A stretch of 64,000 bases of DNA from Haloterrigena turkmenica DSM 5511 (GTDB taxonomy: Archaea; Halobacteriota; Halobacteria; Halobacteriales; Natrialbaceae): the NCBI RefSeq assembly GCF_000025325.1, contig NC_013743.1, positions 3,534,001 through 3,598,000 on the forward strand, in the 5' to 3' direction. Of the stretch, positions 1 through 64,000 are shown piece after piece (position 1 is the first letter of the stretch; each line of letters begins with the position of its first letter). The translations under genes and the position numbers were made by a program. The notes under the pieces were generated by a model, which was not told where the DNA came from, did no database searches, and saw only the letters and a program-made list of their open reading frames with translations.

Positions 1-105
1 CATGCACGGGAGTTACAGCCGAAATGGCTTAAACACCGGCGGCTCCGCCCCGCGAGCGGGCGTCGTGGGGGTGGCTTTTTTGTGACGGGGGACACACCAC
101 CGCGT

Positions 106-567
106 ATGGTCGCCAGCCAGCCGGTCACCGTCGACACCGTCCTCGCGCCGGTCGACGGGAGCGAGGAGTCCGCCACCGCCGTCGAGTACGCCGTCGCCGT
201 CGCCGACCGCTACGACGCCGAAGTCCACGCCCTGTACGTGCTCGGACGGGGCGTCATCCAGGGAATGAACGCCGGCACGCTCGAGGAGGACGCCGTCGCG
301 GAGGACACGCAGGGCTTCTTCGCGGATATCAGCGTCATCGCGGAGGAAGCGGACGTCCCGCTCGGGACGTCGGTCGACGACGGCTTCTCGCAGACGCGCA
401 AGACGCGCCACCCCGGCAGCGTCGTCCTCGACACCGCCGACGCGATCGACGCCGACTTCATCGTCCTCCCCAGGGAACCGGTCACCGAAACCGCGTCGGC
501 CGAAGTCCTCGAGCGGGCCGCCGAGTACGTGCTCTCCTACGCGAGCCAGCCCGTCCTGTCGGTTTGA
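106..567 (+). CDS. Universal stress protein (UspA) family
   Basis: This is a 153-residue UspA-fold protein. The N-terminal first strand and loop are typical (VLAPVDGSEES near residues 10-20), followed by an acidic helix. The family binds nucleotide in the cytoplasm and is linked to stress tolerance. The usual C-terminal nucleotide loop (G-x2-G-x9-G-S/T) is not recognisable: the region near VLPREP-VTETASAEV lacks the glycines. It may therefore belong to the non-ATP-binding branch. ATG at 106 is preferred over the in-frame GTG at 82 because the Usp fold begins just after it. It stands alone, followed by a repeat-bearing non-coding stretch. Confidence 0.85.
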   Translation: MVASQPVTVDTVLAPVDGSEESATAVEYAVAVADRYDAEVHALYVLGRGVIQGMNAGTLEEDAVAEDTQGFFADISVIAEEADVPLGTSVDDGFSQTRKTRHPGSVVLDTADAIDADFIVLPREPVTETASAEVLERAAEYVLSYASQPVLSV

Positions 568-699
568 TCTAGTGAGAATAGTGTCGCCCTCAACGGCCGT
601 CGTACAATTGAACGGATAGTCTGGGTTCCTTCCAACTGCCTCTGTGCCTGCACACGGCTCAGTGAGACTCGAGGAACGTGGGGTTGAAAGGAAGGCCGT
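568..699. other. Non-coding stretch before repeat element A
   Basis: This stretch separates the stress gene from the hairpin repeat. I see no convincing ORF, RNA gene or promoter in it. Part of it resembles genomic spacer that has collected repeat-derived sequence. Confidence 0.4.
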
Positions 700-1020
700 A
701 TTCTGCTACCGTGGCAACGAGGAATTGCCACACCCTCCTCAACCGATTTCCGCTCGCGGGCCAACGGCCCGTCTGCTCACGGCGGCAAAGCCGCCGTCTG
801 TTCACGGGCGCGAAGCGCCCGTTCACATGGTCGGCGAGACCGGAGGTCTCGCCCTATTCGCACGGTCTGCGAGACCGAAGGCCTCGCACTACTCGCATGG
901 TTCGCGGAACCGTCGGTTCCGCGCTAACGCTCATTCGCTTCGCTCACTCGCTCATCCATCGCACGGTTTCAGACTACGGTTCGTCACTGGCTCACCGTAG
1001 TCCAGCGCGCGCCACTGCAC
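700..1020 (+). repeat. Hairpin-bearing dispersed repeat, long form, copy A
   Basis: One end (700-748) begins ATTCTGCTACCGTGGCAACG; the other (1002-1020) carries CAGCGCGCGCC. Both ends recur in copies at 29012-29373, 29445-29580 and 60772-60906. Between them lie six hairpins with three-base loops at 757-771, 780-796, 805-821, 834-852, 868-888 (one mismatch) and 903-923. They are joined by short spacers resembling TCRCAYGG. A further stem (973-979 with 995-1001, ACTACGG/CCGTAGT) sits near the distal end. ORFs crossing it read CYRGNEE-like peptides that recur in other copies and are not genes. I do not recognise a named family. Confidence 0.8.
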
Positions 1021-1069
1021 ACCGAATAGCCGGGTAGAGATACCAGTACCCCGGAAAAACGAGCGCTCG

Positions 1070-1630
1070 CTACAGCCGGATCGCCATCTCCTGTTCGAAG
1101 CTCTCCGTGCCGGTCGCCTCGAAGCCGACCCGTTCGTAGAGCGCGATGGCGGGGTTGTTCCAGCGCTCGACGGTCAACCAGACCTGTTCGATCCCGATAT
1201 CGGCGGCGTGACCGAGCAGGTGCTCGAGCAGCTTCGTCCCGATTCCGGCCCGCTGGTACGCCTGGAGGACGAAGATGGCGAGCTCCCACTCGACGTCGCT
1301 GCGGTCCTCGACCGCCGATGGATCGTCGGTGTCGGGGACCAGCATCGCGTGAGCGACGACGTCCTCACCGTGGTAGGCGACGACGTTGACGCTCTCGTCG
1401 GCGATCGCCTCGAGCCAGTTGCGGATGCGCGACTCGCCGGTCGGGGGAATCCCCTGGGCCCGGTCGGTGGGGTCGAACGCGACGTACATCTCGACGACGT
1501 CCTCGAGGGTCTCCTCGAAGTCGTTCGTGGCCCGGATCTCGATCGATCGACCCTCGCGATCCTCGGCCGTCGTCGGCGGCGAGGGGAACGGTCCGGCCGG
1601 CTCGTCCGGATACGGTCTCGTTCCGGCCAT
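1070..1630 (-). CDS. GNAT family N-acetyltransferase
   Basis: This 186-residue protein carries the GNAT fold. The acetyl-CoA-binding motif A (Q126-R-A-G-I-G131, followed by the helix KLLEHLL) is intact, and the C-terminal NNPAIALYERVGF element (about 158-170) is typical. It presumably moves an acetyl group from acetyl-CoA to an amine; the substrate cannot be told. The N-terminal 25 residues are proline-rich and probably disordered. The ATG at 1630 lies two bases after the stop of the upstream Usp gene, so the two form a co-transcribed pair. The open frame continues upstream to 2782 only because of GC-driven absence of stops. Confidence 0.88.
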   Translation of the reverse strand: MAGTRPYPDEPAGPFPSPPTTAEDREGRSIEIRATNDFEETLEDVVEMYVAFDPTDRAQGIPPTGESRIRNWLEAIADESVNVVAYHGEDVVAHAMLVPDTDDPSAVEDRSDVEWELAIFVLQAYQRAGIGTKLLEHLLGHAADIGIEQVWLTVERWNNPAIALYERVGFEATGTESFEQEMAIRL

Positions 1631-1632
1631 CG

Positions 1633-2001
1633 TTATCGCACCAGTTTGACGGTCGTCGGGGCGTTCAGCAGGACGAACTCGGTGATCGGGCCGAGCTGAA
1701 TCTTGCCCATCGGGCTCAGGGTGCCGCCGCCGATCACGAGCTGGTCGAACTCGCCCTGTTCTGCGTGGTCGACCAGCGCGCTGCCGGGATCGCCCTCGAG
1801 GGTGACGATTTCGGCGTCGATACCGGTCTCGGCCAGCAACTCCTCGGTCCGCTCGACCATCTCCGCCTGCGAGCGTTTCGACTCGGGCTTTTCGACGACG
1901 GCGACGGTGAGGTCGTCTCCGACCTCCCGCGTGCGCTCGATCGTCTGCCGGAGGGTTTTGAGGGATTCGTCGCTCCCGACGAGACCCACTAAGACGTTCA
2001 T
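1633..2001 (-). CDS. Universal stress protein (UspA) family
   Basis: This is a 122-residue Usp-fold protein (124 if the first of two in-frame ATGs, at 2007, is used). It starts MNVLVGLVGSDES and ends with the family's last strand, TTVKLVR. The region IGGGTLSPMGKIQLG replaces the canonical nucleotide loop but keeps several glycines, so nucleotide binding is uncertain. It precedes the acetyltransferase by two bases in an operon. It is divergent from the AAA ATPase across about 160 bases that must hold both promoters. A GCAT-repeat (CATATGCATGCAT) covers the start. Confidence 0.85.
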   Translation of the reverse strand: MNVLVGLVGSDESLKTLRQTIERTREVGDDLTVAVVEKPESKRSQAEMVERTEELLAETGIDAEIVTLEGDPGSALVDHAEQGEFDQLVIGGGTLSPMGKIQLGPITEFVLLNAPTTVKLVR

Positions 2002-2162
2002 ATGCATGCATGTGCGCCGGTGGACGAAAACCGTTGTGCCGCAGTCGAATGCGAGACGGCTCGGAACGGCTACTCGAATGCGAGTGAGACTGTGCCAAAC
2101 GGGTGCCGCAGACCTTGCGCAGGACGACGACGTTAAGAACGTGTGGTGAGTACGTTGACCGA

Positions 2163-3596
2163 ATGAGTGATGCGGCGCTCGATGTCGTGGAGTTCCTGCT
2201 CACGACGAGCGTGTATTCGGACGATCGAACGCTGGACGAGAACGATCTGCCGCCGTCGTATCGCCGCGTGTTCTGGACCGGCGGCGTCGAGAACGACGGC
2301 GACGATGACGACGAGTCGGGACGCACTCCCGCCGGCATCAGTCGCCCGCTTTCGGTGACGACGACGACGGCCCGAGAGGCGACCGACGTCAGTCGGCCGT
2401 GGGAGGCCGTCTCGGATCTGATGTTCACCGAGCGCGACGAGTTCTCGGGGACGATCACCCTCGCCCAGCAGGGGATGGCCGAGAAATGGTTCGCCGAGCG
2501 CGTCGACGACGATCGACTGCGCGAGAACCCGACGCTGGTGAAACACTTCGCCGAACACGAGGAGTTCGGCGAGACGTTCGACGTCACCCACGAGGAGGCT
2601 CGAGAGCAAAACCGGCCGATCCAGGCCGATCGGGTCTGGATCGACGGCCTCCTCGAGGAGTACTTCGACGAGGAGGAAGACGAGGAGATGCTGGATCTCG
2701 TCGAAGTCCGGGCTCCCGAGGAGGTCGACATGTCCCTCAACGACCTCGTGCTGACCGAGGACCAGGAGAACGAACTCGACAAGATCTCGAAGGCGATCGA
2801 ACACCGTGACTACCTCTCGAACATCGGCCTGCGCGAGATCGGAAAGCTGCTGTTCGTCGGCCCGCCGGGCACTGGGAAGACGTCGACCGCCCAGGCGCTG
2901 GCCCAGGACATGGACCTGCCGTTCGTCGAGGTCAAACTCTCGATGATCACGAGCCAATATCTCGGCGAGACCGCGAAGAACGTCGACAAGACCTTCGAGG
3001 TCGCAAAGCGCCTGTCGCCCTGTATTCTGTTCATCGACGAGTTCGACTTCGTCGCCAAGACCCGCAGCAGCGACGAACACGCCGCGCTCAAACGCGCCGT
3101 CAATACCCTGCTCAAGAGCATCGACAACATCTCGCTGATCGAGGACGACGTCCTGCTGATCGGTGCGACCAACCACCCCGACCAGCTCGACGACGCCGCC
3201 TGGCGCCGCTTCGACGAGATCATCAACTTCCCCAAGCCCGACAACGACATGCGGGCGGACATCCTCTCGCTGATCACCCGACGGATGGAGATCGACGAGT
3301 TCGATCCACAACTCATCGCCGAGGCGACACAGGGGCTGACCGGCAGCGACCTCCGGATGGTGCTCCGCGAGGCCGTCCTCGAGGCCCTGACCGAGGACCG
3401 GACGACGCTGACCCAGGAGGACTTACTCAACGCCGTCGAGGAGTTCGAGGAGCGGGACACGCTGAAGAACATGGACATGATGGGCGGTGACCACGACGCG
3501 CTGGTCGCCGGCGGCGACCTCGGAAAGGCCAGCGACGGTGGAGAGCCCAGCGGTCACTCGCACGATCACGATCACGACCACGACCACGATCACTGA
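2163..3596 (+). CDS. AAA+ family ATPase with histidine-rich tail
   Basis: The product is 477 residues. An acidic N-terminal part (1-215) with no domain I can name leads into a single AAA+ module. Walker A is G233-PPGTGK-T240, Walker B is ILFIDEFD with D292/E293, sensor 1 is IGATNHPDQLD, and the arginine-bearing AAWRRFDEII follows. The C-terminal helical lid reads TGSDLRMVLREAVLEAL. Such single-AAA proteins remodel protein complexes, and the partner is unknown. The last 13 residues, HSHDHDHDHDHDH, form a tail able to bind Ni, Zn or Co. ATG at 2163 follows a TATA-like GTTAAGAACG by about 27 bases. Confidence 0.88.
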   Translation: MSDAALDVVEFLLTTSVYSDDRTLDENDLPPSYRRVFWTGGVENDGDDDDESGRTPAGISRPLSVTTTTAREATDVSRPWEAVSDLMFTERDEFSGTITLAQQGMAEKWFAERVDDDRLRENPTLVKHFAEHEEFGETFDVTHEEAREQNRPIQADRVWIDGLLEEYFDEEEDEEMLDLVEVRAPEEVDMSLNDLVLTEDQENELDKISKAIEHRDYLSNIGLREIGKLLFVGPPGTGKTSTAQALAQDMDLPFVEVKLSMITSQYLGETAKNVDKTFEVAKRLSPCILFIDEFDFVAKTRSSDEHAALKRAVNTLLKSIDNISLIEDDVLLIGATNHPDQLDDAAWRRFDEIINFPKPDNDMRADILSLITRRMEIDEFDPQLIAEATQGLTGSDLRMVLREAVLEALTEDRTTLTQEDLLNAVEEFEERDTLKNMDMMGGDHDALVAGGDLGKASDGGEPSGHSHDHDHDHDHDH

Positions 3597-3741
3597 CCGT
3601 CTGCCGGCGCTCGACCGACGCTCCGGCGTCCATCCGCAGTCGACCGATATTCCACCGTCCACCCGCAACGCGTCGCATTCTCGAGTCGCGCGGGGCGTGG
3701 TCCTGCGTAACTGTCAACTGCTCGCTCCGTGTCGTACCCGT

Positions 3742-4548
3742 ATGAGAGATTTCCACGCCCACACGAACTACTCCGACGGGAAGTTTCTGCGAGGGATGGT
3801 CCAGGCCGCCGAGGAGGCCGGCCTCGAGGGGATCGGGCTCACCGACCACTGCACGATTTCGTCCCGCGAGAGACCCGCGACCGTCCGGAACGTCTACGGT
3901 TTCAATCTGGATCTGACCTACGAGCGTCGCCGCCGGGCGATCGAGACGGAGCGCGAGCGCGAAGACCGCTCGATCGAGATCTACGACGGCGTCGAGATGG
4001 ACTACGACCCGCGAGACGAGGACGAGATCCGCACGTTTCTCGAGGAGGCGAACTTCGACTACGCGATCGGCAGCGTCCACGGCGTCGACGGGTTGAACGT
4101 CCAGGTGCCGAGCAACTTCGCGGAGATGACCGACGCCGAGTTGGATCGGATCGTCGACGACTACTTCGAGAACCTCGTCGCGCTCGTCGAGTCGGAGCTG
4201 TTCGACGTCGCGGCCCACCTCGACCTGATCGAGCGGACCGCGCCGTTGCGCGGGCGGGCGACGCGGGATCACTACGAACGCGTGGCCGAAGCGCTGGCCC
4301 GCTCGCGGACGGTCCCCGAGATCAACGCCGGCCGAGCCGTCTCCGATATGGCGCTAGTCCACCCCTCCGAACCCTTCCTCGAGACGCTGCGGGCGTACGA
4401 TATCCCCGTCACCGTCGGGTCGGACTCCCACCGGCCGAGCGAGATCGGCGAGCGGGCCGCCTTCCTCGAGGAGTACCTCGCCGAGCGCGGCCTCGAGCCG
4501 GTGGCGCCGCCGGGGTTAGAACCGGGACCGGCAGCGGGCCGCGAGTGA
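3742..4548 (+). CDS. PHP domain phosphoesterase
   Basis: This is a 268-residue PHP-family metal-dependent hydrolase. The first metal motif is H5-A-H7 (MRDFHAHTNYSDG), the next is GLTDHCT, and later motifs are GVEMDY, GSVHGVD, DLIER and the closing GSDSHRPSEIG. All expected metal ligands are visible, so it should be active. Relatives include histidinol phosphatase and DNA polymerase-linked PHP domains. Without neighbours from histidine synthesis, the substrate is open. ATG at 3742 is chosen because the catalytic HxH lies at residues 5-7, as in the family; the open frame upstream (from 3487) overlaps the preceding gene. Confidence 0.9.
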   Translation: MRDFHAHTNYSDGKFLRGMVQAAEEAGLEGIGLTDHCTISSRERPATVRNVYGFNLDLTYERRRRAIETEREREDRSIEIYDGVEMDYDPRDEDEIRTFLEEANFDYAIGSVHGVDGLNVQVPSNFAEMTDAELDRIVDDYFENLVALVESELFDVAAHLDLIERTAPLRGRATRDHYERVAEALARSRTVPEINAGRAVSDMALVHPSEPFLETLRAYDIPVTVGSDSHRPSEIGERAAFLEEYLAERGLEPVAPPGLEPGPAAGRE

Positions 4549-4654
4549 GCGTAGACGACTCGCCGCCGTCACGGGTCGTCCGACCGCCTTCGTCGGCCCT
4601 CCGCGGTCGACCGCGACGCACACCCTTTTCCCGGCGGCCTCCGACTGCCCGTCT

Positions 4655-5062
4655 ATGACCGACGACCTCGAGGACCGGAACGTCTACGGCACCGAACTCG
4701 AGCCCTGCAGCACTGATCCGATGACGGGCTTCCTGCGAGACGGCTGCTGCCGGCGCGTCGAGGGCGACCGCGGCCGCCACGAGATCTGTGCGGTGATGAC
4801 CGAGGAGTTCCTGCGGTTCAGCCGAGCGCAGGGCAACGACCTCGTCACGCCGCGCCCGGAGTTCGAGTTCCCCGGCCTCGAGCCCGGCGACCGGTGGTGT
4901 CTGTGCGTCGCGCGGTGGCTCGAGGCCGTCGAGGCAGACAGCGCGCCGCCGGTCGTCCTCGAGGCGACCCACGAGGCCGTCCTCCGGGACGTCGAACCGG
5001 ATCTGCTGCGGGATCACGAGCACGAGGGTCGCGTCGACAGCGGATCCGGGACGGAGGAGTGA
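4655..5062 (+). CDS. DUF2237 family protein
   Basis: This 135-residue protein matches the widely distributed DUF2237 family. Conserved elements are NVYGTELEPCSTDP, TGFLRDGCC (C31, C32), the CAVMTEEFL block, GNDLVTP-RPEFEFPGL and GDRWCLCVARW. The invariant cysteines suggest a metal or redox role, but no function is established that I know of. The C-terminal 20 residues are a divergent acidic tail. It lies alone between the PHP gene and the PhnP-like gene on the same strand, with about 100 bases on the 5' side. Confidence 0.9.
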   Translation: MTDDLEDRNVYGTELEPCSTDPMTGFLRDGCCRRVEGDRGRHEICAVMTEEFLRFSRAQGNDLVTPRPEFEFPGLEPGDRWCLCVARWLEAVEADSAPPVVLEATHEAVLRDVEPDLLRDHEHEGRVDSGSGTEE

Positions 5063-5136
5063 GCCAGCCGATTCGACCGACGGGAGACGGGAGATGGGGG
5101 AATACCCTTTATGCGACGGCTGTTAATCACACCTCG

Positions 5137-5292
5137 ATGAGCGATGGATCGCCACAGGACGACGCGGCGGCCGACGGCAACGCGATCCGTCCGCACCCGC
5201 GACGACGAGTCGACGGCCTCGAGGACCGGACCGCAACCCAGCCAGTCTCCGCCGGAACCAGCCCGTTGAGGAGGACGTACCGATGCGCGTAA
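5137..5292 (+). CDS. Possible 51-residue leaderless small ORF
   Basis: An ATG at 5137 lies about 27 bases after a TATA-like CCTTTATGCG (about 5106-5115). That spacing would put the transcript start at this ATG. The ORF encodes a 51-residue Arg/Asp-rich peptide beginning MSDGSPQDDAAADGN, and overlaps the start of the next gene by ten bases. I recognise no family. The promoter may simply serve the metallo-hydrolase with a long leader, so this call is weak. Confidence 0.3.
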   Translation: MSDGSPQDDAAADGNAIRPHPRRRVDGLEDRTATQPVSAGTSPLRRTYRCA

Positions 5293-6107
5293 CCCTGCTC
5301 GGCGCCGGCGACACCACCGGCACGCCGACCGTCGGCTGCGACTGCGACACCTGCGAGGCCGCCCGCGAGCGCGGCGTCGAGCGCACCCGATTTTCCGTCC
5401 ACGTCGAGAACGAACGGGTCGACGAGTCGCTGCTGATCGACTTCAGCCCGGACTTTCGGTACCAGTTCCTCCGCGAGGACGTGGCGTTGCCCGACGCCGC
5501 CGTCATCACCCACATCCACTTCGACCACCTCGACGGGCTGGGCAACGTCTTCCGCGTCTTCGACTCGCTGGATGTCTACGCCGCCGACGAGACCGACCCC
5601 GTGACCGGAAAGAGCGTCGCGCAGACGGTCAGTGACGACTACCACTACCTCGATCCGATCGACGTCCGCCCGACGACGCCACTCGAGACGATTCACGTCT
5701 GCGGGTTGGACGTCACCCTGGTGCCGGTCGAACACCCGCCGCTGGTCTGTTACGGACTCGCGATCGAAGACCCCGTGACCGGAGCGAAGCTGTCGATCTC
5801 CGGCGATACGAGCTACAACGTTCCCGAGGCGTCCCGCGAGGTATTGGCCGATCCGGACCTGCTGCTGGCCGACGCCATCGTCCCCGCCCACCTCTGCGAG
5901 TACCACCCCGCCGGCGGACGCCACGAGACCGACGATGGCGTCCCCCGAACGTTCGGGACGAAGCACATGACCCGGGAGGGCGCCCTCGATCTGGCCGCCG
6001 AACTGAACGCCGAGCGGACGCGGCTGGTCCACCTCGCCCACTACTACCCCGCCGACGAGGCGTTCGAGGAACCGCTGGCGGTCGACGGCGAACGGTACGA
6101 ACTGTAG
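5283..6107 (+). CDS. PhnP-like metallo-beta-lactamase-fold hydrolase
   Basis: The product has 274 residues. It shows the MBL signature T76-H-I-H-F-D-H82, later GDTSYN and a C-terminal LVHLAHYYP. Near the start, GTPTVGC19-D-C21-x2-C24 is the structural-zinc cysteine cluster of PhnP-type phosphodiesterases, which open cyclic phosphates such as phosphoribosyl 1,2-cyclic phosphate. No other phosphonate genes are near, so the substrate here is uncertain. The ATG at 5283 begins directly with the first strand (MRVTLLGAGD). Confidence 0.88.
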   Translation: MRVTLLGAGDTTGTPTVGCDCDTCEAARERGVERTRFSVHVENERVDESLLIDFSPDFRYQFLREDVALPDAAVITHIHFDHLDGLGNVFRVFDSLDVYAADETDPVTGKSVAQTVSDDYHYLDPIDVRPTTPLETIHVCGLDVTLVPVEHPPLVCYGLAIEDPVTGAKLSISGDTSYNVPEASREVLADPDLLLADAIVPAHLCEYHPAGGRHETDDGVPRTFGTKHMTREGALDLAAELNAERTRLVHLAHYYPADEAFEEPLAVDGERYEL

Positions 6108-6230
6108 CCTGCTCCCGGCTGCCGGCCGGATATGATATCGGTGGTAATTCACGCTAATCAACCGGTACGCCGGCTGTCATCCGGTTCGCGAAGGAATCCA
6201 TTCATTACGCCCAATCTCGTGAACGGGTGT

Positions 6231-7709
6231 ATGGATTCTCGCGTTTCATCGATACGGAGCGGGGTCGACGGTCTCGACGAACTCCTTTGTGGCGGCCTCG
6301 TCACCGGTCGGATGTATCTCGTGCAGGGAAAGCCGGGAACGGGAAAGACCCTGCTCGGAATGCACTTTCTCGAGGAAGGACTCCGAAACGACGAGACGGT
6401 GCTGTTCATTCACGGCGAGGAGTCTCGCGAGGAGATTCTCGCGAACGGCGAGGCGGTCGGCGTCGATATCTCGGACGCGGCGTTTCTCGATCTGGGGCCG
6501 GACTCCGAGTTTTTCACCGAGGATTACTCGTACGATCTGGTCGACCCGAGCGACATCGAGCGGGAGCGGTACACGCAGGATATCCACGACGCGATCCGGG
6601 AGATCGATCCGGACCGCGTCGTCATCGATCCGATCACGCAGTTGCGCTACGTCGAGGCGAACGACCACCAGTTCCGAAAGCGGATCCTCTCGTTCATGCG
6701 GTTTCTCAAGCAGGGGGAAGTGACGGTCATCACCACCGCGACGCCGTCGCCGGAACAGGAGTACGACACGGAGATCCGATCGCTCAGCGACGGGATCATC
6801 GAACTGGATCGGGGCGAGGGCGGGCGCCGAATCCAGGTCTCGAAACACCGCGCGCTCGGACAGCGAGAAGGGGACCACGGCATGGAGATCCGCGACGACG
6901 GGATCGAAGTCTATCCGCAACTCGTCCCCGAGGGAACCGACCGGCCGTTCGAATCGAACCTGCTTCGGTCCGGCATCGACGGGCTCGACGAACTGATCGG
7001 TCGCGGCTTCGATCAACGGACCGTGACCTTCATCAGCGGGCCGACGGGCGCTGGAAAGACTTCCACCGGGACGCAGTTCATGGCGAAAGCGGCTGAAAAC
7101 GGACTCAAGTCGACGATCTATCTCTTCGAGGAGGACGTCCAAACGTACGAACACCGCTCGGAGTCCATCGGCATTCCCGTCTCGAGGCTCCGCGAGGAAG
7201 GGACGCTGTCGACGACCGAAATCGAACCGCGCGCGCTCTCGAGCGAGGAGTTCGCGCACACGGTCAAACGGCAGATCGACCGTCAGGGGACGGATATCGT
7301 GATGATCGACGGGATCGGCGGCTACACGGTCTCGATTCGAGGCGACGAAACGGACCTGATCCGGGACCTCCACGGGCTCACGCGGTACCTAAAGAGCCGC
7401 GGCGTGACGGTGTTGATCACCAACGAGATCGCCGAGATCACGGGTATCTCGAGCGCGACGGACAGTAATTTGAGTTACGTCGCCGACAACATCGCGTTCC
7501 TGAGTTACGTCGAGATGGACGGCAGCCTCCGGAAGGTCATCGGCGTCCTGAAAAAGCGCACCGGCGGGTTCGAACACACGCTGCGCGAGTTCGAGATCAC
7601 CGAAGACGGGATCCGCGTCGGCGACCCCCTGACCGGACTCTACGGCATCCTGCAGGGAACGCCGCGAACCGACGAACCCTCCGATATCAGCCGTCTCGAT
7701 TGTTCGTAA
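6231..7709 (+). CDS. Two-domain KaiC-like RecA-superfamily ATPase
   Basis: The 492-residue product is a tandem of KaiC/RecA ATPase domains. Domain I has Walker A G33-KPGTGK-T40 and a Walker B-like RVVIDPI; domain II has G270-PTGAGK-T277 and IVMIDGI. In cyanobacterial KaiC the second domain carries an adjacent Ser-Thr autophosphorylation pair. The matching segment here reads DSNLSYVADNI, with Ser kept and Thr replaced by Tyr. It probably acts as a signalling ATPase rather than a clock. A histidine kinase begins 27 bases after its stop, so the two are likely one operon. ATG at 6231 starts the first domain. Confidence 0.9.
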   Translation: MDSRVSSIRSGVDGLDELLCGGLVTGRMYLVQGKPGTGKTLLGMHFLEEGLRNDETVLFIHGEESREEILANGEAVGVDISDAAFLDLGPDSEFFTEDYSYDLVDPSDIERERYTQDIHDAIREIDPDRVVIDPITQLRYVEANDHQFRKRILSFMRFLKQGEVTVITTATPSPEQEYDTEIRSLSDGIIELDRGEGGRRIQVSKHRALGQREGDHGMEIRDDGIEVYPQLVPEGTDRPFESNLLRSGIDGLDELIGRGFDQRTVTFISGPTGAGKTSTGTQFMAKAAENGLKSTIYLFEEDVQTYEHRSESIGIPVSRLREEGTLSTTEIEPRALSSEEFAHTVKRQIDRQGTDIVMIDGIGGYTVSIRGDETDLIRDLHGLTRYLKSRGVTVLITNEIAEITGISSATDSNLSYVADNIAFLSYVEMDGSLRKVIGVLKKRTGGFEHTLREFEITEDGIRVGDPLTGLYGILQGTPRTDEPSDISRLDCS

Positions 7710-7735
7710 TTCACACCCAGTTGAGATCACTATAC

Positions 7736-8824
7736 ATGAAACCGAGTGAGAGCACCATCCAGCTGCTCATCGGAGAACGGGGAAACCGCGCTGCGGTCCG
7801 AGAACTCCTCGACGACCGGTACGAGGTCATCACGGACCGGTGGGTTAGCGACGCCGATCTCTACCTCGTCGACGACCGCACGTTTCCCGAGTACCACGCC
7901 GCCCTCCGCGAACGCGTCGAAGCGAACGATCCCGTCTTCTGTCCGGTGGTCCTCATTCGCCGCCCGGACAGCACGGTCCGGATCTCGCTGCCGAATCCGG
8001 AGACCCGCGACTCGCCGCTGCTCATCGACGACGTCGTCGACGCCCCGCTCGATCCGGATCCCCTCTTTCGTCGCCTCAACACGCTCCTCGTTCGGCGAAA
8101 CCAGTCGAAGGAGCTGCGCCGCTACATCACTCGCCTCGAGGAGTCCAATAAGTCGCTCGAGCAGTTCGCCTACGCCGCCAGCCACGACCTCCAGGAGCCC
8201 CTGCGGATGGTCTCGAGTTACCTCCAGTTGATCGAAACCCGATACGGCGACGACCTCGACGGAGACGGCGAGGAGTTCCTCGAGTTCGCCATCGGCGGCG
8301 CCGACCGAATGCGCAGCATGATCGAGGCCCTCCTCGAGTACTCCAGGGTCGACAGCGAGGGCGCTCCGCTGGAGCCGACGGACCTGAACGACGTCCTCGA
8401 AGAGGCGCTCGCGGATCTCCAGGTGAAGATCGACGAACACGACGGTCGGGTCACGGCCGAAACCTTGCCTCGCGTCCGCGGCGATCCCGACCAGCTCCGG
8501 CAGGTGTTCCAGAACCTGCTGTCGAACGCGATCGAGTTCAGCGGCGAACCACCGCAGATTTGGATCACGACGGAACGCGACGGTTCGGAGTGGCGGGTGG
8601 CCGTCGAGGACGACGGTATCGGGATCGACCCGGACGATCAGGAGCGAATCTTCGACGTGTTTCAGCGCCTTCACAGTCACGAGGAGTACGAGGGCACCGG
8701 GATCGGCCTCGCGCTCTGTCAGCGAATCGTCGACCGCCACGACGGGCGCATCTGGGCTGAGTCCGAACCGGGCGCGGGAGCGACGTTCACGTTCACGCTC
8801 CCCGCCGCTGACGCCGATTGTTGA
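7736..8824 (+). CDS. Sensor histidine kinase
   Basis: This is a 362-residue soluble histidine kinase without membrane segments. Residues 1-120 look like a receiver-like or HoxA-type input domain (ELLDDRYEVITD and DADLYLVDDRTF). A linker helix follows, then a HisKA box with H150 in the ASHDLQEPLRM motif. The ATPase has the N box NLLSNAIEFS, the G1 box DDGIGIDPDD, the F box and the G2 box GTGIGLAL. It autophosphorylates H150 and passes phosphate to an unidentified regulator. Its position 27 bases after the KaiC-like gene suggests joint signalling. Confidence 0.92.
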   Translation: MKPSESTIQLLIGERGNRAAVRELLDDRYEVITDRWVSDADLYLVDDRTFPEYHAALRERVEANDPVFCPVVLIRRPDSTVRISLPNPETRDSPLLIDDVVDAPLDPDPLFRRLNTLLVRRNQSKELRRYITRLEESNKSLEQFAYAASHDLQEPLRMVSSYLQLIETRYGDDLDGDGEEFLEFAIGGADRMRSMIEALLEYSRVDSEGAPLEPTDLNDVLEEALADLQVKIDEHDGRVTAETLPRVRGDPDQLRQVFQNLLSNAIEFSGEPPQIWITTERDGSEWRVAVEDDGIGIDPDDQERIFDVFQRLHSHEEYEGTGIGLALCQRIVDRHDGRIWAESEPGAGATFTFTLPAADADC

Positions 8825-8937
8825 CGACAACGGAGCCGAACTCGGACGATCCCGGGACTCCGCCGATCGCTTCTCGTCGACGCCGTCGAACCGTTGCCGG
8901 CCCGAGCCTCAAGGGTCTCGAGGTCGCATCGATTCCT

Positions 8938-9483
8938 ATGGAGTGGACCAGACGGCGGGTGGTCGGAACGACCGCGACAGTCGCCGCGGTCGCGGGCTGT
9001 CTCGGCGAGGACGGGAGCGGTTCCGACAACCCCAACAGTTCGGACGACGCCGACGCTTCCGCCGACTCCGACGACGGCTCGGACGAAACCGGCGGATCGA
9101 ACGAGACCGCGGAGCGCAGCGCGTCGGCAGCCCTCGAGGACGCCGCTCTCGAGGATTACACCGGCCAAGAGGAGGTGACGATCACCGTCGATCCCGAGGG
9201 GGAGGGCTTCGAGCCCGCGGCGTTCGAGATCGATCCGGAGACGCTCCTCGTCTGGCAGTGGAAGGGGTCGAGTACGGAGCCCTACCCGATCGACATCCCC
9301 GAGGGGTGTATCTGGGACCAGGAGGTGGACGAAGAGACGGTCGAGGATCGATCCAGCGGCGACGAGTTCGATCGCCTCTTTACGGTCCCGGGCGCGTATC
9401 GCTACGGCAGCCGCGACGCCGACGGCGAGGAGTTCACCGGCGGATTCCGGGTCGTCGGGAGCGGCGAGACCGACGACGAATGA
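8938..9483 (+). CDS. Tat lipoprotein with degenerate halocyanin-like cupredoxin domain
   Basis: The 181-residue product starts with a twin-arginine signal (T4-RRRVVG) and a lipobox ending at C21. An acidic, Ser-rich spacer (about 25-65) follows, then a cupredoxin-like domain with VDPEGEGFEPAAFEIDP, LLVWQWKG and FTVPGAYRYGS. It should be anchored outside the membrane. Halocyanins bind type 1 copper through His, Cys, His and Met, but none of the four is present at the matching places: EPYPIDIPEG replaces the HNV site and YRYGSRDADGEEF replaces the Cys-His site. ATG 8938 is chosen because the signal starts there; the open frame begins at 8818. Confidence 0.8.
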   Translation: MEWTRRRVVGTTATVAAVAGCLGEDGSGSDNPNSSDDADASADSDDGSDETGGSNETAERSASAALEDAALEDYTGQEEVTITVDPEGEGFEPAAFEIDPETLLVWQWKGSSTEPYPIDIPEGCIWDQEVDEETVEDRSSGDEFDRLFTVPGAYRYGSRDADGEEFTGGFRVVGSGETDDE

Positions 9484-9554
9484 GCGGCCGGAAGCGCGGA
9501 CGTAGCGGTCCCCGCCTGCGGCACTCAATTGGGCCGTCGCTCGGGATGAGGCGA

Positions 9555-9989
9555 TCAGCTAGCCTCGTGGACAACGACGACGGTCATCGGCGCGCGTCGA
9601 ACGACTTTTTCCGCGACGCTGCCGAACAGGAGCCGGCTGGCGCCTTGCCGTCCGTGACTGCCCATTACGATCTGCTCGACGTCGTTCGCGATTGCGTAGT
9701 CGACGATTTCCCGTGACGGGTCGCCTCGTTCGATCGCCGTATCGATGGGATGGTCGAAGGTGGATGCAGTGTTCTCGGCCGCTTCGAAGAGCGTGCGAGC
9801 GTGTTCCTCCGCCCGCTCGTGGCCGGGAAACTCCGTTTCCGACTCGGCCAGAACCGACCAGTATCCTTCCGGGAGCCGGATCACGTGGAGGACAGTGATC
9901 TCCGCCTCCGGAAACTCCTCGAGTGCGTATCGAAGCGCTGCGTCGGCCTGTGGTGACCCGTCGACCGGAACGAGTGTCTTCCGTGGCAT
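9555..9989 (-). CDS. Universal stress protein, ATP-binding type
   Basis: This 144-residue Usp protein keeps the nucleotide loop: GSHGRQGASRLLFGSVAEKV fits G-x2-G-x9-G-S. MPRKTLVPVDGSPQADAALRYAL is the typical opening, and TVVVVHEAS closes the fold. It is the only one of the three Usp proteins in the window with an intact loop. It is convergent with the lipoprotein gene. Its upstream side has an AGCTTAAG stretch fitting a TATA box. Confidence 0.92.
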   Translation of the reverse strand: MPRKTLVPVDGSPQADAALRYALEEFPEAEITVLHVIRLPEGYWSVLAESETEFPGHERAEEHARTLFEAAENTASTFDHPIDTAIERGDPSREIVDYAIANDVEQIVMGSHGRQGASRLLFGSVAEKVVRRAPMTVVVVHEAS

Positions 9990-10078
9990 GTGTATTCATA
10001 TCCCACCCAACAGCTTAAGCTAGCTACCACGGGAGTGGAACGACGAGTCTCGCTGGTTCTCTCACCGAACGGCCCGAC

Positions 10079-11116
10079 TCAGCCGAACTGGTCGAGTCCG
10101 GACTGCCGACGTCGTCTCCCCTCCGGCTCCACCACCCAGGGCGTTCGACGATCGCGTTCGGCCTCGAGGTCGACTCCGGAGTCCGACTCGGCGGACGCCG
10201 CGTCCGACGGCCGGGGATTGTATCCCCCGCAGGACGGCCCACATTCCGACCGCGCGTCGACGACGCGTCCCTTCCACGCGCAGTACGGCAGCGTCGCGCC
10301 GCTCGAGTCGTCCGGGCGGCAGGCCCCGCAGTCGGGGAAGTCGTAGGTCCGCCAGCCCTTGCCGTAGGCGCGTTCGGCGAGGCGCCGGCGCGCTCGCGCC
10401 TTCGCGTCGGCGTCGACGACGTCGATCTCGGTCCGGCCGGGGTGGGACTCGAGGGGCTCGATTCCCGGCCGGTCGACGGAAAGCGGCGTCGGCTCGCGGA
10501 CGACCTCGATCTCGAGCGACGACGCGTCGGCGTCGTCCAAGCCGCTCGAGTCGCCCGCGTCGGCGTCGCGGTGGACCCGCCAGACGCCGACCTCGTCTGG
10601 GATCCTGTGTAGGTGCGCGCGCGTAACGTAACTCTCGGTCGCCAGCACGATCTCGTCGACCAGCGCGAGGCTGACGTCGGTCCGCAACTGGGCCTCGAGA
10701 TCGCCCGGCCGCTCGAGATCGGGTTTGTTCTCGATGCCGAGGATGCGGCCGTACCAGTCGGGGTAGCGGGCGGTCTGCCGGACGTAGTCGCGCCTGTTCC
10801 GGAGTTCGCGTTCGAAGAAGCCGACCTCGCAGGCGCGCTCCATCGTCCGCTGTGCGCGGTCGGGGTGGCAGTCGAAGGCGTCCTTCCAGTAGCGAGCCCG
10901 GCCGGTGCCGACGTCGGCCGCGATCGCCGGGTCGGGAATCGCCTCGCTCGTGATCGCGGCGCGCTCGTCGAACGCGGGGCCGGGCTCGACGCGGACGACG
11001 TCGAGAATCCGTCCGCCGGGATCGGCGACGCTCGCGCCGAGCTGGCGAGCGACGATTCCCTCGCGGCGCCCCTCGAGGTGGGCACACAGCTCCAGTTCGA
11101 ACGCGAACTCGCTCAC
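10079..11116 (-). CDS. DUF5787 family protein
   Basis: This 345-residue haloarchaeal protein matches DUF5787. It starts MSEFAFELELCAHLEG, and its central part WYGRILGIENKPDL followed by SLALVDEIVLATESYV resembles nuclease-like folds. The C-terminal region has clustered cysteines (FPDCGACRPDD, LPYCAWKGR, ECGPSCGGYNPRP) likely to bind zinc. Function is not established. The GTG at 11116 is chosen because the conserved sequence starts there; an upstream in-frame ATG at 11143 would add nine unrelated residues. The gene is downstream of the PhoU-like regulator on the same strand. Confidence 0.8.
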   Translation of the reverse strand: MSEFAFELELCAHLEGRREGIVARQLGASVADPGGRILDVVRVEPGPAFDERAAITSEAIPDPAIAADVGTGRARYWKDAFDCHPDRAQRTMERACEVGFFERELRNRRDYVRQTARYPDWYGRILGIENKPDLERPGDLEAQLRTDVSLALVDEIVLATESYVTRAHLHRIPDEVGVWRVHRDADAGDSSGLDDADASSLEIEVVREPTPLSVDRPGIEPLESHPGRTEIDVVDADAKARARRRLAERAYGKGWRTYDFPDCGACRPDDSSGATLPYCAWKGRVVDARSECGPSCGGYNPRPSDAASAESDSGVDLEAERDRRTPWVVEPEGRRRRQSGLDQFG

Positions 11117-11207
11117 GGGCGTTGGGAGGGGCCGAGAGAGCAAAAGCGTCCGTATCTCGGCCGCCGTCGTTCCGCCCGCGGGCCGACTCAGCGACGACTG
11201 CGTCCCT

Positions 11208-12203
11208 CTACGGCCGCGGCGCGGCCTTCTGGAGGGCCGTCTCGGCGATGTTGCCGCCGTAGTCGGCGCTCCGGGACAGCGAGTCGACGATCAGCCCCAG
11301 CGACTGGGCCTGCACCGGCTCGAGCTCTCGGAGCATGTCGTCGATACGGCGGGTGTGTTCGTCGATCTCGCGGACCGACGCGAGGGCGTCGTGGCCGAGA
11401 TCCGTCGCTTCGTCGGTGTCCTCGGCGAACAGCGCGTCCATCGATTTCTCGAGGATGGTCGCGACGTCGGTGTGAACCTCCAGCAGCGCCTCGGCGACGC
11501 TCTCGGGGATTTCGTCGAGTTTCTTCGCGATCCGGCTGATCTTGACGGCATGGTCGGCGACGCGCTCGAGCTGGCGGGCACTGGAGTGGAAGTCGAAACA
11601 GTCCTCGCGGGAGACGCCGAGTCCCTCCGCTGCCCGCGGCGAGCGCAGCGTCGCGCGGAAGATCCGCGAGACGACCAGAAAGAGGCGGTCGACGTCGTCG
11701 TCGCGCTCGATGACGTCCTGAGCGATGTCGTCGTCGTCCTCGACGAGCGCCGTGACGGCGTCCTCGAGCATCGAGGTCGCGATCAGGCGCATGCGCGTCA
11801 CCGCGTTGACGATCGATAGCTCCGAAGAGTCGAGCAGGTCCTGAATGACGACGCTCTCCGTTCCCTCCTCGACGACCTCGACGCCGACCAGCCCCTGCAC
11901 GGCGCTGCGGATCGCCCGTCGCTGGTCGGTCGTAATGCGGCCCGACTCCAGGCGAATGACGTCGAAGCCGCTGACGTACATCGTCAGGACGGCCCGAACG
12001 AGCTGTTCGTCCTCGAGAGTGGAGACGTCGAGCGTCCCCTTCTGGTGGTCGGCCTCGCGCTGGGGGGTGACGAGCAGCGTATCGTCCTCCGAGTAGATCT
12101 CGACCGTCGCGCCGCTACTGATATCGTTCTCGGTAGCCCACGTCTTCGGAAGCGACACTGTGTACGTCGATCCGCCAGTCACCTGGACCTTTCGGGTCTC
12201 CAT
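11208..12203 (-). CDS. AbrB-PhoU phosphate uptake regulator
   Basis: The 331-residue protein joins an N-terminal SpoVT/AbrB-type DNA-binding domain (METRKVQVTGGSTYTVSLPK, about 1-50) to two PhoU-type helical repeats (about 110-330). PhoU repeats carry conserved acidic metal sites (ARQLERVADHAVKI). In haloarchaea such proteins are thought to couple phosphate status to transcription of the pst genes. It is divergent from pstB across a 205-base AT-rich region and is therefore a strong candidate to control it. ATG at 12203 begins the AbrB domain. Confidence 0.9.
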   Translation of the reverse strand: METRKVQVTGGSTYTVSLPKTWATENDISSGATVEIYSEDDTLLVTPQREADHQKGTLDVSTLEDEQLVRAVLTMYVSGFDVIRLESGRITTDQRRAIRSAVQGLVGVEVVEEGTESVVIQDLLDSSELSIVNAVTRMRLIATSMLEDAVTALVEDDDDIAQDVIERDDDVDRLFLVVSRIFRATLRSPRAAEGLGVSREDCFDFHSSARQLERVADHAVKISRIAKKLDEIPESVAEALLEVHTDVATILEKSMDALFAEDTDEATDLGHDALASVREIDEHTRRIDDMLRELEPVQAQSLGLIVDSLSRSADYGGNIAETALQKAAPRP

Positions 12204-12408
12204 ATGTGACGCTTTCTATGGGTACAACATAAATCTACCCGAGTCTATTGAGAAATTCTATAGTCGCGTATGTGGCCCCAATCCAGCTATATTCCCAAAT
12301 GTTGTGTCTACACCAAAACATACTCGCACCCCCATAACAGTACACAAATATATCCCTATATAGAAAACATAGCGGAGTATTTAGTTACCCCAACGAAAGC
12401 GGACCCAA
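12204..12408 (+). promoter_or_regulatory. Divergent AT-rich promoter region of phoU-like regulator and pstB
   Basis: This region is conspicuously AT-rich compared with its flanks. It contains AAATATATCC (about 12346-12355), the palindrome CTATATAG (12356-12363) and GTATTTAG (about 12378-12385). The last is about 27 bases before the pstB ATG, so pstB may be leaderless. Phosphate-responsive haloarchaeal promoters are known to bear upstream boxes near TATA elements; I cannot define such a box here with certainty. Confidence 0.6.
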
Positions 12409-13257
12409 ATGGGAATGGACGCACCGACCGGGTCACTGCATACTACCGACGAGACGGTCGCGGAGCCGGAGTCGACGACCGAGGCGCGAGCCGAAACCGA
12501 GCCGGAATCGATCGCGCTCGAGGCGAGCGACCTCGACGTCTACTACGGCGACGATCAGGCGCTCCAGAGCATCGACATGGAAATTCCCGAGGGGGAGGTA
12601 ACCGCGCTCATCGGGCCGTCGGGGTGTGGGAAATCGACGTTCCTCCGGTGTATCAACCGGATGAACGACCTCATCGATATCGCCCGCGTCGACGGCGATC
12701 TCCACTTCAACGGGAAGAACGTCTACGACGACGACGTCGACCCCGTGGCCTTACGCCGGAAGATCGGCATGGTCTTCCAGAAACCGAACCCGTTCCCGAA
12801 GAGCATTCGCGACAACGTCGCCTTCGGGCTGCAGGTCCAGGGGAAAGACGAGAACGTCGACGCGAAGGTCGAGCGGGCCCTCGAGCGAGCGGCCCTCCTC
12901 GAGGAAGTCGAGGACCAACTCGACTCGAGCGGGCTGGACCTCTCGGGCGGCCAGCAGCAGCGACTCTGTATCGCTCGGGCGATCGCCCCCGATCCGGAGG
13001 TCCTCCTGATGGACGAGCCGGCGTCGGCGCTCGACCCGATCGCCACCGCGAAGATCGAGGAACTGATCGAGGAGCTGTCCGAGGAGTACACCGTCGTCGT
13101 CGTTACCCACAACATGCAGCAAGCCGCCCGCATCTCCGACAAGACGGCGGTCTTCCTGACCGGCGGCGAACTCGTCGAGTTCGACGACACCGAGAAGATC
13201 TTCGAGAATCCCGAACACGACCGCGTCGAGGACTACATCACCGGCAAGTTCGGCTGA
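12409..13257 (+). CDS. pstB: Phosphate ABC transporter ATP-binding protein PstB
   Basis: The 282-residue ATPase powers high-affinity phosphate import. Walker A is GPSGCGKS (about 66-73), the Q-loop is [12 protein letters not shown], the ABC signature is [14 protein letters not shown], Walker B is [13 protein letters not shown], and the H-loop is VVTHNMQQA; all are intact. The phosphate-importer hallmark NRMNDL follows Walker A. The first 35 residues are an acidic extension common in haloarchaea. ATG at 12409 has an alternative at 12415. PhoU starts six bases after its stop. The cognate pstS-C-A lie 3.6 kb downstream, beyond an arsenic cassette. Confidence 0.96.
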
Positions 13258-13263
13258 CCGGCG

Positions 13264-13941
13264 ATGGCCCGGAACGAGTACCAGCGGCAACTCCAGCGGC
13301 TGCGCGAAGACGTCCTCGAGATGAGCGACCGCGTCTGTGAGCGACTCGAACAGGCGTTAGCAGCCCTCGAAACGCAGGACGAGAACCTGGCGACCGCCGT
13401 AATTACGGGCGATCACGCGATCAACGACCGCTACCTCGAGATCGAGCAGGCGTGTATTGAGTTGGTCGCGCTCCAGCAGCCGGTCGCTACCGACCTGCGC
13501 GTCGTCGCCGCCTCGTTCAAGATCAGTACCGACCTCGAACGGATCGCCGATCTCGCCGTCAACCTCGCCGAGTACGCCCAGCGGGCCGAACGGCGCCGCT
13601 ACGCCGACGTCGACATCGGCTACGTCGGCGAGCGGGTCGTCGAAATGGTCGAGGCGGCGATGGCGGCGTACGCCACCGATGACGCGGCCGGCGCCCGTGA
13701 CGTCGCGGCCGAGGACGACGAGATCGACCGTCTCTGCGAGAGCGCCAGCGAGTTCGTCATCCGGGACCTCCTCGAGACCGAACTCGAGGCCGAGATCGGA
13801 CTCACGCCCGACGCGCTCTCTGACGAGGTCTCGCGGCTGTTGCTGACGATCCGGGACTTAGAGCGGGTCGGTGACCACGCGGTCAACATCGCCGCGCGGA
13901 CGCTGTACATGGTCGAAAACGACGACGAACTGATCTACTGA
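13264..13941 (+). CDS. phoU: Phosphate signalling protein PhoU
   Basis: This 225-residue protein has two PhoU repeats with the acidic metal-binding motifs TDLERIADLAVNLAEY and RDLERVGDHAVNIAAR. PhoU binds metal clusters and restrains PstB and the phosphate response under phosphate sufficiency. It is directly behind pstB and probably translated from the same message. It is distinct from the AbrB-PhoU regulator encoded divergently. Confidence 0.95.
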   Translation: MARNEYQRQLQRLREDVLEMSDRVCERLEQALAALETQDENLATAVITGDHAINDRYLEIEQACIELVALQQPVATDLRVVAASFKISTDLERIADLAVNLAEYAQRAERRRYADVDIGYVGERVVEMVEAAMAAYATDDAAGARDVAAEDDEIDRLCESASEFVIRDLLETELEAEIGLTPDALSDEVSRLLLTIRDLERVGDHAVNIAARTLYMVENDDELIY

Positions 13942-13959
13942 GCCGCGTCTCGGCGTCGG

Positions 13960-14320
13960 TTACTCGATCGCGACCACGGCATCGACGGTCACGACCGCGC
14001 CGCCGAGGAGTCGCAGACGCGACGGTCGTCCGCGCCGGGCGTGTCTCGTCGAAATACGATCGGTACGTCTCGTCGACGTCCTCGTAGGCGTCCATCTCCG
14101 CCAAGTAGAGCGTCAGCTTGAGCACGTCGTCCGCCGTACGGCCGCGCCGCTCCAGTTCCGACTCGAGGATCGCCAGGCAACGCTCGAGCTGCCGGGACGG
14201 CGGCCCGTCGATCCGGAGCCGGCCGTCGGATTCCGGAAGCTGTCCCTCGACGAAGAGGTTGGCCGAACTCCCCGTTTTGTTTCCGAACGCGCCGGTAAAC
14301 GCCGTTCCGTCGCGTTGCCG
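13960..14320 (-). pseudogene. RidA/YjgF-like pseudogene
   Basis: On the minus strand, the frame descending from about 14290 reads NLFVEGQLPESDG, then LAILESELERRGRTADDVLK, then LTLYLAEMDAYEDVDETYRS and ARTTVASAT. This is the body of a RidA (enamine/imine deaminase) family protein. At 14008 the frame breaks: one base out of step, the sequence continues LGGAVVTVDAVVAIE to a TAA at 13960-13962, the proper family C-terminus. Upstream the frame has no ATG, GTG or TTG before a stop at 14408-14410. Both the 5' end and the reading frame are therefore damaged. The upstream limit is approximate. Confidence 0.7.
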
Positions 14321-14519
14321 TCGGCCGCTCTCGCTCGCTCGGGAGTCGTTCGAACGGGACGCGGTTCGTCGGCTCGGTTTGTTCTCGTAGGTTGGTTTAG
14401 AAATCGTTCAAGTAGAAGATTTCCGTGATGGTCGATAGATGGAGTAATACTCCCTATAGATCGGATAGAGAACGCAGCAACCGGAATAATTAATTGAATA
14501 GCTTCTCAACTCGATCTCG

Positions 14520-14918
14520 ATGGCACAAGCGACGGACCGACTACAGCGATACCTCGAGGACGAGCTCGGCGAGTGTCGCAGCGAGGACCTCGAGTGTCGC
14601 CTCGAGGAACTCGACGCGCTCGAGGAGACGATCGGGACGACTCGAGTCGAAACGGAACTGGACGTGCTCTCGGCGCTGGCCAACGAGACGCGCTATACGC
14701 TCGTTCGCGTCCTCGTGGCGGCCGGCGAGGAGCTGTGCGTCTGCGAGCTCAACGCGGTCGTCGACGTCAGCGAGAGCGGGCTCAGCCACGCCCTCTCGAA
14801 CCTCGTCGACGCGGGACTCGTCGACGCCCGGAAGGACGGCCGCTGGAAGAAGTACCGCGCAACCAACCGCGCAGTCGCGCTCGTGACGGTCCTCGAGGGG
14901 AGCGTGAGCGATGCGTAA
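14520..14918 (+). CDS. arsR: ArsR family metal-responsive repressor
   Basis: This 132-residue protein has a winged-helix ArsR domain from about residue 45 (DVLSALANETRYTLVRVLV). ELCVCEL (about residues 71-77) matches the metal-binding ELCVCDL motif that senses arsenite. SGLSHALSNLVDAGLV forms the recognition helix and wing. A 40-residue acidic helical N-terminus precedes it. The stop overlaps the transporter gene start by eight bases, so the two are translationally coupled. It should repress the cassette until arsenite binds. Confidence 0.92.
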   Translation: MAQATDRLQRYLEDELGECRSEDLECRLEELDALEETIGTTRVETELDVLSALANETRYTLVRVLVAAGEELCVCELNAVVDVSESGLSHALSNLVDAGLVDARKDGRWKKYRATNRAVALVTVLEGSVSDA

Positions 14919-16071
14919 CGCGACCCACGACCACGGGCCGGACTGCAGCTGCGAGGCCTGTGGCGATCCGCGGTCGATGGACTTCCTCGACAAGTACCTG
15001 ACCGTCTGGATCTTCGCCGCGATGGCCGTCGGCGTCGGCCTCGGCTACGCGGCGCCGTCCGTGACCGAACCGATTCGGGACCTCCACCTCGTGGAGATCG
15101 GGCTCGTCGCCATGATGTACCCGCCGCTGGCGAAGGCGGACTACGGGCGGCTTCCGACGGTGTTTCGCAACTGGCGCGTGCTCAGCCTGAGCCTCGTCCA
15201 GAACTGGCTCATCGGCCCGACCCTGATGTTCGGGCTCGCGGTGTTCTTCTTCAGCGGACTCGTACCCGGCCTCCCGGCCCGTCCCGAGTACTTCCTGGGA
15301 CTCGTGTTCATCGGGATGGCCCGGTGTATCGCGATGGTGCTCGTCTGGAACGAACTCGCGGAGGGATCGACCGAGTACGTGACCGGACTGGTCGCGTTCA
15401 ACAGCCTCTTCCAGATCGTTACCTACGGCGTCTACGTCTGGTTTTTCGCCCTGTTCTTGCCGCCGCTGCTGGGCATGGAGTCGCTCGCCGCCGAAATCAC
15501 GACGTTCAACGTGACGCCCGAACAGGTGTTCTGGGCGATCGTCGTCTTCCTCGGCATCCCCTTCGCCGGGGGAATCCTCACCCGATACGTCGGCACGCGA
15601 GCGAAGGGCGAGGCGTGGTACGACGAGGAGTTCGTCCCGACGATCGACCCGCTCACGCTGGTCGCCCTACTGTTTACCGTCGTCGTGATGTTCGCCACGC
15701 AGGGCGAGAACATCGTCGCCGCGCCCGCGGACGTGTTGCTGATCGCCGTCCCGCTGACGATCTACTTCGTCGTCATGTTCCTCGTGAGCTTCGGCATGGG
15801 CCGAGGCGTCGGCGCCGACTACTCGACGACGACGGCCATCGGCTTCACCGCGGCCTCGAACAACTTCGAACTCGCGATCGCTGTCGCGGTCGCCGTCTTC
15901 GGCGTCGGCTCCGGCGTCGCCTTCACGACCGTCGTCGGCCCGCTCATCGAGGTCCCCGTGTTGCTCGCGCTGGTCCACGTCGCGCTGTACTTCCAGCGGA
16001 AACTGGACTGGGGCGGCCGCGACGCCGGCGAACCGACCGTATCGACTCGAGAGACGCCCACCGACGACTAA
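14911..16071 (+). CDS. ACR3-family arsenite efflux transporter
   Basis: The 386-residue product has about ten membrane segments and the ACR3 hallmarks. These are MMYPPLAKADY, the essential cysteine in FIGMARCIAMVLVWNELAEG, and TAASNNFELAIAVAVAVFG near the end. It exports arsenite from the cytoplasm with the proton or membrane potential. The N-terminus CSCEAC (about 13-18) may bind arsenic. It is coupled to arsR by an eight-base overlap and is followed after 15 bases by the reductase-like gene. Confidence 0.94.
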   Translation: MRNATHDHGPDCSCEACGDPRSMDFLDKYLTVWIFAAMAVGVGLGYAAPSVTEPIRDLHLVEIGLVAMMYPPLAKADYGRLPTVFRNWRVLSLSLVQNWLIGPTLMFGLAVFFFSGLVPGLPARPEYFLGLVFIGMARCIAMVLVWNELAEGSTEYVTGLVAFNSLFQIVTYGVYVWFFALFLPPLLGMESLAAEITTFNVTPEQVFWAIVVFLGIPFAGGILTRYVGTRAKGEAWYDEEFVPTIDPLTLVALLFTVVVMFATQGENIVAAPADVLLIAVPLTIYFVVMFLVSFGMGRGVGADYSTTTAIGFTAASNNFELAIAVAVAVFGVGSGVAFTTVVGPLIEVPVLLALVHVALYFQRKLDWGGRDAGEPTVSTRETPTDD

Positions 16072-16086
16072 CCGATACCGAGACCG

Positions 16087-16539
16087 ATGACATCCACCAC
16101 CGATTCCACCGACACGACCGAACCGATCCGTATCGCCCTCGTGTGCGTCCGCAACGCCGGCCGCTCCCAGATGGCCACCGCCTTCGCCGAGTACGAACGC
16201 GAGGCCCGCGGCCTCGAGGACCGCGTCGAGATCCTGACCGGCGGCACCGATCCCGCCGACGCGGTCCACGACGGCGTCCTCGAGGCGATGGCCGACGCCG
16301 GATTCGACCTCTCCGATCGGACACCCCGCGAGATCACCGAGGACGAACTGCGATCCTGCGACTACATCGCGACGATGGGCTGTTCGACCCTGGACGTCGG
16401 CACCGTCGGCGAGGACGTCGACGTCCGCGACTGGGCGCTCGAGGATCCCGGCGAGAAGGAGCCTGAGCGCGTCTGCGAGATTCGCGACGAGGTCGAGCAG
16501 CGGGTAACGGCGCTTTTCGACGACTTCGAGGGCGAATAG
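16087..16539 (+). CDS. Low-molecular-weight phosphatase family, probable arsenate reductase
   Basis: This 150-residue protein has the LMW-PTPase loop C-V-R-N-A-G-R-S (about residues 20-27) and a later DWALEDP with the catalytic Asp. In this family, arsenate reductases (ArsC type) turn arsenate into arsenite for export. Its place behind arsR and acr3 favours that role. The loop reads CVRNAGRS rather than the usual arsenate reductase CTGNSCRS. It therefore lacks the second loop cysteine and may use other thiols, or be a phosphatase. Confidence 0.82.
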   Translation: MTSTTDSTDTTEPIRIALVCVRNAGRSQMATAFAEYEREARGLEDRVEILTGGTDPADAVHDGVLEAMADAGFDLSDRTPREITEDELRSCDYIATMGCSTLDVGTVGEDVDVRDWALEDPGEKEPERVCEIRDEVEQRVTALFDDFEGE

Positions 16540-16754
16540 CCCGTCAAGTCTTCGAGCGGTACTGATTCTCGAGTCGAGTCGGAGCGCTCCAGTGCGGGTA
16601 TATAGAATCGCCGTTCTGCCCTCGAGTGATCGATCTGTTCCCGTTCGGATACTGTCTCGAAACACAACCAGTAGTTTCGAAATTATCCCTAACAGGCCCT
16701 ATTGGAACAGTTTTCACCGGTTGATCGATTCGCGTACCGATCGGCCAGTACCGG

Positions 16755-16782
16755 GATATATAGGTACGTACGAATATATATC
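16755..16782 (+). promoter_or_regulatory. Candidate operator/promoter dyad upstream of pstS
   Basis: The arms GATATATA (16755-16762) and TATATATC (16775-16782) are perfect inverted repeats. They flank GTACGTAC (16764-16771), itself palindromic. The dyad lies 45-72 bases upstream of the pstS ATG, and either arm could be a TATA box. The whole 16540-16826 interval is AT-rich relative to its surroundings and has no ORF I can support. Confidence 0.55.
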
Positions 16783-16826
16783 AGTCATAGCATCGCTTTT
16801 CTATAATCTGTGGAACCGTTCTGGTG

Positions 16827-17813
16827 ATGGCAGACGACAAGTCCGGCCGTTCGACGCAACGCGTTTCACGACGGAAATTCATCGGTGCCGCCGGCGCCGT
16901 CGGCGCCGTTGCGATCGCTGGGTGCACTGAAGAGACGAGCGACGAGGACAAGGAGATCGACATCGCGGGCTCGAGTACCGTCTACCCGCTGATGGAAGCG
17001 ATCAGCGAGAAGTACAACGAGGACGAAGACGACAGCGTCGGATTCAACATCAGCTCGACCGGTTCCGGCGGCGGCTTCGAGGATCACTTCTGTCCCGGCG
17101 AGACCGACTTCAACAACGCGAGCCGGGCGATGAAGGACGAGGAGAAGTCGAAGTGCAAAGAGAACGACGTCGAGTGGATCGAACTGGTCGCCGCGACGGA
17201 CGCGCTGACGGTCGTCATCAACAACGAGAACGACTGGGCGACCGAGATGACCATTGAGGAACTGGCCCAGATCTGGGAGGCCGACGCCGCCGAGACGTGG
17301 AGCGACGTCAACTCCGAGTGGCCCGACGAGGAGATCGGTCGCCACGGCGCCGACGACACCAGCGGAACCTACGACTACTTCCTCGAGAACGTCATGGGCG
17401 AAGACCGGGGCCACACGGACGACTACCAGGCGACCGAAAACGACGACAACATCGTCACTGGCGTCCAGGGCGACCAGTACGCCATCGGTTACTTCGGCTT
17501 CTCGTACTACTATCAGAACCCCGACCAGGTCACGGCCGTGGCGATCGACAACGGCGACGGTCCCGTCGAACCGAGCCTGGATACCGCGGCCTCCGGCGAG
17601 TACCAGCCGCTGTCGCGCTCGCTGTACACCTACCCCTCGGTCGGCTCTCTCGAGGACAAGGATCACGTCGCCGACTTCGCACGTTTCTTCGTCGAGCAGA
17701 CGACCAACGAGAGTCTCGTCGCCGACGACGTCGGCTACGTGCCCCTCACCGAGGACCAGCAGTCCGAACAGATGGACAAGCTCGTGGAAGTAATCGGCGA
17801 GGAAGAGGAGTAA
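16827..17813 (+). CDS. pstS: Phosphate ABC transporter substrate-binding protein PstS
   Basis: This 328-residue lipoprotein begins with a Tat signal (SRRKFIG, R15-R16) and a lipobox ending at C33, so it should sit outside the membrane. Phosphate-binding elements AGSSTVYPL, STGSGGGFEDH, DDTSGTYDYF and GYFGFSYYYQN are clear. It delivers phosphate to PstC/PstA. ATG at 16827 is preferred over the GTG three bases earlier. It leads the pstSCA part of the split operon. Confidence 0.94.
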   Translation: MADDKSGRSTQRVSRRKFIGAAGAVGAVAIAGCTEETSDEDKEIDIAGSSTVYPLMEAISEKYNEDEDDSVGFNISSTGSGGGFEDHFCPGETDFNNASRAMKDEEKSKCKENDVEWIELVAATDALTVVINNENDWATEMTIEELAQIWEADAAETWSDVNSEWPDEEIGRHGADDTSGTYDYFLENVMGEDRGHTDDYQATENDDNIVTGVQGDQYAIGYFGFSYYYQNPDQVTAVAIDNGDGPVEPSLDTAASGEYQPLSRSLYTYPSVGSLEDKDHVADFARFFVEQTTNESLVADDVGYVPLTEDQQSEQMDKLVEVIGEEEE

Positions 17814-17962
17814 CCGATCACGATGACTCGGTGTATTGTCGGAAGCCAGGCAACTCGATTCGGCGGGGACCGGCAGCGGCTCTCTCGGTTGTCCCTTTTT
17901 TACCGACGTGATTGCGGAGTCGACCATCGTCCGATCGGATCGCCACCGCGCGGTGATCAGCC

Positions 17963-18937
17963 GTGAGTGACGCATCGGCAACGCCGGATCTCCAGCGGTC
18001 CCGGGGCATCGAGGCCCTCAAGGAGCGATCCTACGGGAGTTTTTTCGTCGTCTGTGCGGTCATTACCGTCCTCACGACGATCGCGATCTTCGTGACGCTG
18101 CTTTCGGACGCGACCGCGTTCTTCTCGGAGTACGCGATCGCCGACTTCCTGACCGGGACCACGTGGAGTCCGAACCCGAGAGGCGACGGCTACATCTTCG
18201 GGATCCTTCCGCTGGTGATCGGAACGATTACCGTGACCCTCATGGCCGCGCTGGTCGCGCTGCCGATCGGAACGCTGACGGCGATTTACCTGAGCGAATA
18301 CGCGAGTACGCGCGTTCGATCGGTTCTGAAGCCGATGCTGGAGATCCTCGCCGGGATTCCCACGGTCGTGTACGGCTACTTCGCGCTCGTGTACATCACG
18401 CCGGTGTTGAAGGCGACGCTGTTCCCGTCGCTGCAGACGTTCAACGCGCTCTCGGCGTCGCTGATGATCGGGATCATGATCATTCCGATGGTCTCGTCGA
18501 TCAGCGAAGACGCCATGAGTGCGGTTCCGGACGAGCTCCGGCAGGCCGGCTACGGTCTCGGCGCTACCAAGTACGAGGTCTCGACGAAGATCGTCCTCCC
18601 GGCGGCGATGTCCGGGATCGCCTCCTCGTACATCCTCGCGATCTCGCGGGCGATCGGGGAGACCATGATCGTCGTCGTCGCGATGGGGTCACAGGCCACC
18701 TTCCCCGAGGTCTACACCGGTCTCGGCGGGATCCCCTACATCCATCCCGGGGACGTGCTCCTCGAGTCCGGCATGACGATCACCGTCGCGATGGTCAACA
18801 TCGCCGGCGGGGACCTCACCGGGGGAACGCTGCCCTACGACGCGATGTTCGCGCTCGGGCTACTGTTGTTCGTCGTCACGCTCGTACTGAACGTGATCAG
18901 CGATTGGATCGCGCAACGATACCGGGAGGAATACTGA
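17963..18937 (+). CDS. pstC: Phosphate ABC transporter permease PstC
   Basis: The 324-residue permease has about six membrane segments. It also has the binding-protein-dependent transport loop ELRQAGYGLGATKYEVSTKIVLPAAMSGI, whose conserved EAA-type glycine contacts PstB. TYPICAL features such as PLVIGTITVTLMAAL and GIPTVVYGYFALVYI are present. It starts with GTG at 17963, supported by GGTGATC at 17952-17958, an excellent match to the haloarchaeal anti-Shine-Dalgarno. It is followed after one base by pstA. Confidence 0.94.
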   Translation: MSDASATPDLQRSRGIEALKERSYGSFFVVCAVITVLTTIAIFVTLLSDATAFFSEYAIADFLTGTTWSPNPRGDGYIFGILPLVIGTITVTLMAALVALPIGTLTAIYLSEYASTRVRSVLKPMLEILAGIPTVVYGYFALVYITPVLKATLFPSLQTFNALSASLMIGIMIIPMVSSISEDAMSAVPDELRQAGYGLGATKYEVSTKIVLPAAMSGIASSYILAISRAIGETMIVVVAMGSQATFPEVYTGLGGIPYIHPGDVLLESGMTITVAMVNIAGGDLTGGTLPYDAMFALGLLLFVVTLVLNVISDWIAQRYREEY

Positions 18938-18938
18938 A

Positions 18939-20702
18939 ATGGCTGTCGAACACGATCAACAGACGACCGGATTTGGCCAGGTGAGTCGGCTCAAAGGACT
19001 CGTCTTCGAATACCTCTCGTTCGGCGCGTCCGTCGTCGGCATCCTCGCGCTGGCGGTGTTGCTGATCTACGTCACCGTCGACGCGTTCGAACTCAGCAAC
19101 GCCAGCCCCGAGTGGCTGCTGACCTACGTTGCCACGCTAGTCGTCCCGTACGTCGGCTTCTGCCTCTACAGCGCGAACGACCGCGAGGTGACTCGACGCG
19201 TTGGACTCGCGCTCGGCGGTGGACTGATCGCCACGCCGGTCGTGATCAACGGGTTCGAACTGCTCGTGCGACCGATCCCGCGTCTCGGTTGGCACCTCGT
19301 CTACCTGTTCGCCGTCGTGATACCGGTTACGTGCTACAGCACCTACGTCGGCAGCCAACGACCCGTCGGTCGGGTCGGCTTCGGATTCGTCGGTCGACTC
19401 CTCGGAGGGACGGCTCTCGGAATCGCGCTGATCCTCCTGTTCGTCGTCTTCGACCAGTACCTCTGGCTGTTGACGTACACCTTCGGGCTGGTTCCGGCGG
19501 CCGCCGCGTTGGTGTACAGTCGGTACCGCGAATCGGATCTGACGGCGCTGCTGGCCTATCCGATTGGTGCGGTCGGTCTCGGCGCCGCGTTCTACGTGCG
19601 CGGACTGTTCGACGTGTATCCGACCACGTGGTTGATATTCATCTGGACGCTGGCGATTCCGGCCTCCGGAGCCATCGCCGCGGTCGTCGCTCGCGACGAG
19701 GATACCCGGACCGGCCTCATCCTCGGCGGCGTCGCCTTCCTGTTGGCTGTCGGCGGGAGTTTCGCGGCCGGGCAAGTCGGTATGGAGTCGAAAAACGTAC
19801 TACTGGTCCTGCTGACGACCGGCATCCCGACGGTCGCGTTCGGCCGACGGACGTTCACCGCCGAGCGGGGGCGAATCGGACTGCTCCTGCCGGTGCTGAT
19901 CGTCGCCGGCGCGGTCCTCGGAACCGTCCTCGTCAGGACGATGGGATTCCCGGGTCCGAACTCGTGGCTCGACCCGTCGTTCGTGACGGGAAGCGCCTCG
20001 TCGACGGCGCGGGACGCAGGGTTCTACCCGCCGATCGTGGGCTCGGTCATGATCATCGCCTTCGTGGCGCTGGTCTCGTTCGTGCTCGGCGTCGGCTCCG
20101 CAGTGTTCCTCGAGGAGTACGCCAGCGACAGCGGGATCACCGGCGCGATCACGCGCGTGATCCAGATTAACATCGCCAACCTTGCCGCCGTTCCGTCGGT
20201 CGTCTACGGACTACTCGGGCTCGGGCTGTTCATCAATCTGCTCGGGCTCGGTATGGGGGCGATCGTCACCGCGGTGCTCACGCTGTCGCTGCTGATCCTG
20301 CCGATCACGATCATCTCGGCCCAGGAGGCGATCCGGTCCGTTCCGGACGATCTCCGCAACGGCTCCTACGCGATGGGTGCGACTCGGTGGCAGACGACCC
20401 GAAACGTCGTCCTCCCCGAAGCGTTCCCGGGCATTCTGACGGGGACGATCCTCGCACTCGGCCGCGCGATCGGCGAAACGGCGCCGCTGATCATCATCGG
20501 CGTTCCCCACCTCACCTACTCTCCCCCGAACGGAATCTGGGACAAGGCGAGCGCCATGCCGCTGCAGATCTACGTCTGGTCGCATTCGGCGATCGGCGAG
20601 TTCCGGTACGGCGTCCTCGCCGCCGGGGTCGTCACGCTCCTGTTCGTGCTGATCGGGATGAACGCGACCGCGATCATCCTCCGGAACCGCTTCGAACGCT
20701 AA
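18939..20702 (+). CDS. pstA: Phosphate ABC transporter permease PstA with long N-terminal membrane extension
   Basis: The product is 587 residues, about twice a usual PstA. Residues from roughly 355 on form the permease domain (GFYPPIVGSVMIIAFVALV, VPSVVYGLLGLGLF, and the coupling loop DDLRNGSYAMGATRW). The first 350 residues hold about eight extra hydrophobic segments with no named domain. The extension is in frame and has the same base composition as the rest, so it looks like a lineage-specific addition rather than a fusion artefact. It starts one base after pstC. Confidence 0.92.
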   Translation: MAVEHDQQTTGFGQVSRLKGLVFEYLSFGASVVGILALAVLLIYVTVDAFELSNASPEWLLTYVATLVVPYVGFCLYSANDREVTRRVGLALGGGLIATPVVINGFELLVRPIPRLGWHLVYLFAVVIPVTCYSTYVGSQRPVGRVGFGFVGRLLGGTALGIALILLFVVFDQYLWLLTYTFGLVPAAAALVYSRYRESDLTALLAYPIGAVGLGAAFYVRGLFDVYPTTWLIFIWTLAIPASGAIAAVVARDEDTRTGLILGGVAFLLAVGGSFAAGQVGMESKNVLLVLLTTGIPTVAFGRRTFTAERGRIGLLLPVLIVAGAVLGTVLVRTMGFPGPNSWLDPSFVTGSASSTARDAGFYPPIVGSVMIIAFVALVSFVLGVGSAVFLEEYASDSGITGAITRVIQINIANLAAVPSVVYGLLGLGLFINLLGLGMGAIVTAVLTLSLLILPITIISAQEAIRSVPDDLRNGSYAMGATRWQTTRNVVLPEAFPGILTGTILALGRAIGETAPLIIIGVPHLTYSPPNGIWDKASAMPLQIYVWSHSAIGEFRYGVLAAGVVTLLFVLIGMNATAIILRNRFER

Positions 20703-20906
20703 CCGACCGCGACACGCGGGCGTCGACCGTTCGCGAACGGTCGGCGAACCGGTCTTCTTCGAACTACCGTCCTCAGGTCCAGTTTCGCGACCGTCTCCCG
20801 ATACCCGCGCGGAACGGCGACTACGCAATAGCGCTACAGCGGTCGCAAAAACGGTCCGTACCGCTCCTAGAAACCGTCTTCTATCGTCCCGGTGTCGTCT
20901 CACGTG

Positions 20907-21053
20907 ATGCCCGAACGGATCGACACCTGTCCCATCTGTGCGTTCACTCCGGACGCGGAGACGGACGTCTACACCCACGTACTGACCAGCCACCGGAAGC
21001 AGGCCATCGCTGAAGCGTTACTCGAGCGCCGGCCGGCCCAACCGGTCCGCTGA
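20907..21053 (+). CDS. Small zinc-finger protein
   Basis: This 48-residue ORF starts at ATG 20907. It contains one C2H2-like finger: C8-P-I-C11, then H25 and H31 in DVYTHVLTSHRKQ. Many haloarchaeal genomes carry such single-finger micro-proteins, usually without known targets. No overlapping gene competes for this stretch, and the finger spacing is too regular to be accidental. It is 204 bases beyond pstA and might be its last co-transcribed gene. Confidence 0.7.
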   Translation: MPERIDTCPICAFTPDAETDVYTHVLTSHRKQAIAEALLERRPAQPVR

Positions 21054-21095
21054 GAGCGCGGCTGACGAGCCGTCCGGAGCACCCGTTGCGCGCAT

Positions 21096-21122
21096 CCCCC
21101 TACCCCACCCCCACCCCTACCC
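21096..21122 (-). other. C-rich tract; G-quadruplex motif on the minus strand
   Basis: Five runs of three to five C (21096-21100, 21103-21106, 21108-21112, 21114-21117, 21120-21122) are separated by only one or two bases. The minus strand thus has five G runs with very short loops, a strong intramolecular quadruplex pattern. It sits between the zinc-finger ORF and the next gene and is followed by TTCTTTTC. The rest of 21054-21366 shows no gene. Confidence 0.75.
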
Positions 21123-21366
21123 TGTTCTTTTCGTCCGACTGAATCGGCCTCGAGACGGCAGTCTCGACCGGCTCGGCCGTTTTCGGCGTTGAACGTACGG
21201 AGCTGCGAACGAGAGCGCACCGCACCGAATCGATTCGATTCCGTCGGAGTCCAGTCGATACGGACCACCTCGAGCGGATACCGAGGCCTCAATACCCCAA
21301 TTAGCAGCAGCTATGTGCGTTTCCGAAGGTTCGCTATGTACGGACCATCCGCGAGGCCAACAAGTC

Positions 21367-21606
21367 ATGAGCGACTCCGCAAACGGCTACGACGACCGCA
21401 CGACTAAACAGCGACTGGCCAGCGCCCAGGCCCAGGCCGAAGGCGAGTCGGGCCGCCGGCGACAGCTCGAGTGTCTCGTCGTTCGCTACCGAGACCGGCC
21501 CGATCGGTGTACGATCACGCCGCGAGAGTGTTCCGAGGAGGAGCGGCTCACCCACTGGCTGTCGGCCGATCTATCGGCGGTCGTCGACCTCGAGGACGCT
21601 CGCTGA
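21367..21606 (+). CDS. Small haloarchaeal protein, probably DUF7511
   Basis: This 79-residue protein has an N-terminal charged helix (YDDRTTKQRLASAQAQAEG) and a conserved block LECLVVRYRDRPDRC, with LTHWLSADLSAVVDLEDAR at the end. The block resembles small haloarchaeal proteins that I recall as DUF7511. No function is known. ATG at 21367 is preferred; an in-frame ATG at 21313 would add residues that do not fit the block. Confidence 0.6.
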   Translation: MSDSANGYDDRTTKQRLASAQAQAEGESGRRRQLECLVVRYRDRPDRCTITPRECSEEERLTHWLSADLSAVVDLEDAR

Positions 21607-21846
21607 CGGCGCCGAGACCCACCGGTAGCGACGCCGCGCGAGTGATTCGAAACCGGGCCGCTGCCCGGGCTCGTGCGGGCCGTTCATCGCTCCTCGGGGC
21701 CGTCAGTCACGACGCGTATCCGAGCGTTCGGATATCGGTGTACGAATAGCCGACACGACGCGCCGTCGGCCGGCTCTCGGCGCGGATAGCTCGCAACCTT
21801 TATCAAGCGCACGGGGGAAGCTACAGGCAAGATTACTCATCGTCTT

Positions 21847-23079
21847 ATGGAAGGAAATGGACAACCGGAGGTGAACATCGGGCTCGTCGGTCACGTCGAC
21901 CACGGCAAGACGACACTGGTGCAAGCACTCAGTGGGTCGTGGACGGACCAGCACAGCGAGGAGATGAAACGTGGTATCTCCATCCGGCTGGGGTACGCGG
22001 ACGCGACGTTCCGCTACTGTGACGGACTCGAGGAACCCGAATGTTACACCGTCGAGGAGGAGTGTCCGGACGGCTCGTCGAGCGAGCCGCTTCGGACCGT
22101 GTCGTTCGTCGACGCCCCGGGTCACGAGACCCTCATGGCGACGATGCTGTCTGGCGCTTCGCTGATGGACGGCGCCGTGTTGGTGGTCAGCGCCAACGAA
22201 CCCGTCCCGCAGCCCCAGACCGAAGAGCACCTGATGGCGCTCGACATCATCGGCATCGACAACATCGTCATCGCCCAGAACAAGGTCGACCTCGTCAGCA
22301 GCGATCAGGCCCGCCAGAACTACGAGGAGATCCAGGAGTTCGTCGAAGGCACCGTCGCCGAAGACGCGCCCGTCGTTCCGGTGTCGGCCGGCCAGGAGGT
22401 CAACCTCGACCTGCTGATCCAGGCCATCGAGGAGGAGATCCCCACGCCGGACCGGGATCCCGACGCCGATCCGCGGATGCACGTCGCACGCAGCTTCGAC
22501 ATCAACAAGCCGGGGACGAGCGCGAAGGATCTCGCCGGCGGCGTCCTCGGGGGCAGCCTCGTACAGGGCCAACTCGAGGTCGGCGACGAGATCGAGATCC
22601 GTCCCGGCCGCGAGGTCGAGGAGGGCGGCCAGACCGAGTACGTGCCGATCGAGACGACGGTTCGATCGCTGCAGGCCGGCGGAGAGACCGTCGACACCGT
22701 CACGCCGGGCGGCCTGCTGGGCGTCGGGACCGGGCTCGACCCCTCGCTGACGAAAGGCGACGCGTTAGCCGGTCGACTCGCCGGACCGTCGGGCTCGCTC
22801 CCGCCGACCTGGCAGTCCTTTACGATGGAGGTCGACCTGCTCGAGCGCGTCGTCGGCGCCGAGAGCGGCGAGACGGTCGACGAGATCAGCACGGGCGAAC
22901 CCCTGATGATGACCGTCGGCACGGCGACGACCGTCGGCGCGGTCACCAGCGCCCGCGAGGGCGAGTGCGAGGTCAACCTCAAACGACCCGTCGCCGCCGA
23001 ACCGGGCGCGAAGATCGCGATCAACCGCCGCATCGGCGCGCGCTGGCGACTGATCGGGCTCGGAACGCTCACGGACTAA
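21847..23079 (+). CDS. eif2g: Translation initiation factor aIF2 subunit gamma
   Basis: This 410-residue GTPase carries initiator tRNA to the small ribosomal subunit together with the alpha and beta subunits. G1 is G15-HVDHGK-T22, G3 is DAPGHE, and G4 is NKVD. The EF-Tu-like beta barrels follow ([21 protein letters not shown]). The family's zinc knuckle region is partly kept, as cysteines in [27 protein letters not shown]-like CCTTTATCAAG lies at about 21797-21807. The 21607-21846 spacer has nothing else visible. It leads a classic archaeal cluster. Confidence 0.96.
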
Positions 23080-23105
23080 CACGATCGACGAGACATCCAT
23101 AACGA

Positions 23106-23498
23106 ATGGCTACGCCGACGCAGGTCGCCCTCGACACGAGCGCGCTCATGATGCCCGTCGAACTCGACGTCAGGTTGTTCGACGAACTCGAGCGGTTGCT
23201 CGACGACTACGAGACGACGGCTCCACAAGCCGTCCTCGAGGAACTCCGTCGCCTCTCGGAGAAGGGCGGCGAGGAGGGAACGGCCGCGAACGTCGGCCAC
23301 GATTTGGCGACCGAACGCTGTCTCGTCGTCGACACAGAGGCGTCGTACGCCGACGACGCGCTAGTCGAACTCGCCCGCGGGGGAGTCGTCGACTACGTCG
23401 TCACGAACGATCGCCCGCTGCGCGACCGGGTGCTCGAGGCGAGTGTACCGGTAATTGCATTACGCGGGAGAAACAAGTTAGCGATCACTCAACCATAG
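23106..23498 (+). CDS. PIN domain protein
   Basis: This 130-residue PIN-fold protein has acidic residues suited to a metal-dependent RNA nuclease: D10 in VALDTSALMMP, D102 in VVTNDRPLRDRV and downstream aspartates. It starts 26 bases after aIF2-gamma and ends two bases before rpo7, a position shared by many archaea. An Fcf1/Utp24-like or rRNA-processing role is plausible, but a toxin role is unlikely because no antitoxin is adjacent. Confidence 0.88.
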   Translation: MATPTQVALDTSALMMPVELDVRLFDELERLLDDYETTAPQAVLEELRRLSEKGGEEGTAANVGHDLATERCLVVDTEASYADDALVELARGGVVDYVVTNDRPLRDRVLEASVPVIALRGRNKLAITQP

Positions 23499-23499
23499 A

Positions 23500-24075
23500 A
23501 TGTACAAACGGGTCAGACTGAAAGACACGGTAGAAGTACCGCCGGAGGAGCTCGGCGACGTCTCGCCGGACCTCGTGAAGCGACTGCTACAGGACAAACT
23601 CGAGGGGCGCATGGACGAGGAGGTCGGTAGCGTCGTCTCGGTTACCGAGGTTCACGACATCGGCGAGGGGACCGTCCTCCCGAACCGACCGGGCGTCTAC
23701 TACGAGGCCGAGTTCGACGCGGTCACCTTCGATCCGCAGATGCAGGAAGTCGTCGACGGCACCGTCGTCGAAGTCGTCGAGTTCGGCGCCTTCGTCGGCA
23801 TCGGCCCGGTCGACGGCCTGCTGCACGTCTCGCAGATCAGCGACGAGTACCTCGCCTTCGACGGTGAGAATCAGCGACTCTCCTCGAACGAGTCCGACCG
23901 CGCACTCGGCGTCGACGACGCCGTCCGCGCACGGATCGTCACCAAGAGTATCGACGAGCGCAACCCTCGAGACTCGAAGATCGGCCTCACGGCCAAACAG
24001 CCCGGCCTGGGCAAACACGGCTGGCTCGAGGAGGAACACGAGAAACGCGAAGCGACGACGGCCGAGGGTGAGTAA
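23500..24075 (+). CDS. rpo7: RNA polymerase subunit Rpo7 (E')
   Basis: This 191-residue subunit starts MYKRVRLKDTVEVPPEELG. An N-terminal truncated RNP-like domain is followed by an S1 RNA-binding domain (VVDGTVVEVVEFGAFVGIGPVDGLLHVSQIS). With Rpo4 it forms the stalk of the archaeal polymerase, aiding open-complex formation and RNA binding. It follows the PIN gene by one base and precedes spt4 by two. Confidence 0.96.
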   Translation: MYKRVRLKDTVEVPPEELGDVSPDLVKRLLQDKLEGRMDEEVGSVVSVTEVHDIGEGTVLPNRPGVYYEAEFDAVTFDPQMQEVVDGTVVEVVEFGAFVGIGPVDGLLHVSQISDEYLAFDGENQRLSSNESDRALGVDDAVRARIVTKSIDERNPRDSKIGLTAKQPGLGKHGWLEEEHEKREATTAEGE

Positions 24076-24077
24076 CC

Positions 24078-24275
24078 ATGGCATCGGATCGTCTCGTCTG
24101 TCGCGAGTGTCACCGGGTCAACGACCCCGACAACGACACCTGCGAGAGCTGTAACTCCTCGTCGCTGACCGAGGACTGGGCGGGCTACGTCGTCATCGCC
24201 CACCCCGAGGAGAGCCAGATCGCCACCGAGATGCAGGTCACCGAACCCGGCGCGTACGCGCTGAAGGTCCGCTGA
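24078..24275 (+). CDS. spt4: Transcription elongation factor Spt4 (RpoE2)
   Basis: This 65-residue zinc-ribbon protein has C8-x2-C11 and C22-x2-C25, then the typical LTEDWAGYVVIAHPEES. It pairs with Spt5 (NusG-like), clamping RNA polymerase for processive elongation. Its spacing from rpo7 (two bases) and to the kinase gene (seven) shows an operon. All four zinc ligands are intact. Confidence 0.96.
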   Translation: MASDRLVCRECHRVNDPDNDTCESCNSSSLTEDWAGYVVIAHPEESQIATEMQVTEPGAYALKVR

Positions 24276-24282
24276 CGACGCC

Positions 24283-24924
24283 GTGACCCGCGACGATTCT
24301 CCCGCGGAGACGGATACGGACGCGGACGCAGCTGCGAACGCAAACGCTGATACGAACGGAGCGGCGTCGACTCCCGATATCGACGATCAGCTACTGGTTC
24401 TGCCCGACGACCTCCGCCACGAACTCAAGGAGCCGATGGGACCGGTCGAGACCGACGCTGACCGGCTCCTCAAGGACGTCGACGGGCCGCTGATCGCCGT
24501 CGGAGACGTCGTCACCTACCACTTCCTGCGGGCGGGTCGCCCGCCGGACGTCGCGCTCGTCGACGAGCGGACCAAGCGGTCTGCCGTCGACGAGGAGATC
24601 CGCGAGACCGTCACCGAGGGGACGACCGTCGAGGTCGTCAACCCGCCCGCTGAGATCTCGCAGGCGGTCGTCGAGGCCCTCCTCGAGGGGCTGGCCAGCG
24701 ACGAACCGACCACGATCCTCGTCGAGGGTGAGGAAGATCTGGTCGCTCTGCCGGCGATCGTCGCCGCTCCCGAGGGCGCGAGCGTCGTCTACGGCCAGCC
24801 CGACGAGGGGATGGTTCACGTAAAAGTCACCGAGGAACACCAGCAGGACATGCGGGCGCTGCTCGACCGGTTCGAGGGCGACATCGATCGCTTTTGGGAA
24901 CTACTCGAGGCGTCCGGCGGCTAG
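24283..24924 (+). CDS. GTP-dependent dephospho-CoA kinase
   Basis: The 213-residue protein matches the archaeal DUF359 family, which makes CoA by GTP-dependent phosphorylation of dephospho-CoA. LVLPDDLRHELKEPMGPV, VGDVVTYHFLRAGRPPDVALVDERTKR and LVEGEEDLVALPAIVAAPEG carry its conserved acidic and basic residues. The first 36 residues are an acidic, Ala-rich extension. It starts with GTG at 24283, eight bases after the Spt4 stop, and ends this operon. Confidence 0.9.
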   Translation: MTRDDSPAETDTDADAAANANADTNGAASTPDIDDQLLVLPDDLRHELKEPMGPVETDADRLLKDVDGPLIAVGDVVTYHFLRAGRPPDVALVDERTKRSAVDEEIRETVTEGTTVEVVNPPAEISQAVVEALLEGLASDEPTTILVEGEEDLVALPAIVAAPEGASVVYGQPDEGMVHVKVTEEHQQDMRALLDRFEGDIDRFWELLEASGG

Positions 24925-25097
24925 GTCTCGTAGGGTCCAATCCCCGTCCGCTCTCTCGCCGTCCGATAGCCGGTACGGTATCCGCAATCCGCCTAGTATC
25001 GTAAAACTGACTGGTCTCAGACACCGGTCACTGAGCCGAGTACCAAATATCGCCGGGTGTGAGCGCTTATACTTCTGATCTCCTATATTCAGCTATC

Positions 25098-25811
25098 GTG
25101 GAAGAGAGCATCTCCGGATTCAAAGTAGGCGGTGACTGGGGGACGGTAGTCGAACACGGAGAGCGAATCACCCAGGCGCTTCGAGAACTCGATGTCGAAA
25201 ACGACGACGGAGACGACGGTCGATTCGCCGCCGCGTTCGACGAGTGGAACGAGTGGCGCCCGAAGGCCCACGAGGACTTCGAGCGAGACGTCAAAGAGAA
25301 GACCGCCGAACAGGCGAGCGTCGACGAAGGCGAAGGCGAGCGAGAGGGGGCAGAACCCGACGAGGACCTACAGGCCGCCGGCGAGAAGCTGTCGGCGTCG
25401 TACGCGGCGCTCGAGGACCGTGAGGTCGACGAGGCGGTCGAGAACGGAACCGAGGCGCTCGACCGCGCGGCGCGAGCGGCCGACTCGGTGAGCCGAAAAG
25501 CGGTTCGAACCGTCGAGAAGAGCGTCTACCGACACGTCATGACGCAGCTCGCGCCGTGTTACTTCGACAACGAACTCGTCAGCGCCAACGTCCAGCGGCC
25601 GCTCGCCGACGACGGGGACGGGTTCGGCTTCGAGGTGAACGTCAACGACGACCGACTCAAGGCGGAGGTCTCGACCGTCCTCTCGCGGTACGAGGACGAG
25701 GTCGATCGCTGGCACGTCGACGTCGAGAAGAACACCGAGTCCCTCGAAGCGATCGAAGGCGCCGAGGTTCCGCCGGAACTCGGCGATCAGTCGCGCTCGA
25801 CGACGACCTGA
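25098..25811 (+). CDS. DUF5828 family protein
   Basis: This 237-residue haloarchaeal protein starts MEESISGFKVGGDWGTVVE. Acidic coiled-coil-like segments occupy about 65-145, and VYRHVMTQLAPCYFDNELVSANV is conserved near the middle. No function is known. GTG at 25098 is chosen over GTG at 25059 because a TATA-like CTTATAC at about 25066 sits 27 bases upstream, which would make the message leaderless at 25098. Confidence 0.85.
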   Translation: MEESISGFKVGGDWGTVVEHGERITQALRELDVENDDGDDGRFAAAFDEWNEWRPKAHEDFERDVKEKTAEQASVDEGEGEREGAEPDEDLQAAGEKLSASYAALEDREVDEAVENGTEALDRAARAADSVSRKAVRTVEKSVYRHVMTQLAPCYFDNELVSANVQRPLADDGDGFGFEVNVNDDRLKAEVSTVLSRYEDEVDRWHVDVEKNTESLEAIEGAEVPPELGDQSRSTTT

Positions 25812-25879
25812 GCGATCCGCCTCCGCGCGGTGAAAGCCGATCGACGCACCACCGAGAAATCGGTGCACGGGGCCGCCGG

Positions 25880-26875
25880 TCACTCGACAACCGTGTGCTC
25901 GAGCGTGCCGATCCCCTCGATCTCGAGTTCGACGGTCGACCCATTCTCGAGGAACGTCCCCAGTTCGAGCCCGCAGCCCTCGCCGACGGTGCCGCTGCCG
26001 ATGACGTCGCCCGGATGCAGCGTCTCGGACTGCGAGACGTGTTCGATGATGTCCGCGAAGGAGTGGTACATCTCGTCGACCGTCCCCTCCGACCAGACCT
26101 CGCCGTCGACGCGGGCGGTCATCGGCGACTCGAGGACGTCGATGTCGTCTGCGGGCACGACATAGGGGCCGAGACCGTTCGCGAAGTCCTTTCCCTTCGC
26201 CGGACCCAGTCGACCCTCCATCTCCTCGCCCTGGATGTCGCGGGCGCTGAAGTCGTTGAAGACGGTGTAGCCGGCGATGTGCTCCGCTGCACGTTCGGCG
26301 TCGATGTCCCGACCCCGCTTTCCGATCACGGCCGCGATCTCGAGTTCGTAGTCCATGATGGAGGAATACGCGGGCCACTGGATCGTCTCGCCGGGCGCGA
26401 CGACGCTGTCGGCGTTGCCCTTGTAGTAGACCGGCAACTCGTACCAGACGTCGGCGATCTCGCCGTCCATGCTGTTCTGCACGTGCTCCTCGATGGCCAT
26501 GAAGTCCCGCAGCGAGTTGGGACGAGGTAGGGGCGCGAGCAGGTCGTACTCGTCGGGTTCGTATCGGAGTTTCGCGCCGCCGGGTCCGCGTTCGGCGTCC
26601 GTCTCGGCGGCGTACTCGAGCGCTTCTCGTGCGTCTTCGATCGCACGATCGCCGCGCTCTACAAAGGCGATCATCTCCGGCGGGACGTGGGCGCGCGCGA
26701 GGTCGGCGGGCGCGGGTTCGCCCTCGGCCTCGAGGGCGGCGCCGTAGGCGGCGGTGAGATCGACCAGCGTCGCCGCTCGCGCAGGCGCGTCCTCATCCTC
26801 GGTCGCTTCGGCGACGGCCCCGATGCGCTCGACGGGACCGACGGGAGTCTCGACCTCGAAGGTCGCGAGTTTCAT
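25880..26875 (-). CDS. Fumarylacetoacetate hydrolase family protein
   Basis: The 331-residue protein has the FAH catalytic domain from about residue 110. It includes the metal-binding acidic residues near MAIEEHVQ and in YELEIAAVIGKRGRDI, plus NDFSARDIQ and the oxyanion-type GTVGEGCG. Members cleave carbon-carbon bonds or hydrate 2-oxo acids in aromatic breakdown. It follows the cyclase gene with a four-base overlap on the same strand. The pair likely works in one catabolic route, possibly tryptophan or another aromatic, but that is inference. Confidence 0.92.
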   Translation of the reverse strand: MKLATFEVETPVGPVERIGAVAEATEDEDAPARAATLVDLTAAYGAALEAEGEPAPADLARAHVPPEMIAFVERGDRAIEDAREALEYAAETDAERGPGGAKLRYEPDEYDLLAPLPRPNSLRDFMAIEEHVQNSMDGEIADVWYELPVYYKGNADSVVAPGETIQWPAYSSIMDYELEIAAVIGKRGRDIDAERAAEHIAGYTVFNDFSARDIQGEEMEGRLGPAKGKDFANGLGPYVVPADDIDVLESPMTARVDGEVWSEGTVDEMYHSFADIIEHVSQSETLHPGDVIGSGTVGEGCGLELGTFLENGSTVELEIEGIGTLEHTVVE

Positions 26876-27735
26876 GCCGTCTCACCTCCGCTCTCGGTGA
26901 CGTCGCTGTCGGCCTCGCGTTCGCCGTCCGCACCGTCTTCGACGAAGGCGACGGGCCGCACCCAGCCCGCGCTGCCGTTCTCGATCTTGATCGGGAAGGC
27001 GACGATCGGAACGTCTGTCTTCCGCGGGAGTTCGTCGAGGTTCGCCATCTTCTCGATCTGGCAGTACTCGACCTCGCGGCCGGCGAAGTGAGCGGGCCAC
27101 AGCTCCGACTCGTCGCCGGACTCGACGTACCGCCGACCCATCTCGGTGAACGGCTTGTCGAAGCCGTAGGCGTCGGTTCCGATCACCGTCACTCCCTGAT
27201 CGACGAGGAACTTCGTTCCCTCGGCGCTCATGCCGGGGAACTGCGTGAGATACTCGGGCGTGCCCCACAGCTCGTCGGCGCCGGTCTGGATCAGAACGAT
27301 CTCGCTCGGCGAGAGGTCGTGGTTCAGGTCGTCGAGGGCCGTCTCGAGATCGGCGACGTCGATCTCCTCGCCCGCGTCCTTCTCGCGGAAGTCGAGGACG
27401 ACCGCGTTCCCTCGACACCACTCCAGCGGGATCTCCTCGATCGTCTTCGCCGGTTCGCCGTCGACTTCCGGGCCGTAGTGCCACGGAGCGTCGAGGTGGG
27501 TGCCCGCATGCGGGATGACCTCGAGGTCCTCCCACGCGAGTCCCATCCCCGCCGGGAAATCCTCGGCGTCGACGTCGTGGCCCAGCTCCCGGAGGTTCTC
27601 GGCGAGCCGTTCGGCGCCGGCCTCGTGGTCGAAGGCGTCGATCGACGGCGGCATCGGTTCGCTCGGCGGCCCATCCTCGAGACCGATGCTCAGGTCGATC
27701 AGCGTGGCATCGTCGGATGTCAACAATCCGCTCAT
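26872..27735 (-). CDS. Cyclase family protein (kynurenine formamidase-like)
   Basis: The 287-residue metal hydrolase carries the motif H76-AGT-H80-L-D82-APW-H86, which binds divalent metal in the cyclase/formamidase family. IVLIQTGADELWG and VTVIGTDAYGFDK are further family marks. Members hydrolyse N-formylkynurenine or similar amides. ATG 27735 is chosen; the in-frame GTG at 27744 would add three residues. It is translationally coupled to the FAH gene (four-base overlap), supporting a shared pathway. Confidence 0.9.
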   Translation of the reverse strand: MSGLLTSDDATLIDLSIGLEDGPPSEPMPPSIDAFDHEAGAERLAENLRELGHDVDAEDFPAGMGLAWEDLEVIPHAGTHLDAPWHYGPEVDGEPAKTIEEIPLEWCRGNAVVLDFREKDAGEEIDVADLETALDDLNHDLSPSEIVLIQTGADELWGTPEYLTQFPGMSAEGTKFLVDQGVTVIGTDAYGFDKPFTEMGRRYVESGDESELWPAHFAGREVEYCQIEKMANLDELPRKTDVPIVAFPIKIENGSAGWVRPVAFVEDGADGEREADSDVTESGGETA

Positions 27736-27858
27736 AGTAGCCACGATTCCGACCTCCTATTTGAAAGTGACCCGGTAGCTAACGGTCACCGTCGTCGATC
27801 ACTGACCGTCGAGCGAATCTCGAGAAGCTATTTACCGCCCGCCGTGAACGTGCCCGAT

Positions 27859-28947
27859 ATGTACGATTTCGTCGTCGTCGGCGTCGGCCCGCCGGGGGCT
27901 CGGTTCGCCCGCCGGGCCGCCGAGGAGGGGTACGACGTGCTCGCCCTCGAGAAGGGGCAGATCGGCGAGCCGCTGGCCTGTTCCGGCCACGTGAGCACGG
28001 ACGTCTGGGAGTTCACGGGCGAGGGCGCTCGCGAGGAACTGTTCCAGAACGAAGTCTACGGCGCGCGGTTCCACGTCGGCGGACCGCGAAGCGAGGCCTA
28101 CCCCTTCTACAAGCAAGAGGTCGCCTCGAACGTCATCGACCGCGTGGGCCTGGACCGCCACCTCGCGGACCTCGCACGCGAGGCGGGCGCGGACGTCCGC
28201 GAGAAGCACACGGTCACCGAGCTCACGGAGCACCGCGACCGCGTGGAACTCGTCGCCAACGGCCCCGACGGCACCCTCGAGTTCGAGGCGAAGATGGTCG
28301 CCGGCTGCGACGGGCCGCGCTCCCGCGTCCGAGACGAACTCGGGCTGCCCGAACCCGAGGAGCTGCTCCACGGCGTCCTCGCCTTCTCCGACGAGGAGGA
28401 CCATCAGGACTTCGTCGACGTCCACCTCACCGCGCCGACGTTCTTCGCGTGGCGCATCCCGCGGGGCGAGGCCGGCGTCGAGTACGGACTCGCGGCGCCG
28501 CCGGGCGTTCAGGTGACCAAGCACTTCGAAGAGCTGATCGACGGCTACGAGATCGACGTCTCCCACCGCTGTTCGGGCGCGATTCCGATCGGACCGCCGG
28601 ACCGCGTCACGAGCCGTCGGGCGTTCCTGATCGGCGACGCGGCCGCCCAGACCAAGCCGTTCACCGGCGGCGGCATCCTCTATAGCATGACCAGTGCCGA
28701 CTACGCCGTCCGCGAGATCGACCCCGACCGGCCGACGACGCTCGCGGCCTACGAACGCGCCTGGCGCGAGGACCTAGAGCGCGAGCAGCGACTCGGTCAC
28801 TGGCTCCGCCGGGCCTACTCGCTCCCGGAACCCGTCCAACACGTCGGCCTCGGCGCGCTCTCCGGGGAGATCGGCGTCCACATGGACCGCCCGACGTCGC
28901 TCGTCTCGCCGTCGCACCTGCGGGCACTGCTCTCGCGGCTTCGGTGA
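27859..28947 (+). CDS. Geranylgeranyl reductase family flavoprotein
   Basis: This 362-residue FAD enzyme starts with the Rossmann GxGxxG (VVVGVGPPGARFARRA). It has PLACSGHVST, the substrate-side VGLDRHLADLAREAG, and the FAD motif LIGDAAAQTKPFTGGGI. The family saturates isoprenoid chains of archaeal lipids or quinones. Chromosomes often encode several paralogues, so this need not be the main lipid enzyme. It is divergent from the cyclase gene. ATG 27859 begins the Rossmann strand. Confidence 0.88.
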   Translation: MYDFVVVGVGPPGARFARRAAEEGYDVLALEKGQIGEPLACSGHVSTDVWEFTGEGAREELFQNEVYGARFHVGGPRSEAYPFYKQEVASNVIDRVGLDRHLADLAREAGADVREKHTVTELTEHRDRVELVANGPDGTLEFEAKMVAGCDGPRSRVRDELGLPEPEELLHGVLAFSDEEDHQDFVDVHLTAPTFFAWRIPRGEAGVEYGLAAPPGVQVTKHFEELIDGYEIDVSHRCSGAIPIGPPDRVTSRRAFLIGDAAAQTKPFTGGGILYSMTSADYAVREIDPDRPTTLAAYERAWREDLEREQRLGHWLRRAYSLPEPVQHVGLGALSGEIGVHMDRPTSLVSPSHLRALLSRLR

Positions 28948-29011
28948 GTCGCGGGCTCCGTCCACGTTGTGGTTTTCAGTTCTCTCGTGTCCCTCGAGAC
29001 GATACGAACAG

Positions 29012-29373
29012 CGTGCGGCGGCGCGCGCTGTAGACGGTCCGAGCGAAGGCGAGGAGCGTCAACGACATCGTGCGAGGTCTTCACGAGTAGTGCGAGACCG
29101 GCGGTCTCGCATACCATGCGAACGGGCCGTACGAGGCGGTTTCACCGCCTCAAATTCGCGGCGCTGCACGCCGCGCATGGCCCGTGAGCAGACGTAGCGA
29201 GTGACGGCTCGGAAGACGCGAAGCGTCTTCCGGTGGATGAGCGAACGAGCCTGCGAGTGACCGTTAGCGCGGAACCGACGGTCCCGCGAACCGTGCGAAC
29301 GGATGCTTCGCATCCGTGAGCAGAAATCGGTTGGGGAGGACGAGACGATTCCCTGTTGCCAGGAGTAGCAGAA
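29012..29373 (-). repeat. Hairpin-bearing dispersed repeat, long form, copy B1
   Basis: Read on the minus strand, this copy starts with the conserved TTCTGCTACTCCTGGCAACA end (29373 downward) and ends at the GCGCGCGCC end (29012-29031). Hairpins lie at 29299-29317, 29268-29288 (one mismatch), 29211-29231 and 29091-29111. A nested unit follows: CGGGCC/GGCCCG outer arms (about 29123-29128 and 29179-29184) enclose two further hairpins at 29133-29151 and 29157-29175. Two of its hairpins match copy A's in sequence but in the opposite order. Confidence 0.8.
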
Positions 29374-29444
29374 CACTTCTCGAGTCCATTCAAGACACAC
29401 CGCAGCCGAGTACCACATTCGAAGGAGTGTGACTGAAGATACGC
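29374..29444. other. Spacer between head-to-head repeats
   Basis: This 71-base spacer joins the CTGCTACC-type ends of copies B1 and B2, which face each other. I see no gene or clear signal in it. Confidence 0.4.
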
Positions 29445-29580
29445 GTTCTGCTACCGTGGCGACGGGGATTTCCACACCCTCCCCAACCGATTCGCTCCCT
29501 TCGGTCGCTCATCCCTCGCACGATGGCATCGATCGGCCCTCACTGTCGTTCGGACACGATCGACAGCGCGCGCCGGGTGG
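29445..29580 (+). repeat. Dispersed repeat, short form, copy B2
   Basis: It begins GTTCTGCTACCGTGGCGACG and runs through CCTCCCCAACCGATTCGC and CTCATCCCTCGCACGATGG to CGACAGCGCGCGCC. It lacks the hairpin cassette of copies A and B1 and closely matches copy D in length and organisation. It ends about 136 bases before the MATE gene. The remaining 29581-29716 shows no gene. Confidence 0.75.
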
Positions 29581-29716
29581 TCGTTCCACGAGTTGTAGAC
29601 CGCGTCACTGAGCGAGTCCGATCGACTGGATCGGAGTTCCGTGAGAGCGGAACCGCTAACCGGATCGAGAGTCGCAGCCGATAGACCGAAGGCGTCCCTC
29701 CGGCTACGCCCAGTAG

Positions 29717-31144
29717 ATGACGGGCCGGGAGACCGACGCGATCGAGTACGTCACAAGCGCACTCGAGCGCCTCGGAATTATCGACGCCGAGCGGTTCCGG
29801 CCGACCGTCGACCTCGCGTGGCCTCGGATCGTCACTGGCTTCGCGATCATGTCCAAGCAGACGGCGGACCTCGCGATGGTCGGCATCGCGGTCGGCACGG
29901 CCGGCACCGCGGGGCTGGCGTACGCGCTCGCCTTCTGGGAGATCGTCACGATGCTCGGCCTCGGACTCGCGGGCGGCACCATCAGCCTCGTCTCGCAGAA
30001 CTACGGCGGCGAGGAGACCGGCCGCGCCTCGCTGGTGGTCACCCAGAGCGTCCTGTTGGCCGTCGGGATCGCGCTCCCGCTCGCGGCCGCGTTTCTGCTC
30101 TTTGCCGACCCGCTGATCGGGCTGTTCGACGCCGAGCCGGAATCGATCGCACACGGCGCGACCTACCTGACCTTCGTCGCGCCGGCGGTCCTGTTCGAAC
30201 TGCTCAACCTGATCGCCAGTCGCACCTACACCGGCGTCGGCGACACGTTCACGGAGATGGTCGCCCGCGCGGGCGGCGCCGCGCTCAATATCCTCATCAG
30301 CGGCCTGCTCATCTTCGGGTTCGGTCTGGGCGTCGCCGGCGCGGCGATCGGCACCACGCTCTCGACGGGGTTCGTGACGGTCGTCCTCGCGTGGGGAATG
30401 GTCGGCCGATCCTACGGCGTCCTCGGGATGGAGTCCAGCCCGGTTCCGCTCGCGCGATCGGGACCGTGGCTCGAGCCGACGCTGCTGGCCCAGATCGTCG
30501 AGATCTCCGCGCCGGAGATCGGCCGCCGGCTCGCCCAGGGGATCGTCGTCTTCCCGCTGCTGTGGGTGGCCGGCTCCTTCGGACCGGTAGTCGTCACCGC
30601 CCTCGAGGTCGGCCGGCGGGTGCGCGCGCTGATCAACAGCGTCAACTGGGGGCTCTCGCTGGCCGCGAGTTCGCTGGTCGGCCAGCGACTCGGCGCGAAC
30701 GACGAGGACGGGGCCGACGCCTACGGCACGGGGATCATCCGGCTCTCGGCGCTCTGTTACGCGGCGATCGCCGTTCTGGTCGTCGTCTTCGCGGAGCCGA
30801 TCGCGAGCCTGTTCGTGGGACCGGACGGACGCGCGCTCGCGGGCGCGTTCGTCGCCGTCGGCGCCGTCAGTTCGATCGGCTTCAGCATCGACGGCGCCGC
30901 CTCCGGCGCGCTGCTTGGCGCCGGTGACACCCGGTGGCCGTTCGTCGCCTCGCTGGTCGGCCGCTACGGCTTCGCCCTGCCGGCGGCCGCGCTGGGGCTG
31001 GTGACCGCGCTGGACATCACGGGCCTCTATCTCGCCTTGCTGCTCGAGACCGCCGTCCCCGGCGGGATCAACTACTGGCTGTTCCACAGCGGCCGCTGGA
31101 AGGTCGTGAGTCGGCGGTACCGACCGTCGTCCGAAGCGAGCTGA
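29717..31144 (+). CDS. MATE family multidrug/toxin efflux transporter
   Basis: The 475-residue protein has twelve predicted membrane segments in two MatE halves. The halves begin near SKQTADLAMVGIAVGTAG (about 45) and near GRRLAQGIVVFPLLW (about 270). MATE carriers export cationic drugs or metabolites with sodium or protons, and a sodium-driven one suits a halophile. The substrate is unknown. It starts at ATG 29717, with a lone-gene context after a repeat cluster. Confidence 0.92.
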   Translation: MTGRETDAIEYVTSALERLGIIDAERFRPTVDLAWPRIVTGFAIMSKQTADLAMVGIAVGTAGTAGLAYALAFWEIVTMLGLGLAGGTISLVSQNYGGEETGRASLVVTQSVLLAVGIALPLAAAFLLFADPLIGLFDAEPESIAHGATYLTFVAPAVLFELLNLIASRTYTGVGDTFTEMVARAGGAALNILISGLLIFGFGLGVAGAAIGTTLSTGFVTVVLAWGMVGRSYGVLGMESSPVPLARSGPWLEPTLLAQIVEISAPEIGRRLAQGIVVFPLLWVAGSFGPVVVTALEVGRRVRALINSVNWGLSLAASSLVGQRLGANDEDGADAYGTGIIRLSALCYAAIAVLVVVFAEPIASLFVGPDGRALAGAFVAVGAVSSIGFSIDGAASGALLGAGDTRWPFVASLVGRYGFALPAAALGLVTALDITGLYLALLLETAVPGGINYWLFHSGRWKVVSRRYRPSSEAS

Positions 31145-31195
31145 CGCCGATGACAGTGCCGATGCAGTCGAGGACTGTCGCGGAAAACGCAGCCG

Positions 31196-32629
31196 TCAGT
31201 CGGCCGCGGTTCGCGGCGCGACGGTCCCGGTCGTTCCGAACAGGTTCGTCGGATCGTACTCGGTCTTGAGGTCGACCAGCCGCTCGTAGTTGTCCCCGAA
31301 GCGCCGTTCGACGGGATCCTCGTTCAGACCTGGGAAGTTTCCGTATCGGCCGGACGCGACCGGCAGCCGCTCGACCTCGGCGAAGGCGGCCCGCGCCCAG
31401 TCGACGTTCGCGTCGTCCCCGGACGGGTCCTCCCAGTTCGCTTCGATGGTGAGCATGTACGGCTTGTCGCGGTGTCGGAACGCGGTCGCGTCCGGCGGCA
31501 CCTCGCCGACCGCGCCGTCGAGGTGCCAGAGGTCGATCGTCGAGAGCGCCGACGGCGTCGACTCGTTGTACCGGAGCATGACGTCGACGACCTCGTCGGT
31601 CACGTCGGTGAGGTAGATCGACTTCCAGTAGTACCGGAGGCCGTCGGGATAGTCCTCGTCGAGCATCGACTGCAGGGCGACGTACGGCATCGTGCCGCTG
31701 AGATCGGCGATGGGCGTCGCGCTCTCCCGGAGCGCCCCGAAGACCTCGTCGGCGTCCTCGAGGTCGCCGCGGTAGGAGCCGAGCATGGCGACCGCGGGCT
31801 CGCCCCACGTCTCCTCGGGGAACTCCTCGAGGGCGGGCACGTGCGCGGCGAAGGCGAGCACGCCCGCCTCGCGGGGTGCGTCGGCGGTCCACTCGAGGTA
31901 GCGATCCATCACGGCGGCCGCGTCGTCGGCGTGGAACCAGACGAAGAAGGCGTACACCTCGGGACCAACCTCGTGGAGCTCGAACTCGAAGGACGTGACG
32001 ACGCCGAGAGCGCCACCGCCGCCGCGGAGACCCCAGAACAGATCCGCGTTCCGTTCGGCGCTGGCGGTGCGAACCTGCCCGTCCGCGGTCACGACGTCGA
32101 CGCTACGGAGGTTGTCCAGTGCCAGCCCGTACTGCCGGCTCAGGTGGCCGTAGCCGCCGTTGAGCGTCAGCCCGGCGACGCCCGTCTGCGAGACGGCGCC
32201 GAGCGCCGTCGCGAGGCCGAACAGTTGCGTCTCGCGGTCGACGTCCCCGAGCGTCGCGCCGCCCTCGACGCGGACCGTCCGCTCCTCGGAATCGACGCGG
32301 ACGGCGTTCATCGGCGTCAGGTCGACGACGAGGCCGCCGTCGCAGACAGCCGTTCCGGCGACGTTGTGGCCGCCGCCCCGAACCGCGAGCGGGAGCCCCT
32401 GCTCGCGGGCGAACGTCACGGCCGCAACGACATCGGCGACGCCGGTACAGCGGGCGACGATCGCCGGATACCGGTCGATCATCCCGTTCCAGACCTGCCG
32501 TTCCCGTCCGTACTCCGGGTCCGCCGGAAGGACGACGTCGCCGGCGAACTCGGCGTCGAACGATCGAACCGCACCGCCCGGGACGTTTGCGAGCGCTTCC
32601 TCACCGGGTGTTTTGTGCACTGTTCCCAT
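31196..32629 (-). CDS. FAD-binding oxidoreductase, berberine-bridge-like
   Basis: The 477-residue enzyme has a PCMH-type FAD domain with RGGGHNVAG, whose His is the usual covalent FAD site, then GVAGLTLNGGYGHLSRQYG and the C-terminal BBE segment. The second covalent Cys of bicovalent members is absent. The terminal segment reads NLFGTTGTVAP where relatives have NLFxxNQNIxP, so the FAD-end contacts differ. The substrate is probably a sugar or aromatic alcohol. It is a close paralogue of the divergent gene at 32851. Confidence 0.9.
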   Translation of the reverse strand: MGTVHKTPGEEALANVPGGAVRSFDAEFAGDVVLPADPEYGRERQVWNGMIDRYPAIVARCTGVADVVAAVTFAREQGLPLAVRGGGHNVAGTAVCDGGLVVDLTPMNAVRVDSEERTVRVEGGATLGDVDRETQLFGLATALGAVSQTGVAGLTLNGGYGHLSRQYGLALDNLRSVDVVTADGQVRTASAERNADLFWGLRGGGGALGVVTSFEFELHEVGPEVYAFFVWFHADDAAAVMDRYLEWTADAPREAGVLAFAAHVPALEEFPEETWGEPAVAMLGSYRGDLEDADEVFGALRESATPIADLSGTMPYVALQSMLDEDYPDGLRYYWKSIYLTDVTDEVVDVMLRYNESTPSALSTIDLWHLDGAVGEVPPDATAFRHRDKPYMLTIEANWEDPSGDDANVDWARAAFAEVERLPVASGRYGNFPGLNEDPVERRFGDNYERLVDLKTEYDPTNLFGTTGTVAPRTAAD

Positions 32630-32850
32630 GGTACACGATACGCCGTCTGCGACGATAAGCTAGTTTGGCCGTTTACACGACGGTCAACCGCCCGGATATG
32701 ACGGTCGGGCGCCGTCCGAAACTGCGGAGCCAACGCTCGGATCACGGCCGTCCGACGCGCTTCTCGAGACTGTTCCCGTGGGGATCATATCTTAATTATT
32801 AATTATGTGCATCTATATCGCCGCCGGTGACCTATGGGTACTGAGGGACG
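32630..32850. promoter_or_regulatory. Shared intergenic region of divergent FAD oxidoreductase genes
   Basis: This 221-base region serves two head-to-head paralogues. Near 32788-32806 it has an AT-only-like stretch (TCTTAATTATTAATTATG), and TCTATATCG at about 32811-32819 could be the TATA box of the rightward gene. No ORF is convincing. Confidence 0.5.
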
Positions 32851-34248
32851 ATGGCAGTAACGACCACACCCGTAGACGACGGTGCAATAGACGGATTCGG
32901 CGAGGGGCTTCGCGGCGACCTGCTCCGACCGGAGGATCCGAACTACGACGACGCCAGAGCGATCTGGAACGGCATGATCGACCGGTATCCGACGGCCATC
33001 GTCCGCGCGATGGGCGTGTCGGACGTGATCGCGACGGTGGACTTCGCCCGCGAACACGACGTGCTGCTGGCGATCCGCGGTGGCGGCCACAACATCGCCG
33101 GCAACGCGGTCTGCGACGACGGTCTGCTGCTCGACCTCTCGCGGCTGCGATCGGTTCGCGTCGACCCCGAACGGAAGACGGCTCGAGTCGAGCCCGGTGC
33201 GACGCTCGCCGATTTCGACCACGAGGCGCAGGCGTTCGGACTCGCGACCCCTCTGGGAATCAACTCGACGACCGGCGTGGCCGGGCTGACGCTCGGCGGT
33301 GGATTCGGCTGGCTCACCCGGAGGTACGGCATGACCGTGGATAACCTGCGATCGGTCGACGTCGTCACGGCGGACGGCGAACTCCGTCACGCCAGCGAAA
33401 CGGAGAACCCGGATCTCTTCTGGGGAATTCGCGGCGGCGGCGGCAACTTCGGCGTCGTCACGTCCTTCGAGTTCGAGCTCCACGAAGTCGGTCCGGAGGT
33501 GCTCACCGGAATGGTCGTCTACCGCGGCGAGGACGCCCCGGACGTCCTCCGACACGTGCGTGACTTCAACGAGGACGCGCCGGACGAATCGACCGTCTGG
33601 GTCGTCCTCCGCAAGGCGCCGCCGCTCCCGTTTCTGCCGGAGCACATCCACGGCGAGGACGTGATCGTGGTGGTGCCGTTCTATGCCGGCGACATCACCG
33701 AGGGCGAAGCGGTGCTGGCCCCGATTCGGGAGTACGGTGACCCGGTCGCCGACGTCGTCGGCCCACACCGATACGCCGAGTTCCAACAGGCGTTCGACCC
33801 GCTGCTCACCGAAGGGGCCCGAAACTACTGGAAGTCACACAACTTCAGTACGATTCCGGACGAGGCGATCGATACCGTCGTCGAGTACGCGCGGAACCTG
33901 CCGACGGCCCAATCCGAAATCTTCTTTGGACAGATCGGCGGCGCGATGGGGCGGGTTCCAGCGGACGCGACGGCCTTCCCCCACCGCGACGCGGAGTACG
34001 GGATGAACGTCCACACGCGCTGGGAGGACCCCGCGATGGACGACCAGTGTATCGCTTGGTCCAGAGAGTTCTTCGACGCCATGGCGCCGTACGCGACCGG
34101 CGGCGTCTACGTGAACTTCATCAGCGAGCGCGAAGGCGAGGAGAACCTCGGCTACGGTGAGAACTACGACCGACTGGTCGACGTGAAGACGGCGTACGAT
34201 CCGGAGAACCTGTTCCGGATGAACCAGAACGTCGAACCGGCCGTCTAA
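32851..34248 (+). CDS. FAD-binding oxidoreductase, berberine-bridge-like
   Basis: The 465-residue protein shares with the divergent neighbour the IWNGMIDRYP segment, RGGGHNIAG (covalent-FAD His), GVAGLTLGGGFGWLTRRYG and FEFELHEVGPEV. Its C-terminus, NLFRMNQNVEP, keeps the family's NQN element. The two proteins agree over most of the N-terminal half but diverge in the substrate domain, so they may take different substrates. ATG is at 32851 in a good leader context. Confidence 0.92.
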   Translation: MAVTTTPVDDGAIDGFGEGLRGDLLRPEDPNYDDARAIWNGMIDRYPTAIVRAMGVSDVIATVDFAREHDVLLAIRGGGHNIAGNAVCDDGLLLDLSRLRSVRVDPERKTARVEPGATLADFDHEAQAFGLATPLGINSTTGVAGLTLGGGFGWLTRRYGMTVDNLRSVDVVTADGELRHASETENPDLFWGIRGGGGNFGVVTSFEFELHEVGPEVLTGMVVYRGEDAPDVLRHVRDFNEDAPDESTVWVVLRKAPPLPFLPEHIHGEDVIVVVPFYAGDITEGEAVLAPIREYGDPVADVVGPHRYAEFQQAFDPLLTEGARNYWKSHNFSTIPDEAIDTVVEYARNLPTAQSEIFFGQIGGAMGRVPADATAFPHRDAEYGMNVHTRWEDPAMDDQCIAWSREFFDAMAPYATGGVYVNFISEREGEENLGYGENYDRLVDVKTAYDPENLFRMNQNVEPAV

Positions 34249-34300
34249 CGGACTCGACGGCCGCAGTTCCGGATCGCCGCCGGGTCGGTGAGAAGCGGCG

Positions 34301-34552
34301 TTACTCGAGGACGGGCAGTCCGTTCGCTTCGAGGTAGGTGAACAGGCGCGTAAGCGCGAGTCCGACGGCGACGATCCCGACGGTTACGATTGCGACTGTG
34401 ACGACGTCCTCGGGGACGCCGATCGACGCGGTCAGCAGCGACGCCGCGAACGCGAGGGCGAGGACGGTCGTCAGTGCCGAGAGCGTCTCGCAACTCAGCG
34501 TCGTCCACGTCGACCGCTGGACGTATCGATTCTGGACGGCGTTACGTTCCAT
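34301..34552 (-). CDS. Small two-helix membrane protein
   Basis: This 83-residue protein has two hydrophobic segments (about 27-45 and 52-70: ALTTVLALAFAASLL and VTVAIVTVGIVAVGLAL) and a hydrophilic N-terminus. I do not recognise a family. It is divergent from the Gly-rich small membrane ORF at 34666 and separated by about 110 bases with AT-rich start regions. Confidence 0.6.
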   Translation of the reverse strand: MERNAVQNRYVQRSTWTTLSCETLSALTTVLALAFAASLLTASIGVPEDVVTVAIVTVGIVAVGLALTRLFTYLEANGLPVLE

Positions 34553-34665
34553 GGTAAATTGTTAGAACTCCATCACCATAAGTCCTCACCACCTACCTCT
34601 CGCTCCGGATCTCTGGAAAGTAGTAGAAAACTTACATCTATTATCCCCCGACACCGTCGTGGGGT

Positions 34666-34860
34666 ATGGACGAGCCAGTAGCGTCGACGGACGGGGGAAG
34701 CGACGACGGGTTCGACGGCGACGAACTCGGAGTCGGAATCGCGATCGGGCTGTCGATCGGTGTCGCTATCGGCGTCGCGACCGACGATCTCGGACTCTGG
34801 ATTCCGGTCGGCGTCGCGCTCGGCGTTGCGCTGGGGGCGGGATTGGGCGGACGCGAGTGA
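34666..34860 (+). CDS. Small glycine-rich membrane protein
   Basis: The 64-residue product has an acidic start and then repeated Gly-rich helices (GVGIAIGLSIGVAIGVA and VGVALGVALGAGLG) like glycine-zipper membrane proteins. I recognise no named family. It ends one base before the stop of the convergent DUF389 gene, leaving no room for a terminator between them. TTACATCTATTATC lies upstream. Confidence 0.6.
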   Translation: MDEPVASTDGGSDDGFDGDELGVGIAIGLSIGVAIGVATDDLGLWIPVGVALGVALGAGLGGRE

Positions 34861-34861
34861 G

Positions 34862-36211
34862 TCACGTCCCGTCGGCGGTCCGAATCGTCACCCGCTGAGC
34901 GTCGGTGTCGTCGTCCTCGCCGCGCTCCTCGGAGACGATGTACTGCACCTCGACGATCAGGGAGTCGTCGCTGTGGGGTTCGATCTCCTCGTAGAGCCGA
35001 TCCGCCAGCCCCGACTCCGGTTCCGGATTCCGAGTGGTGACCGTGACGACGACCCGCTCGACCGACTGGATCGGGTAGTCGCCGTCGAGTTCGACCGCGA
35101 CGTCGTCCGACTCGAGGCCGTCGTACTGCGGTTCCGCGAGCACCGCCTCGACCTCCTCTTCGGCCGCCGACTCGAGTTCGGTCGTGTGGAACTCGAGCAG
35201 GGTGACGCCGGCCAGCGGCGCCGCGAGCACCAGCAGTCCGACGCCGAAGATCGCCGCGTAGGTGTAGGTCGGCGTCCGCGTGGGTGAGACCTCGAACAGT
35301 CCCTGGGGGCGGTAGCCGGCGATCCAGAGCGTGGCCAGCGCGGCGAGGTTGATCGACAGGAGGTTGACGATCACGAGGACGGCGGCGCCGATCGCCGCGC
35401 CGTACATCCCCCAGGCGACCGTGATCCCGACCGCGGCCGACGGCGGAATGAGCGCCGCGGCGATCATGACGCCGACGATGGCCTCCGAGAACCCCCGCGT
35501 GAGACTCAGGATACCGGCGATCCCGGCGCCCAGCGCGACCGCGAGCGAGAACAGGTTGGGCGCGACCCGCTCCTCGAGTTCGGTGGCGACGACGATGTCG
35601 ACCCCCGCGGGCTCGAGGCCGGCGAACCGAGCGAGCGTCGCGAGGGCGATCGAGGCGACGACGACCATCGCCACGCCGACGATCTGGTACCTGAAGCCGG
35701 TCGACTTGAGGCGAGCGTCGCCGGTGACGATGCCGACGTTGGCGGCGAGCGCGGGTCCGAGTAGGGGCGCGATGACCATCGCGCCGATCACGACCGCCGG
35801 CGAGTCGGCCAGCAGCCCGGCAGTGGCGACGACGGCGCTGATCAGCAGCATGACGGTGTAGATCGAAAACGGGGGCGTCAGTTCGTCGGCCTTCGTGCGC
35901 AACACCTGCCTCGAGGTGCGCGCGCCCAGCTGGCCGCCCCGACTGTACCGGTCCCGGAGCGTCGAGAACTGCTCGGAGAGGACCGTCTCCGCGTTGATCA
36001 CGACGACGCTGGCCTCGTCGCCGATCCCCGCCCGCTTCAACCGGTCGAGCAGCGGTTCGACGGCCCGCGTCGGGACCGGAAACCGGACGACGGCGGCGTA
36101 CCCCCGACCGCTGGTCTCGTCGCTGACGACGTAGTCGATTCCCTCGTCCTCGAGGATCTCGAGGACGACCTCCCGCTTCCCCTCGGGCACCGTTACCTCC
36201 AGATATCGCAT
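34862..36211 (-). CDS. TIGR00341/DUF389 family membrane protein
   Basis: The 449-residue protein has a soluble N-terminal domain (1-100: MRYLEVTVPEGKREVVLEIL). A DUF389 membrane core of about six segments follows (FSIYTVMLLISAVVATAGLL, VIGAMVIAPLLGP, VGVMIAAALIPPSAAVGI), then a soluble C-terminal domain rich in acidic residues. The family's role is unknown. The start MRYLEVTV fits family length. It is followed upstream by a small hypothetical gene. Confidence 0.9.
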   Translation of the reverse strand: MRYLEVTVPEGKREVVLEILEDEGIDYVVSDETSGRGYAAVVRFPVPTRAVEPLLDRLKRAGIGDEASVVVINAETVLSEQFSTLRDRYSRGGQLGARTSRQVLRTKADELTPPFSIYTVMLLISAVVATAGLLADSPAVVIGAMVIAPLLGPALAANVGIVTGDARLKSTGFRYQIVGVAMVVVASIALATLARFAGLEPAGVDIVVATELEERVAPNLFSLAVALGAGIAGILSLTRGFSEAIVGVMIAAALIPPSAAVGITVAWGMYGAAIGAAVLVIVNLLSINLAALATLWIAGYRPQGLFEVSPTRTPTYTYAAIFGVGLLVLAAPLAGVTLLEFHTTELESAAEEEVEAVLAEPQYDGLESDDVAVELDGDYPIQSVERVVVTVTTRNPEPESGLADRLYEEIEPHSDDSLIVEVQYIVSEERGEDDDTDAQRVTIRTADGT

Positions 36212-36313
36212 ACGGTGGCCACAGCGAATTCGTAGAAAGTAGTACGGGCGGCAGGAGACGGGGAGGCGGGGACGGGAGGGTGAGCGAGACCGCAGCGACT
36301 CGTGCGAACGGCG

Positions 36314-36733
36314 TCAGTGGTCGGTACCGACGATCCCGCAGGCGATGGCGTCCGGATCGCGGATCTCCTCGGCCTCGACCGCGTCCGGATCCAGCAGGAG
36401 GATCGTGTCATCGGGCATCTCGTCTTCGACCTGAACCGCCTGTCCCAGAACGTCCTCGAGCTCGTCGACGTCGTCGATGTCGAACTCGCGCTCGACGAGC
36501 AGTTCGGCGTTAGCCCGCGAGAGGACGAAGACCAGGTCGCCCGGCGCGGTCCCCTCGCTTTCCTCCGCCTCGAGCAACTCGGACAGCGCGTCGGCGGTGA
36601 CGCCCTCGAGCGAGCGGATGGTCACGCGCTCGGTGTCGGAGCCGGGCGCGTTGTCCGACTGGGTGCGCAGGCGCGCAGCCAGTTCCTCGAAGTCGGTGGC
36701 GGCGTCGATCGGGGTATCGCTACTCGAGCCCAT
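36314..36733 (-). CDS. Conserved haloarchaeal protein of unknown function
   Basis: This 139-residue acidic protein has a helical N-terminus (FEELAARLRTQ), a TERVTIRSLEGVTADALSELLEAEE block and a C-terminus ending ACGIVGTDH. I recognise no domain. Its strand and position about 100 bases upstream of the DUF389 gene suggest the two may share a transcript. Confidence 0.75.
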   Translation of the reverse strand: MGSSSDTPIDAATDFEELAARLRTQSDNAPGSDTERVTIRSLEGVTADALSELLEAEESEGTAPGDLVFVLSRANAELLVEREFDIDDVDELEDVLGQAVQVEDEMPDDTILLLDPDAVEAEEIRDPDAIACGIVGTDH

Positions 36734-36831
36734 ACGGGAGCGACAGTCCCGCCGGTCTTGAGGGTGGGGCTGGCCAGTTCCGGCCGCGACAGCCGCGATC
36801 GACGCCGCCGAACGCGGTCGGAAGCGACGTG

Positions 36832-38019
36832 TCAGGAACGGCGCGTCCCGATAGCGATCATCCAGAACGACCCGATGGTGACGACGAACGTGAGAGCGAC
36901 GGCGAGGGCGAAGCCGTTGGTGTACGCGACGCTCGCGGTCCCGAGCGGCGGCATCGCCAGCGCGCTGGTTCCGATGGCGACGTTGAACGTGCCGACGATG
37001 GCGGTCCCCCTGTCGGCGCCGTAGATCCCCATCAACAGCGGGATGTACAGCGTCGCCGTCCCGCCCAGCCCGATTCCGAGCAGGAAGACGCCGACGGCGA
37101 GCACCGGGAACTGCGGGGCGAAGAGCAGCAGGACGCCGGCGGCCGCGGACGCGAGCGAGGCGAGAAACGCCCGTCTGGCTCCGGCCCTATCGGCGAGGTA
37201 CCCGCCACCGATCCGCGAAATGATGCTGACGCCGCCGACGAGTCCGAACGCCGTCGAGGCCCCGGCGGCCGTCAGGCCGCGGGCGGCGAAGAGATCGACC
37301 GCGAACGCGGCGAGCAGCTGGTACCACGAGAACGCGAGCGCGATGCCGACGAACAGCAGTTGGAACGTCCGCGTCCCGGCCAGCCGTCCGATCCACTCGA
37401 GGACGTCGCCGCTCGTCTCCGTCGCGCCGTCCGTCCACGGCGGGCGTCGGCACGCGATCCCCGCGAGGAGGAACGCGACCGCGGTCGCCGCCATGACGGC
37501 GGCGAACCCCTGACGGACGCCCAAGCGCGCGATAACGGCCTGCCAGACCGGCGGCAGGAGGGCCAGTCCCAGCCCGTTGCCGACGAAGATCAGCCCCGTC
37601 GCGGCGCCCCGTCGCTCGTCGAACCAGCGCGGGACGATCGACGCGAGCAGGACGTACACCGTCCCGAGCGCGAGACCGAGCAGCGCGAACACGAGGCACA
37701 GACCAAGATACGACCCCGTGAAGAACAGCGCGGGCGCGATCGCAGCGGTGACGGCCGCACAAGCGAGGATCACCGGACGGGCCGGCAACCGCGCGGCGAA
37801 GACGCCGACCGCGCCGGCGCCGATGAAGAAGGTAAACAGCATGATCGAGAAGACCGTCGAGAGCGCGACTGGCGAGACGGCAAAGGTCTCGCTGAACGGC
37901 TGTCGGAAGATGCCGTAAGAAAACGGCGTGCCGAACGTGAACACCATGCCGATCGCGCCGGCGACCGCCACGAGCCAACTCCGTCGGCTATCGGGCCGCT
38001 CCGTCTCGTCGTTCGTCAC
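36832..38019 (-). CDS. Major facilitator superfamily transporter
   Basis: The 395-residue protein has twelve membrane segments. The MFS inter-helix motif is visible as RIGGGYLADRAGARRAF in the second half, and GLALGTVYVLLASIVPRWFDERRGAATGL has the look of oxalate/monocarboxylate-type carriers. The transport substrate is unknown. ATG 38019 starts with a short charged tail. It lies in a run of minus-strand genes without close linkage. Confidence 0.92.
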   Translation of the reverse strand: MTNDETERPDSRRSWLVAVAGAIGMVFTFGTPFSYGIFRQPFSETFAVSPVALSTVFSIMLFTFFIGAGAVGVFAARLPARPVILACAAVTAAIAPALFFTGSYLGLCLVFALLGLALGTVYVLLASIVPRWFDERRGAATGLIFVGNGLGLALLPPVWQAVIARLGVRQGFAAVMAATAVAFLLAGIACRRPPWTDGATETSGDVLEWIGRLAGTRTFQLLFVGIALAFSWYQLLAAFAVDLFAARGLTAAGASTAFGLVGGVSIISRIGGGYLADRAGARRAFLASLASAAAGVLLLFAPQFPVLAVGVFLLGIGLGGTATLYIPLLMGIYGADRGTAIVGTFNVAIGTSALAMPPLGTASVAYTNGFALAVALTFVVTIGSFWMIAIGTRRS

Positions 38020-38096
38020 GTCGAGTCGTACCCCTCCGCCCGGCGAAAACGTTCTGTTTCGAATCGCGTGCGAGGCGGCGCGACTCGGCGATCAGG

Positions 38097-39224
38097 TTAC
38101 TGGTACTCGGGAAGGCGATCGGACCGGTCGGAGCCGTCGACGAACGGCAACTCGGTCACCGTCGCGGACACCTCCTCGCCGCCGACGCGGACCGTCAAGT
38201 CCTCGCTCTCGAGGCCGTAGTCGACGACGGCCAGCGCGATGACGGCCTCGAGCAGCGGGCTCTCGCCGGCGCGGGTCACCTCGCCGACGGTGGCGTCGCC
38301 GTCGAAGACGGCCGCCTCAGCGTCGGGAACCGCTGGCGCCCCGTCCTCGTCGTCCTCGCCGTCGCTCGCGGCGCCCTCGAGCGTCAGCCCGACCAGTTTC
38401 CGGCTGGGCTGACCGCGGTTCTCGACGCGGGAGACGACCTCTTGGCCGACATAACAGCCCTTCTCCCAGTCTAAGGCGTTGCGCAGGCCGAGCACGTTCG
38501 GGAGCGTCCCCTCGAGTTCCGTCTCGAAGAGGGGGGAGCCGGCCTCGAGCGCGAGACTCTCGAAAGTGCGGTAGCCGAAGGGGGCGGCGTTGAGTCCCTG
38601 GGTCTCGAGAATGTCGTAGACGTCCTCGGCGGCGTCGGCCGCACAGATCACTTCGTAGCTCTCCTCGCCGGTCAGCGCGTCGGTGCGGATGACGGTCACG
38701 CCCTCGTCTCCCATCGTCCCGCGGACGAACGAGTAGCGCTCGTCGGGCGAGGCGGCGCCGTTGAGGACGCTGGCGACCTTCTCGGTGGCCGTCGGGCCGT
38801 GGATGCCGAAAATCGCGTAGTCGTCGGTCGCCAGCCGAATGTCGACGTCCTGAATGAAGACCTTCTCGGACCAGTCCTCGACCAGCGGTTCGGCCTCGGA
38901 GGGCGGCGTGAAGAGGAGCAGTCGCTCGCCCGCGTTGTAGACGTAGAGTTCGATCTCGACCCCGCCCTGCGGGTCGAGGACGAGCGCGTAACAGCCCCGG
39001 CCGTCTTCGGCCGGCACGCGGTTCGAGACGACGTTATCGACGTACTCGAGTCGATCGTCGCCCTCGACCACGACGACGCCGTAGGCCATCTCGATCAGGC
39101 CGACGCCGTTGCGGACCGCCCGGTGGGCCCGTTCCGGGCGGCCGAAGTGTTCGACGATCGTTCGGCCGTCGCGCTCGCCGAACGCGGCCCCGTGCTCCGA
39201 ATGAATCGCCTCGATAACGGTCAT
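38097..39224 (-). CDS. YgfZ/GcvT-type folate-binding protein
   Basis: This 375-residue protein shares the aminomethyltransferase (GcvT) fold. The decisive motif is KGCYVGQEVVSR (about 258), the K-G-C-Y-x-G-Q-E signature of YgfZ proteins, which help build or repair iron-sulfur enzymes with folate. It is therefore probably not a glycine-cleavage T protein. A low-complexity acidic insertion (SDGEDDEDGAP) follows the motif. DUF6432 is 39 bases upstream on the same strand. Confidence 0.88.
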   Translation of the reverse strand: MTVIEAIHSEHGAAFGERDGRTIVEHFGRPERAHRAVRNGVGLIEMAYGVVVVEGDDRLEYVDNVVSNRVPAEDGRGCYALVLDPQGGVEIELYVYNAGERLLLFTPPSEAEPLVEDWSEKVFIQDVDIRLATDDYAIFGIHGPTATEKVASVLNGAASPDERYSFVRGTMGDEGVTVIRTDALTGEESYEVICAADAAEDVYDILETQGLNAAPFGYRTFESLALEAGSPLFETELEGTLPNVLGLRNALDWEKGCYVGQEVVSRVENRGQPSRKLVGLTLEGAASDGEDDEDGAPAVPDAEAAVFDGDATVGEVTRAGESPLLEAVIALAVVDYGLESEDLTVRVGGEEVSATVTELPFVDGSDRSDRLPEYQ

Positions 39225-39263
39225 ACGGGTGTACAGGTGCCTGCGCCTCTCAGGCGTTTCGAT

Positions 39264-39563
39264 TCAAAAGGGGAATCGATCGCGAAGCCACTCGCCGATC
39301 GTCTGGTCGTCGTCCTCGTCGGTCGGCGCCTCGGGGATGACCTGCTCGTCGGGCTTGATCACGGTCTCGCTGCTCCCGGATTCGACGACGATCAGCCCGT
39401 CCTCCTTGAGCGTCGAGAGCGCCGTCTCGAGTTCGTCGATATCGACTTCGACCGCCGCCCGGAGTTCGAAGACGCTCATCCCCTCGTCGGCCCGATCGAC
39501 GAGCGCGTCGAGTACCGCCACCTGCGTCCTCGTTCGGTCCCGGTACTCCCGCTTTGCTCTCAT
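39264..39563 (-). CDS. DUF6432 family winged-helix-like protein
   Basis: This 99-residue protein starts MRAKREYRDRTRTQVAVLDALVDR. It holds a helix-turn-helix-like fold in GMSVFELRAAVEVDIDELETALSTLKEDGLIV, ending with a WLRDRFPF tail. Haloarchaeal DUF6432 proteins look like this. It may bind DNA, but no target is known. It lies just upstream of the YgfZ-like gene and is likely co-transcribed. Confidence 0.8.
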   Translation of the reverse strand: MRAKREYRDRTRTQVAVLDALVDRADEGMSVFELRAAVEVDIDELETALSTLKEDGLIVVESGSSETVIKPDEQVIPEAPTDEDDDQTIGEWLRDRFPF

Positions 39564-39719
39564 TCGTCGGCGTATTCGACGACCGGGGATTTGACGTTTG
39601 TCGTTGCTCGGTCGATGAGCGGAGTGAGATCGTCCGCGCGCCGATCGGTTGCGTCGCCGTCACGATCGGGTTCCCAGAGGCAGCACGTTTTTTATGTGAT
39701 GACTGGGTACGGTGAGACA

Positions 39720-40733
39720 ATGGCCCTTCGATGTTCGTTGCTCGGACACGACTACGGAGACCCCGAAGTCGAACGCGAGCGCGAAGAACGGGGCAGCGAG
39801 GTCGTCGTAACCGTCCAGGAGTTCGAAGAGTGTGCCCGCTGTGGCGACCGAAACGTCCTCAGCGAGAACACGGAGGTCACGAGCCTCTCCGCTGCGACGG
39901 ACGCCGATTCGCTCCCCCCCGAGCCCGAACCCGAGACAGCGATACCCGACAGCGACGCCGAGACTGTCGAACCACCGACCGGCGCGGCCGACGAGGTCGG
40001 CACCGAGGTCGCCTTCGGCGACGACGCTGACGACGACTTCATCGACGCCGAGGCGGCCGAACCGGCGGCCGCCGCGGACGAATCGACCGACGACTTCGAC
40101 GTGCCGACCGACGAGAACGGCGACCCCGTGACCGACGACGGCGAGATCCTCGACGACGATGACGACAACCGCGTCCCCGCCGACCGCGAGCGCGACCACG
40201 GCGAGTGGCCCGACTCCGACGACGTCGGTCCGCCCGTCGGAAGCGAGAACGAGCCCTCGGGGTGGCCCGACTCCGACGAGGGCGGCGACCGCGAGGACGA
40301 CCCCGACGTCCCGATCGACGCCGAACTCGAGGACCCGGTCAAACCCGACGAGACGGTGACCGACGACGCGGTCGTCCTCGAGGACGACACCGGAACCGTC
40401 TCCGGCGGACGCGGCGAGTCGACCGCGGCGGCCGACGCCAGATCCGTGACCGCGGAGCCGCCGAACGCACCCGAAACGCAGGGGTCGCCTGACGCGGGCC
40501 CGGCGACGGACCGCGAGTCGGCCGAGAGCGGAGCCGCGTCGGGCAGCGGAATCGAACGTGCGGGGTCGGCGCCGACGCCCAGCCAGAGCGACGGACCGCT
40601 CGAGGACGTCCTGACCGAGTTCTACTGTCCCCGGTGTGACTACGTCTCGGACGGCAACCGAGGGTCCCTGCGCGCCGGCGACATCTGTCCCGACTGCCGA
40701 AAGGGATACCTCGGCGAACGGGAACGCCGCTGA
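39720..40733 (+). CDS. DUF7093 family acidic zinc protein
   Basis: The 337-residue product has an N-terminal CxxC unit (MALRCSLLGHDYGDPEV, ECARCGDRN), about 230 residues of very acidic disordered sequence (many D, E, P, T), and a C-terminal zinc ribbon FYCPRCDYVSDG/ICPDCRKGYLG. Both ends can bind zinc, and the middle acts as a spacer. The function is unknown. ATG 39720 matches the MALRCSLLGHDYG start known in this family. Confidence 0.85.
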   Translation: MALRCSLLGHDYGDPEVEREREERGSEVVVTVQEFEECARCGDRNVLSENTEVTSLSAATDADSLPPEPEPETAIPDSDAETVEPPTGAADEVGTEVAFGDDADDDFIDAEAAEPAAAADESTDDFDVPTDENGDPVTDDGEILDDDDDNRVPADRERDHGEWPDSDDVGPPVGSENEPSGWPDSDEGGDREDDPDVPIDAELEDPVKPDETVTDDAVVLEDDTGTVSGGRGESTAAADARSVTAEPPNAPETQGSPDAGPATDRESAESGAASGSGIERAGSAPTPSQSDGPLEDVLTEFYCPRCDYVSDGNRGSLRAGDICPDCRKGYLGERERR

Positions 40734-40859
40734 CAGGTCCGCCCGACTCCGCGGCCGCGACACAGAGCGCGCGCTCGTCACTGTTCTCGAGGCGCGTGTT
40801 GGCTGGTCGGTACGTCGGCTATGAAAAGAGGTAAACACTCCGCCGTGTATCTCCAATCC

Positions 40860-41243
40860 ATGAAGGAGTACAAGATGCGACGCGGTGAGTATCTCGAGGA
40901 GCGAATCCCCGATATGGAGTCGACGGTCGAGGAGTACTTCGGCCCCATCACGGGGACCGAGGAGTACAAGGGGAGCGATCTCTACGTCATCGGCGAACCC
41001 GACAACCCCGTCTTCGAGAAGATCGTCGTCGGAACCGTCGAGTACTCCGGGAAGAAGGACAAACTCGGCGTCGAGTTCTACGAGCGCGATCCGACCGAAC
41101 TCGGCCCCGAAGAGCTCGAGGCCGCCGCCGACGCCGTCGACATCAAAAACGACTTCCTGCTCGAGGCGACCGCCCGGGACGCCAAGGCCCGCCGCGACTC
41201 GATGAAACGGTCCGTCGAAGACGATCCGGATCACGACTTCTAA
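40860..41243 (+). CDS. DUF5611 family protein
   Basis: This 127-residue protein starts MKEYKMRRGEYLEERIPDM and has SDLYVIGEPDNPVFEKIVVG, then GVEFYERDPTELGPEELEAA. It matches the DUF5611 haloarchaeal family with no known function. ATG 40860 is chosen because family members begin there; an in-frame ATG at 40821 would add 13 residues. Confidence 0.85.
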   Translation: MKEYKMRRGEYLEERIPDMESTVEEYFGPITGTEEYKGSDLYVIGEPDNPVFEKIVVGTVEYSGKKDKLGVEFYERDPTELGPEELEAAADAVDIKNDFLLEATARDAKARRDSMKRSVEDDPDHDF

Positions 41244-41313
41244 GGCTTCACAGCGGCAGTAGAACACCGCTCGAGGGAGAGCCGCCGTCTCGTGACGAGG
41301 TCGAGAGCGACGA

Positions 41314-41766
41314 CTAGTCGCGCTCCTCGCGTCGTTCGTGAATGTTGACCAGCCCGGCGCCGGAGCTCCGGCTGACGATATCGACGACGTCACCGACCTC
41401 GACCGCGTTGAATTCCTCGCGGACGAGCGTCGTCTCCCGACAGTCGTCGCCGTCCAGCGCGCAGGCGCGAATTCGGTACTCGACGATCTCGTACTCGGCT
41501 TCGAGTCGATCGGCCATCGAGTCGGGGACGACCAGCGGCTCGTCGGGGTCGATCTCGTCGGCGATCGCCTCGTGGGGGTCGTCGTAGGCGACCCCCTCGT
41601 CTGGATCGTAGCGTCGCACGACCGCGTCGATCGGCTCCTCGCCGTCCCACGGGTGGAGCCGAACAAATTTCCGCGTGATCTCGACGCGATCGGCGATCCC
41701 GAGGCGGGTCGCACACCCCGCGAGCGCGATCGACGGCACCGCGGCGAGCAACGCGCGTCGGTTCAC
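41314..41766 (-). CDS. Putative lipoprotein of unknown function
   Basis: This 150-residue protein begins with a short signal and lipobox (MNRRALLAAVPSIALAGC, Cys18), so it is likely lipid-anchored outside the membrane. The mature part has conserved-looking VEITRKFVRLHPWDGEEP and FNAVEVGDVVDIVSRSSG but no domain I know. It is convergent with the DUF5611 gene. Confidence 0.78.
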   Translation of the reverse strand: MNRRALLAAVPSIALAGCATRLGIADRVEITRKFVRLHPWDGEEPIDAVVRRYDPDEGVAYDDPHEAIADEIDPDEPLVVPDSMADRLEAEYEIVEYRIRACALDGDDCRETTLVREEFNAVEVGDVVDIVSRSSGAGLVNIHERREERD

Positions 41767-41864
41767 TACTCAGAGGGTATTCGGAGGACCCTCGAGTAGC
41801 TTTCGCCGGCAGTGGGAGACGACGCTTCGAAACGGCTATTGTCGGCCCGTCAAATCTCCGGATA

Positions 41865-42038
41865 ATGGATTTCGTTTCGTTCCTGACGGCGACGCTCGTC
41901 GCCCACTTCGGGTTCGCGATCTTCGTCGCCGGCCACGCCGCGCTGACCGACCGCGATGCCGGCTACTGGCCGTATCTGACGCTCGCGCTGGGCATCGCGG
42001 GGCTGGCCGGCTACTTCTTTTACGACGGCGAACAGTAG
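41865..42038 (+). CDS. Small membrane protein, 57 residues
   Basis: The ORF at ATG 41865 encodes MDFVSFLTATLVAHFGFAIF, then a short loop (DRDAGYWP) and YLTLALGIAGLAGYFFYDGEQ: two membrane segments. It stands in a 350-base gap between two minus-strand genes. I recall small haloarchaeal membrane proteins of this type but no named function. Confidence 0.65.
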   Translation: MDFVSFLTATLVAHFGFAIFVAGHAALTDRDAGYWPYLTLALGIAGLAGYFFYDGEQ

Positions 42039-42114
42039 TCTCGAGCTCTCGAGTTGCGCCTCGAGGACGAAACGCAGGGAGAGCAGAAACGAGGCGCGTC
42101 TGATTCGACCGGAC

Positions 42115-43671
42115 TCAGGCCAGGAAGACGTGGCGCGGCCGGTCGGTCAGGACGTCGCGACCGAACTCGACGGCCTCCGAGAAGGCGTCGCTGCGGAAGA
42201 ACTGCATGGCGTCCTCGCGGGAATCCCAGCGGCTGGCGATGAACATGTCGTTTTCGTCCTCGCGGTTGATCAGGAGGTCCGTCTTGCGGTGACCGTCCAT
42301 CTCCGCGAGCAGTTCGCCGGCCTCCTCGAAGGTGCCGAGGAAGTCCCCGCGGTGCTCGGGCTTGACGGAGTAGAACATCCCCATCGTGCCCCAGGAGTCG
42401 CCCTCGTCGTCGCCGGCCTGTCGGACGATATCGGGCAGGTCGGCGAGGAATCCCGCCGCGGTGCTCGCGGCCCGTTCGGTCTCCCAGAGGCTGACGACGG
42501 CGGTTTCGCTGTCGTCGCCGCCGTCTTGCGGTTCGTAGACGGCCGTCTTCACGTGAGTGTCGTAGTGATCGAAGTTACCGCGGAGGCCGTCGACCTCCTC
42601 GAACAGTTCCTCGGCGTCGGCCGCGGAGTAGAGCACGACCGCGTGGACGTCCTCGCCGTGGGGCTGGCCGGCGTAGACGCCCATATCCTCGAGTTCGCTG
42701 CGGAGATCTTCGTCGTCGTCACCGTGCGGACCGCCGGAGCCACCGTGGTCGCCGCGGCCGCTCGAACTCGAGTCGCCGTGGTGGTGGTCACCGGAACCCT
42801 CGTGGTGACCGCCGCTCTCGCCGTGGTGGTGACCACCGCTCTCGCCGCCCGCGTGCGGATGCTCGCCGTGGGACTCCTCGCCCTCTCGGGGAATCCGCTC
42901 GCCCGCGAGGAACGCGCCGAGATCTTCCGGCGGGAACCGGCGGGCCGAGAGGAACCGGCCGAACTCGGCGAATCGGGAGCTCGAGGGGTCGAAGCGCATC
43001 TCGTAGAGGAGTTCCTTCACGTCGGTCGGATCGTCGCCGAACAGGGTGACGCCCCACTCGAAGTCGTCGAGGCCGATGCTGCCGGAGATGATCTGGGTGA
43101 CCCGGCCGGCGTAGTCTTTCCCGATGTCGCCGTGCGAGGAGAGGTGCTCGGCGCGCTCGTCGAAGGGCAGATCGTACCAGTTGTCTTCCGGCCCGCGCCG
43201 CTTGTCCATCGGATAGAAGCTCAGGAACTCGCTGTCGGGAATCTCGGGTTTGAGCCGGGTTTCGATGTAGCGCGCCATGCCGGTGTCCTCGACCTCCGCG
43301 TCCTCGTCGAAGTAATCCTGGGACATGTAGCCCGAGACCTCCGTCACGGAGAGATAGGAGTCGGCGCGTTCGGTAAACTCCGCCAGCGCCGTCCCTTCGA
43401 ACCGACGCTCTAACGCGTCGAGATCAGCCAGCGTCGGACGGAGGTGGAGCACGAGGAGGTCGGCCTTGTGGCCGAGTACCGCGAACGTCGCGGAGTCGCC
43501 TTCCTCGGCGTCGGCGACCGATTCGGCGGCGGAGAGATACTCGATTCCCTCCTCGATCGCTCGCGAGCGCCGGCGTTCGGGGGCGTCTCGCCAGGCGTCC
43601 CAATCGATCGACCGGAAATCGTGCAGGACGTACCAGCCCTCTTCGGTCTGTGGCGGCTGCCGTCGTTCCAT
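42115..43671 (-). CDS. pitA: Haem-binding Cld-Abm fusion protein, PitA-like
   Basis: The 518-residue product fuses a chlorite-dismutase/HemQ-type domain (about 1-260) to a C-terminal Abm-type (antibiotic monooxygenase-fold) domain (about 330-518). A linker of His, Gly and Ser (about 268-316) joins them. In the first domain the haem-ligand His is probably H180 (LSSHGDIGKDYAGRV). Haloferax PitA has the same fused layout and was linked to the proteasome. Coproporphyrin decarboxylation to haem (HemQ role) is likely. ATG 43671 (MERRQPP) is chosen over upstream ATGs. Confidence 0.9.
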   Translation of the reverse strand: MERRQPPQTEEGWYVLHDFRSIDWDAWRDAPERRRSRAIEEGIEYLSAAESVADAEEGDSATFAVLGHKADLLVLHLRPTLADLDALERRFEGTALAEFTERADSYLSVTEVSGYMSQDYFDEDAEVEDTGMARYIETRLKPEIPDSEFLSFYPMDKRRGPEDNWYDLPFDERAEHLSSHGDIGKDYAGRVTQIISGSIGLDDFEWGVTLFGDDPTDVKELLYEMRFDPSSSRFAEFGRFLSARRFPPEDLGAFLAGERIPREGEESHGEHPHAGGESGGHHHGESGGHHEGSGDHHHGDSSSSGRGDHGGSGGPHGDDDEDLRSELEDMGVYAGQPHGEDVHAVVLYSAADAEELFEEVDGLRGNFDHYDTHVKTAVYEPQDGGDDSETAVVSLWETERAASTAAGFLADLPDIVRQAGDDEGDSWGTMGMFYSVKPEHRGDFLGTFEEAGELLAEMDGHRKTDLLINREDENDMFIASRWDSREDAMQFFRSDAFSEAVEFGRDVLTDRPRHVFLA

Positions 43672-43870
43672 GGACGGCGGTTGGGACGGCAAGGCCAAGA
43701 AGGACGGGGTTTCGGTTCGATTGGCAGGGCGGCCGAGCGGCGCGAACGCGGGACCTGACGCCGAACGCGTTCGGTTTCCGGCACCAGGGTCGGCGGCTTC
43801 GTCGACGGGTTTCGAGTGGCTCTCCTGGGGACAGAACTCCTTTCAGTCTGCCCGTGTAACTCAGGCGCAC

Positions 43871-44446
43871 ATGCGGAAAAGTGGGCCGCCAAAGGGACTC
43901 ATCGCCTATCTCGTTCTCGAGCTACTCGAGGAGAAGCCCCGCTACGGCTACGAGATCTTGAAGGAGATCCGCGAGATCAGCGGCGGCCACTGGGAGCCGT
44001 CCTACGGCTCGGTCTACCCCATCCTCTACAAGTTCGAGGAGAAGGGGTGGGCCGAGCGGATCGACCGCGAGGACGAACCCGATCGGAAGTACTTCGAGCT
44101 CACCGACGAGGGGTACGCGGAGCTGGCGGATCGGCGGGAGAGCTGCGCCGAGAAGGCCCGCGACTTCGCCGACGTCATCCTGGGCTTCTTTCACGTCTAC
44201 GCGGCGTTCTCGACGGACGAGCGGTTCGAGGTTCCCGACCGGGACGGCGAGTGGCGCTTCGACGAGGCCTGCAGCGCGTGGATCGTCGAACAGCTCGCCC
44301 GTCACCACGAACGCTACTTCGACGCCGCGTTCGAGCGCATCGAGGCGACGCCCGAGGAGTTCTCCGAGCGCCACGGCATTGCCACGGATCCGGACGAGGG
44401 GGCGTCGACCGACGACGGCGACACTTCGGACACAGAAACGGAGTGA
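43871..44446 (+). CDS. PadR family transcriptional regulator
   Basis: This 191-residue regulator has the PadR winged helix in MRKSGPPKGLIAYLVLELLEEKPRYGYEILKEI, SYGSVYPILYKFEEKGW and RKYFELTDEGYAEL. The C-terminal half is a helical dimerisation part with an acidic tail. It is divergent from the PitA gene across 199 bases and is therefore a candidate regulator of it. Confidence 0.9.
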   Translation: MRKSGPPKGLIAYLVLELLEEKPRYGYEILKEIREISGGHWEPSYGSVYPILYKFEEKGWAERIDREDEPDRKYFELTDEGYAELADRRESCAEKARDFADVILGFFHVYAAFSTDERFEVPDRDGEWRFDEACSAWIVEQLARHHERYFDAAFERIEATPEEFSERHGIATDPDEGASTDDGDTSDTETE

Positions 44447-44522
44447 CCGTCGACGACGAGCGCGATACCGAGCGATAGGTCAGAAACAGTCCAGAGAGCG
44501 GCGGCGCGAGTGTCCGACCGGT

Positions 44523-46346
44523 CTACTGGAGCAACGGAACGGACAGCATGAGCACGAAGCTCCCGAGCATCGTCAACCCGACGGCCGTCGTGACGGTGCG
44601 GACGTGCCCTCGGGTCGTCTCGAAGGGGAGCCGCGAGACGATCGCCTCGGTGCTCGTCCGGAGGATGTGGCCCCCGTCCAGCGGGAACGCCGGAATGCAG
44701 TTGAAGAAGCCGAGCTGAACGTTAATCCAGCCGGTCCAGAACAGGATGTTCGCGACGAAGAAGACCGTTCCGTCGCCGAGCGCCGCCAGCGCCCCCTGCA
44801 CCTCGTAGAAGTTCTGGACGCCGCCGGTGAAGCCGGCGAAGTTGAAGGGAAGGAGACCGGCCACGGCGCTGACCGGGAGCATCACCGCGAGGACGATTTT
44901 TCCGATAAACGAGTTCATCAGGGCGTTGCCGCTGCCGTCCCCGCCGCCGAGAATCGCCAGGTAGTCCTCGGCGGGGTAGAGCTGGACGCCGATATCGCTG
45001 AGTTCGAAACCGGACGCGCCGGAGTGGCCGACGACGCCGAGGTAGCTCCCGTCGTCGCGCGGGTGTTCGCCGAGCGTGACCTCGTACTCGACGCGCTCCC
45101 CGTCGAGATACCCCTCGAGGGTGACCTCGCTGCCGACCTCGCGGTCGTCGACCAGCGAGATGAGGTCGTCGTAGGTGTGGGTCCGCTCGCCGTCGAACCG
45201 GGTGACGATCAGCGACTCGTCGATCGAGCCGGTCGCCTCCCGGAGGGGTCCGTCGTCGGTGACGTCGACGGCGGCCCCGATCGGCAGTTCGCGCTCGAGT
45301 TCCTCTCCGTCGCGTTCGATCGTCACGGAGACGCGCTCGTCGTCGCCGACGGCGTCGAAGAACTCGCGTTCGGTCGCGACCGACTGGTCGCCGACCCGGA
45401 GGATCCGATCGCCGACCGCCAGTCCGCCCGGCCCGTTCTCGATCGCGGCGGTCACCAGCAGCGAGCGATCGACCGTCACCGTCCGCTCGCCGTTGAGTTC
45501 GAGTTCGACCTGCTCGCCGTCGGCGGCGTCCAGTCGATCGGCGAGGTCGTCGTTGGTCTCGACTGGGTCGCCCCCGACGGCGGTGATGCGGTCGTGGGGC
45601 TGTACGTCGGCCTCGTCGGCCGGCGAGTCGGGAGCGACGCCGCCGACGGCGGCGCCCGGAGCGACGGCGATCGATCCCGCGATCGGGCCGAACAGCAGGG
45701 CGAAGACGAGGATCGTCACTGCGAAGTTGTTGGTGACGCCCGCAGCGAACATCCGCGTCTGACCGCCTCGAGAGGCCTGTTTGCTGCCTTCCTGATCGGG
45801 TTCGACGAACGCGCCCATCGGGATGAACGCGAGCATGGCCACGCCCATCGACTCGATCTCGATGTCCTCGACGCGACAGAGTAGGCCGTGGCCGCCCTCG
45901 TGGACGACCAGTCCGACCAGCAGTCCGGTGACGATCCCGGGCGTCGCTGAGACCGGCAGAAAGTCGTTAACCCCGGGGAACGGGATGACGTTTCGGGGCT
46001 GGTTGATGCTGCTGGCCGGCTGTGGCGACGTCAGCGCCGAAATCGCCCCGAGCGCGAGGACGACGAACATCGCCGCCATCACGACGATGGCGATGCCGAC
46101 GCCGAGATTCGACCACGCGCGCCAGAACCGTTTGGGCCGCGCGAGACGGTCGAGAAACCGCCGCCCGCGCTTGGTGTGGAAGGTCAGAATCGGCCCCTGT
46201 GTACCGACGTACGACGGCAACAGCTCCGCTCGACGGAGCGCGATGATCCCGAACCAGTAGACGAGCAGGCCGGCGACGACCCAGGTCAGGGTCTCCGACC
46301 CGGCGAGTTCGGGGACCGAGACGACAGCAGGGAAACCGTAGTCCAT
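44523..46346 (-). CDS. Site-2 protease, M50 family with PDZ domains
   Basis: The 607-residue intramembrane metalloprotease carries HEGGH at 149-153 and the third zinc ligand in FPLDGGH near 570. Two PDZ domains lie between the halves (GVAPDSPADEADVQPHDRI and GGLAVGDRILRVGDQSV). Site-2 proteases cut membrane-bound regulators. The ATG 46346 start leaves about one membrane segment before the HExxH. It lies 85 bases downstream of lysS, an order I recall from other haloarchaea. Confidence 0.93.
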   Translation of the reverse strand: MDYGFPAVVSVPELAGSETLTWVVAGLLVYWFGIIALRRAELLPSYVGTQGPILTFHTKRGRRFLDRLARPKRFWRAWSNLGVGIAIVVMAAMFVVLALGAISALTSPQPASSINQPRNVIPFPGVNDFLPVSATPGIVTGLLVGLVVHEGGHGLLCRVEDIEIESMGVAMLAFIPMGAFVEPDQEGSKQASRGGQTRMFAAGVTNNFAVTILVFALLFGPIAGSIAVAPGAAVGGVAPDSPADEADVQPHDRITAVGGDPVETNDDLADRLDAADGEQVELELNGERTVTVDRSLLVTAAIENGPGGLAVGDRILRVGDQSVATEREFFDAVGDDERVSVTIERDGEELERELPIGAAVDVTDDGPLREATGSIDESLIVTRFDGERTHTYDDLISLVDDREVGSEVTLEGYLDGERVEYEVTLGEHPRDDGSYLGVVGHSGASGFELSDIGVQLYPAEDYLAILGGGDGSGNALMNSFIGKIVLAVMLPVSAVAGLLPFNFAGFTGGVQNFYEVQGALAALGDGTVFFVANILFWTGWINVQLGFFNCIPAFPLDGGHILRTSTEAIVSRLPFETTRGHVRTVTTAVGLTMLGSFVLMLSVPLLQ

Positions 46347-46431
46347 CGCTCCTATCTCCGGGAGGCGTTCTCAAAGGGCTTTTGTCTGTCCTGTCGGCAG
46401 AACGAGAGACTCGAGGACGCGGACCGCGCGA

Positions 46432-48093
46432 TCAGCGTTCCCTGCGCAACCGGGCGACGACGAACTCGCGGTCGACCTTCGCGAGGAACGGGCCGAGTTT
46501 CGGCCCCTGATCCTCGTCGAAGAACAGGCGGTAACCGGCCCCGAAGAAGTCGCCGACATCGACGTCGTGGCGCTTGGCGGTCTCGTAGATCTCGCCCTGA
46601 ATCTCGTCGGGTTCGTGGCCCGCCTCGATGAAGTCAGCGAGTTCCGCGAGGGCGTCTTCGGTCGCGGCGTCGAAGTCGTGATCGGGGATCTCGGTGCGCT
46701 TGAGCTCGTAGTCGAACTCGTTTCCGGTCCGTCGAGCCCAGTTTCGGGCCTTCTCGACGCGCGCGAGGGCGTCCTCGACGGCCCACTCGGGCGCGTCGTC
46801 GGGGATGTGGCCCTCCTTGCGAGCGACCGCCTCGCGCAGGCCCGGGTCGTCGAACATGCCGAGCACGGCGGCGAAGGTGTAGGGCAGACGGAGCCGCTCT
46901 TCTCTCGTCTCCGCTACCACGAGCGGGTAGACTCGCTTCGCGAACGCCGCCTCGTCCTCGTCGGCCTCGATCTCGTCGAAGTAGATCGCCTCGAGGCGGT
47001 CGAACTCGTCGACCAGCTGGTCGAGGCGCTCGATGCTGAAGTCCCGGGCCTTGGAGGGGTCCTTCGCGAAGAAGTACCGCAGTACCTCGGGCTCGAGCAG
47101 TTCGAGGACGTCCGAGACGAGGATGACGTTCCCCTCCGAGGAGGAGAACGGCTGGCCCTCGAGGGTGAACCACTCGTAGACCATCGGGACCGGCGGCTCG
47201 ATCTCGAAGACGTTCCGCGCGACGTCCTGGCCGCTGGGCCAGGAGCCCTCGGCGTGGTCCTTGCCGAAGGGCTCGAAATCGACGCCGAGTTCCTTCCACT
47301 GGGCGGGCCACTCGAAGCGCCAGGGCATCTTGCCTTCCCGCAGCGTGGCGGTACCCTCGTGGCCGCAGCCGTCGATCGTCTGGTCGCCGGCGTCCATGTC
47401 GGTACAGCGGTAGTCGACGGTTCCGGCCTCGCCCGCATCTAAGTCGACGCTCGTCACTGTCTCCGTGATCTTGCCGCACTCCTCGCAGATCGGGTTGAAC
47501 GGGACGTAGTCCTCGTCGACCTTGTCCTGGTACTCCGAGAGCACCTCGCGTGCGCGGTCCCGGTGCTCGAGGACGAACCGCGTAACCTCCTCGAGGTCAC
47601 CGTTCTCGTACATCTCCGTGTTCGACACTAGGTCGATCGGCACGTCGACGGCGTCGGCGCTGTCCTGGATGATCGTCGAGAAGTGGTCGCCGTAGGAGTC
47701 ACAGCAGCCGAAGGGGTCCGGAATGTCCGTGTAGGGAGCGCCGAGGTTGCGCCCGAGCGCGCCCGCGTCGACCTCGCCGAGATCGACGAGGTTCCCCTCG
47801 AGGTCACAGAGGGTGCGAGGCAGCTTGCGGAGCGGGTCGCGGTCGTCGGCGGTGAACACCTGCCGGACCTCGTGGCCCCGCTCGCGGAGCACTTCGGCGA
47901 CGTAGTAGCCCCGCATGATCTCGTTGACGTTGCCCAGGTGGGGAACGCCGGACGGCGAGATGCCGCCCTTGACGACGATCGGCTCGTCGGGATTCCGCTC
48001 TTCTACCCGATCCGCAACGATATCCGCCCAGAACGCGTGACGCTCGTCCTCCTCGAGGTCGCGTTGGAGCGTGTAGGGACTCCCGTCGCTCAT
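46432..48093 (-). CDS. lysS: Lysyl-tRNA synthetase, class I
   Basis: The 553-residue enzyme charges tRNA-Lys. Its class I marks are PHLGN (H52-x-G-N) and a KMSKS-like SSSEGN. Clustered cysteines (ICEECGK, DYRCTDMD, DGCGHEG) bind zinc. Class I LysRS is typical of many archaea and replaces the class II enzyme. The start at 48093 overlaps the last codon of pyrH by four bases, so it is translationally coupled. Confidence 0.96.
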   Translation of the reverse strand: MSDGSPYTLQRDLEEDERHAFWADIVADRVEERNPDEPIVVKGGISPSGVPHLGNVNEIMRGYYVAEVLRERGHEVRQVFTADDRDPLRKLPRTLCDLEGNLVDLGEVDAGALGRNLGAPYTDIPDPFGCCDSYGDHFSTIIQDSADAVDVPIDLVSNTEMYENGDLEEVTRFVLEHRDRAREVLSEYQDKVDEDYVPFNPICEECGKITETVTSVDLDAGEAGTVDYRCTDMDAGDQTIDGCGHEGTATLREGKMPWRFEWPAQWKELGVDFEPFGKDHAEGSWPSGQDVARNVFEIEPPVPMVYEWFTLEGQPFSSSEGNVILVSDVLELLEPEVLRYFFAKDPSKARDFSIERLDQLVDEFDRLEAIYFDEIEADEDEAAFAKRVYPLVVAETREERLRLPYTFAAVLGMFDDPGLREAVARKEGHIPDDAPEWAVEDALARVEKARNWARRTGNEFDYELKRTEIPDHDFDAATEDALAELADFIEAGHEPDEIQGEIYETAKRHDVDVGDFFGAGYRLFFDEDQGPKLGPFLAKVDREFVVARLRRER

Positions 48094-48815
48094 TGCTCGT
48101 CGACGGCCCAGTAGGTCGGTTCCTCGCCGGCGCCTTCCGGAATGACGTCGGTCCCGTCGTGGTCGCCGTAGCGGACGGCGCGGGCGATCCGGTCGGGGTC
48201 GGTGCCGTCTAAGACGATCGTGCGCATCCCCGAGCGCTCGATGATCTTCGCCGCCAGCAGGTCGACGGGCGCCGAGGCGCCGGCGTTCATCTCGAGACCG
48301 GCGATGACGTCGACCAGCTCCGTCGCGGAGAGCGAATCGTACTTGGTCGCGTCGTCGTCCTCGTTGGGATCGGCGCTGTAGACGCCGGGGACGCTGGTCG
48401 CGTAAACGAGCAGATCGGCGTCGATGTACTCCGCCAGCGCGGCGCCGACCGCGTCGGTTGTCTGGGCCGGCGCGACGCCGCCCATGATGCAGATGTCGTC
48501 CCGGCGGAGCGCCTCGCTGGCTTCCTCGTAGTCCAGCGCCGGCGCGGTCACGGACTCCTCGCTCAGTGCGGCGATGAGCAGGCGCGCGTTGAGTCGCGTG
48601 ACGTCGATTCCGAGCTGATCGAGTTCGATTTCGTTCGCCCCCAGATCGCGGGCCGCCGAGATGTAGTCGCGGGCGACACCGCCGCCCCCGACGACGGCAC
48701 CGACGCGACAGCCGTCCGCGATGAGGTCTTCGACGACGGCCGCGTGTTCGGCCACCCGATCCGCGCCCGGCTCGGGCACGAGCACGCTCCCGCCGATAGA
48801 GACGACCACTTTCAT
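48090..48815 (-). CDS. pyrH: UMP kinase
   Basis: The 241-residue amino-acid-kinase-fold enzyme starts MKVVVSIGGSVLVPEPGADR. It converts UMP to UDP with ATP in pyrimidine synthesis. VGGGGVARDYISAARDLGA and YATSVPGVYSADPNED are the nucleotide-binding parts. ATG 48815 is chosen over the upstream in-frame frame at 48857. It overlaps lysS by four bases, a pairing common in haloarchaea. Confidence 0.94.
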   Translation of the reverse strand: MKVVVSIGGSVLVPEPGADRVAEHAAVVEDLIADGCRVGAVVGGGGVARDYISAARDLGANEIELDQLGIDVTRLNARLLIAALSEESVTAPALDYEEASEALRRDDICIMGGVAPAQTTDAVGAALAEYIDADLLVYATSVPGVYSADPNEDDDATKYDSLSATELVDVIAGLEMNAGASAPVDLLAAKIIERSGMRTIVLDGTDPDRIARAVRYGDHDGTDVIPEGAGEEPTYWAVDEQ

Positions 48816-48928
48816 ACTACACCGGTGTAACCGGGTTGCTATCTTAAGGGTTGCCAACTCCGGATCACCGCGCGTGTCTCACTCTCACGGGACGGTTTTC
48901 GAGGGGAAAAGCGGAGACCGGACGGCGG

Positions 48929-49969
48929 CTACTCGAGTGCGGTACGAGGCTCCGACTCGAGCGCCAGCACCAGCGTCTCGCCGTCGCGGTCGAACGCGGT
49001 CCCGAAGGGGGCCGACAGCTCGCGCATCCGGTCGCGAGCCCACCGGGCGGCATCGGGGCTCGCCTCGTGGACGGCACAGCCGTCGATTTCCGTGGGATGG
49101 AGCCGCAGTTCGGTCGGCGTCCCGTCCTCGGTCACCGCGAGTTCGAACAGGAACCCGCGGTCGTTGCGCAACTCGTCGTCGACCGCGTAGTCGTCGACGA
49201 AATCGCCCGCGTCGTAGATGATCGGTGCGCCATCGTAGACCTCGATCCCCTGGAAGACGTGGGCGCTGTGGCCGTGGATCAGGTCGACGCCCTCCTCGAC
49301 CAACCAGCGGCCGAACGCCCGGAACGAGTCGGGCGGTTCGGTGACCATGTTCGGCCCCCAGTGCAGCGACGCGACCAGCAGATCGGGATCCGTTTCGCGG
49401 GCGCGGGAGAGCGCCTCGCGAACCCTGGTTCGCGTCCGTTCGTCGTCGCGGTCGATTTCGATCCACGCGGTTCCGGGCGACTCCTCGTCGGCCGCGTACT
49501 CGGGCGTGTTGTCGGTGAACGAAACGACGGCTAACTCGAGGCCGTCGGTTTCGTCGCCCCTGTCGCCGTCGACGGTTACGACCGCCGGCTCGAGCGCCGC
49601 GTCGACCGTCTCTCCCGCGCCGGCGCGTTCGATTCCGGCCTCGTCGAGGTTCTCGAGCGTATCCCGCAGTGCCACCGCCTCGTAGTCCAGCACGTGGTTG
49701 TTCGCGAGGGCACAGACGTCGATGCCGGCGCGCTCGAGGACCGGCACGGCCCAGTCGGGATCCGCGCGGAAGTGAAACGGCCGGTGGGTCCGCCGCCACT
49801 CGCTCCCGCGCGTCGACAGCACGCACTCGAGGTTGATCACGAGTGTATCGAGGTCCCGGAGGCGCTCGAGGACGTTCCTCCAGACCGCGTCGACCGACCG
49901 CCGGCGCTGGCGGTCGTCGACCAGTCGACCGAGCATGACGTCGCCGGTGAAGCCGATTCGATGAGACAT
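48929..49969 (-). CDS. CapA-type metallophosphatase-fold protein
   Basis: The 346-residue protein has the CapA/PgsA fold with GFTGDVMLGR at the start, CALANNHVLDYEA, SLHWGPNM and HGHSAHV, whose His, Asn and Asp residues are metal ligands. CapA is linked to poly-gamma-glutamate capsules. The other capsule genes are absent here, so this may be a stand-alone phosphatase. It has no signal peptide. Confidence 0.88.
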   Translation of the reverse strand: MSHRIGFTGDVMLGRLVDDRQRRRSVDAVWRNVLERLRDLDTLVINLECVLSTRGSEWRRTHRPFHFRADPDWAVPVLERAGIDVCALANNHVLDYEAVALRDTLENLDEAGIERAGAGETVDAALEPAVVTVDGDRGDETDGLELAVVSFTDNTPEYAADEESPGTAWIEIDRDDERTRTRVREALSRARETDPDLLVASLHWGPNMVTEPPDSFRAFGRWLVEEGVDLIHGHSAHVFQGIEVYDGAPIIYDAGDFVDDYAVDDELRNDRGFLFELAVTEDGTPTELRLHPTEIDGCAVHEASPDAARWARDRMRELSAPFGTAFDRDGETLVLALESEPRTALE

Positions 49970-50162
49970 ATATGCGAATCAGTGGCGCAGTTCCAAAGTC
50001 CCTGCAGTGCAGTAGCCCTCGGTGACCAAAAACGATAGTCGGCCAAGCAAGTGCGGTAGGCAAAACTGAAAGGGGAAAGGGGAATGCGGGTGGATGTCCA
50101 AGCGCCCATCTGCGCGAGGCTTTGTCGACAGCTACAAACCCCGACGTCGCCATGTCACGACT

Positions 50163-50990
50163 ATGCACGTACTCGGCATCTGCGACCGCGGCGGGGACCG
50201 CGACGCCGTCGAGCGGGTCTGCGACCGACTCGTCGATCGCCTCGAGCGGGAGGGGCGCGTCGGCGTGGTCAGATACGACGCGACGATCGCGGACGGAACG
50301 GCCGTCCACGACTCGACGACGGTCGGCGGCGACGTCAGCTACGAGCTCGGCGCCGACGGAGACTGGGCTGCCTCGGGGACGGGGCTGGGCGTCGGCGAGG
50401 CCCTCGATCGGCTAGCGTCCGACTGCGCGTACGCCGTCGTCGTGGGCGTCGAGAACCTCCGCCATCCGACGGTGGTCGTCGGGACGGACGACGCGGACGA
50501 AGAGGGCGTCGTCGCGGCTGTCGAACAGCCCGGCGACCTCGATCCCGACGCCGTCACGGCCGAACTCGAGTCGCGCGAGCCCCACGAAACCCTCCACTCG
50601 CTGGTCGATCGCGTCAAGCGGTCGCCAACGGCCGATCAGGCGGGCGCGATCGCGACGTTCACCGGCCGCGTCCGCGCGAAGGACGACGCCGAGGACGCGC
50701 GCACACAGTACCTCGAGTTCGAGAAGTACGAGGGCGTCGCCGACGAGCGGATGGCCGCCCTCGAAACGGATCTCGAGTCCCGCGACGGCGTGCTCGAGGT
50801 CGAACTCTACCACCGGACCGGCGTCGTCGAGGACGGCGAGGACATCGTCTTCGTCGTCGTCCTCGCCGGACACCGCGAGGAGGCGTTTCGAACCGTCGAG
50901 GACGGGATCAACCGGTTGAAAGACGAGGTGCCGCTGTTCAAGAAGGAAGTGACGGTCGAGGACGAATTCTGGGTTCACGAACGAAGCTAG
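50163..50990 (+). CDS. moaE: MobB-MoaE fusion, molybdopterin synthase large subunit
   Basis: The 275-residue protein joins a MobB-like N-terminal half (1-130) to a MoaE C-terminal half. MoaE inserts sulfur into the molybdenum cofactor precursor, and its GAIATFTGRVRAKD, LEFEKYEGVADERM, LYHRTGVV and PLFKKEVT segments are clear. The N-terminal MobB part, MHVLGICDRGGDRDAVERVC, lacks the usual GKTT P-loop, so it can hardly bind GTP. ATG 50163 begins the first strand. The upstream gap 49970-50162 shows no gene. Confidence 0.9.
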   Translation: MHVLGICDRGGDRDAVERVCDRLVDRLEREGRVGVVRYDATIADGTAVHDSTTVGGDVSYELGADGDWAASGTGLGVGEALDRLASDCAYAVVVGVENLRHPTVVVGTDDADEEGVVAAVEQPGDLDPDAVTAELESREPHETLHSLVDRVKRSPTADQAGAIATFTGRVRAKDDAEDARTQYLEFEKYEGVADERMAALETDLESRDGVLEVELYHRTGVVEDGEDIVFVVVLAGHREEAFRTVEDGINRLKDEVPLFKKEVTVEDEFWVHERS

Positions 50991-51239
50991 TGCTTGATTC
51001 CATGAATATTCCGTTCAAAATAGGTCACGCCTCCAGGAACGGAACACGCTATCAGCCATGATAATCGAATCCGCGATAATACGTTAGCGGCGGTTTTAAA
51101 AGGTCTCGAGCGCTCTCATCGCTCGATAAATAATCACCGAATCGAGAATAAAACGTCTATAACCCCCCAGATCCCTGAACACAACCGAAATTTCGCTAAC
51201 CATCCTTCCTTTATAACATATCCCGGCAGCAAGCAGTGG
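50991..51239 (+). promoter_or_regulatory. AT-rich region with leaderless promoter for DUF7123 gene
   Basis: This 249-base interval is much more AT-rich than its neighbours. CCTTTATAACATAT at about 51208-51221 is a good archaeal TATA box, 26 bases before ATG 51240, giving a leaderless message. The rest has no gene I can support. Confidence 0.65.
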
Positions 51240-51485
51240 ATGTCGATGAGCACGACAGCCCAACCCTCCACGGAAAGCAAGGAACGACGCCTCAAACGCT
51301 ATCTCCGCGACCGCGCCGAAGACGGAGAGCTATACTTCAAGGGCAAGTTCATTGCTGACGACGTCGGGATGTCCCCCAAGGAGATCGGCGCGCTGATGGT
51401 CAAGCTCTCGGAGTCGGCCACCGACCTCGAGATCGAGAAGTGGTCGTACACGAGCGCGACGACCTGGCGCGTCGCACCGGCCTGA
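51240..51485 (+). CDS. DUF7123 family small protein
   Basis: This 81-residue protein is a small winged-helix-like haloarchaeal family member. RRLKRYLRDRAEDGELYFKG is followed by DDVGMSPKEIGALMVKLSES and IEKWSYTSATTWRV. It probably binds nucleic acid, target unknown. ATG 51240 matches the promoter spacing; ATG 51246 is the alternative. Confidence 0.85.
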   Translation: MSMSTTAQPSTESKERRLKRYLRDRAEDGELYFKGKFIADDVGMSPKEIGALMVKLSESATDLEIEKWSYTSATTWRVAPA

Positions 51486-51724
51486 TCGTGCCCTCGCTAC
51501 GGTCGAGTAGCCACCGGCCCGCCGTTCGAACGGCGTGACGAACGCCCCTCGAGCAACGCGACACCCTACCGGCCGGCGCGTCTCCGACGCCATCCGGCCT
51601 CCCCTGACCGGCCTTCTTCCTCCGTTTTCGTCGGCGTTCGGCCGGCGTGCCTATCGCTCGATGCGCGTTTCGCTGAAGACCTGCCGACGACAGTCGATTT
51701 ATACGCCGGGCTCCTCTATCACGG
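51486..51724. other. Intergenic region with TATA box for site-2 protease
   Basis: This 239-base gap is mostly featureless high-GC sequence. Near its right end GATTTATACG (about 51696-51705) lies about 26 bases before ATG 51725, the likely leaderless start of the protease. Confidence 0.5.
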
Positions 51725-52891
51725 ATGATGGACGACGCCGATGTCCCCCGGGTCGGTCCGTCGATCGGCGACGACCCCTCGCTCGGGGACGGCCCGCCGC
51801 TCGAGCGCATCGAGTCGGTCTTTCGGGTCTATGAGATGCGGGCCGAGGACGATCAGCTGGTGTACTACGGCGATCCGCGTACCAATCCCGAACGGGCGAT
51901 GGAGGAGCTGTGGCCGATATTTCGCGAAGCGGGGTACGACCCGCAGTTGACGATGCGCCACGGCGAGTACGTCCTCGTCGCCGAGCCGATCAGCCTCGGG
52001 ATCGACGGCATCCCGTGGACGAACATCTTACTACTGTGTGCAACGATCTGCTCGACGCTGTTCGTCGGCGCGTTCTGGTGGTATCCGGGGATCGATCCGT
52101 TCGGTGGTCCGATCGAGATCCTCGGCGCGTGGCCGTTTTCGGCCGCGGTGCTGACGGTGCTCGGCGTCCACGAACTGGGCCACTACGCGCTGAGCCGCTA
52201 CCACCAGGTCGACGCCTCCCTGCCGTACTTCATTCCCGTCCCGACGATCATCGGGACGATGGGGGCGGTGATCAAGCTGAAGGGGCGGATGCCGAACCGA
52301 AAGGCCCTGTTCGATATCGGTATCGCCGGTCCGCTGGCCGGACTCGCCGCGACGGTCGCCATCGCGGTCGTCGGACTCCACCTGCCGCCGGTGACGATCC
52401 CGGAGCCGGTCGTACAGCAGGCCGAAGAGGGCGGCTTCCGACTCGGGATCCCGCCGATGCTCGAGCTGATCGCGGTGGCGATCGATCAACCGCTGTACGG
52501 CGACGATCCGACGCGCAACGTCAATCCGGTCGTCATCGGCGCCTGGGTCGGCATGTTCGTCACCTTCCTCAACCTGATCCCCGTCGGCCAACTCGACGGC
52601 GGCCACATTCTGCGGGCGATGATCGGCGACCTCCACGAGACGGTCAGCGCGCTCGTCCCCGGCGCGCTGTTCGCCCTCGCCGGCTACCTGTACTACATCG
52701 ACGGCTACGGCCTGCAGACGATCTTCATCTGGATCCTCTGGGGATTCCTGGCCACGCTCCTCGCGTCGGCGGGCGGAGCACAGCCGGTCACCGACGAGCG
52801 GCTCGGAACCTGGCGGCAGCTGCTGGGCGTCGTCACCTTCGGGCTCGGACTGCTCTGTTTCATGCCGGTCCCGCTCGAGGTCATCCAATAG
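51725..52891 (+). CDS. Site-2 protease family protein, M50
   Basis: The 388-residue membrane metalloprotease has H149-E-L-G-H153 and, later, GQLDGGH for the third zinc ligand. A soluble N-terminal domain (1-95, VFRVYEMRAEDDQLVYYGDP) precedes six or so membrane segments. There is no PDZ domain, unlike the longer M50 protein at 44523. It resembles the YUP8/EGY1-type branch. The start is ATG 51725, with a second ATG next to it. Confidence 0.92.
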   Translation: MMDDADVPRVGPSIGDDPSLGDGPPLERIESVFRVYEMRAEDDQLVYYGDPRTNPERAMEELWPIFREAGYDPQLTMRHGEYVLVAEPISLGIDGIPWTNILLLCATICSTLFVGAFWWYPGIDPFGGPIEILGAWPFSAAVLTVLGVHELGHYALSRYHQVDASLPYFIPVPTIIGTMGAVIKLKGRMPNRKALFDIGIAGPLAGLAATVAIAVVGLHLPPVTIPEPVVQQAEEGGFRLGIPPMLELIAVAIDQPLYGDDPTRNVNPVVIGAWVGMFVTFLNLIPVGQLDGGHILRAMIGDLHETVSALVPGALFALAGYLYYIDGYGLQTIFIWILWGFLATLLASAGGAQPVTDERLGTWRQLLGVVTFGLGLLCFMPVPLEVIQ

Positions 52892-52955
52892 CGATACACC
52901 CGACGGGCGGGCTCAGTCTCCGATCGTCAACAGCCTGCGTTCCGTCCTCGATACG

Positions 52956-53879
52956 TTACGTTCCGTGGGTATAGCCCCGATCCGGCAGTTTCTCGCCGTC
53001 CAGCGTGATTCCCTCGACGGGCTCCGTGACCGAGCCGATTACCGAGAGATCGACGTCGATCGCCGCCCGCACCGTCTCGAGGGCCGACTCCGGCAGCGTC
53101 GCGACGAGTTCGAAGTCCTCGCCGAAGGCGATCGCGCGCTCGAGCGGGTCCGCGTCCGTTCCCTCGCCGTCAGCTAGTTCGAAAAGCGCCTCGGCGACGG
53201 GAACCGCCTCCGAGTCGACCGCGAAGCCGCAGTCGCTGGCCTCGGCGAGCTGGTGGAGCGACCGGGCGAGCCCGTCGCTCGAATCCATCATCGCCGTCGC
53301 GTGGGGCGCGAGGGCCGCGCCAGCCGCGACTCGCGGCTCGAAGCGAAACAGGTCGTTCGCCCGTTCGACTCCGCTGTCGTCGTCGCTCGCGGAGTCCTCC
53401 CGAGCGCTGCGTCCGAACAACTCGAGGCCGGCCGCGCTGCGGCCCAGCGTCCCGGTGACACAGAGCAGGTCGCCGGGTTCGGCCCCGCTACGGCGAACGG
53501 GGTCGTCGCTCCGGCCGACCGCGGTCGTCGAGACGGTGAACTCGGAGTGGCCGTCGAGGTCGCCGCCGACGTAGGCGGCGTCGACGCGGTTGCAGACGTC
53601 GCGTGCGCCTCGAACGAACGCGAGCAGTTCGTCGCGGTCGAATTCGGGGGCCGCGTAGGCCGCGACCGCGGCGGTCGCGTCGGCGCCCATCGCGGCGACG
53701 TCCGACAGCGACGCGCCGACCGCGCGCCAGCCCGCCGTGTAGCGGGTCGTCCCCGTCGGGAAGTCCGTCCGCTCGTGGAGCATGTCCGTCGTGATCACCA
53801 GGTCGTCGACGACGGCCGCGTCGTCACCGGCGGCCTCGAGTTCGCCCTCCAGCAGCGACAGGGCGGCGCGTTCGTCCAT
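52956..53879 (-). CDS. thiL: Thiamine-phosphate kinase
   Basis: The 307-residue enzyme phosphorylates thiamine monophosphate to the diphosphate coenzyme. It has the AIRS/PurM fold with DDAAVVDDLVITTDML, RAVGASLSDVAAMGA and MMDSSDGLARSLHQLAE plus FGEDFELVAT. ATG 53879 (MDERAALSLLEGEL) is chosen; an in-frame start at 53945 would add 22 residues foreign to the family. It is divergent from S19e across about 160 bases. Confidence 0.94.
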   Translation of the reverse strand: MDERAALSLLEGELEAAGDDAAVVDDLVITTDMLHERTDFPTGTTRYTAGWRAVGASLSDVAAMGADATAAVAAYAAPEFDRDELLAFVRGARDVCNRVDAAYVGGDLDGHSEFTVSTTAVGRSDDPVRRSGAEPGDLLCVTGTLGRSAAGLELFGRSAREDSASDDDSGVERANDLFRFEPRVAAGAALAPHATAMMDSSDGLARSLHQLAEASDCGFAVDSEAVPVAEALFELADGEGTDADPLERAIAFGEDFELVATLPESALETVRAAIDVDLSVIGSVTEPVEGITLDGEKLPDRGYTHGT

Positions 53880-54041
53880 ACGTCCCGTTTCGATTCCAAC
53901 ACGAAAAACGGCCCGGACCGGAGTCCGGGCGGTTCGCGACGCCATGCCCCGCCGGTCGCGGAATCCCTGCGAGCGGTCGCCACACCACCGCTGCGCGGGA
54001 CAACGATGGCCTTAAATGCCGCCGACGGAAACCACACGCCA

Positions 54042-54497
54042 ATGGCTACGATGTACGACGTTCCGGCGGACGACCTCATCGAGGCGCTCGCCGACGACCT
54101 CGAGGAACGGCTCGACGAACCCGACTGGGGCAAGTTCGTAAAGAGCGGTGTCGACCGCGAACTGCCGCCCGAACAGGAGGACTTCTGGGCGACCCGCGCC
54201 GCGAGCCTCCTGCGCAAGGTCTCCGACCGCGGCCCAATCGGCGTCGAGCGACTCTCGACCGAGTACGGCGGCGCGAAGGGCGGTTCGAACCGCTACCAGG
54301 TCGCCCCCGACAAGCGCGCCGACGGCTCGAAGAACCTCATCCGAACGATCCTCCAGCAGCTCGAAGAGGAGGATCTCGTCGAGACCGCCGAGGGCGAGGG
54401 CCGACGCATCACCGCCGAGGGCCAGAGTCTCCTCGACGACACCGCCGGCGAGGTGCTCGAAGAACTCGACCGTCCGGAACTCGAACGCTACGCGTAA
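54042..54497 (+). CDS. rps19e: Small-subunit ribosomal protein S19e
   Basis: The 151-residue protein starts MATMYDVPADDLIEALADDL. It has the winged-helix fold with DFWATRAASLLRKVSDRGPIGVERLSTEYGG and KNLIRTILQQLEEEDLVE. S19e is found in archaeal and eukaryotic small subunits only. The gene is followed 105 bases later by a PDCD5-like gene. Confidence 0.96.
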   Translation: MATMYDVPADDLIEALADDLEERLDEPDWGKFVKSGVDRELPPEQEDFWATRAASLLRKVSDRGPIGVERLSTEYGGAKGGSNRYQVAPDKRADGSKNLIRTILQQLEEEDLVETAEGEGRRITAEGQSLLDDTAGEVLEELDRPELERYA

Positions 54498-54602
54498 CGC
54501 GAGACGACTCCAGTTTTCACGCCGAACACCCCTCGAGCGCCGACAGTATCGCGTGTCGTCCGAAATCATTTTCCGCCGTGCGAAACAACAATCGTGATAG
54601 CA

Positions 54603-54950
54603 ATGAGCGACGCACCCGACGAGGAGAAACTCGAGGAGCTGCGACAGAAGAAAATGGAGCAGCTACAGGAGCAGGCCGAGGGCCAACAGGGCGGCTCGCA
54701 GGAGGCCGCCAAACAACAGGCCGAGGCCCAGAAGAAGGCCGTTCTCCGCCAGCACCTGACCGACGACGCTCGCAAGCGGCTCAACACGGTCAAGATGAGC
54801 AAACCCCAGTTCGGCGAGCAGGTCGAACGACAGGTCATCAGTCTGGCCCGCAGCGGCCGCATGCAGGGCAAAATTGACGACGAGAAGATGAAACAGCTCC
54901 TCCAGGAGCTGAAACCCGACTCCCAGAGCTTCGATATCAAGCGGCGCTGA
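54603..54950 (+). CDS. PDCD5-like DNA-binding protein
   Basis: This 115-residue protein starts [21 protein letters not shown], a Gln-rich coiled coil. The PDCD5 core follows: [22 protein letters not shown], then [23 protein letters not shown]. Archaeal members bind DNA weakly and may act in RNA or protein complexes. ATG 54603 is preferred to GTG 54594. The last base of its stop overlaps the first base of the next gene. Confidence 0.92.
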
Positions 54951-55552
54951 TGGAGCTGGGACTGCTCTACAGCGGCGGCAAGGACTCGACGCTCGCGGCC
55001 CTTCTCCTCGAGGAGTTCTACGACGTCACGCTGGTGACGGCCCACTTCGGCATCAGCGACGACTGGGAACACGCCCGCGAGACGGCTGACGCCGCTGGCT
55101 TCGACTTCGAACGGCTCGAGCTGGATCCCGACGTCGCCCGCGAAGCCGCCGCGCAGATCCGCGAGGACGGCTTCCCGCGAAACGGCATCCAGGAGCTCCA
55201 CCAGCACGCCTTGGAGCGGCTGGCCGACCGCGAGTACGACGCCATCGCCGACGGGACGCGCCGCGACGACCGCGTGCCGACGATCTCCCGCGCACAGGCC
55301 CAGAGCCTGGAGGATCGCCACGGCGTCGACTACATCGCGCCGCTGTCGGGCTTCGGCCGCACCGCCGTCGACCGGCTGGTCGAGGCGCGACTCGAGGTGA
55401 CCGTCGGTCCGAGCGAGGAGATCGACCGGGCCGACTACGAGGCGGAGCTCCGGACGATCATCGCCGACGAGGGCGGCCCCGGGGCCGTCGAAGACTGTTT
55501 CCCGGATCACACGCAGACGTACGTGACGGGCGTGCATCGGTCCGACGACTAA
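54950..55552 (+). CDS. PP-loop ATPase family protein (DUF7411-like)
   Basis: The 200-residue protein starts [26 protein letters not shown] is the pyrophosphatase loop used by adenylate-forming tRNA-modifying enzymes. AIADGTRRDDRVPTI and APLSGFGRTAVDRLV complete the fold. It may modify tRNA or another substrate, unknown. One-base overlap with the PDCD5-like gene means tight coupling and follows S19e in the same translation-linked run. Confidence 0.88.
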   Translation: MELGLLYSGGKDSTLAALLLEEFYDVTLVTAHFGISDDWEHARETADAAGFDFERLELDPDVAREAAAQIREDGFPRNGIQELHQHALERLADREYDAIADGTRRDDRVPTISRAQAQSLEDRHGVDYIAPLSGFGRTAVDRLVEARLEVTVGPSEEIDRADYEAELRTIIADEGGPGAVEDCFPDHTQTYVTGVHRSDD

Positions 55553-55600
55553 CAGCGGAATCGCTCGAGAGCGCGCTCAGGCAGGGACAGGCGCCGAGTG

Positions 55601-56689
55601 CTACCGCGTGAACTCGAACCGCGCGCCGCCCGTCTCGCTTTCGGTGACTGACACGGACCAGCCGTGAGCGTCCGCGATGGCCCGGACGATCGCGAGGCCG
55701 AGTCCGGATCCGTCCTCGGCCGTCGAGTACCCCTGTTCTAAGATCTTGTCGCGTTCGTCCTCGGGAATCCCGGGCCCGTCGTCTTCGACGAAAAAGCCCC
55801 CCGAACAGGCGCCGACGCGGATGGTGACGTCGTCCCGGCCGTGCTCGATCGAATCCTGCTGAGCCTGCGAAGCAGGGCTCGTCGAACCGTGTTCGACGGC
55901 GTTCCGAAAGAGGTTCTCGAAGAGCTGTTTCGCGCGTAGCGGATCGACCTGGAGCGTTCGGGAGTCGACCACCTCGTAGGTCGCCTCGTCGGTCGCGGTC
56001 GACGACCAGGCGTCGCCGGCGAGTTCGGAGAGCGGTACCTGGTAGGTCTCCTCGACCTGCGTCCCGCTGCGGGCGACCGACAGCGATTCCTCGATCAGTT
56101 CGTCCATCCGCGTCAGGGCGGCGTCGACCTCCGTGAGGTGGTCGGCGTTCCCGGTTTGGAACGCCGCATCGAGACGGCCGCGCGCGACGCTGAGCGGATT
56201 TCGCAGGTCGTGACTGACGACGCTGGCGAACTCCTCTAACCGCTCGCTCTGTCGGCGCGCCTCGCGGGTCGCGGCCCGCTGTTTGATGTCGTAGATCCCG
56301 GCGACGGTACCCGCGCCGACGCCCATCGTCCCGCTCATCAACAGCAGGTACAGCGGCGAGCGGGAGCCGAGTCCGTCGAGGTAGGCGATGTAGAGGTGTA
56401 ACGCCGCCACGATGAACGCGGCGAGGAAGCCGCCGAGACCGTACGCGAAGACGGTGAGTCTGTCCCGCGCCGAGACGTCCTGAGCGACGAGGAATCGATC
56501 AGCGAGGATGACCGCCGTCGCGATCACGAGCGGAAAGATACTCTCGAGTATCGTCCTCGTCGAGAGGGTCTCGCCGGCGATCCGCACGCCGATGGTGGCG
56601 GCGAGGACGAATCCGAGGATCGACAGCGGCGAGACCGGGAGCTGTTGACCGACGTCCGCGACCCAGTCATCCTCTTCGAGCCGTTGCAC
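55601..56689 (-). CDS. Membrane sensor histidine kinase
   Basis: The 362-residue kinase has about four N-terminal membrane segments (20-135). A short coiled linker, the HisKA box with H160 (SVVSHDLRNPLSVAR) and an HATPase domain with ENLFRNAVEHGS, DDGPGIPEDE and GSGLGLAIVRAIA follow. There is no visible extracellular sensor, so it may sense the membrane itself. No response regulator is adjacent. Confidence 0.92.
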   Translation of the reverse strand: MQRLEEDDWVADVGQQLPVSPLSILGFVLAATIGVRIAGETLSTRTILESIFPLVIATAVILADRFLVAQDVSARDRLTVFAYGLGGFLAAFIVAALHLYIAYLDGLGSRSPLYLLLMSGTMGVGAGTVAGIYDIKQRAATREARRQSERLEEFASVVSHDLRNPLSVARGRLDAAFQTGNADHLTEVDAALTRMDELIEESLSVARSGTQVEETYQVPLSELAGDAWSSTATDEATYEVVDSRTLQVDPLRAKQLFENLFRNAVEHGSTSPASQAQQDSIEHGRDDVTIRVGACSGGFFVEDDGPGIPEDERDKILEQGYSTAEDGSGLGLAIVRAIADAHGWSVSVTESETGGARFEFTR

Positions 56690-56884
56690 GGTCGTATCTC
56701 AGCACGGAGCGAGCTATCAAGTTATTGGAGAATCTCGCCCCGAACTGCGTCGAACTAATGCCTCTGTCAGCCGAACCAAACGGATAACGACGAGAACGCC
56801 GAACGCACGGTCGCTGGCGGGGAACGAATCGGCACTCGAGCGACAAAGGACAGTTTGAAGCGCGGCCTGAACGAATCGGGGGAC

Positions 56885-58189
56885 ATGTACGACCACCTCA
56901 AGGGGTTTCGTGATTTCTACCCCGCCGAGATGGGGGCGCGCCGGGAGGTTATCGACACGCTGGAGGCCACGGCGCGACGGTACGGCTTCCGGGAGGTCGG
57001 CACCCCCGCACTCGAGCGCACCCAGATGTACGTCGACAAGAGCGGCGAGGAGATCGTCGAAGAGCTCTACGCGTTCGAGGACAAAGGCGGCCGCGAGGTC
57101 GCGCTGACCCCCGAGTTGACCCCGACCGTCGCGCGGATGGTCGTCGCCAAACAGCAGGAGCTCTCGAAGCCGATCAAGTGGGTCTCGACGCGGCCGTTCT
57201 GGCGCTACGAGCAGGTTCAGCAGGGCCGGTTCCGCGAGTTCTACCAGACCAACGTCGACATCTTCGGCTCGAGCGAACCCGAGGCCGACGCCGAAATCCT
57301 CGCGTTCGCCGCCGACGCGCTGACCGACCTCGGCCTGACCGGCGAGGAGTTCGAGTTCCGCGTCTCCCACCGCGACATCCTCGGCGGCCTCTTCGAGTCG
57401 TTCGACGCCGACGTGGACACGGCCGCGGCCATCCGCGCCGTCGACAAGTCCGAGAAGATCAGCCACAACGAGTACCACGACCTGCTCGTCGACGCCGGCT
57501 TGAGCTACGATCAGGCCGCCGAGTTCGACGACCTGCTCGCGGTCGGCGAGGACGACCTCGACGAACTCGTCGAGTTCGCCGGCACGGACCGCGTCGAGGC
57601 GGCCGTGACCAACCTCCAGAACGTCCTCGAGGCCGCAGCCGACTTCGGCGCCCGCGAGTACTGTACGCTCTCGCTGGAGACCGCCCGCGGGCTCGATTAC
57701 TACACCGGCGTCGTCTTCGAGTGCTTTGACTCGACCGGCGAGGTCTCCCGGTCGGTCTTCGGCGGCGGCCGCTACGACGACCTAATCGAGAGCTTCGGCG
57801 GGCAGCCGACGCCCGCCGTCGGCGTCGCGCCCGGCCTCGCGCCGCTGTCCCTGCTCCTCCAGCGGGCGGACGTCTGGCCGGATGAGGCGTTCACGACCGA
57901 CTACTACGTCCTCCAGATCGGAGACACGCGGTCGGAGGCCGCCCGGATCGTCCGCGACCTCCGCGAGCGCGGCCACGTCGTCGAGACCGACGTCGCGGAT
58001 CGCTCCTTCGGCTCGCAGCTGAACTACGCCGACTCGATCAACGCCGAAACCGTCGTCGTCGCCGGCGAGCAGGACCTCGAGAACGACGAGGTGACGATCA
58101 AGGACATGGAATCCGGCGACCAGACGCAGGCGCCGATCGACGAGTTCCCCGGCGACCGAGAGCGACCGACCTACGACGACTTCGCCTGA
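56885..58189 (+). CDS. hisS: Histidyl-tRNA synthetase
   Basis: The 434-residue class II enzyme charges tRNA-His. It shows motif 1, motif 2 (RPFWRYEQVQQGRFREFYQ), the histidine-specific RGLDYYTGVVFE and motif 3 (GVAPGLAPLSLLL), then an anticodon-binding domain (about 340-434). ATG 56885 (MYDHLKGFRDFYP) begins the family-conserved start. It follows the kinase gene on the opposite strand. Confidence 0.96.
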   Translation: MYDHLKGFRDFYPAEMGARREVIDTLEATARRYGFREVGTPALERTQMYVDKSGEEIVEELYAFEDKGGREVALTPELTPTVARMVVAKQQELSKPIKWVSTRPFWRYEQVQQGRFREFYQTNVDIFGSSEPEADAEILAFAADALTDLGLTGEEFEFRVSHRDILGGLFESFDADVDTAAAIRAVDKSEKISHNEYHDLLVDAGLSYDQAAEFDDLLAVGEDDLDELVEFAGTDRVEAAVTNLQNVLEAAADFGAREYCTLSLETARGLDYYTGVVFECFDSTGEVSRSVFGGGRYDDLIESFGGQPTPAVGVAPGLAPLSLLLQRADVWPDEAFTTDYYVLQIGDTRSEAARIVRDLRERGHVVETDVADRSFGSQLNYADSINAETVVVAGEQDLENDEVTIKDMESGDQTQAPIDEFPGDRERPTYDDFA

Positions 58190-58339
58190 ACGGACTCGGC
58201 TCGTCGGCTCTGGGTGTTGGTTCCGATTTTCGAACGCAAGCGCGCTTGACGGAGAGAGGTAAATCGGCGGTCTCGAGCGGTCGAAAATGACCGTTCATTA
58301 TCATCACGTTTGCCAACGCAATCTGTGAACGTGCCGTCG

Positions 58340-58489
58340 ATGCGCCGTTCGATCCGCTACTCGCTCGCGCTCCTCGCGGCCGGAGGGATCGTCGCCGCTC
58401 TGATGCTCGTCGAGACAGCCGATATTGATACCAACGCCGTCGACGATGACGACGAGCAGGTGCCTCGACCGTTCGAAGACGGAGCGTAA
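58340..58489 (+). CDS. Small membrane protein, 49 residues
   Basis: ATG 58340 opens MRRSIRYSLALLAAGGIVAALMLVETADI, a single membrane segment, followed by an acidic tail (DDDDEQVPRPFEDGA). In-frame GTGs at 58325 and 58331 could start it. I recognise no family. It is the only ORF in the gap 58190-58620, which otherwise shows nothing until the DoxX TATA box. Confidence 0.5.
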   Translation: MRRSIRYSLALLAAGGIVAALMLVETADIDTNAVDDDDEQVPRPFEDGA

Positions 58490-58620
58490 CCGGCGATTCC
58501 GGCTTCCTCCCTTAAACCACCTCTATTGCAGGGGTGATTCGCGCCTATTCCCCTCGATCGGGAATATAAGCCCGTCTCAAGCCCGTATAGCACCGAGTAG
58601 TGACTGTAAGGTGACTCACA

Positions 58621-59154
58621 ATGGCAACTAACGAAGCGACCGTGCAGTGGCTGGGGAAGCGCCAGGAGTTCGACTACGCCGACGGTATCGCCGGCTACGT
58701 GCTGGTGGGGATCCGACTGATCGTCGGCTACTGGTTCCTCCACGCCGGGTGGGGAAAGTTCGGGTTCGTCGCCGGCGAGCCGTTCGACGCGGCGGGCTAC
58801 CTCGCACACGCGGAGACGCCCATCGCCCCGCTGTTCGAGTTCGTCGCCGCGACGCCCTGGCTGCTCGAGTTCACTAACGTGATGATCCCCCTCGGCGAGT
58901 TCTGCATCGGACTGGGGCTCATCGTGGGGGCGCTTGTACGTCTGGCCGCCTTCTTCGGCGGCGTCCTCATGGTGCTGTTCTACCTGGGCAACGCCGACTG
59001 GGCGAACGGCTACGTCAACGGCGACCTGCTCGGGCTCCTCATGTTCGTGCTCATCGGGGTCTTCGCCGCGGGACGGATCCTCGGCGTCGACGCCTACCTC
59101 GAGGAGACCGAGTTCGTCCGCCAGCGGCCGTGGCTGGGCTACCTCCTCGGGTGA
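58621..59154 (+). CDS. DoxX family membrane protein
   Basis: The 177-residue protein has four membrane segments with IAGYVLVGIRLIVGYWFLHAG and WGKFG, typical of DoxX/DoxD proteins linked to quinone-coupled sulfur oxidation or to unknown redox jobs. Upstream, AATATAAGCC (about 58561) can be a TATA box and AAGGTGACT (58608-58616) a ribosome-binding site for ATG 58621. Confidence 0.88.
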   Translation: MATNEATVQWLGKRQEFDYADGIAGYVLVGIRLIVGYWFLHAGWGKFGFVAGEPFDAAGYLAHAETPIAPLFEFVAATPWLLEFTNVMIPLGEFCIGLGLIVGALVRLAAFFGGVLMVLFYLGNADWANGYVNGDLLGLLMFVLIGVFAAGRILGVDAYLEETEFVRQRPWLGYLLG

Positions 59155-59256
59155 TGGCGCGGGATAGCTCGGCCCGATTCGAACGCTTTCGTTTTCCCGC
59201 CCTTCTGCTCCGTAGCAGGGCCGACCATTAACTACGGCGTCGGTGTACGACGCCCG

Positions 59257-60753
59257 ATGGCCGATAGCCGCCCGAACGTTCTGTTCGTCCTCACCGACCA
59301 GGAGCGCTACGACTGCACGGCGCCCGAGGGACCGCCCGTCGAGACGCCGGCGATGGATCGCCTCTCGAGCGAGGGGATGCGTTTCTCGCGGGCTTGCACC
59401 CCGATCAGCATCTGTACGAGCGCCCGCGCCTCGCTCATGACCGGCCTGTTCCCCCACGGCCACGGGATGTTGAACAACAGCCACGAGGCGGACGCGATCC
59501 GGCCGAACCTGCCGCCCGAGTTACCGACGTTCTCGGAACTGCTGGCCGAGAACGGGTACGACTGCAGCTACACCGGAAAGTGGCACGTCGGCCGGGACCA
59601 GACGCCCGAGGACTTCGGCTTCGCCTATCTCGGCGGCAGCGACAAACACCACGACGACATCGACGAGGCGTTCCGGGAGTACCGCGAGGAACGCGGCGTC
59701 CCGCCGGGCGAGGTCGACCTCGAGGAGGTGCTCTACACCGGCGACGACCCGCGCGATGCGAGCGAGGGAACCTTCGTCGCGGCGACGACCCCGGTCGATG
59801 TCGAGGAGACCCGCGCGTACTTCCTCGCCGAGCGGACGATCGACGCCATCGAAGCGCACGCCGATGGCGACAGCGGAGAGGGCGACGGAAACGGCAGCGA
59901 CCCATTCTTCCACCGCGCGGACTTCTACGGCCCCCACCACCCCTACGTCGTCCCCGAGCCCTACGCCTCGATGTACGACCCCAACGAGATCGATCCGCCC
60001 GAAAGCTACGCCGAGACGTACGACGGGAAGCCCCAAGTTCACGAGAACTTCCACTACTACCGCGGCGCCGACGGCCTCGAGTGGGACCACTGGGCCGAGG
60101 CCACCGCGAAGTACTGGGGGTTCGTCTCGCTGATCGACGACCAGCTCGAGCGGATCCTCGAGGCGCTCGAGGAGCACGGACTGGCGGACGAGACGGCCGT
60201 CGTCCACGCCTCGGATCACGGCGACTTCGTCGGCAACCACCGCCAGTTCAACAAGGGCCCGCTGATGTACGACGACACCTACCGGATTCCCCTACAGGTG
60301 CGCTGGCCCGGCGTCGCCGAACCCGGAACGACGTGCGAGGTGCCCGTCCACCTCCACGATCTGGCCGCGACGTTCCTCGAGATGGGCGGCGTCGACGTTC
60401 CGGAGTCGTTCGATTCCCGAAGTCTGGTGCCGCTGCTCGAGACCGGCGACGACCCGGACGCGGTGCCCGACGACTGGCCCGACTCCACCTTCGCCCAGTA
60501 TCACGGCGACGAGTTCGGCCTCTACACCCAGCGGATGGTCCGCACTGGGCGCTACAAGTACGTCTACAACGGTCCCGACATCGACGAGCTGTACGACCTC
60601 AAGGCCGATCCCGCCGAATTGCAGAACCTGATCGACCACCCGGGATACGCGGACGTTCGCGAGGAAATGCGGGATCGACTCGTCGACTGGATGCAGGAGA
60701 CGGACGATCCGAACCAGGGGTGGGTGCCAGACGTGCTCAGAGACACGCCGTAA
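59257..60753 (+). CDS. Sulfatase family hydrolase
   Basis: The 498-residue enzyme has the alkaline-phosphatase-type fold with LTDQERYD (metal ligand D14), C53-T-S-A-R-ASLMTG (site of formylglycine), ASDHGDFVGNH (metal Asp and His) and GRYKYVYN near the end. It should cleave sulfate, or possibly phosphate, esters. The Pro usually third in CxPxR is Ser here. A large acidic insert (DGDSGEGDGNGS) is a halophile trait. Confidence 0.92.
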   Translation: MADSRPNVLFVLTDQERYDCTAPEGPPVETPAMDRLSSEGMRFSRACTPISICTSARASLMTGLFPHGHGMLNNSHEADAIRPNLPPELPTFSELLAENGYDCSYTGKWHVGRDQTPEDFGFAYLGGSDKHHDDIDEAFREYREERGVPPGEVDLEEVLYTGDDPRDASEGTFVAATTPVDVEETRAYFLAERTIDAIEAHADGDSGEGDGNGSDPFFHRADFYGPHHPYVVPEPYASMYDPNEIDPPESYAETYDGKPQVHENFHYYRGADGLEWDHWAEATAKYWGFVSLIDDQLERILEALEEHGLADETAVVHASDHGDFVGNHRQFNKGPLMYDDTYRIPLQVRWPGVAEPGTTCEVPVHLHDLAATFLEMGGVDVPESFDSRSLVPLLETGDDPDAVPDDWPDSTFAQYHGDEFGLYTQRMVRTGRYKYVYNGPDIDELYDLKADPAELQNLIDHPGYADVREEMRDRLVDWMQETDDPNQGWVPDVLRDTP

Positions 60754-60771
60754 CGCTACCCGATCGAAGCA

Positions 60772-60906
60772 CGTGCGGTGGCGCGCGCTGTGCCGCGGTG
60801 AGTGAATAACGAGCCGCGGCTCGAAGTCGTGCGAGGGACGAACGAGAGAAGCGAGTGAGTCGGTTGGGGAGGGAGTGGCACTCCTCGTTGCCACGATAGC
60901 AGGACA
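60772..60906 (-). repeat. Dispersed repeat, short form, copy D
   Basis: Read on the minus strand it begins CCTGCTATCGTGGCAACGAG (60906 downward), goes on through CCTCCCCAACCGACTCACTC and CGTCCCTCGCACG, and ends CAGCGCGCGCCACCGCACG. A 14-base palindrome (60810-60823, CGAGCCGCGGCTCG) takes the place of other stems. It lies between the sulfatase stop and the JAMM gene stop. Like copy B2 it has no hairpin cassette. Confidence 0.78.
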
Positions 60907-60953
60907 CTCGTCGTGGTCGGCGGCGTTCGGACACTCGCCACGGTCGACGATAT

Positions 60954-61391
60954 TCACTCGAGAACGATCCGCTCCCGATCGAATCGCTCGTCATCACCGT
61001 CCTCACGCCAGCGCCACGAGCCGACCTCGAGGGGCTCGAGCGAGACGATCAGGTATGACCGATCGGGCCAGGTCGCCTGCGCCTCGTCGGTCGCGCTCGG
61101 ACTGGGCGGCCCGCGGGGATGAGAGTGATAGAAGCCGACGATTTCCTCGCCGCGGTCCTCGAGGTGCTCGAAGATCGCGAGTTGCTCCTCGGGATCGATC
61201 CGGTATCGGGTTCGCGGCGTCTCCGCGACGTTCCCAGCGGGATACTGCGAGCGAACCCGACTCTGTCCCTCGGGCTCGAAGTCGCCGCCGAAGATTCCGC
61301 AAATCTCCTCTGGAGCGCCCTCACGAGCACGCTCAAGGATCCGATCGCGAATCGCGGTGGGAACGACGAGTCCGGGATCGGGACCGGTCAC
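60954..61391 (-). CDS. JAMM/MPN metalloprotease, desampylase-like
   Basis: The 145-residue protein has the JAMM+ motif: a Glu near residue 28-29, then H89-S-H91-P and S99-x2-D102, which bind zinc. Haloferax HvJAMM1, which removes SAMP ubiquitin-like tags from proteins, belongs to this family. A similar desampylase role is likely but unproven. It starts six bases after the cobalamin-binding gene on the same strand. Confidence 0.9.
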   Translation of the reverse strand: MTGPDPGLVVPTAIRDRILERAREGAPEEICGIFGGDFEPEGQSRVRSQYPAGNVAETPRTRYRIDPEEQLAIFEHLEDRGEEIVGFYHSHPRGPPSPSATDEAQATWPDRSYLIVSLEPLEVGSWRWREDGDDERFDRERIVLE

Positions 61392-61397
61392 AGGTAG

Positions 61398-62351
61398 CTA
61401 CGCCTCCGCCTCGAGTCGATCGGTCAACTGCTCGAACGGCACGGCGATCTCCTCGAGCGCGACGGGTGGCGTTTCCTCGTCGAACAGTTCCGGCTGGACG
61501 ATCGAGGCCAGCGCCTCGAGCGTGTCCACCAGCCGCGTCCCGGGCCGGTTCAGGTAGTGGTGGCCGTCCATCGCCCAGACGCGGCCCTCGCGGACCGCGG
61601 TGAGGTCGTCCCACCCCTCGCGCTCAGTCAGATCGGCGGTATTCGCGGCGGTCTGCTCGAGGCCGAAGCCGCAGGGCGCGACGACGATCAGTTCGGGATC
61701 GTACTCGCGGATGTCTGCCCACTCGCGGGGACTCGAGCGCTGACCGACGTCGGCCAGCCCGTACTCGCCGCCGACCCACTCGACCAGTTCAGCGGTCCAG
61801 TGGCCCGCGACCATGACGGGGTCGGTCCAGTCGAAGATGGCCACGCGGGGCCGGTCGTTAGGCTCGAGGGCGTCGGCGGTTCGCTCTCGAACGGCGTCGA
61901 TGCGAGACTCGAGATTCGCTCGGACCTCGCGGGCGCGCTCCTCGCGACCCGTGGCGCGGCCGATCCGCTCGAGATCCTCGAGAACGTCGTCGACGCTGTG
62001 CGGATCGGTGGTGAGAATCTCCGGGTCCGCGTCGATCTCCTCGACAGCGTCCTCCATGACCACTTCGTCGACCGCACAGACGTCGCACATCCCCTGCGTG
62101 ACGATCAGGTCCGGCTCGAGGGACTCGAGCAGGTCGGTGTCGACGTCGTAAACGCCCCCATCGTCGGCGGTCTCGAGCACCTGCTGGTCGATCTCGCCGC
62201 TCGAGGCATCGGCGTCGATCCTCGAGTCGGTGACCGACGGGAGGGACTCGACGCCGGGCGGGTAGTCGCACTCGTGGGAGACGCCCACGGGTTCGATCCC
62301 GAGCGCGGCCACGGTTTCGGTCGCCGAGGGGAGCGTCGTGACGATTCGCAT
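61398..62351 (-). CDS. Cobalamin-binding protein, BtuF-like
   Basis: The 317-residue protein has the periplasmic-binding fold of iron-chelate/cobalamin receptors, with MRIVTTLPSATETVAALG and GVSHECDYPPGVESLP. It lacks any signal peptide or lipobox, so it may act in the cytoplasm, though secretion by another route is possible. ATG 62351 is chosen over an upstream frame at 62402. The JAMM gene follows in the operon; no btuC or btuD is nearby. Confidence 0.85.
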   Translation of the reverse strand: MRIVTTLPSATETVAALGIEPVGVSHECDYPPGVESLPSVTDSRIDADASSGEIDQQVLETADDGGVYDVDTDLLESLEPDLIVTQGMCDVCAVDEVVMEDAVEEIDADPEILTTDPHSVDDVLEDLERIGRATGREERAREVRANLESRIDAVRERTADALEPNDRPRVAIFDWTDPVMVAGHWTAELVEWVGGEYGLADVGQRSSPREWADIREYDPELIVVAPCGFGLEQTAANTADLTEREGWDDLTAVREGRVWAMDGHHYLNRPGTRLVDTLEALASIVQPELFDEETPPVALEEIAVPFEQLTDRLEAEA

Positions 62352-62433
62352 GGCAGTTCGTAGGCGGTGGAGAGGCAAAAGCGGTGGTGTAGGGTCGCTC
62401 ACCGCGAGCGAGCGGGCCGACGACTGACCCGAA

Positions 62434-62620
62434 AGCCGCGCTGTGCGCGGCTGAAGGGGAAGGAGGAGTGCTTTTCATCAAAGCTGAGCGGGATCTTCGA
62501 TCCCGCGAGGTCGTCGGCGCGAAGCGCCGACTGCAAGCGATTCCGAAGGAATCGCCCAGTCCAAAAGAGCGCTTCGCGCTCTTTTGAAGATTTTACGAGT
62601 GCGGTCGCGGAGCGACCGCA
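62434..62620. repeat. Second hairpin array (copy E)
   Basis: Seven stem-loops follow each other: 62434-62452, 62470-62484 (five-base loop), 62488-62506, 62513-62531, 62537-62555, 62562-62586 (11-base stem with TTC loop) and 62600-62620. All but the second have three-base loops and perfect arms. It starts after GACCCG and contains GAAGGGGAAGGAGGAGTGC. The terminal conserved ends of the A/B/D family are absent. It precedes the npdG stop by about 18 bases. Confidence 0.75.
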
Positions 62621-62637
62621 CACAGAGTAAAAGTTTG

Positions 62638-63306
62638 TTAGTGGAACTTGACGCCGACGTCGTGCAGGTCGTCGTTGTACTTCGCGATGTTGATCACGAG
62701 GGGGGTGACGCTCTCGACTTCGGCCGCGTTCGCGAGGGGGCCGACGTCGAGCGCGCGCAGGCCCTCGATCTCGTTGGCGAGGTTGCGGACGGTCTCCTTG
62801 GCGTCGTCGTCGTCCGCGACGAGCAGCGTATCGAGGTCCAGGTTGTTGTCCAGATCCGAGAGCGCGTCGGCCGCGAGGTTGTGGAAGGCGCCGACGACGG
62901 GCACCTCGTCGGGCGCGCGGTCGGCGACCAGTTCGGTGACGCTGCCGGCGCCCGGCGGGTGATAGTGGAGGCCGTCCTCGTCGCCCTGCATGCCGACCGC
63001 GGGGGTGACCAGGATCGTGTCCTCGTCGAGGTTGTCAGCGACGGCCTCGACGGTGTCGCCGGCGTAGTACGGCGGCACGCTGAGGATGACGACGTCGGCC
63101 CGGTCGGCCGCCATCTCGTTCGCGAAGCCCTTGACGTCCGCGTCGGCGCCGCGGGACTCGAGGTTCTCCTCGTAGGTTTCGACCGCGTCGCGAGCCTTCT
63201 CGGGATCGCGCGAGCCGATGAGGACTTCGTGGTCCGTATCGCGTGCAAAGCGCAGGGCCAGTCCCTGCCCGATATCGCCGGTTCCGCCGAGTAGTGCGAT
63301 TCGCAT
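62638..63306 (-). CDS. npdG: NADPH-dependent F420 reductase
   Basis: The 222-residue enzyme transfers hydride between NADPH and coenzyme F420. It has the Rossmann start MRIALLGGTGDIGQGLALRF, GSRDPEKARD and the PPGAGSVTELVADRAPDEV region with VGAFHNLAA. F420 is made by haloarchaea, and npdG keeps its redox balance. The start at ATG 63306 is clear. The gene is followed immediately by the hairpin array. Confidence 0.94.
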   Translation of the reverse strand: MRIALLGGTGDIGQGLALRFARDTDHEVLIGSRDPEKARDAVETYEENLESRGADADVKGFANEMAADRADVVILSVPPYYAGDTVEAVADNLDEDTILVTPAVGMQGDEDGLHYHPPGAGSVTELVADRAPDEVPVVGAFHNLAADALSDLDNNLDLDTLLVADDDDAKETVRNLANEIEGLRALDVGPLANAAEVESVTPLVINIAKYNDDLHDVGVKFH

Positions 63307-63423
63307 ACTCGCCTCTCAGGACGGCATCCGAATAAAAGGGGTGGAGGCCGGCCGATCTCGCCGGGTTTTCGGACGGGCTCCGAGCGACGGTCGATCGCTC
63401 GAGTCCCCAGCCGTCCGTCGCGG

Positions 63424-63681
63424 TTACGGCGCGTCGTCGTCCTCGGGGTTCATCGCCGCCCCCAGCCCGCTGTCGTACGCGTCGCGCTCTCTCACCTCGC
63501 GGATGCGCTGGTCGAGGCGCTCCGCGAGTTCCTGGCGTCGCCCCTCGTCGACGTCGGGATCGTTCCCGAGATCGTCGATATCCTGGCGAGCGGTCCGCAG
63601 GACTGACACCGCCTCCTCGGTCTCGAGGTCGGTCGCGCGGTCGAGGCTCCGTTCGACGTCCTCGAGGGTGGTCTCGGTCAT
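63424..63681 (-). CDS. Small helical haloarchaeal protein
   Basis: This 85-residue protein starts MTETTLEDVERSLDRATDL and is almost wholly helical and acidic, probably a coiled coil (ARQDIDDLGNDPDVDEGRRQE). I recognise no named family. ATG 63681 is chosen; the open frame continues upstream only by chance. It is divergent from the luciferase-like gene. Confidence 0.7.
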   Translation of the reverse strand: MTETTLEDVERSLDRATDLETEEAVSVLRTARQDIDDLGNDPDVDEGRRQELAERLDQRIREVRERDAYDSGLGAAMNPEDDDAP

Positions 63682-63813
63682 GGGAACGGCTTCGGGTGCG
63701 AGCGGGGTGAAAGCTGGGCCGTCAGTGGTCGGGTACGGAGCCGTCGCCGACCGAGAGTCGGCAAGGGCTCGGCGAAAGGGCACACACTTCCCCGACAGCC
63801 CCCACGACGAGAT

Positions 63814-64000
63814 ATGGAGCTCTCGATCGTCGATCTCGCACCGATGCCGGAGGACGGTACCGCGACGGAGGCGTTCGAACACACGATCGAACGCGCCCGG
63901 CGGGCCGAGCGACTCGGCTACTCGCGGTTCTGGGTGGCCGAACACCACGACTTCACCGACTCGGTGGCGAGCACGACGCCGGAGGCCCTGATCCCCTACG
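63814..64000 (+). CDS. LLM class flavin-dependent oxidoreductase, 5' part only
   Basis: The reading frame from ATG 63814 gives MELSIVDLAPMPEDGTATEA and then RFWVAEHHDF, the start of the luciferase-like monooxygenase family, which uses flavin or F420. Only 62 residues are in the window; the rest lies beyond position 64000. An F420-dependent role would fit the npdG neighbour, but this cannot be told. Confidence 0.85.
   Translation, partial: MELSIVDLAPMPEDGTATEAFEHTIERARRAERLGYSRFWVAEHHDFTDSVASTTPEALIPY

Follow-up and report, generated by a model that had tools for sequence, protein, structure and literature searches.

The window analysed here is a 64,000-nucleotide stretch of the Haloterrigena turkmenica genome (C1:3534001-3598000; the whole genome comprises 5,440,782 bp in 7 contigs) in which a short arsenic resistance cluster lies among genes for phosphate transport. 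On the left is phoU (13264-13941, plus strand; Pfam PhoU), a pst cluster gene that lies outside the ars module and is found in the same place in 6/6 genomes of the genus. To the right, also on the plus strand, are arsR, encoding an ArsR-family regulator (14520-14918; Pfam HTH_5), acr3, encoding an arsenite exporter (14911-16071; Pfam SBF, with 80% identity to a Halorubrum protein, L117, that passes the acr3 model TIGR00832), and a gene for an arsC-type arsenate reductase of the low-molecular-weight phosphatase family (16087-16539; Pfam LMWPc), whose reductase role is assigned from its position. Each of these four is an open reading frame. Between phoU and arsR, on the minus strand, lies the remnant of a further gene (13960-14388), separated from arsR by a region that carries two copies of an inverted repeat.

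The initial annotation of this stretch, made from sequence alone, had described the remnant as a RidA-like pseudogene at the pst/ars junction, and both its identity and its siting are confirmed: a PF01042 match is found on the minus strand at C1:3548015-3548266 (window 14015-14266) with a score of 49.8 bits (cut-off 27.3), and the relic sits between phoU and arsR. The range first given, 13960-14320, located the relic correctly but was too short, as alignment with relatives extends it to 14388. Translation shows, as had been noted, that the RidA frame remains intact as far as ARTTVASAT, with the C-terminal end, LGGAVVTVDAVVAIE, read in another frame; this part comprises the last 15 residues and the stop codon at 13960-13962. 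A scan of the minus-strand reading frame likewise found no in-frame start codon before the next upstream stop, as the annotation had stated.

The nature of the damage is less simple than it first seemed. Lesions were called by aligning the intergenic region of H. turkmenica (G000) with that of five other genomes of the genus (G001-G005). The aligned start codon, at 14386-14388 on the minus strand, reads ACG where four relatives (G001, G002, G004 and G005) have ATG; a 4-bp deletion relative to four relatives shifts the frame at 14341/14342; and single bases have been lost at 14020/14021, relative to G002 and G005, and at 14010/14011 (coordinates of the start codon and of the two single-base losses were derived by hand). 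A frameshift-aware alignment places the same three frame changes in the relic, at window amino acids 17, 125 and 129. The two 1-bp deletions together produce an apparent net +1 change, which the initial annotation had taken for one extra base at 14008: the net effect on the frame was read correctly, its cause was not. The relic therefore carries four lesions (a lost start codon, a 4-bp deletion and two 1-bp deletions). Amino-acid-changing differences make up 6/11 of those in H. turkmenica (5 being synonymous) against 1/5 in G002, numbers too small for significance.

Could these lesions be sequencing errors in a gene that is really intact in H. turkmenica? Two of them are single-base losses in two-base runs, which would fit such a reading, but we regard it as very improbable, because the four lesions are independent, one of them removing 4 bp and another altering the start codon, because sister species carry other lesions in the same gene and because, according to the accessible part of the genome report, Sanger, 454 and Illumina reads were combined in a finished sequence with a stated error of less than 1 in 100,000 (PMC3035258). 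Beside the dead Rid copy the reading frames of arsR, acr3 and arsC are open, and a profile search finds seven other PF01042 loci in the H. turkmenica genome.

As the initial annotation had proposed, the intact gene was sought in relatives, and it was found in two of them. All six genus genomes share the gene order pstB-phoU-[Rid]-arsR-acr3-arsC-pstS-pstC, followed by pstA in the five other than G001, whose stretch stops short of that gene. In G002 and G005 a 144-codon Rid reading frame stands intact between phoU and arsR, with a dN/dS between the two of 0.18 (NG86) or 0.13 (YN00), from which we conclude that the gene has been kept by selection there. G001 and G004 have lost around 150 bases from within the gene; in the intact G002 copy, a 12-bp direct repeat occurs at the two ends of the segment deleted in G001 and G004, its copies 149 bases apart, and the loss is consistent with a repeat-mediated deletion. 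In G003, alignment of the phoU-arsR region and a locus scan found no recognisable Rid copy. In a tree built from six flanking genes, the intact G005 is basal, followed by G003 (absent) and H. turkmenica (relic) and then by the intact G002 together with the deleted G001 and G004. This order of states implies at least three losses among the six genomes if a lost gene is not regained, and rejects a single loss event in the genus. Since phoU-Rid-arsR stands intact in two genomes (G002 and G005) and the gene order is common to all six, the ars/pst junction must be older than the damage.

The surrounding pst genes show features of their own. The pst cluster around ars is permuted in the genus genomes, with pstB-phoU on one side of ars and pstS-pstC-pstA on the other (window 11208-20702, window genes assigned by Pfam; L129-L134), and a second pst cluster is present at about G000:C1:2541000-2549000. 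The products of pstS-pstC-pstA at window 16824-20702 share 95-99% identity with their G004 counterparts, compared with only around 47-60% for G001, G002, G003 and G005 (the pstA comparison being made without G001), whilst ArsR, Acr3 and ArsC beside these divergent genes show identities of 87% or more. We read the differing pstS-pstC-pstA identities as putative allele exchange adjoining ars.

Where does the Rid gene occur beyond the genus? Searches with the intact G002 protein at E ≤ 1e-25, a cut-off set after the best paralogue had been seen at 1.6e-25, gave matches in 36/125 genomes of the family and in 55/392 genomes of the order, the order-wide search scoring the best 10 or fewer candidates per genome. 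The two lists yield 78 distinct genomic places, all of which were read: an ArsR-family or Acr3 homologue lies within 1.5 kb at 74 of the 78, and Acr3 is present in the sequenced stretch (at most 5 kb) at 67. The four exceptions, with neither homologue in the stretch searched, are L058, L080, L194 and L195; wider stretches (L194-L196, L199) still revealed no arsR or acr3 at these places. By way of control, none of 24 other PF01042 (paralogue) loci of the genus has arsR or acr3 within 1.5 kb on either side. A scan with a 12-orthologue alignment found 33 loci in named genomes, of which 31 are haloarchaeal and two bacterial. All 31 haloarchaeal loci have arsR and/or acr3 homologues, in one case (L111) only a 65-residue piece of ArsR, and the two bacterial loci encode remote Rid proteins without either. 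The genome sets overlap (L096, for example, is on a record matching G279:C3 in length) and many loci come from close relatives, so these counts are not of independent events.

Several layouts are seen: the Rid gene may be divergent from arsR, as in the window, may lie between arsR and acr3, or may be duplicated within larger arsenic islands. Some copies are on plasmids, where they are annotated 'RidA family protein' (H1 and H5, the records of L096 and L106). In other families the orthologues adjoin arsR-acr3 without phoU alongside (e.g. G060); pst genes are also nearby in G060 and some other genomes, and at many loci none were found. Since orthologues stand beside arsR or acr3 in many genomes that lack an adjoining phoU, the Rid gene forms part of the ars half of the junction.

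These findings bear on the origin of the relic. That the broken gene lies exactly between phoU and arsR had led the initial annotation to suggest a break point left by the ars insertion, in other words a chromosomal RidA gene next to phoU that was interrupted when ars arrived. This fits poorly with the association of orthologues and arsR-acr3 in other families and with the two of six genus genomes in which Rid is intact though ars is already present; moreover, the damage consists of small indels and loss of the start codon, with no truncation at the ars end. We therefore consider an ars insertion a most unlikely cause. Instead, with a probability of roughly 85%, we identify the relic as what is left of a gene accessory to the arsR-acr3-arsC module of haloarchaea, a gene which we call ars-linked Rid, a reading that covers both the identity of the gene and its membership of the ars module.

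Two groups of loci deserve separate mention. Halorubrum islands L117 and L122 carry two ars-linked Rid copies together with genes for ArsD, an ArsP-type permease, extra ArsR proteins, an aquaglyceroporin and Acr3, with ArsA also present in the L117 stretch. The Acr3 match in L122 is split where the translation has an undetermined residue, and the break may be an assembly gap. A 541-amino-acid protein in the L117 island was considered as a transposase, but has no Pfam match at E 1e-10. In genome G101, an intact ars-linked Rid gene (L058/L196) lies beside a 35-amino-acid arsR-like fragment, and arsR-acr3-arsC without Rid is found elsewhere on the chromosome (L201); the Rid gene and the ars genes have apparently become detached from each other.

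Intact loci of the divergent layout have, between arsR and Rid, two copies of a TTGA-N8-TCAA inverted repeat: one stops around 10 bases short of arsR and the other, in most loci, 4 to 7 bases short of the start of Rid. Both are present in the window: the arsR-side copy (14494-14509) is the only perfect match in the entire window, whilst the Rid-side copy (14396-14411) has one mismatch. With up to one mismatch allowed, the arsR-side copy was found in 28/28 intact divergent loci and the Rid-side copy in 27/28 (5/28 being perfect), although the pattern had been read by eye from the same alignment on which these counts were made. In a shuffling control, 3.9% of single-base-shuffled Rid-side windows matched; this control was run with L094, discussed below, counted as intact (29/29 on the arsR side, 28/29 on the Rid side). 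All 13 relics keep the Rid-side copy. A lone match with one mismatch is weak evidence, since the window has 15 matches at this level, 13 of them one-mismatch matches elsewhere in the window, against 5.8 expected. Six islands were also scanned, and L115 and L192 lack a perfect copy. We consider both repeats candidate ArsR operators, and their placement suggests that ArsR may control the Rid gene in the divergent layout.

The Rid-side copy can also be recognised where the Rid gene is gone. It is kept, with up to one mismatch, at 7/10 Rid-less loci (L151, L150, L160, L149, L147, L146 and L164), a putative 'ghost operator'; in L150, L160, L147 and L146 a gene that we judged from its sequence to be 2Fe-2S ferredoxin-like is present on the other strand.

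How often has the gene been lost? We examined 30 of the 91 Acr3 places in the family, taking the best Acr3 scores and one place per genome. ArsR was present at all 30 and Rid was intact at 11, a relic at nine and absent at 10; an open acr3 is partly built into this sample because the loci were chosen by Acr3 score. A second set was drawn from 109 arsR-upstream regions; removing 48 whose first 300 bases duplicated those of another region left 61 unique ones. Ten of the 61 were set aside as non-divergent and unscored for lesions (L082, L076, L079, L078, L027, L122, L117, L123, L121 and L081). The remaining 51 distinct divergent loci comprise 28 with intact Rid, 13 relics and 10 from which the gene is absent, a set biased towards presence, as many of its loci were fetched with the Rid query. 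An ArsR+Acr3 tree made by a quick method requires 11 or more changes between an intact and a non-intact gene, five of them forced by well-supported branches. L094, which has a stop at the codon 2 position and no start codon, was counted as a relic; with L094 counted as intact, the number of changes is 10.

The lesions themselves are varied. Besides the window relic, frameshifts are present in L154 (amino acid 70), L159 (amino acid 81) and L116 (amino acid 63), in-frame stops in L089 and L095 and large deletions in L032, L033, L157 and L145, and the start codon has been lost in the window relic, L159 and L094. Five of the 13 relics (L154, L116, L089, L095 and L094) have a single lesion, and these five could be assembly errors; the other eight, that in the window included, have several lesions or large ones. 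The single frameshifts and stops in relatives, four of which cluster near amino acids 63-71, might also be taken as a sign of programmed frameshifting, with the gene being expressed across the frame change. This is extremely unlikely, as the lesions lie at different places and shift the frame in both directions, the group at amino acids 63-71 includes two different stop codons, and neither the large deletions nor the lost start codons fit such a mechanism. The ars-linked Rid gene decays repeatedly while the arsenic pump stays and, having been lost so often, cannot be essential to arsenic resistance. The reverse pattern was observed in L073 and L113 (Natrinema hispanicum DSM 18328), where the arsR and acr3 matches are in pieces and Rid is open; here either the assemblies are at fault or the pump has decayed next to a Rid gene that was retained.

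The intact protein is a recognisable member of the Rid family. An intact orthologue scores 66.1 bits against PF01042 (cut-off 27.3), and the sequence profile also matches Rid proteins of solved structure. The predicted structure of the L096 protein has a mean pLDDT of 79.5, with most of residues 41-140 above 90 and most of residues 1-29 below 50, and its fold matches YabJ (5yu2; Foldseek E 3.9e-10) as well as chains of RidA and TdcF. Sequence comparisons were made with 38 orthologues, a set that leaves out L089 and L095, with their in-frame stops, and includes L094. In all 38, a Glu occupies a position that is Ala in 17 and Ser in seven of the 24 Rid paralogues. This Glu is part of an FxEGxLP motif, and together with the QR of a conserved R[KR]QRxG motif, which lies N-terminal to the domain in the region predicted with low confidence, it separates the orthologues (38/38) from the paralogues (0/24). 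The window relic retains both marks, reading FVEGQLPE and RRQRDG. An exception is a Halorubrum copy (L117, L122) in which Gln replaces the Glu. On these sequence marks, the orthologues are a haloarchaeal Rid subfamily marked by Glu.

The catalytic arginine (Arg117, equivalent to Arg105 of TdcF by alignment to solved Rid chains) is present in 38/38 orthologues. The column read from the alignment as the active-site Glu120 of TdcF is occupied by Asp in 33, Glu in three, Arg in one and Asn in one. In the accessible part of a published study of the family, loss of the arginine is reported to nearly abolish activity in plant and Salmonella RidA (PMC4433059).

What might the protein do? In the mechanism that we propose, arsenite would release ArsR from both repeats, switching on the pump genes and Rid together; the Rid protein would, by analogy with its family, remove reactive imines or enamines such as 2-aminoacrylate, and levels of such metabolites would go up once arsenite interferes with thiol and pyridoxal-phosphate enzymes. 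The benefit would depend on conditions, making Rid useful but dispensable, and this condition-dependence would account for its frequent loss. In H. turkmenica both the start codon and the frame of the gene are gone, while the frames of arsR, acr3 and arsC remain open. That the intact protein is a hydrolase of this kind, clearing imine or enamine metabolites raised by arsenite, is a tentative proposal. We think it somewhat doubtful, though possible, that ars-linked Rid would instead represent an unrecognised ArsR-controlled arsenic resistance component whose pocket has been re-shaped by the change from Ala or Ser to Glu, acting on a metabolite that forms or builds up only under arsenic stress and not through standard 2-aminoacrylate chemistry.

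Two further possibilities concern the protein itself. In many orthologues one Cys is found in helix 1 and another after the catalytic Arg, and the gene shares islands with arsD, as might be expected of a cysteine-based arsenite chaperone like ArsD; nevertheless, the last 125 residues of 8/38 orthologues are free of cysteine and ArsD is separately encoded in the same island, making a chaperone in place of a Rid hydrolase improbable. Chlorinated RidA has been described as a holdase, and the altered motif residue (Glu) and the conserved R[KR]QRxG motif in the low-confidence N-terminal region could point to a stress holdase or a regulator. We consider such a non-enzymatic role unlikely, the catalytic arginine being kept in every one of the 38 orthologues, and the hydrolase remains our tentative choice.

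Searches pairing Rid with arsenic or ars, subscription journals lying outside their scope, found no literature that links the two. Nor did term searches of the accessible text of four papers (PMC4433059, PMC12029414, PMC8563766 and PMC3600143) find a link between Rid and ars, and the string 'arsen' is absent from the main text of PMC4433059 as accessible. Within the searchable literature, then, the ars-linked Rid subfamily appears to be undescribed. The pseudogene itself is an ordinary relic and the interest lies in the subfamily behind it: a Rid protein whose gene accompanies those for arsenic pumps in several haloarchaeal families, seemingly under the same switch. This leads to the testable claim that arsenic stress generates a metabolite or harms proteins in a way that a dedicated Rid protein counters. 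As the gene has repeatedly disappeared from beside the pump, there are also natural pairs of strains, with and without Rid, in which arsenic tolerance can be compared.

In comparison with archetypal RidA/YjgF/YER057c/UK114 proteins, ars-linked Rid is alike in fold, in its PF01042 match and in the conserved catalytic Arg, but falls below the TIGR00004 cut-off of 106.25 bits (63.3 for the G002 orthologue, 46.2 and 45.2 for the L117 copies), has Glu in place of Ala or Ser and possesses the extra R[KR]QRxG motif. The genomic partners also differ, with ars genes accompanying ars-linked Rid whereas Rid family genes are described, in the accessible part of PMC4433059, as clustering with genes for PLP enzymes. 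It resembles the ars accessory genes arsD, arsP and aqpS in being sited inside arsR-acr3 clusters and, in the divergent layout, in apparently sharing an ArsR-type operator.

Follow-up and report, generated by a model that had tools for sequence, protein, structure and literature searches.

Double-hairpin cassettes nested in a structured, strand-specific repeat element of Halobacteria

The window, a stretch of 64,000 nucleotides from the genome of Haloterrigena turkmenica DSM 5511, carries two inverted copies of one haloarchaeal element, B1 and B2, between two genes that, from reading their translations, we take to encode a geranylgeranyl-reductase-like protein and a MATE-type transporter. The copies face each other by their GTAGCAG/CTGCTAC ends, as the initial annotation had proposed, across a gap that we count as 76 bases between positions 29371 and 29448 (the figure given there was 71). 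A third unit directly follows a gene that, again from its translation, presumably encodes a sulfatase-like protein. The features of these units are as follows.

29013–29371, plus strand: unit B1, the core enlarged by cassettes (from the family alignment and the matches to the covariance model R1); outer end GTGCGGCGGCGCGCGCTG at 29013-29030, inner end near 29371
29031–29062, plus strand: stem 1 (P2) of B1, with slightly imperfect arms at 29031-29040 and 29053-29062 (from the sequence, family covariation and the test of G.U against A.C mismatches)
29077–29234, plus strand: IN1 cassette of B1 at the site GTGCGAG|GGATGAG, its first hairpin holding cassette T1 and its second, GGAAGACGC-GAA-GCGTCTTCC, lying at 29211-29231 (from presence and absence at orthologous loci, e.g. 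L063 versus L182 and L044 versus L171)
29088–29192, plus strand: T-cassette of B1, TAGTGCGAGACC...GTGAGCAGA, placed after CACGAG, with its left hairpin at 29091-29111 and the stem CGGGCC/GGCCCG as its right one (from the T-cassette flank table and the ortholog in G005, which has no T-cassette)
29129–29178, plus strand: double-hairpin insert N, within the CGGGCC/GGCCCG hairpin of B1, with hairpins at 29133-29151 and 29157-29175
29236–29328, plus strand: tandem-G.A helix (P3) of B1 (from a column analysis of 50 units)
29264–29324, plus strand: T3 cassette of B1, TTAGCGCGGAACC...GTGAGCAGA, directly before AATCGG (same insertion present or absent in L039 versus L189, L037 versus L143 and L038 versus L172)
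29325–29371, plus strand: inner end of B1, AATCGGTTGGGGAGG and the inner hairpin region up to GTAGCAG, conserved in 50 aligned units
29372–29447: spacer of 76 bases between the facing inner ends
29325–29492: segment inverted with respect to the ortholog in G005 (L082), an inner 138 nt between perfect 15-nt inverted repeats AATCGGTTGGGGAGG at 29325-29339 and 29478-29492
29442–29578, minus strand: unit B2, a short core without cassettes (R1 E 1.4e-22)
60773–60908, plus strand: third unit, a short core without cassettes (R1 E 2.3e-27)

B1 reads as a core with an IN1 cassette, a T-cassette, a nested double hairpin and a T3 cassette, the last of which pushes the strands of P3 further apart. The sequence bears out the architecture first described for its centre: CGGGCC (29123-29128) pairs with GGCCCG (29179-29184), and the stem encloses two complete hairpins, GAGGCGG-TTTCA-CCGCCTC (29133-29151) and CGCGGCG-CTGCA-CGCCGCG (29157-29175); in copy A, also in the window, the same stem encloses just AAC on the plus strand (CGGGCC-GTT-GGCCCG on the minus strand, around 757-771). 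R1 recovers B1 as two matches, 29013-29131 and 29201-29377, the two halves scoring E 9e-10 and 8e-9, and none of 100 dinucleotide shuffles folds as stably as B1 (plus-strand z -4.7, minus-strand z -3.9). Given these shuffles, the covariance-model E-values and the 101 matching pieces of the repeat in the 5.44-Mb genome of this strain, the pair is not a product of chance. At the inner end of the core, for instance at 29331-29365 of the window, GGGGA could base-pair with TCCC(C) on the far side of the GTGGC/GCCAC hairpin, a putative pseudoknot.

The B1/B2 locus was compared in six species, the present genome being G000. The facing pair is kept in G005, whose B1 is missing the T-cassette that carries the nested insert; G001, G002 and G004 hold just a short piece of one outer end, and nothing recognisable of the pair was found at the orthologous locus of G003. 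Since G005 keeps it, the pair dates back at least to the split from that species, after which the cassettes of B1 have come to differ. Within the inverted segment, 111 of the 138 inner nucleotides are identical between G000 and G005 when inverted (alignment score 84 versus 8). Stem 1 is self-complementary in both of the orthologous B2 units of these two genomes (L082 in G005) but entirely different in sequence, as though it had been exchanged in one piece.

An alignment of 50 short units from five species yields a core of about 150 nt, in which GTGCGGTGGCGCGCGCTG is followed by a variable stem 1, by GYGCGAGGGATGAGCGA...GAGCGAATCGGYTGGGGAGG, by an inner hairpin and by GATAGCAG. The predicted consensus contains 14 pairs with changes on both sides. 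Among 131 unique stems 1, mismatches on the strand that runs from the outer to the inner end are G.U in 50 cases versus A.C in 7 (p 4e-9); these related sequences are not fully independent, and all four well-sampled species lean the same way. In the second core helix, P3, covarying Watson-Crick steps alternate with tandem G.A/A.G pairs, the tandem columns being kept in 50/50, 48/50 and 41-44/50 units. As G.A pairs become T.C mismatches on the opposite strand, only one strand is able to form P3. This predicted one-strand fold points to selection on a single strand, most simply as RNA. The hairpins of the cassettes, in contrast, are nearly perfect and show no G.U lean (6 G.U versus 5 A.C; Fisher p 0.02 versus stem 1), which fits palindromes at the DNA level, with few mismatches behind the comparison. 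The core had no match in Rfam 15 at the gathering score or E-value threshold, the best match being at chance level (E 4.9), and no description of this repeat was found in the open-access literature. Matches to the repeat occur in 29 of the 41 genomes searched, that of the present strain included, and the covariance model of the core matches 54 of 145 Halobacteria genomes. In a phylum-wide sample of 120 genomes, searched with strict filters and a capped number of candidates, it matches at least 3, which belong to the same family.

Longer units consist of short units plus double-hairpin pieces at fixed points. These cassettes, which we named T, T3, L, IN1, N and M, measure about 50-60 nt each. 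Orthologous units were identified by matching flanks, and the comparisons drew on about 200 genome stretches, designated here by L numbers. Among relatives, where the initial annotation had suggested looking, we found orthologous loci with and without double-hairpin inserts: a cassette found in one species is missing from another, its borders exact and its target not duplicated, and the rest of the unit is 90-96% identical. A 54-nt IN1 is present in L182 and absent in L063 (unit identity 96%), T-type cassettes of 58 and 61 nt are present in L039 and absent in L189 (94%), a 105-nt IN1 with its own nested double hairpin is found in L044 and not in L171 (92%), and an L cassette of 58-63 nt occupies the loop of stem 1 in L029 and not in L113 (90%), the reverse state being seen in L031/L125. 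At one locus, three species display three states: empty (L189), T plus T3 (L039) and IN1 plus T3 (L158). Such empty and filled orthologous sites are clean natural experiments for asking how bare hairpins move and how they come to grow into each other.

Each T, L and IN1 cassette contains two hairpins, with palindromes near both ends. The T-cassette is 58-61 nt long, and its ends (TAGTG... and ...GCAGA) are not inverted repeats; its 5' flank is mostly GCGA[A/G], and that of T3 mostly GCG. The exact core string of the T-cassette was found in 16 stretches, from named genomes of nine genera and from one uncultured Natrialbaceae genome. An archaeal bulge-helix-bulge intron was considered for the T-cassette and set aside by eye, the end pairing being absent in T3 copies.

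The organisation of the T-cassette can be written as TAGTGCGGGACC-loop-GGTCCCGCATACCATGCGAA|CGG-loop-CCGTGAGCAGA, with the target GCGAA|CG between its two hairpins. As the cassette carries its own target, later cassettes enter earlier ones and a nest results. Copy A contains three such nested generations:

697–1020, minus strand: unit A (copy A), core plus three nested T-cassettes (R1 matches 883-1020 and 697-780)
749–927, minus strand: outermost T-cassette (left end in the flank table)
772–891, minus strand: middle T-cassette, within the outer one at ATGCGAG|CGGG
797–856, minus strand: innermost T-cassette, 60 nt, within the middle one at GTGCGAA|CGGC

The initial annotation would have been refuted by a lack of strain variation together with a lack of other nested cases; instead, species vary, and B1 is one of many nested cases. 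In L175 a T-cassette lies within another T-cassette, at a site that is empty in G005, and in L140 one lies within an L cassette. Insert N recurs in the Haloterrigena turkmenica genome (L029, L030, L031 and L036), beyond it in a further genus and a further family (L010, L017), and also in L067, and is inverted inside the same stem in L200; insert M occurs in L041, L165, L179 and L222 and in Halopiger goleimassiliensis. In this last species, one hairpin has the loop AAC in L212 and a 50-nt double hairpin in L215, L217 and L219, with the same stem and the same flanks, and is thus empty and filled in one genome. These sequence comparisons support nesting by cassette insertion into hairpins as a process, which is what had been proposed from B1. 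The CGGGCC loop insert of B1 itself may have arrived either with its enclosing cassette or as a separate, later event at that locus, the only ortholog that keeps the pair, in G005, being without the whole enclosing cassette.

Presence and absence of this kind might also arise if the cassettes were old parts of the element, spread and lost by ectopic gene conversion and repeat-mediated deletion, so that no transposition would be needed. We regard this as possible but doubtful. IN1, T3 and L are always found at the same positions within the unit, haloarchaea lose element cores by repeat-mediated deletion (PMC3119063), and conversion could have caused the different stems 1 of B2 and its G005 ortholog. 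Yet just about 5 nt to the left of T3 are common to the recipients, units that gain a cassette keep orthologous sequence on either side of it (L039 versus L189), and cassettes are absent from most units, judging by unit lengths. Moreover, T-cassettes reside in hosts without the core, namely a TATAGTA-ended MITE-like element of the genome G024 (L197-L199), an IS1341-type transposon of Halobiforma nitratireducens (L224) and, as solo copies, Halorientalis, which favours movement of the cassettes over mere gene conversion among units. IN1, T3 and L may well be passed from unit to unit by gene conversion.

Several details of these hosts deserve mention. The G024 element has TATAGTA/TACTATA ends and tandem GA-type hairpins, and its adjacent tandem copies in L199 show the empty target GCGAA|CGGGG. 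At L224:7116-7440, a T-cassette follows tnpB and another double hairpin lies within the near-terminal palindrome of the IS1341-type transposon; this stretch occurs twice around an N, likely an assembly artefact, and is a single case with no empty counterpart. The search for the T-cassette also returned four haloarchaeal plasmid records, and none of the phage records searched.

As for the core, its units follow genes. By a crude gene calling that left many flanks uncalled, the outer flanking gene is directed toward the unit in 89 cases versus 41 (p 3e-5), and the inner flanking gene converges on it in 93 versus 52. Pairs of units face each other by their inner ends in 37 cases and stand back-to-back in 1, typically between convergent genes: where both flanking genes were called (n=16), both read into the facing pair in 11 cases and one does in 5. 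At the present locus only B1 fits a terminator model, since the MATE gene beyond B2 does not read into B2. Across 184 units, T is enriched 15-21 nt past the inner hairpin (43-55% at single positions versus a background of about 20%), and a C comes next; this pattern belongs to the sequence of the unit family as a whole and not to each copy. Intergenic termination in Haloferax involves a T stretch ending at a C residue, with hairpins upstream at some sites (PMC7237163), and the unit family has such a T stretch ending at C downstream of genes. From these sequence features we infer that the core is probably a terminator or a 3'-UTR element, and that facing pairs would serve convergent genes. If so, the transcripts of convergent genes probably end at a strongly structured 3' element that Rfam lacks and that many haloarchaeal genomes carry in dozens of copies.

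Mobility could also be proposed for the unit itself: as an element of the PATE/REP type, it would use its strand-specific fold for a single-strand transposase and not for an RNA function. The unit is indeed dispersed, with dozens of copies per genome, it is present or absent between sister species, and its strand-specific structure would fit single-stranded DNA as well, tandem G.A pairs being stable in DNA too. However, stem sequences vary freely while pairing is kept, although a recognised transposon end is usually constant in sequence; the copies are divergent, with no recent near-identical expansions; and both the location behind genes and the T-rich end are in keeping with a terminator, with no transposase associated. 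We therefore hold a mobile core to be rather unlikely.

The cassettes themselves enter at four kinds of sites: hairpin loops, GC-GA|A beside a hairpin tip, GAGCG|AATCGG at a helix foot, and the junction GTGCGAG|GGATGAG. The loop-targeting mechanism suggested by the initial annotation captures part of this, true loops being among the sites, but is too narrow. In its strict form, an enzyme specific for single-stranded hairpin loops would place cassettes there regardless of sequence, in line with inserts N and M in true loops, with the L cassette in the loop of stem 1, and with the SMR-A repeats, which insert within near-terminal palindromes of IS605-type elements (PMC3119063). IN1 and T3 lie outside loops, though, and the insertion motif of T is GCGA|A or GCGAA|CG, which makes such an enzyme improbable; a simple loop rule for all inserts was rejected on the IN1 and T3 sites, and a sequence or structure motif fits the whole set better. 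Least probable by far is an expansion of a functional RNA by local duplication and template switching with no mobile pieces: cassette hairpins are near perfect and have a tandem-GA style in common with the core, but the same cassette sequences turn up again in unrelated loci, genera and hosts, a pattern that is not given by local duplication, and the T-cassettes in unrelated hosts strongly weaken it.

The cassettes have hairpins near their ends and insert in a strand-fixed orientation, behind a fixed 5' flank and without duplicating the target. In these respects the process resembles single-strand transposition of the IS200/IS605 family, and an enzyme of this (Y1) kind supplied in trans may be what moves the cassettes. 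Seven cassette types and the core, compared by short-word BLAST with 10 TnpB loci of the strain's own genome and Y1 loci of its relatives, gave no convincing match, only matches of chance size, with the exception of a 21-nt piece of the core in L109 (E 5e-4). Because the cassettes have no convincing match to element ends in the Y1 and TnpB loci searched, we liken them to the IS200/IS605 type and do not file them as members. The sole trace of a Y1 transposase in the genome of the strain is a 38-aa fragment with a stop (G000:C1:1301393-1301506), alongside ten remaining TnpB matches. Intact Y1 genes exist in the sister species G003 and G005, several kb off the nearest listed units.

Taken as a whole, the observations are best explained, with a probability that we put at roughly 0.6, by a structured strand-specific 3'-end element in which mobile double-hairpin cassettes nest, a reading that joins the anatomy, recurrence, presence and absence among orthologs, nesting, strand-specific structure and after-gene position documented above. 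The core, probably a transcription terminator or 3'-UTR structure, would double as a platform on which cassettes of about 50-60 nt land. These would insert without target duplication at GC-GA|A, GAGCG|AATCGG, GTGCGAG|GGATGAG or hairpin loops, by single-strand transposition with an IS200/IS605 (Y1)-kind enzyme acting in trans, and the T-cassette's own target GCGAA|CG would admit later cassettes and so produce nests. Against this stand the lack of a linked transposase in our searches and the recurrence of IN1, T3 and L at the same point of the unit, which gene conversion could also explain. More tentatively, double hairpins of 58-60 nt might form a class of very small recursive mobile elements, with their own target between the two hairpins and an enzyme that recognises folded single strands, leading to a Russian-doll growth of a conserved structured terminator across Halobacteria.

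Among known systems, haloarchaeal intergenic terminators likewise lie downstream of genes and have a T-rich tract that follows a hairpin and ends in C (PMC7237163), but a repeated structure of about 150 nt with a tandem G.A helix is absent from that account, as is the word 'repeat'. REP, BIME and REPIN sequences, together with the insertion sequences that target REPs, are also dispersed extragenic palindromes, often alternating or facing, and serve as insertion targets (PMC1525189, PMC2817692, PMC3116915). The haloarchaeal unit differs in being longer and multi-helical, in its occurrence here in Halobacteria only and perhaps in having no RAYT gene linked, and its inserts, unlike REP-targeting insertion sequences, are themselves bare hairpins.

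The nearest known relatives are the IS605-related PATEs and the SMR-A repeats of Haloquadratum. Like PATEs and the terminal-only IS605-type elements of that genus (52 bp), the cassettes are too short for a gene and have no terminal inverted repeats, palindromes near their ends and no target duplication (PMC3119063), with a short fixed 5' target; in contrast to PATEs, their ends gave no match here to those of an IS605-type transposon with a Y1 or TnpB gene, and neither recursive self-insertion nor a structured 3'-end host is described in the portion of PMC3119063 at hand. SMR-A of Haloquadratum walsbyi provides the closest description (PMC3119063): short, transposase-free repeats that enter the palindromic regions of PATEs and IS605-type transposons, within their near-terminal palindromes and without target duplication, by a mechanism left unexplained, the mobilisation of these small repeats being called enigmatic in 2011. 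SMR-A elements are about 110 bp long, have prominent terminal inverted repeats and are commonly more than 95% alike (PMC3119063), whereas T-cassettes are two-hairpin units of 58-61 nt without terminal inverted repeats, whose stem sequences vary and which bring along their own target, and hence nest.
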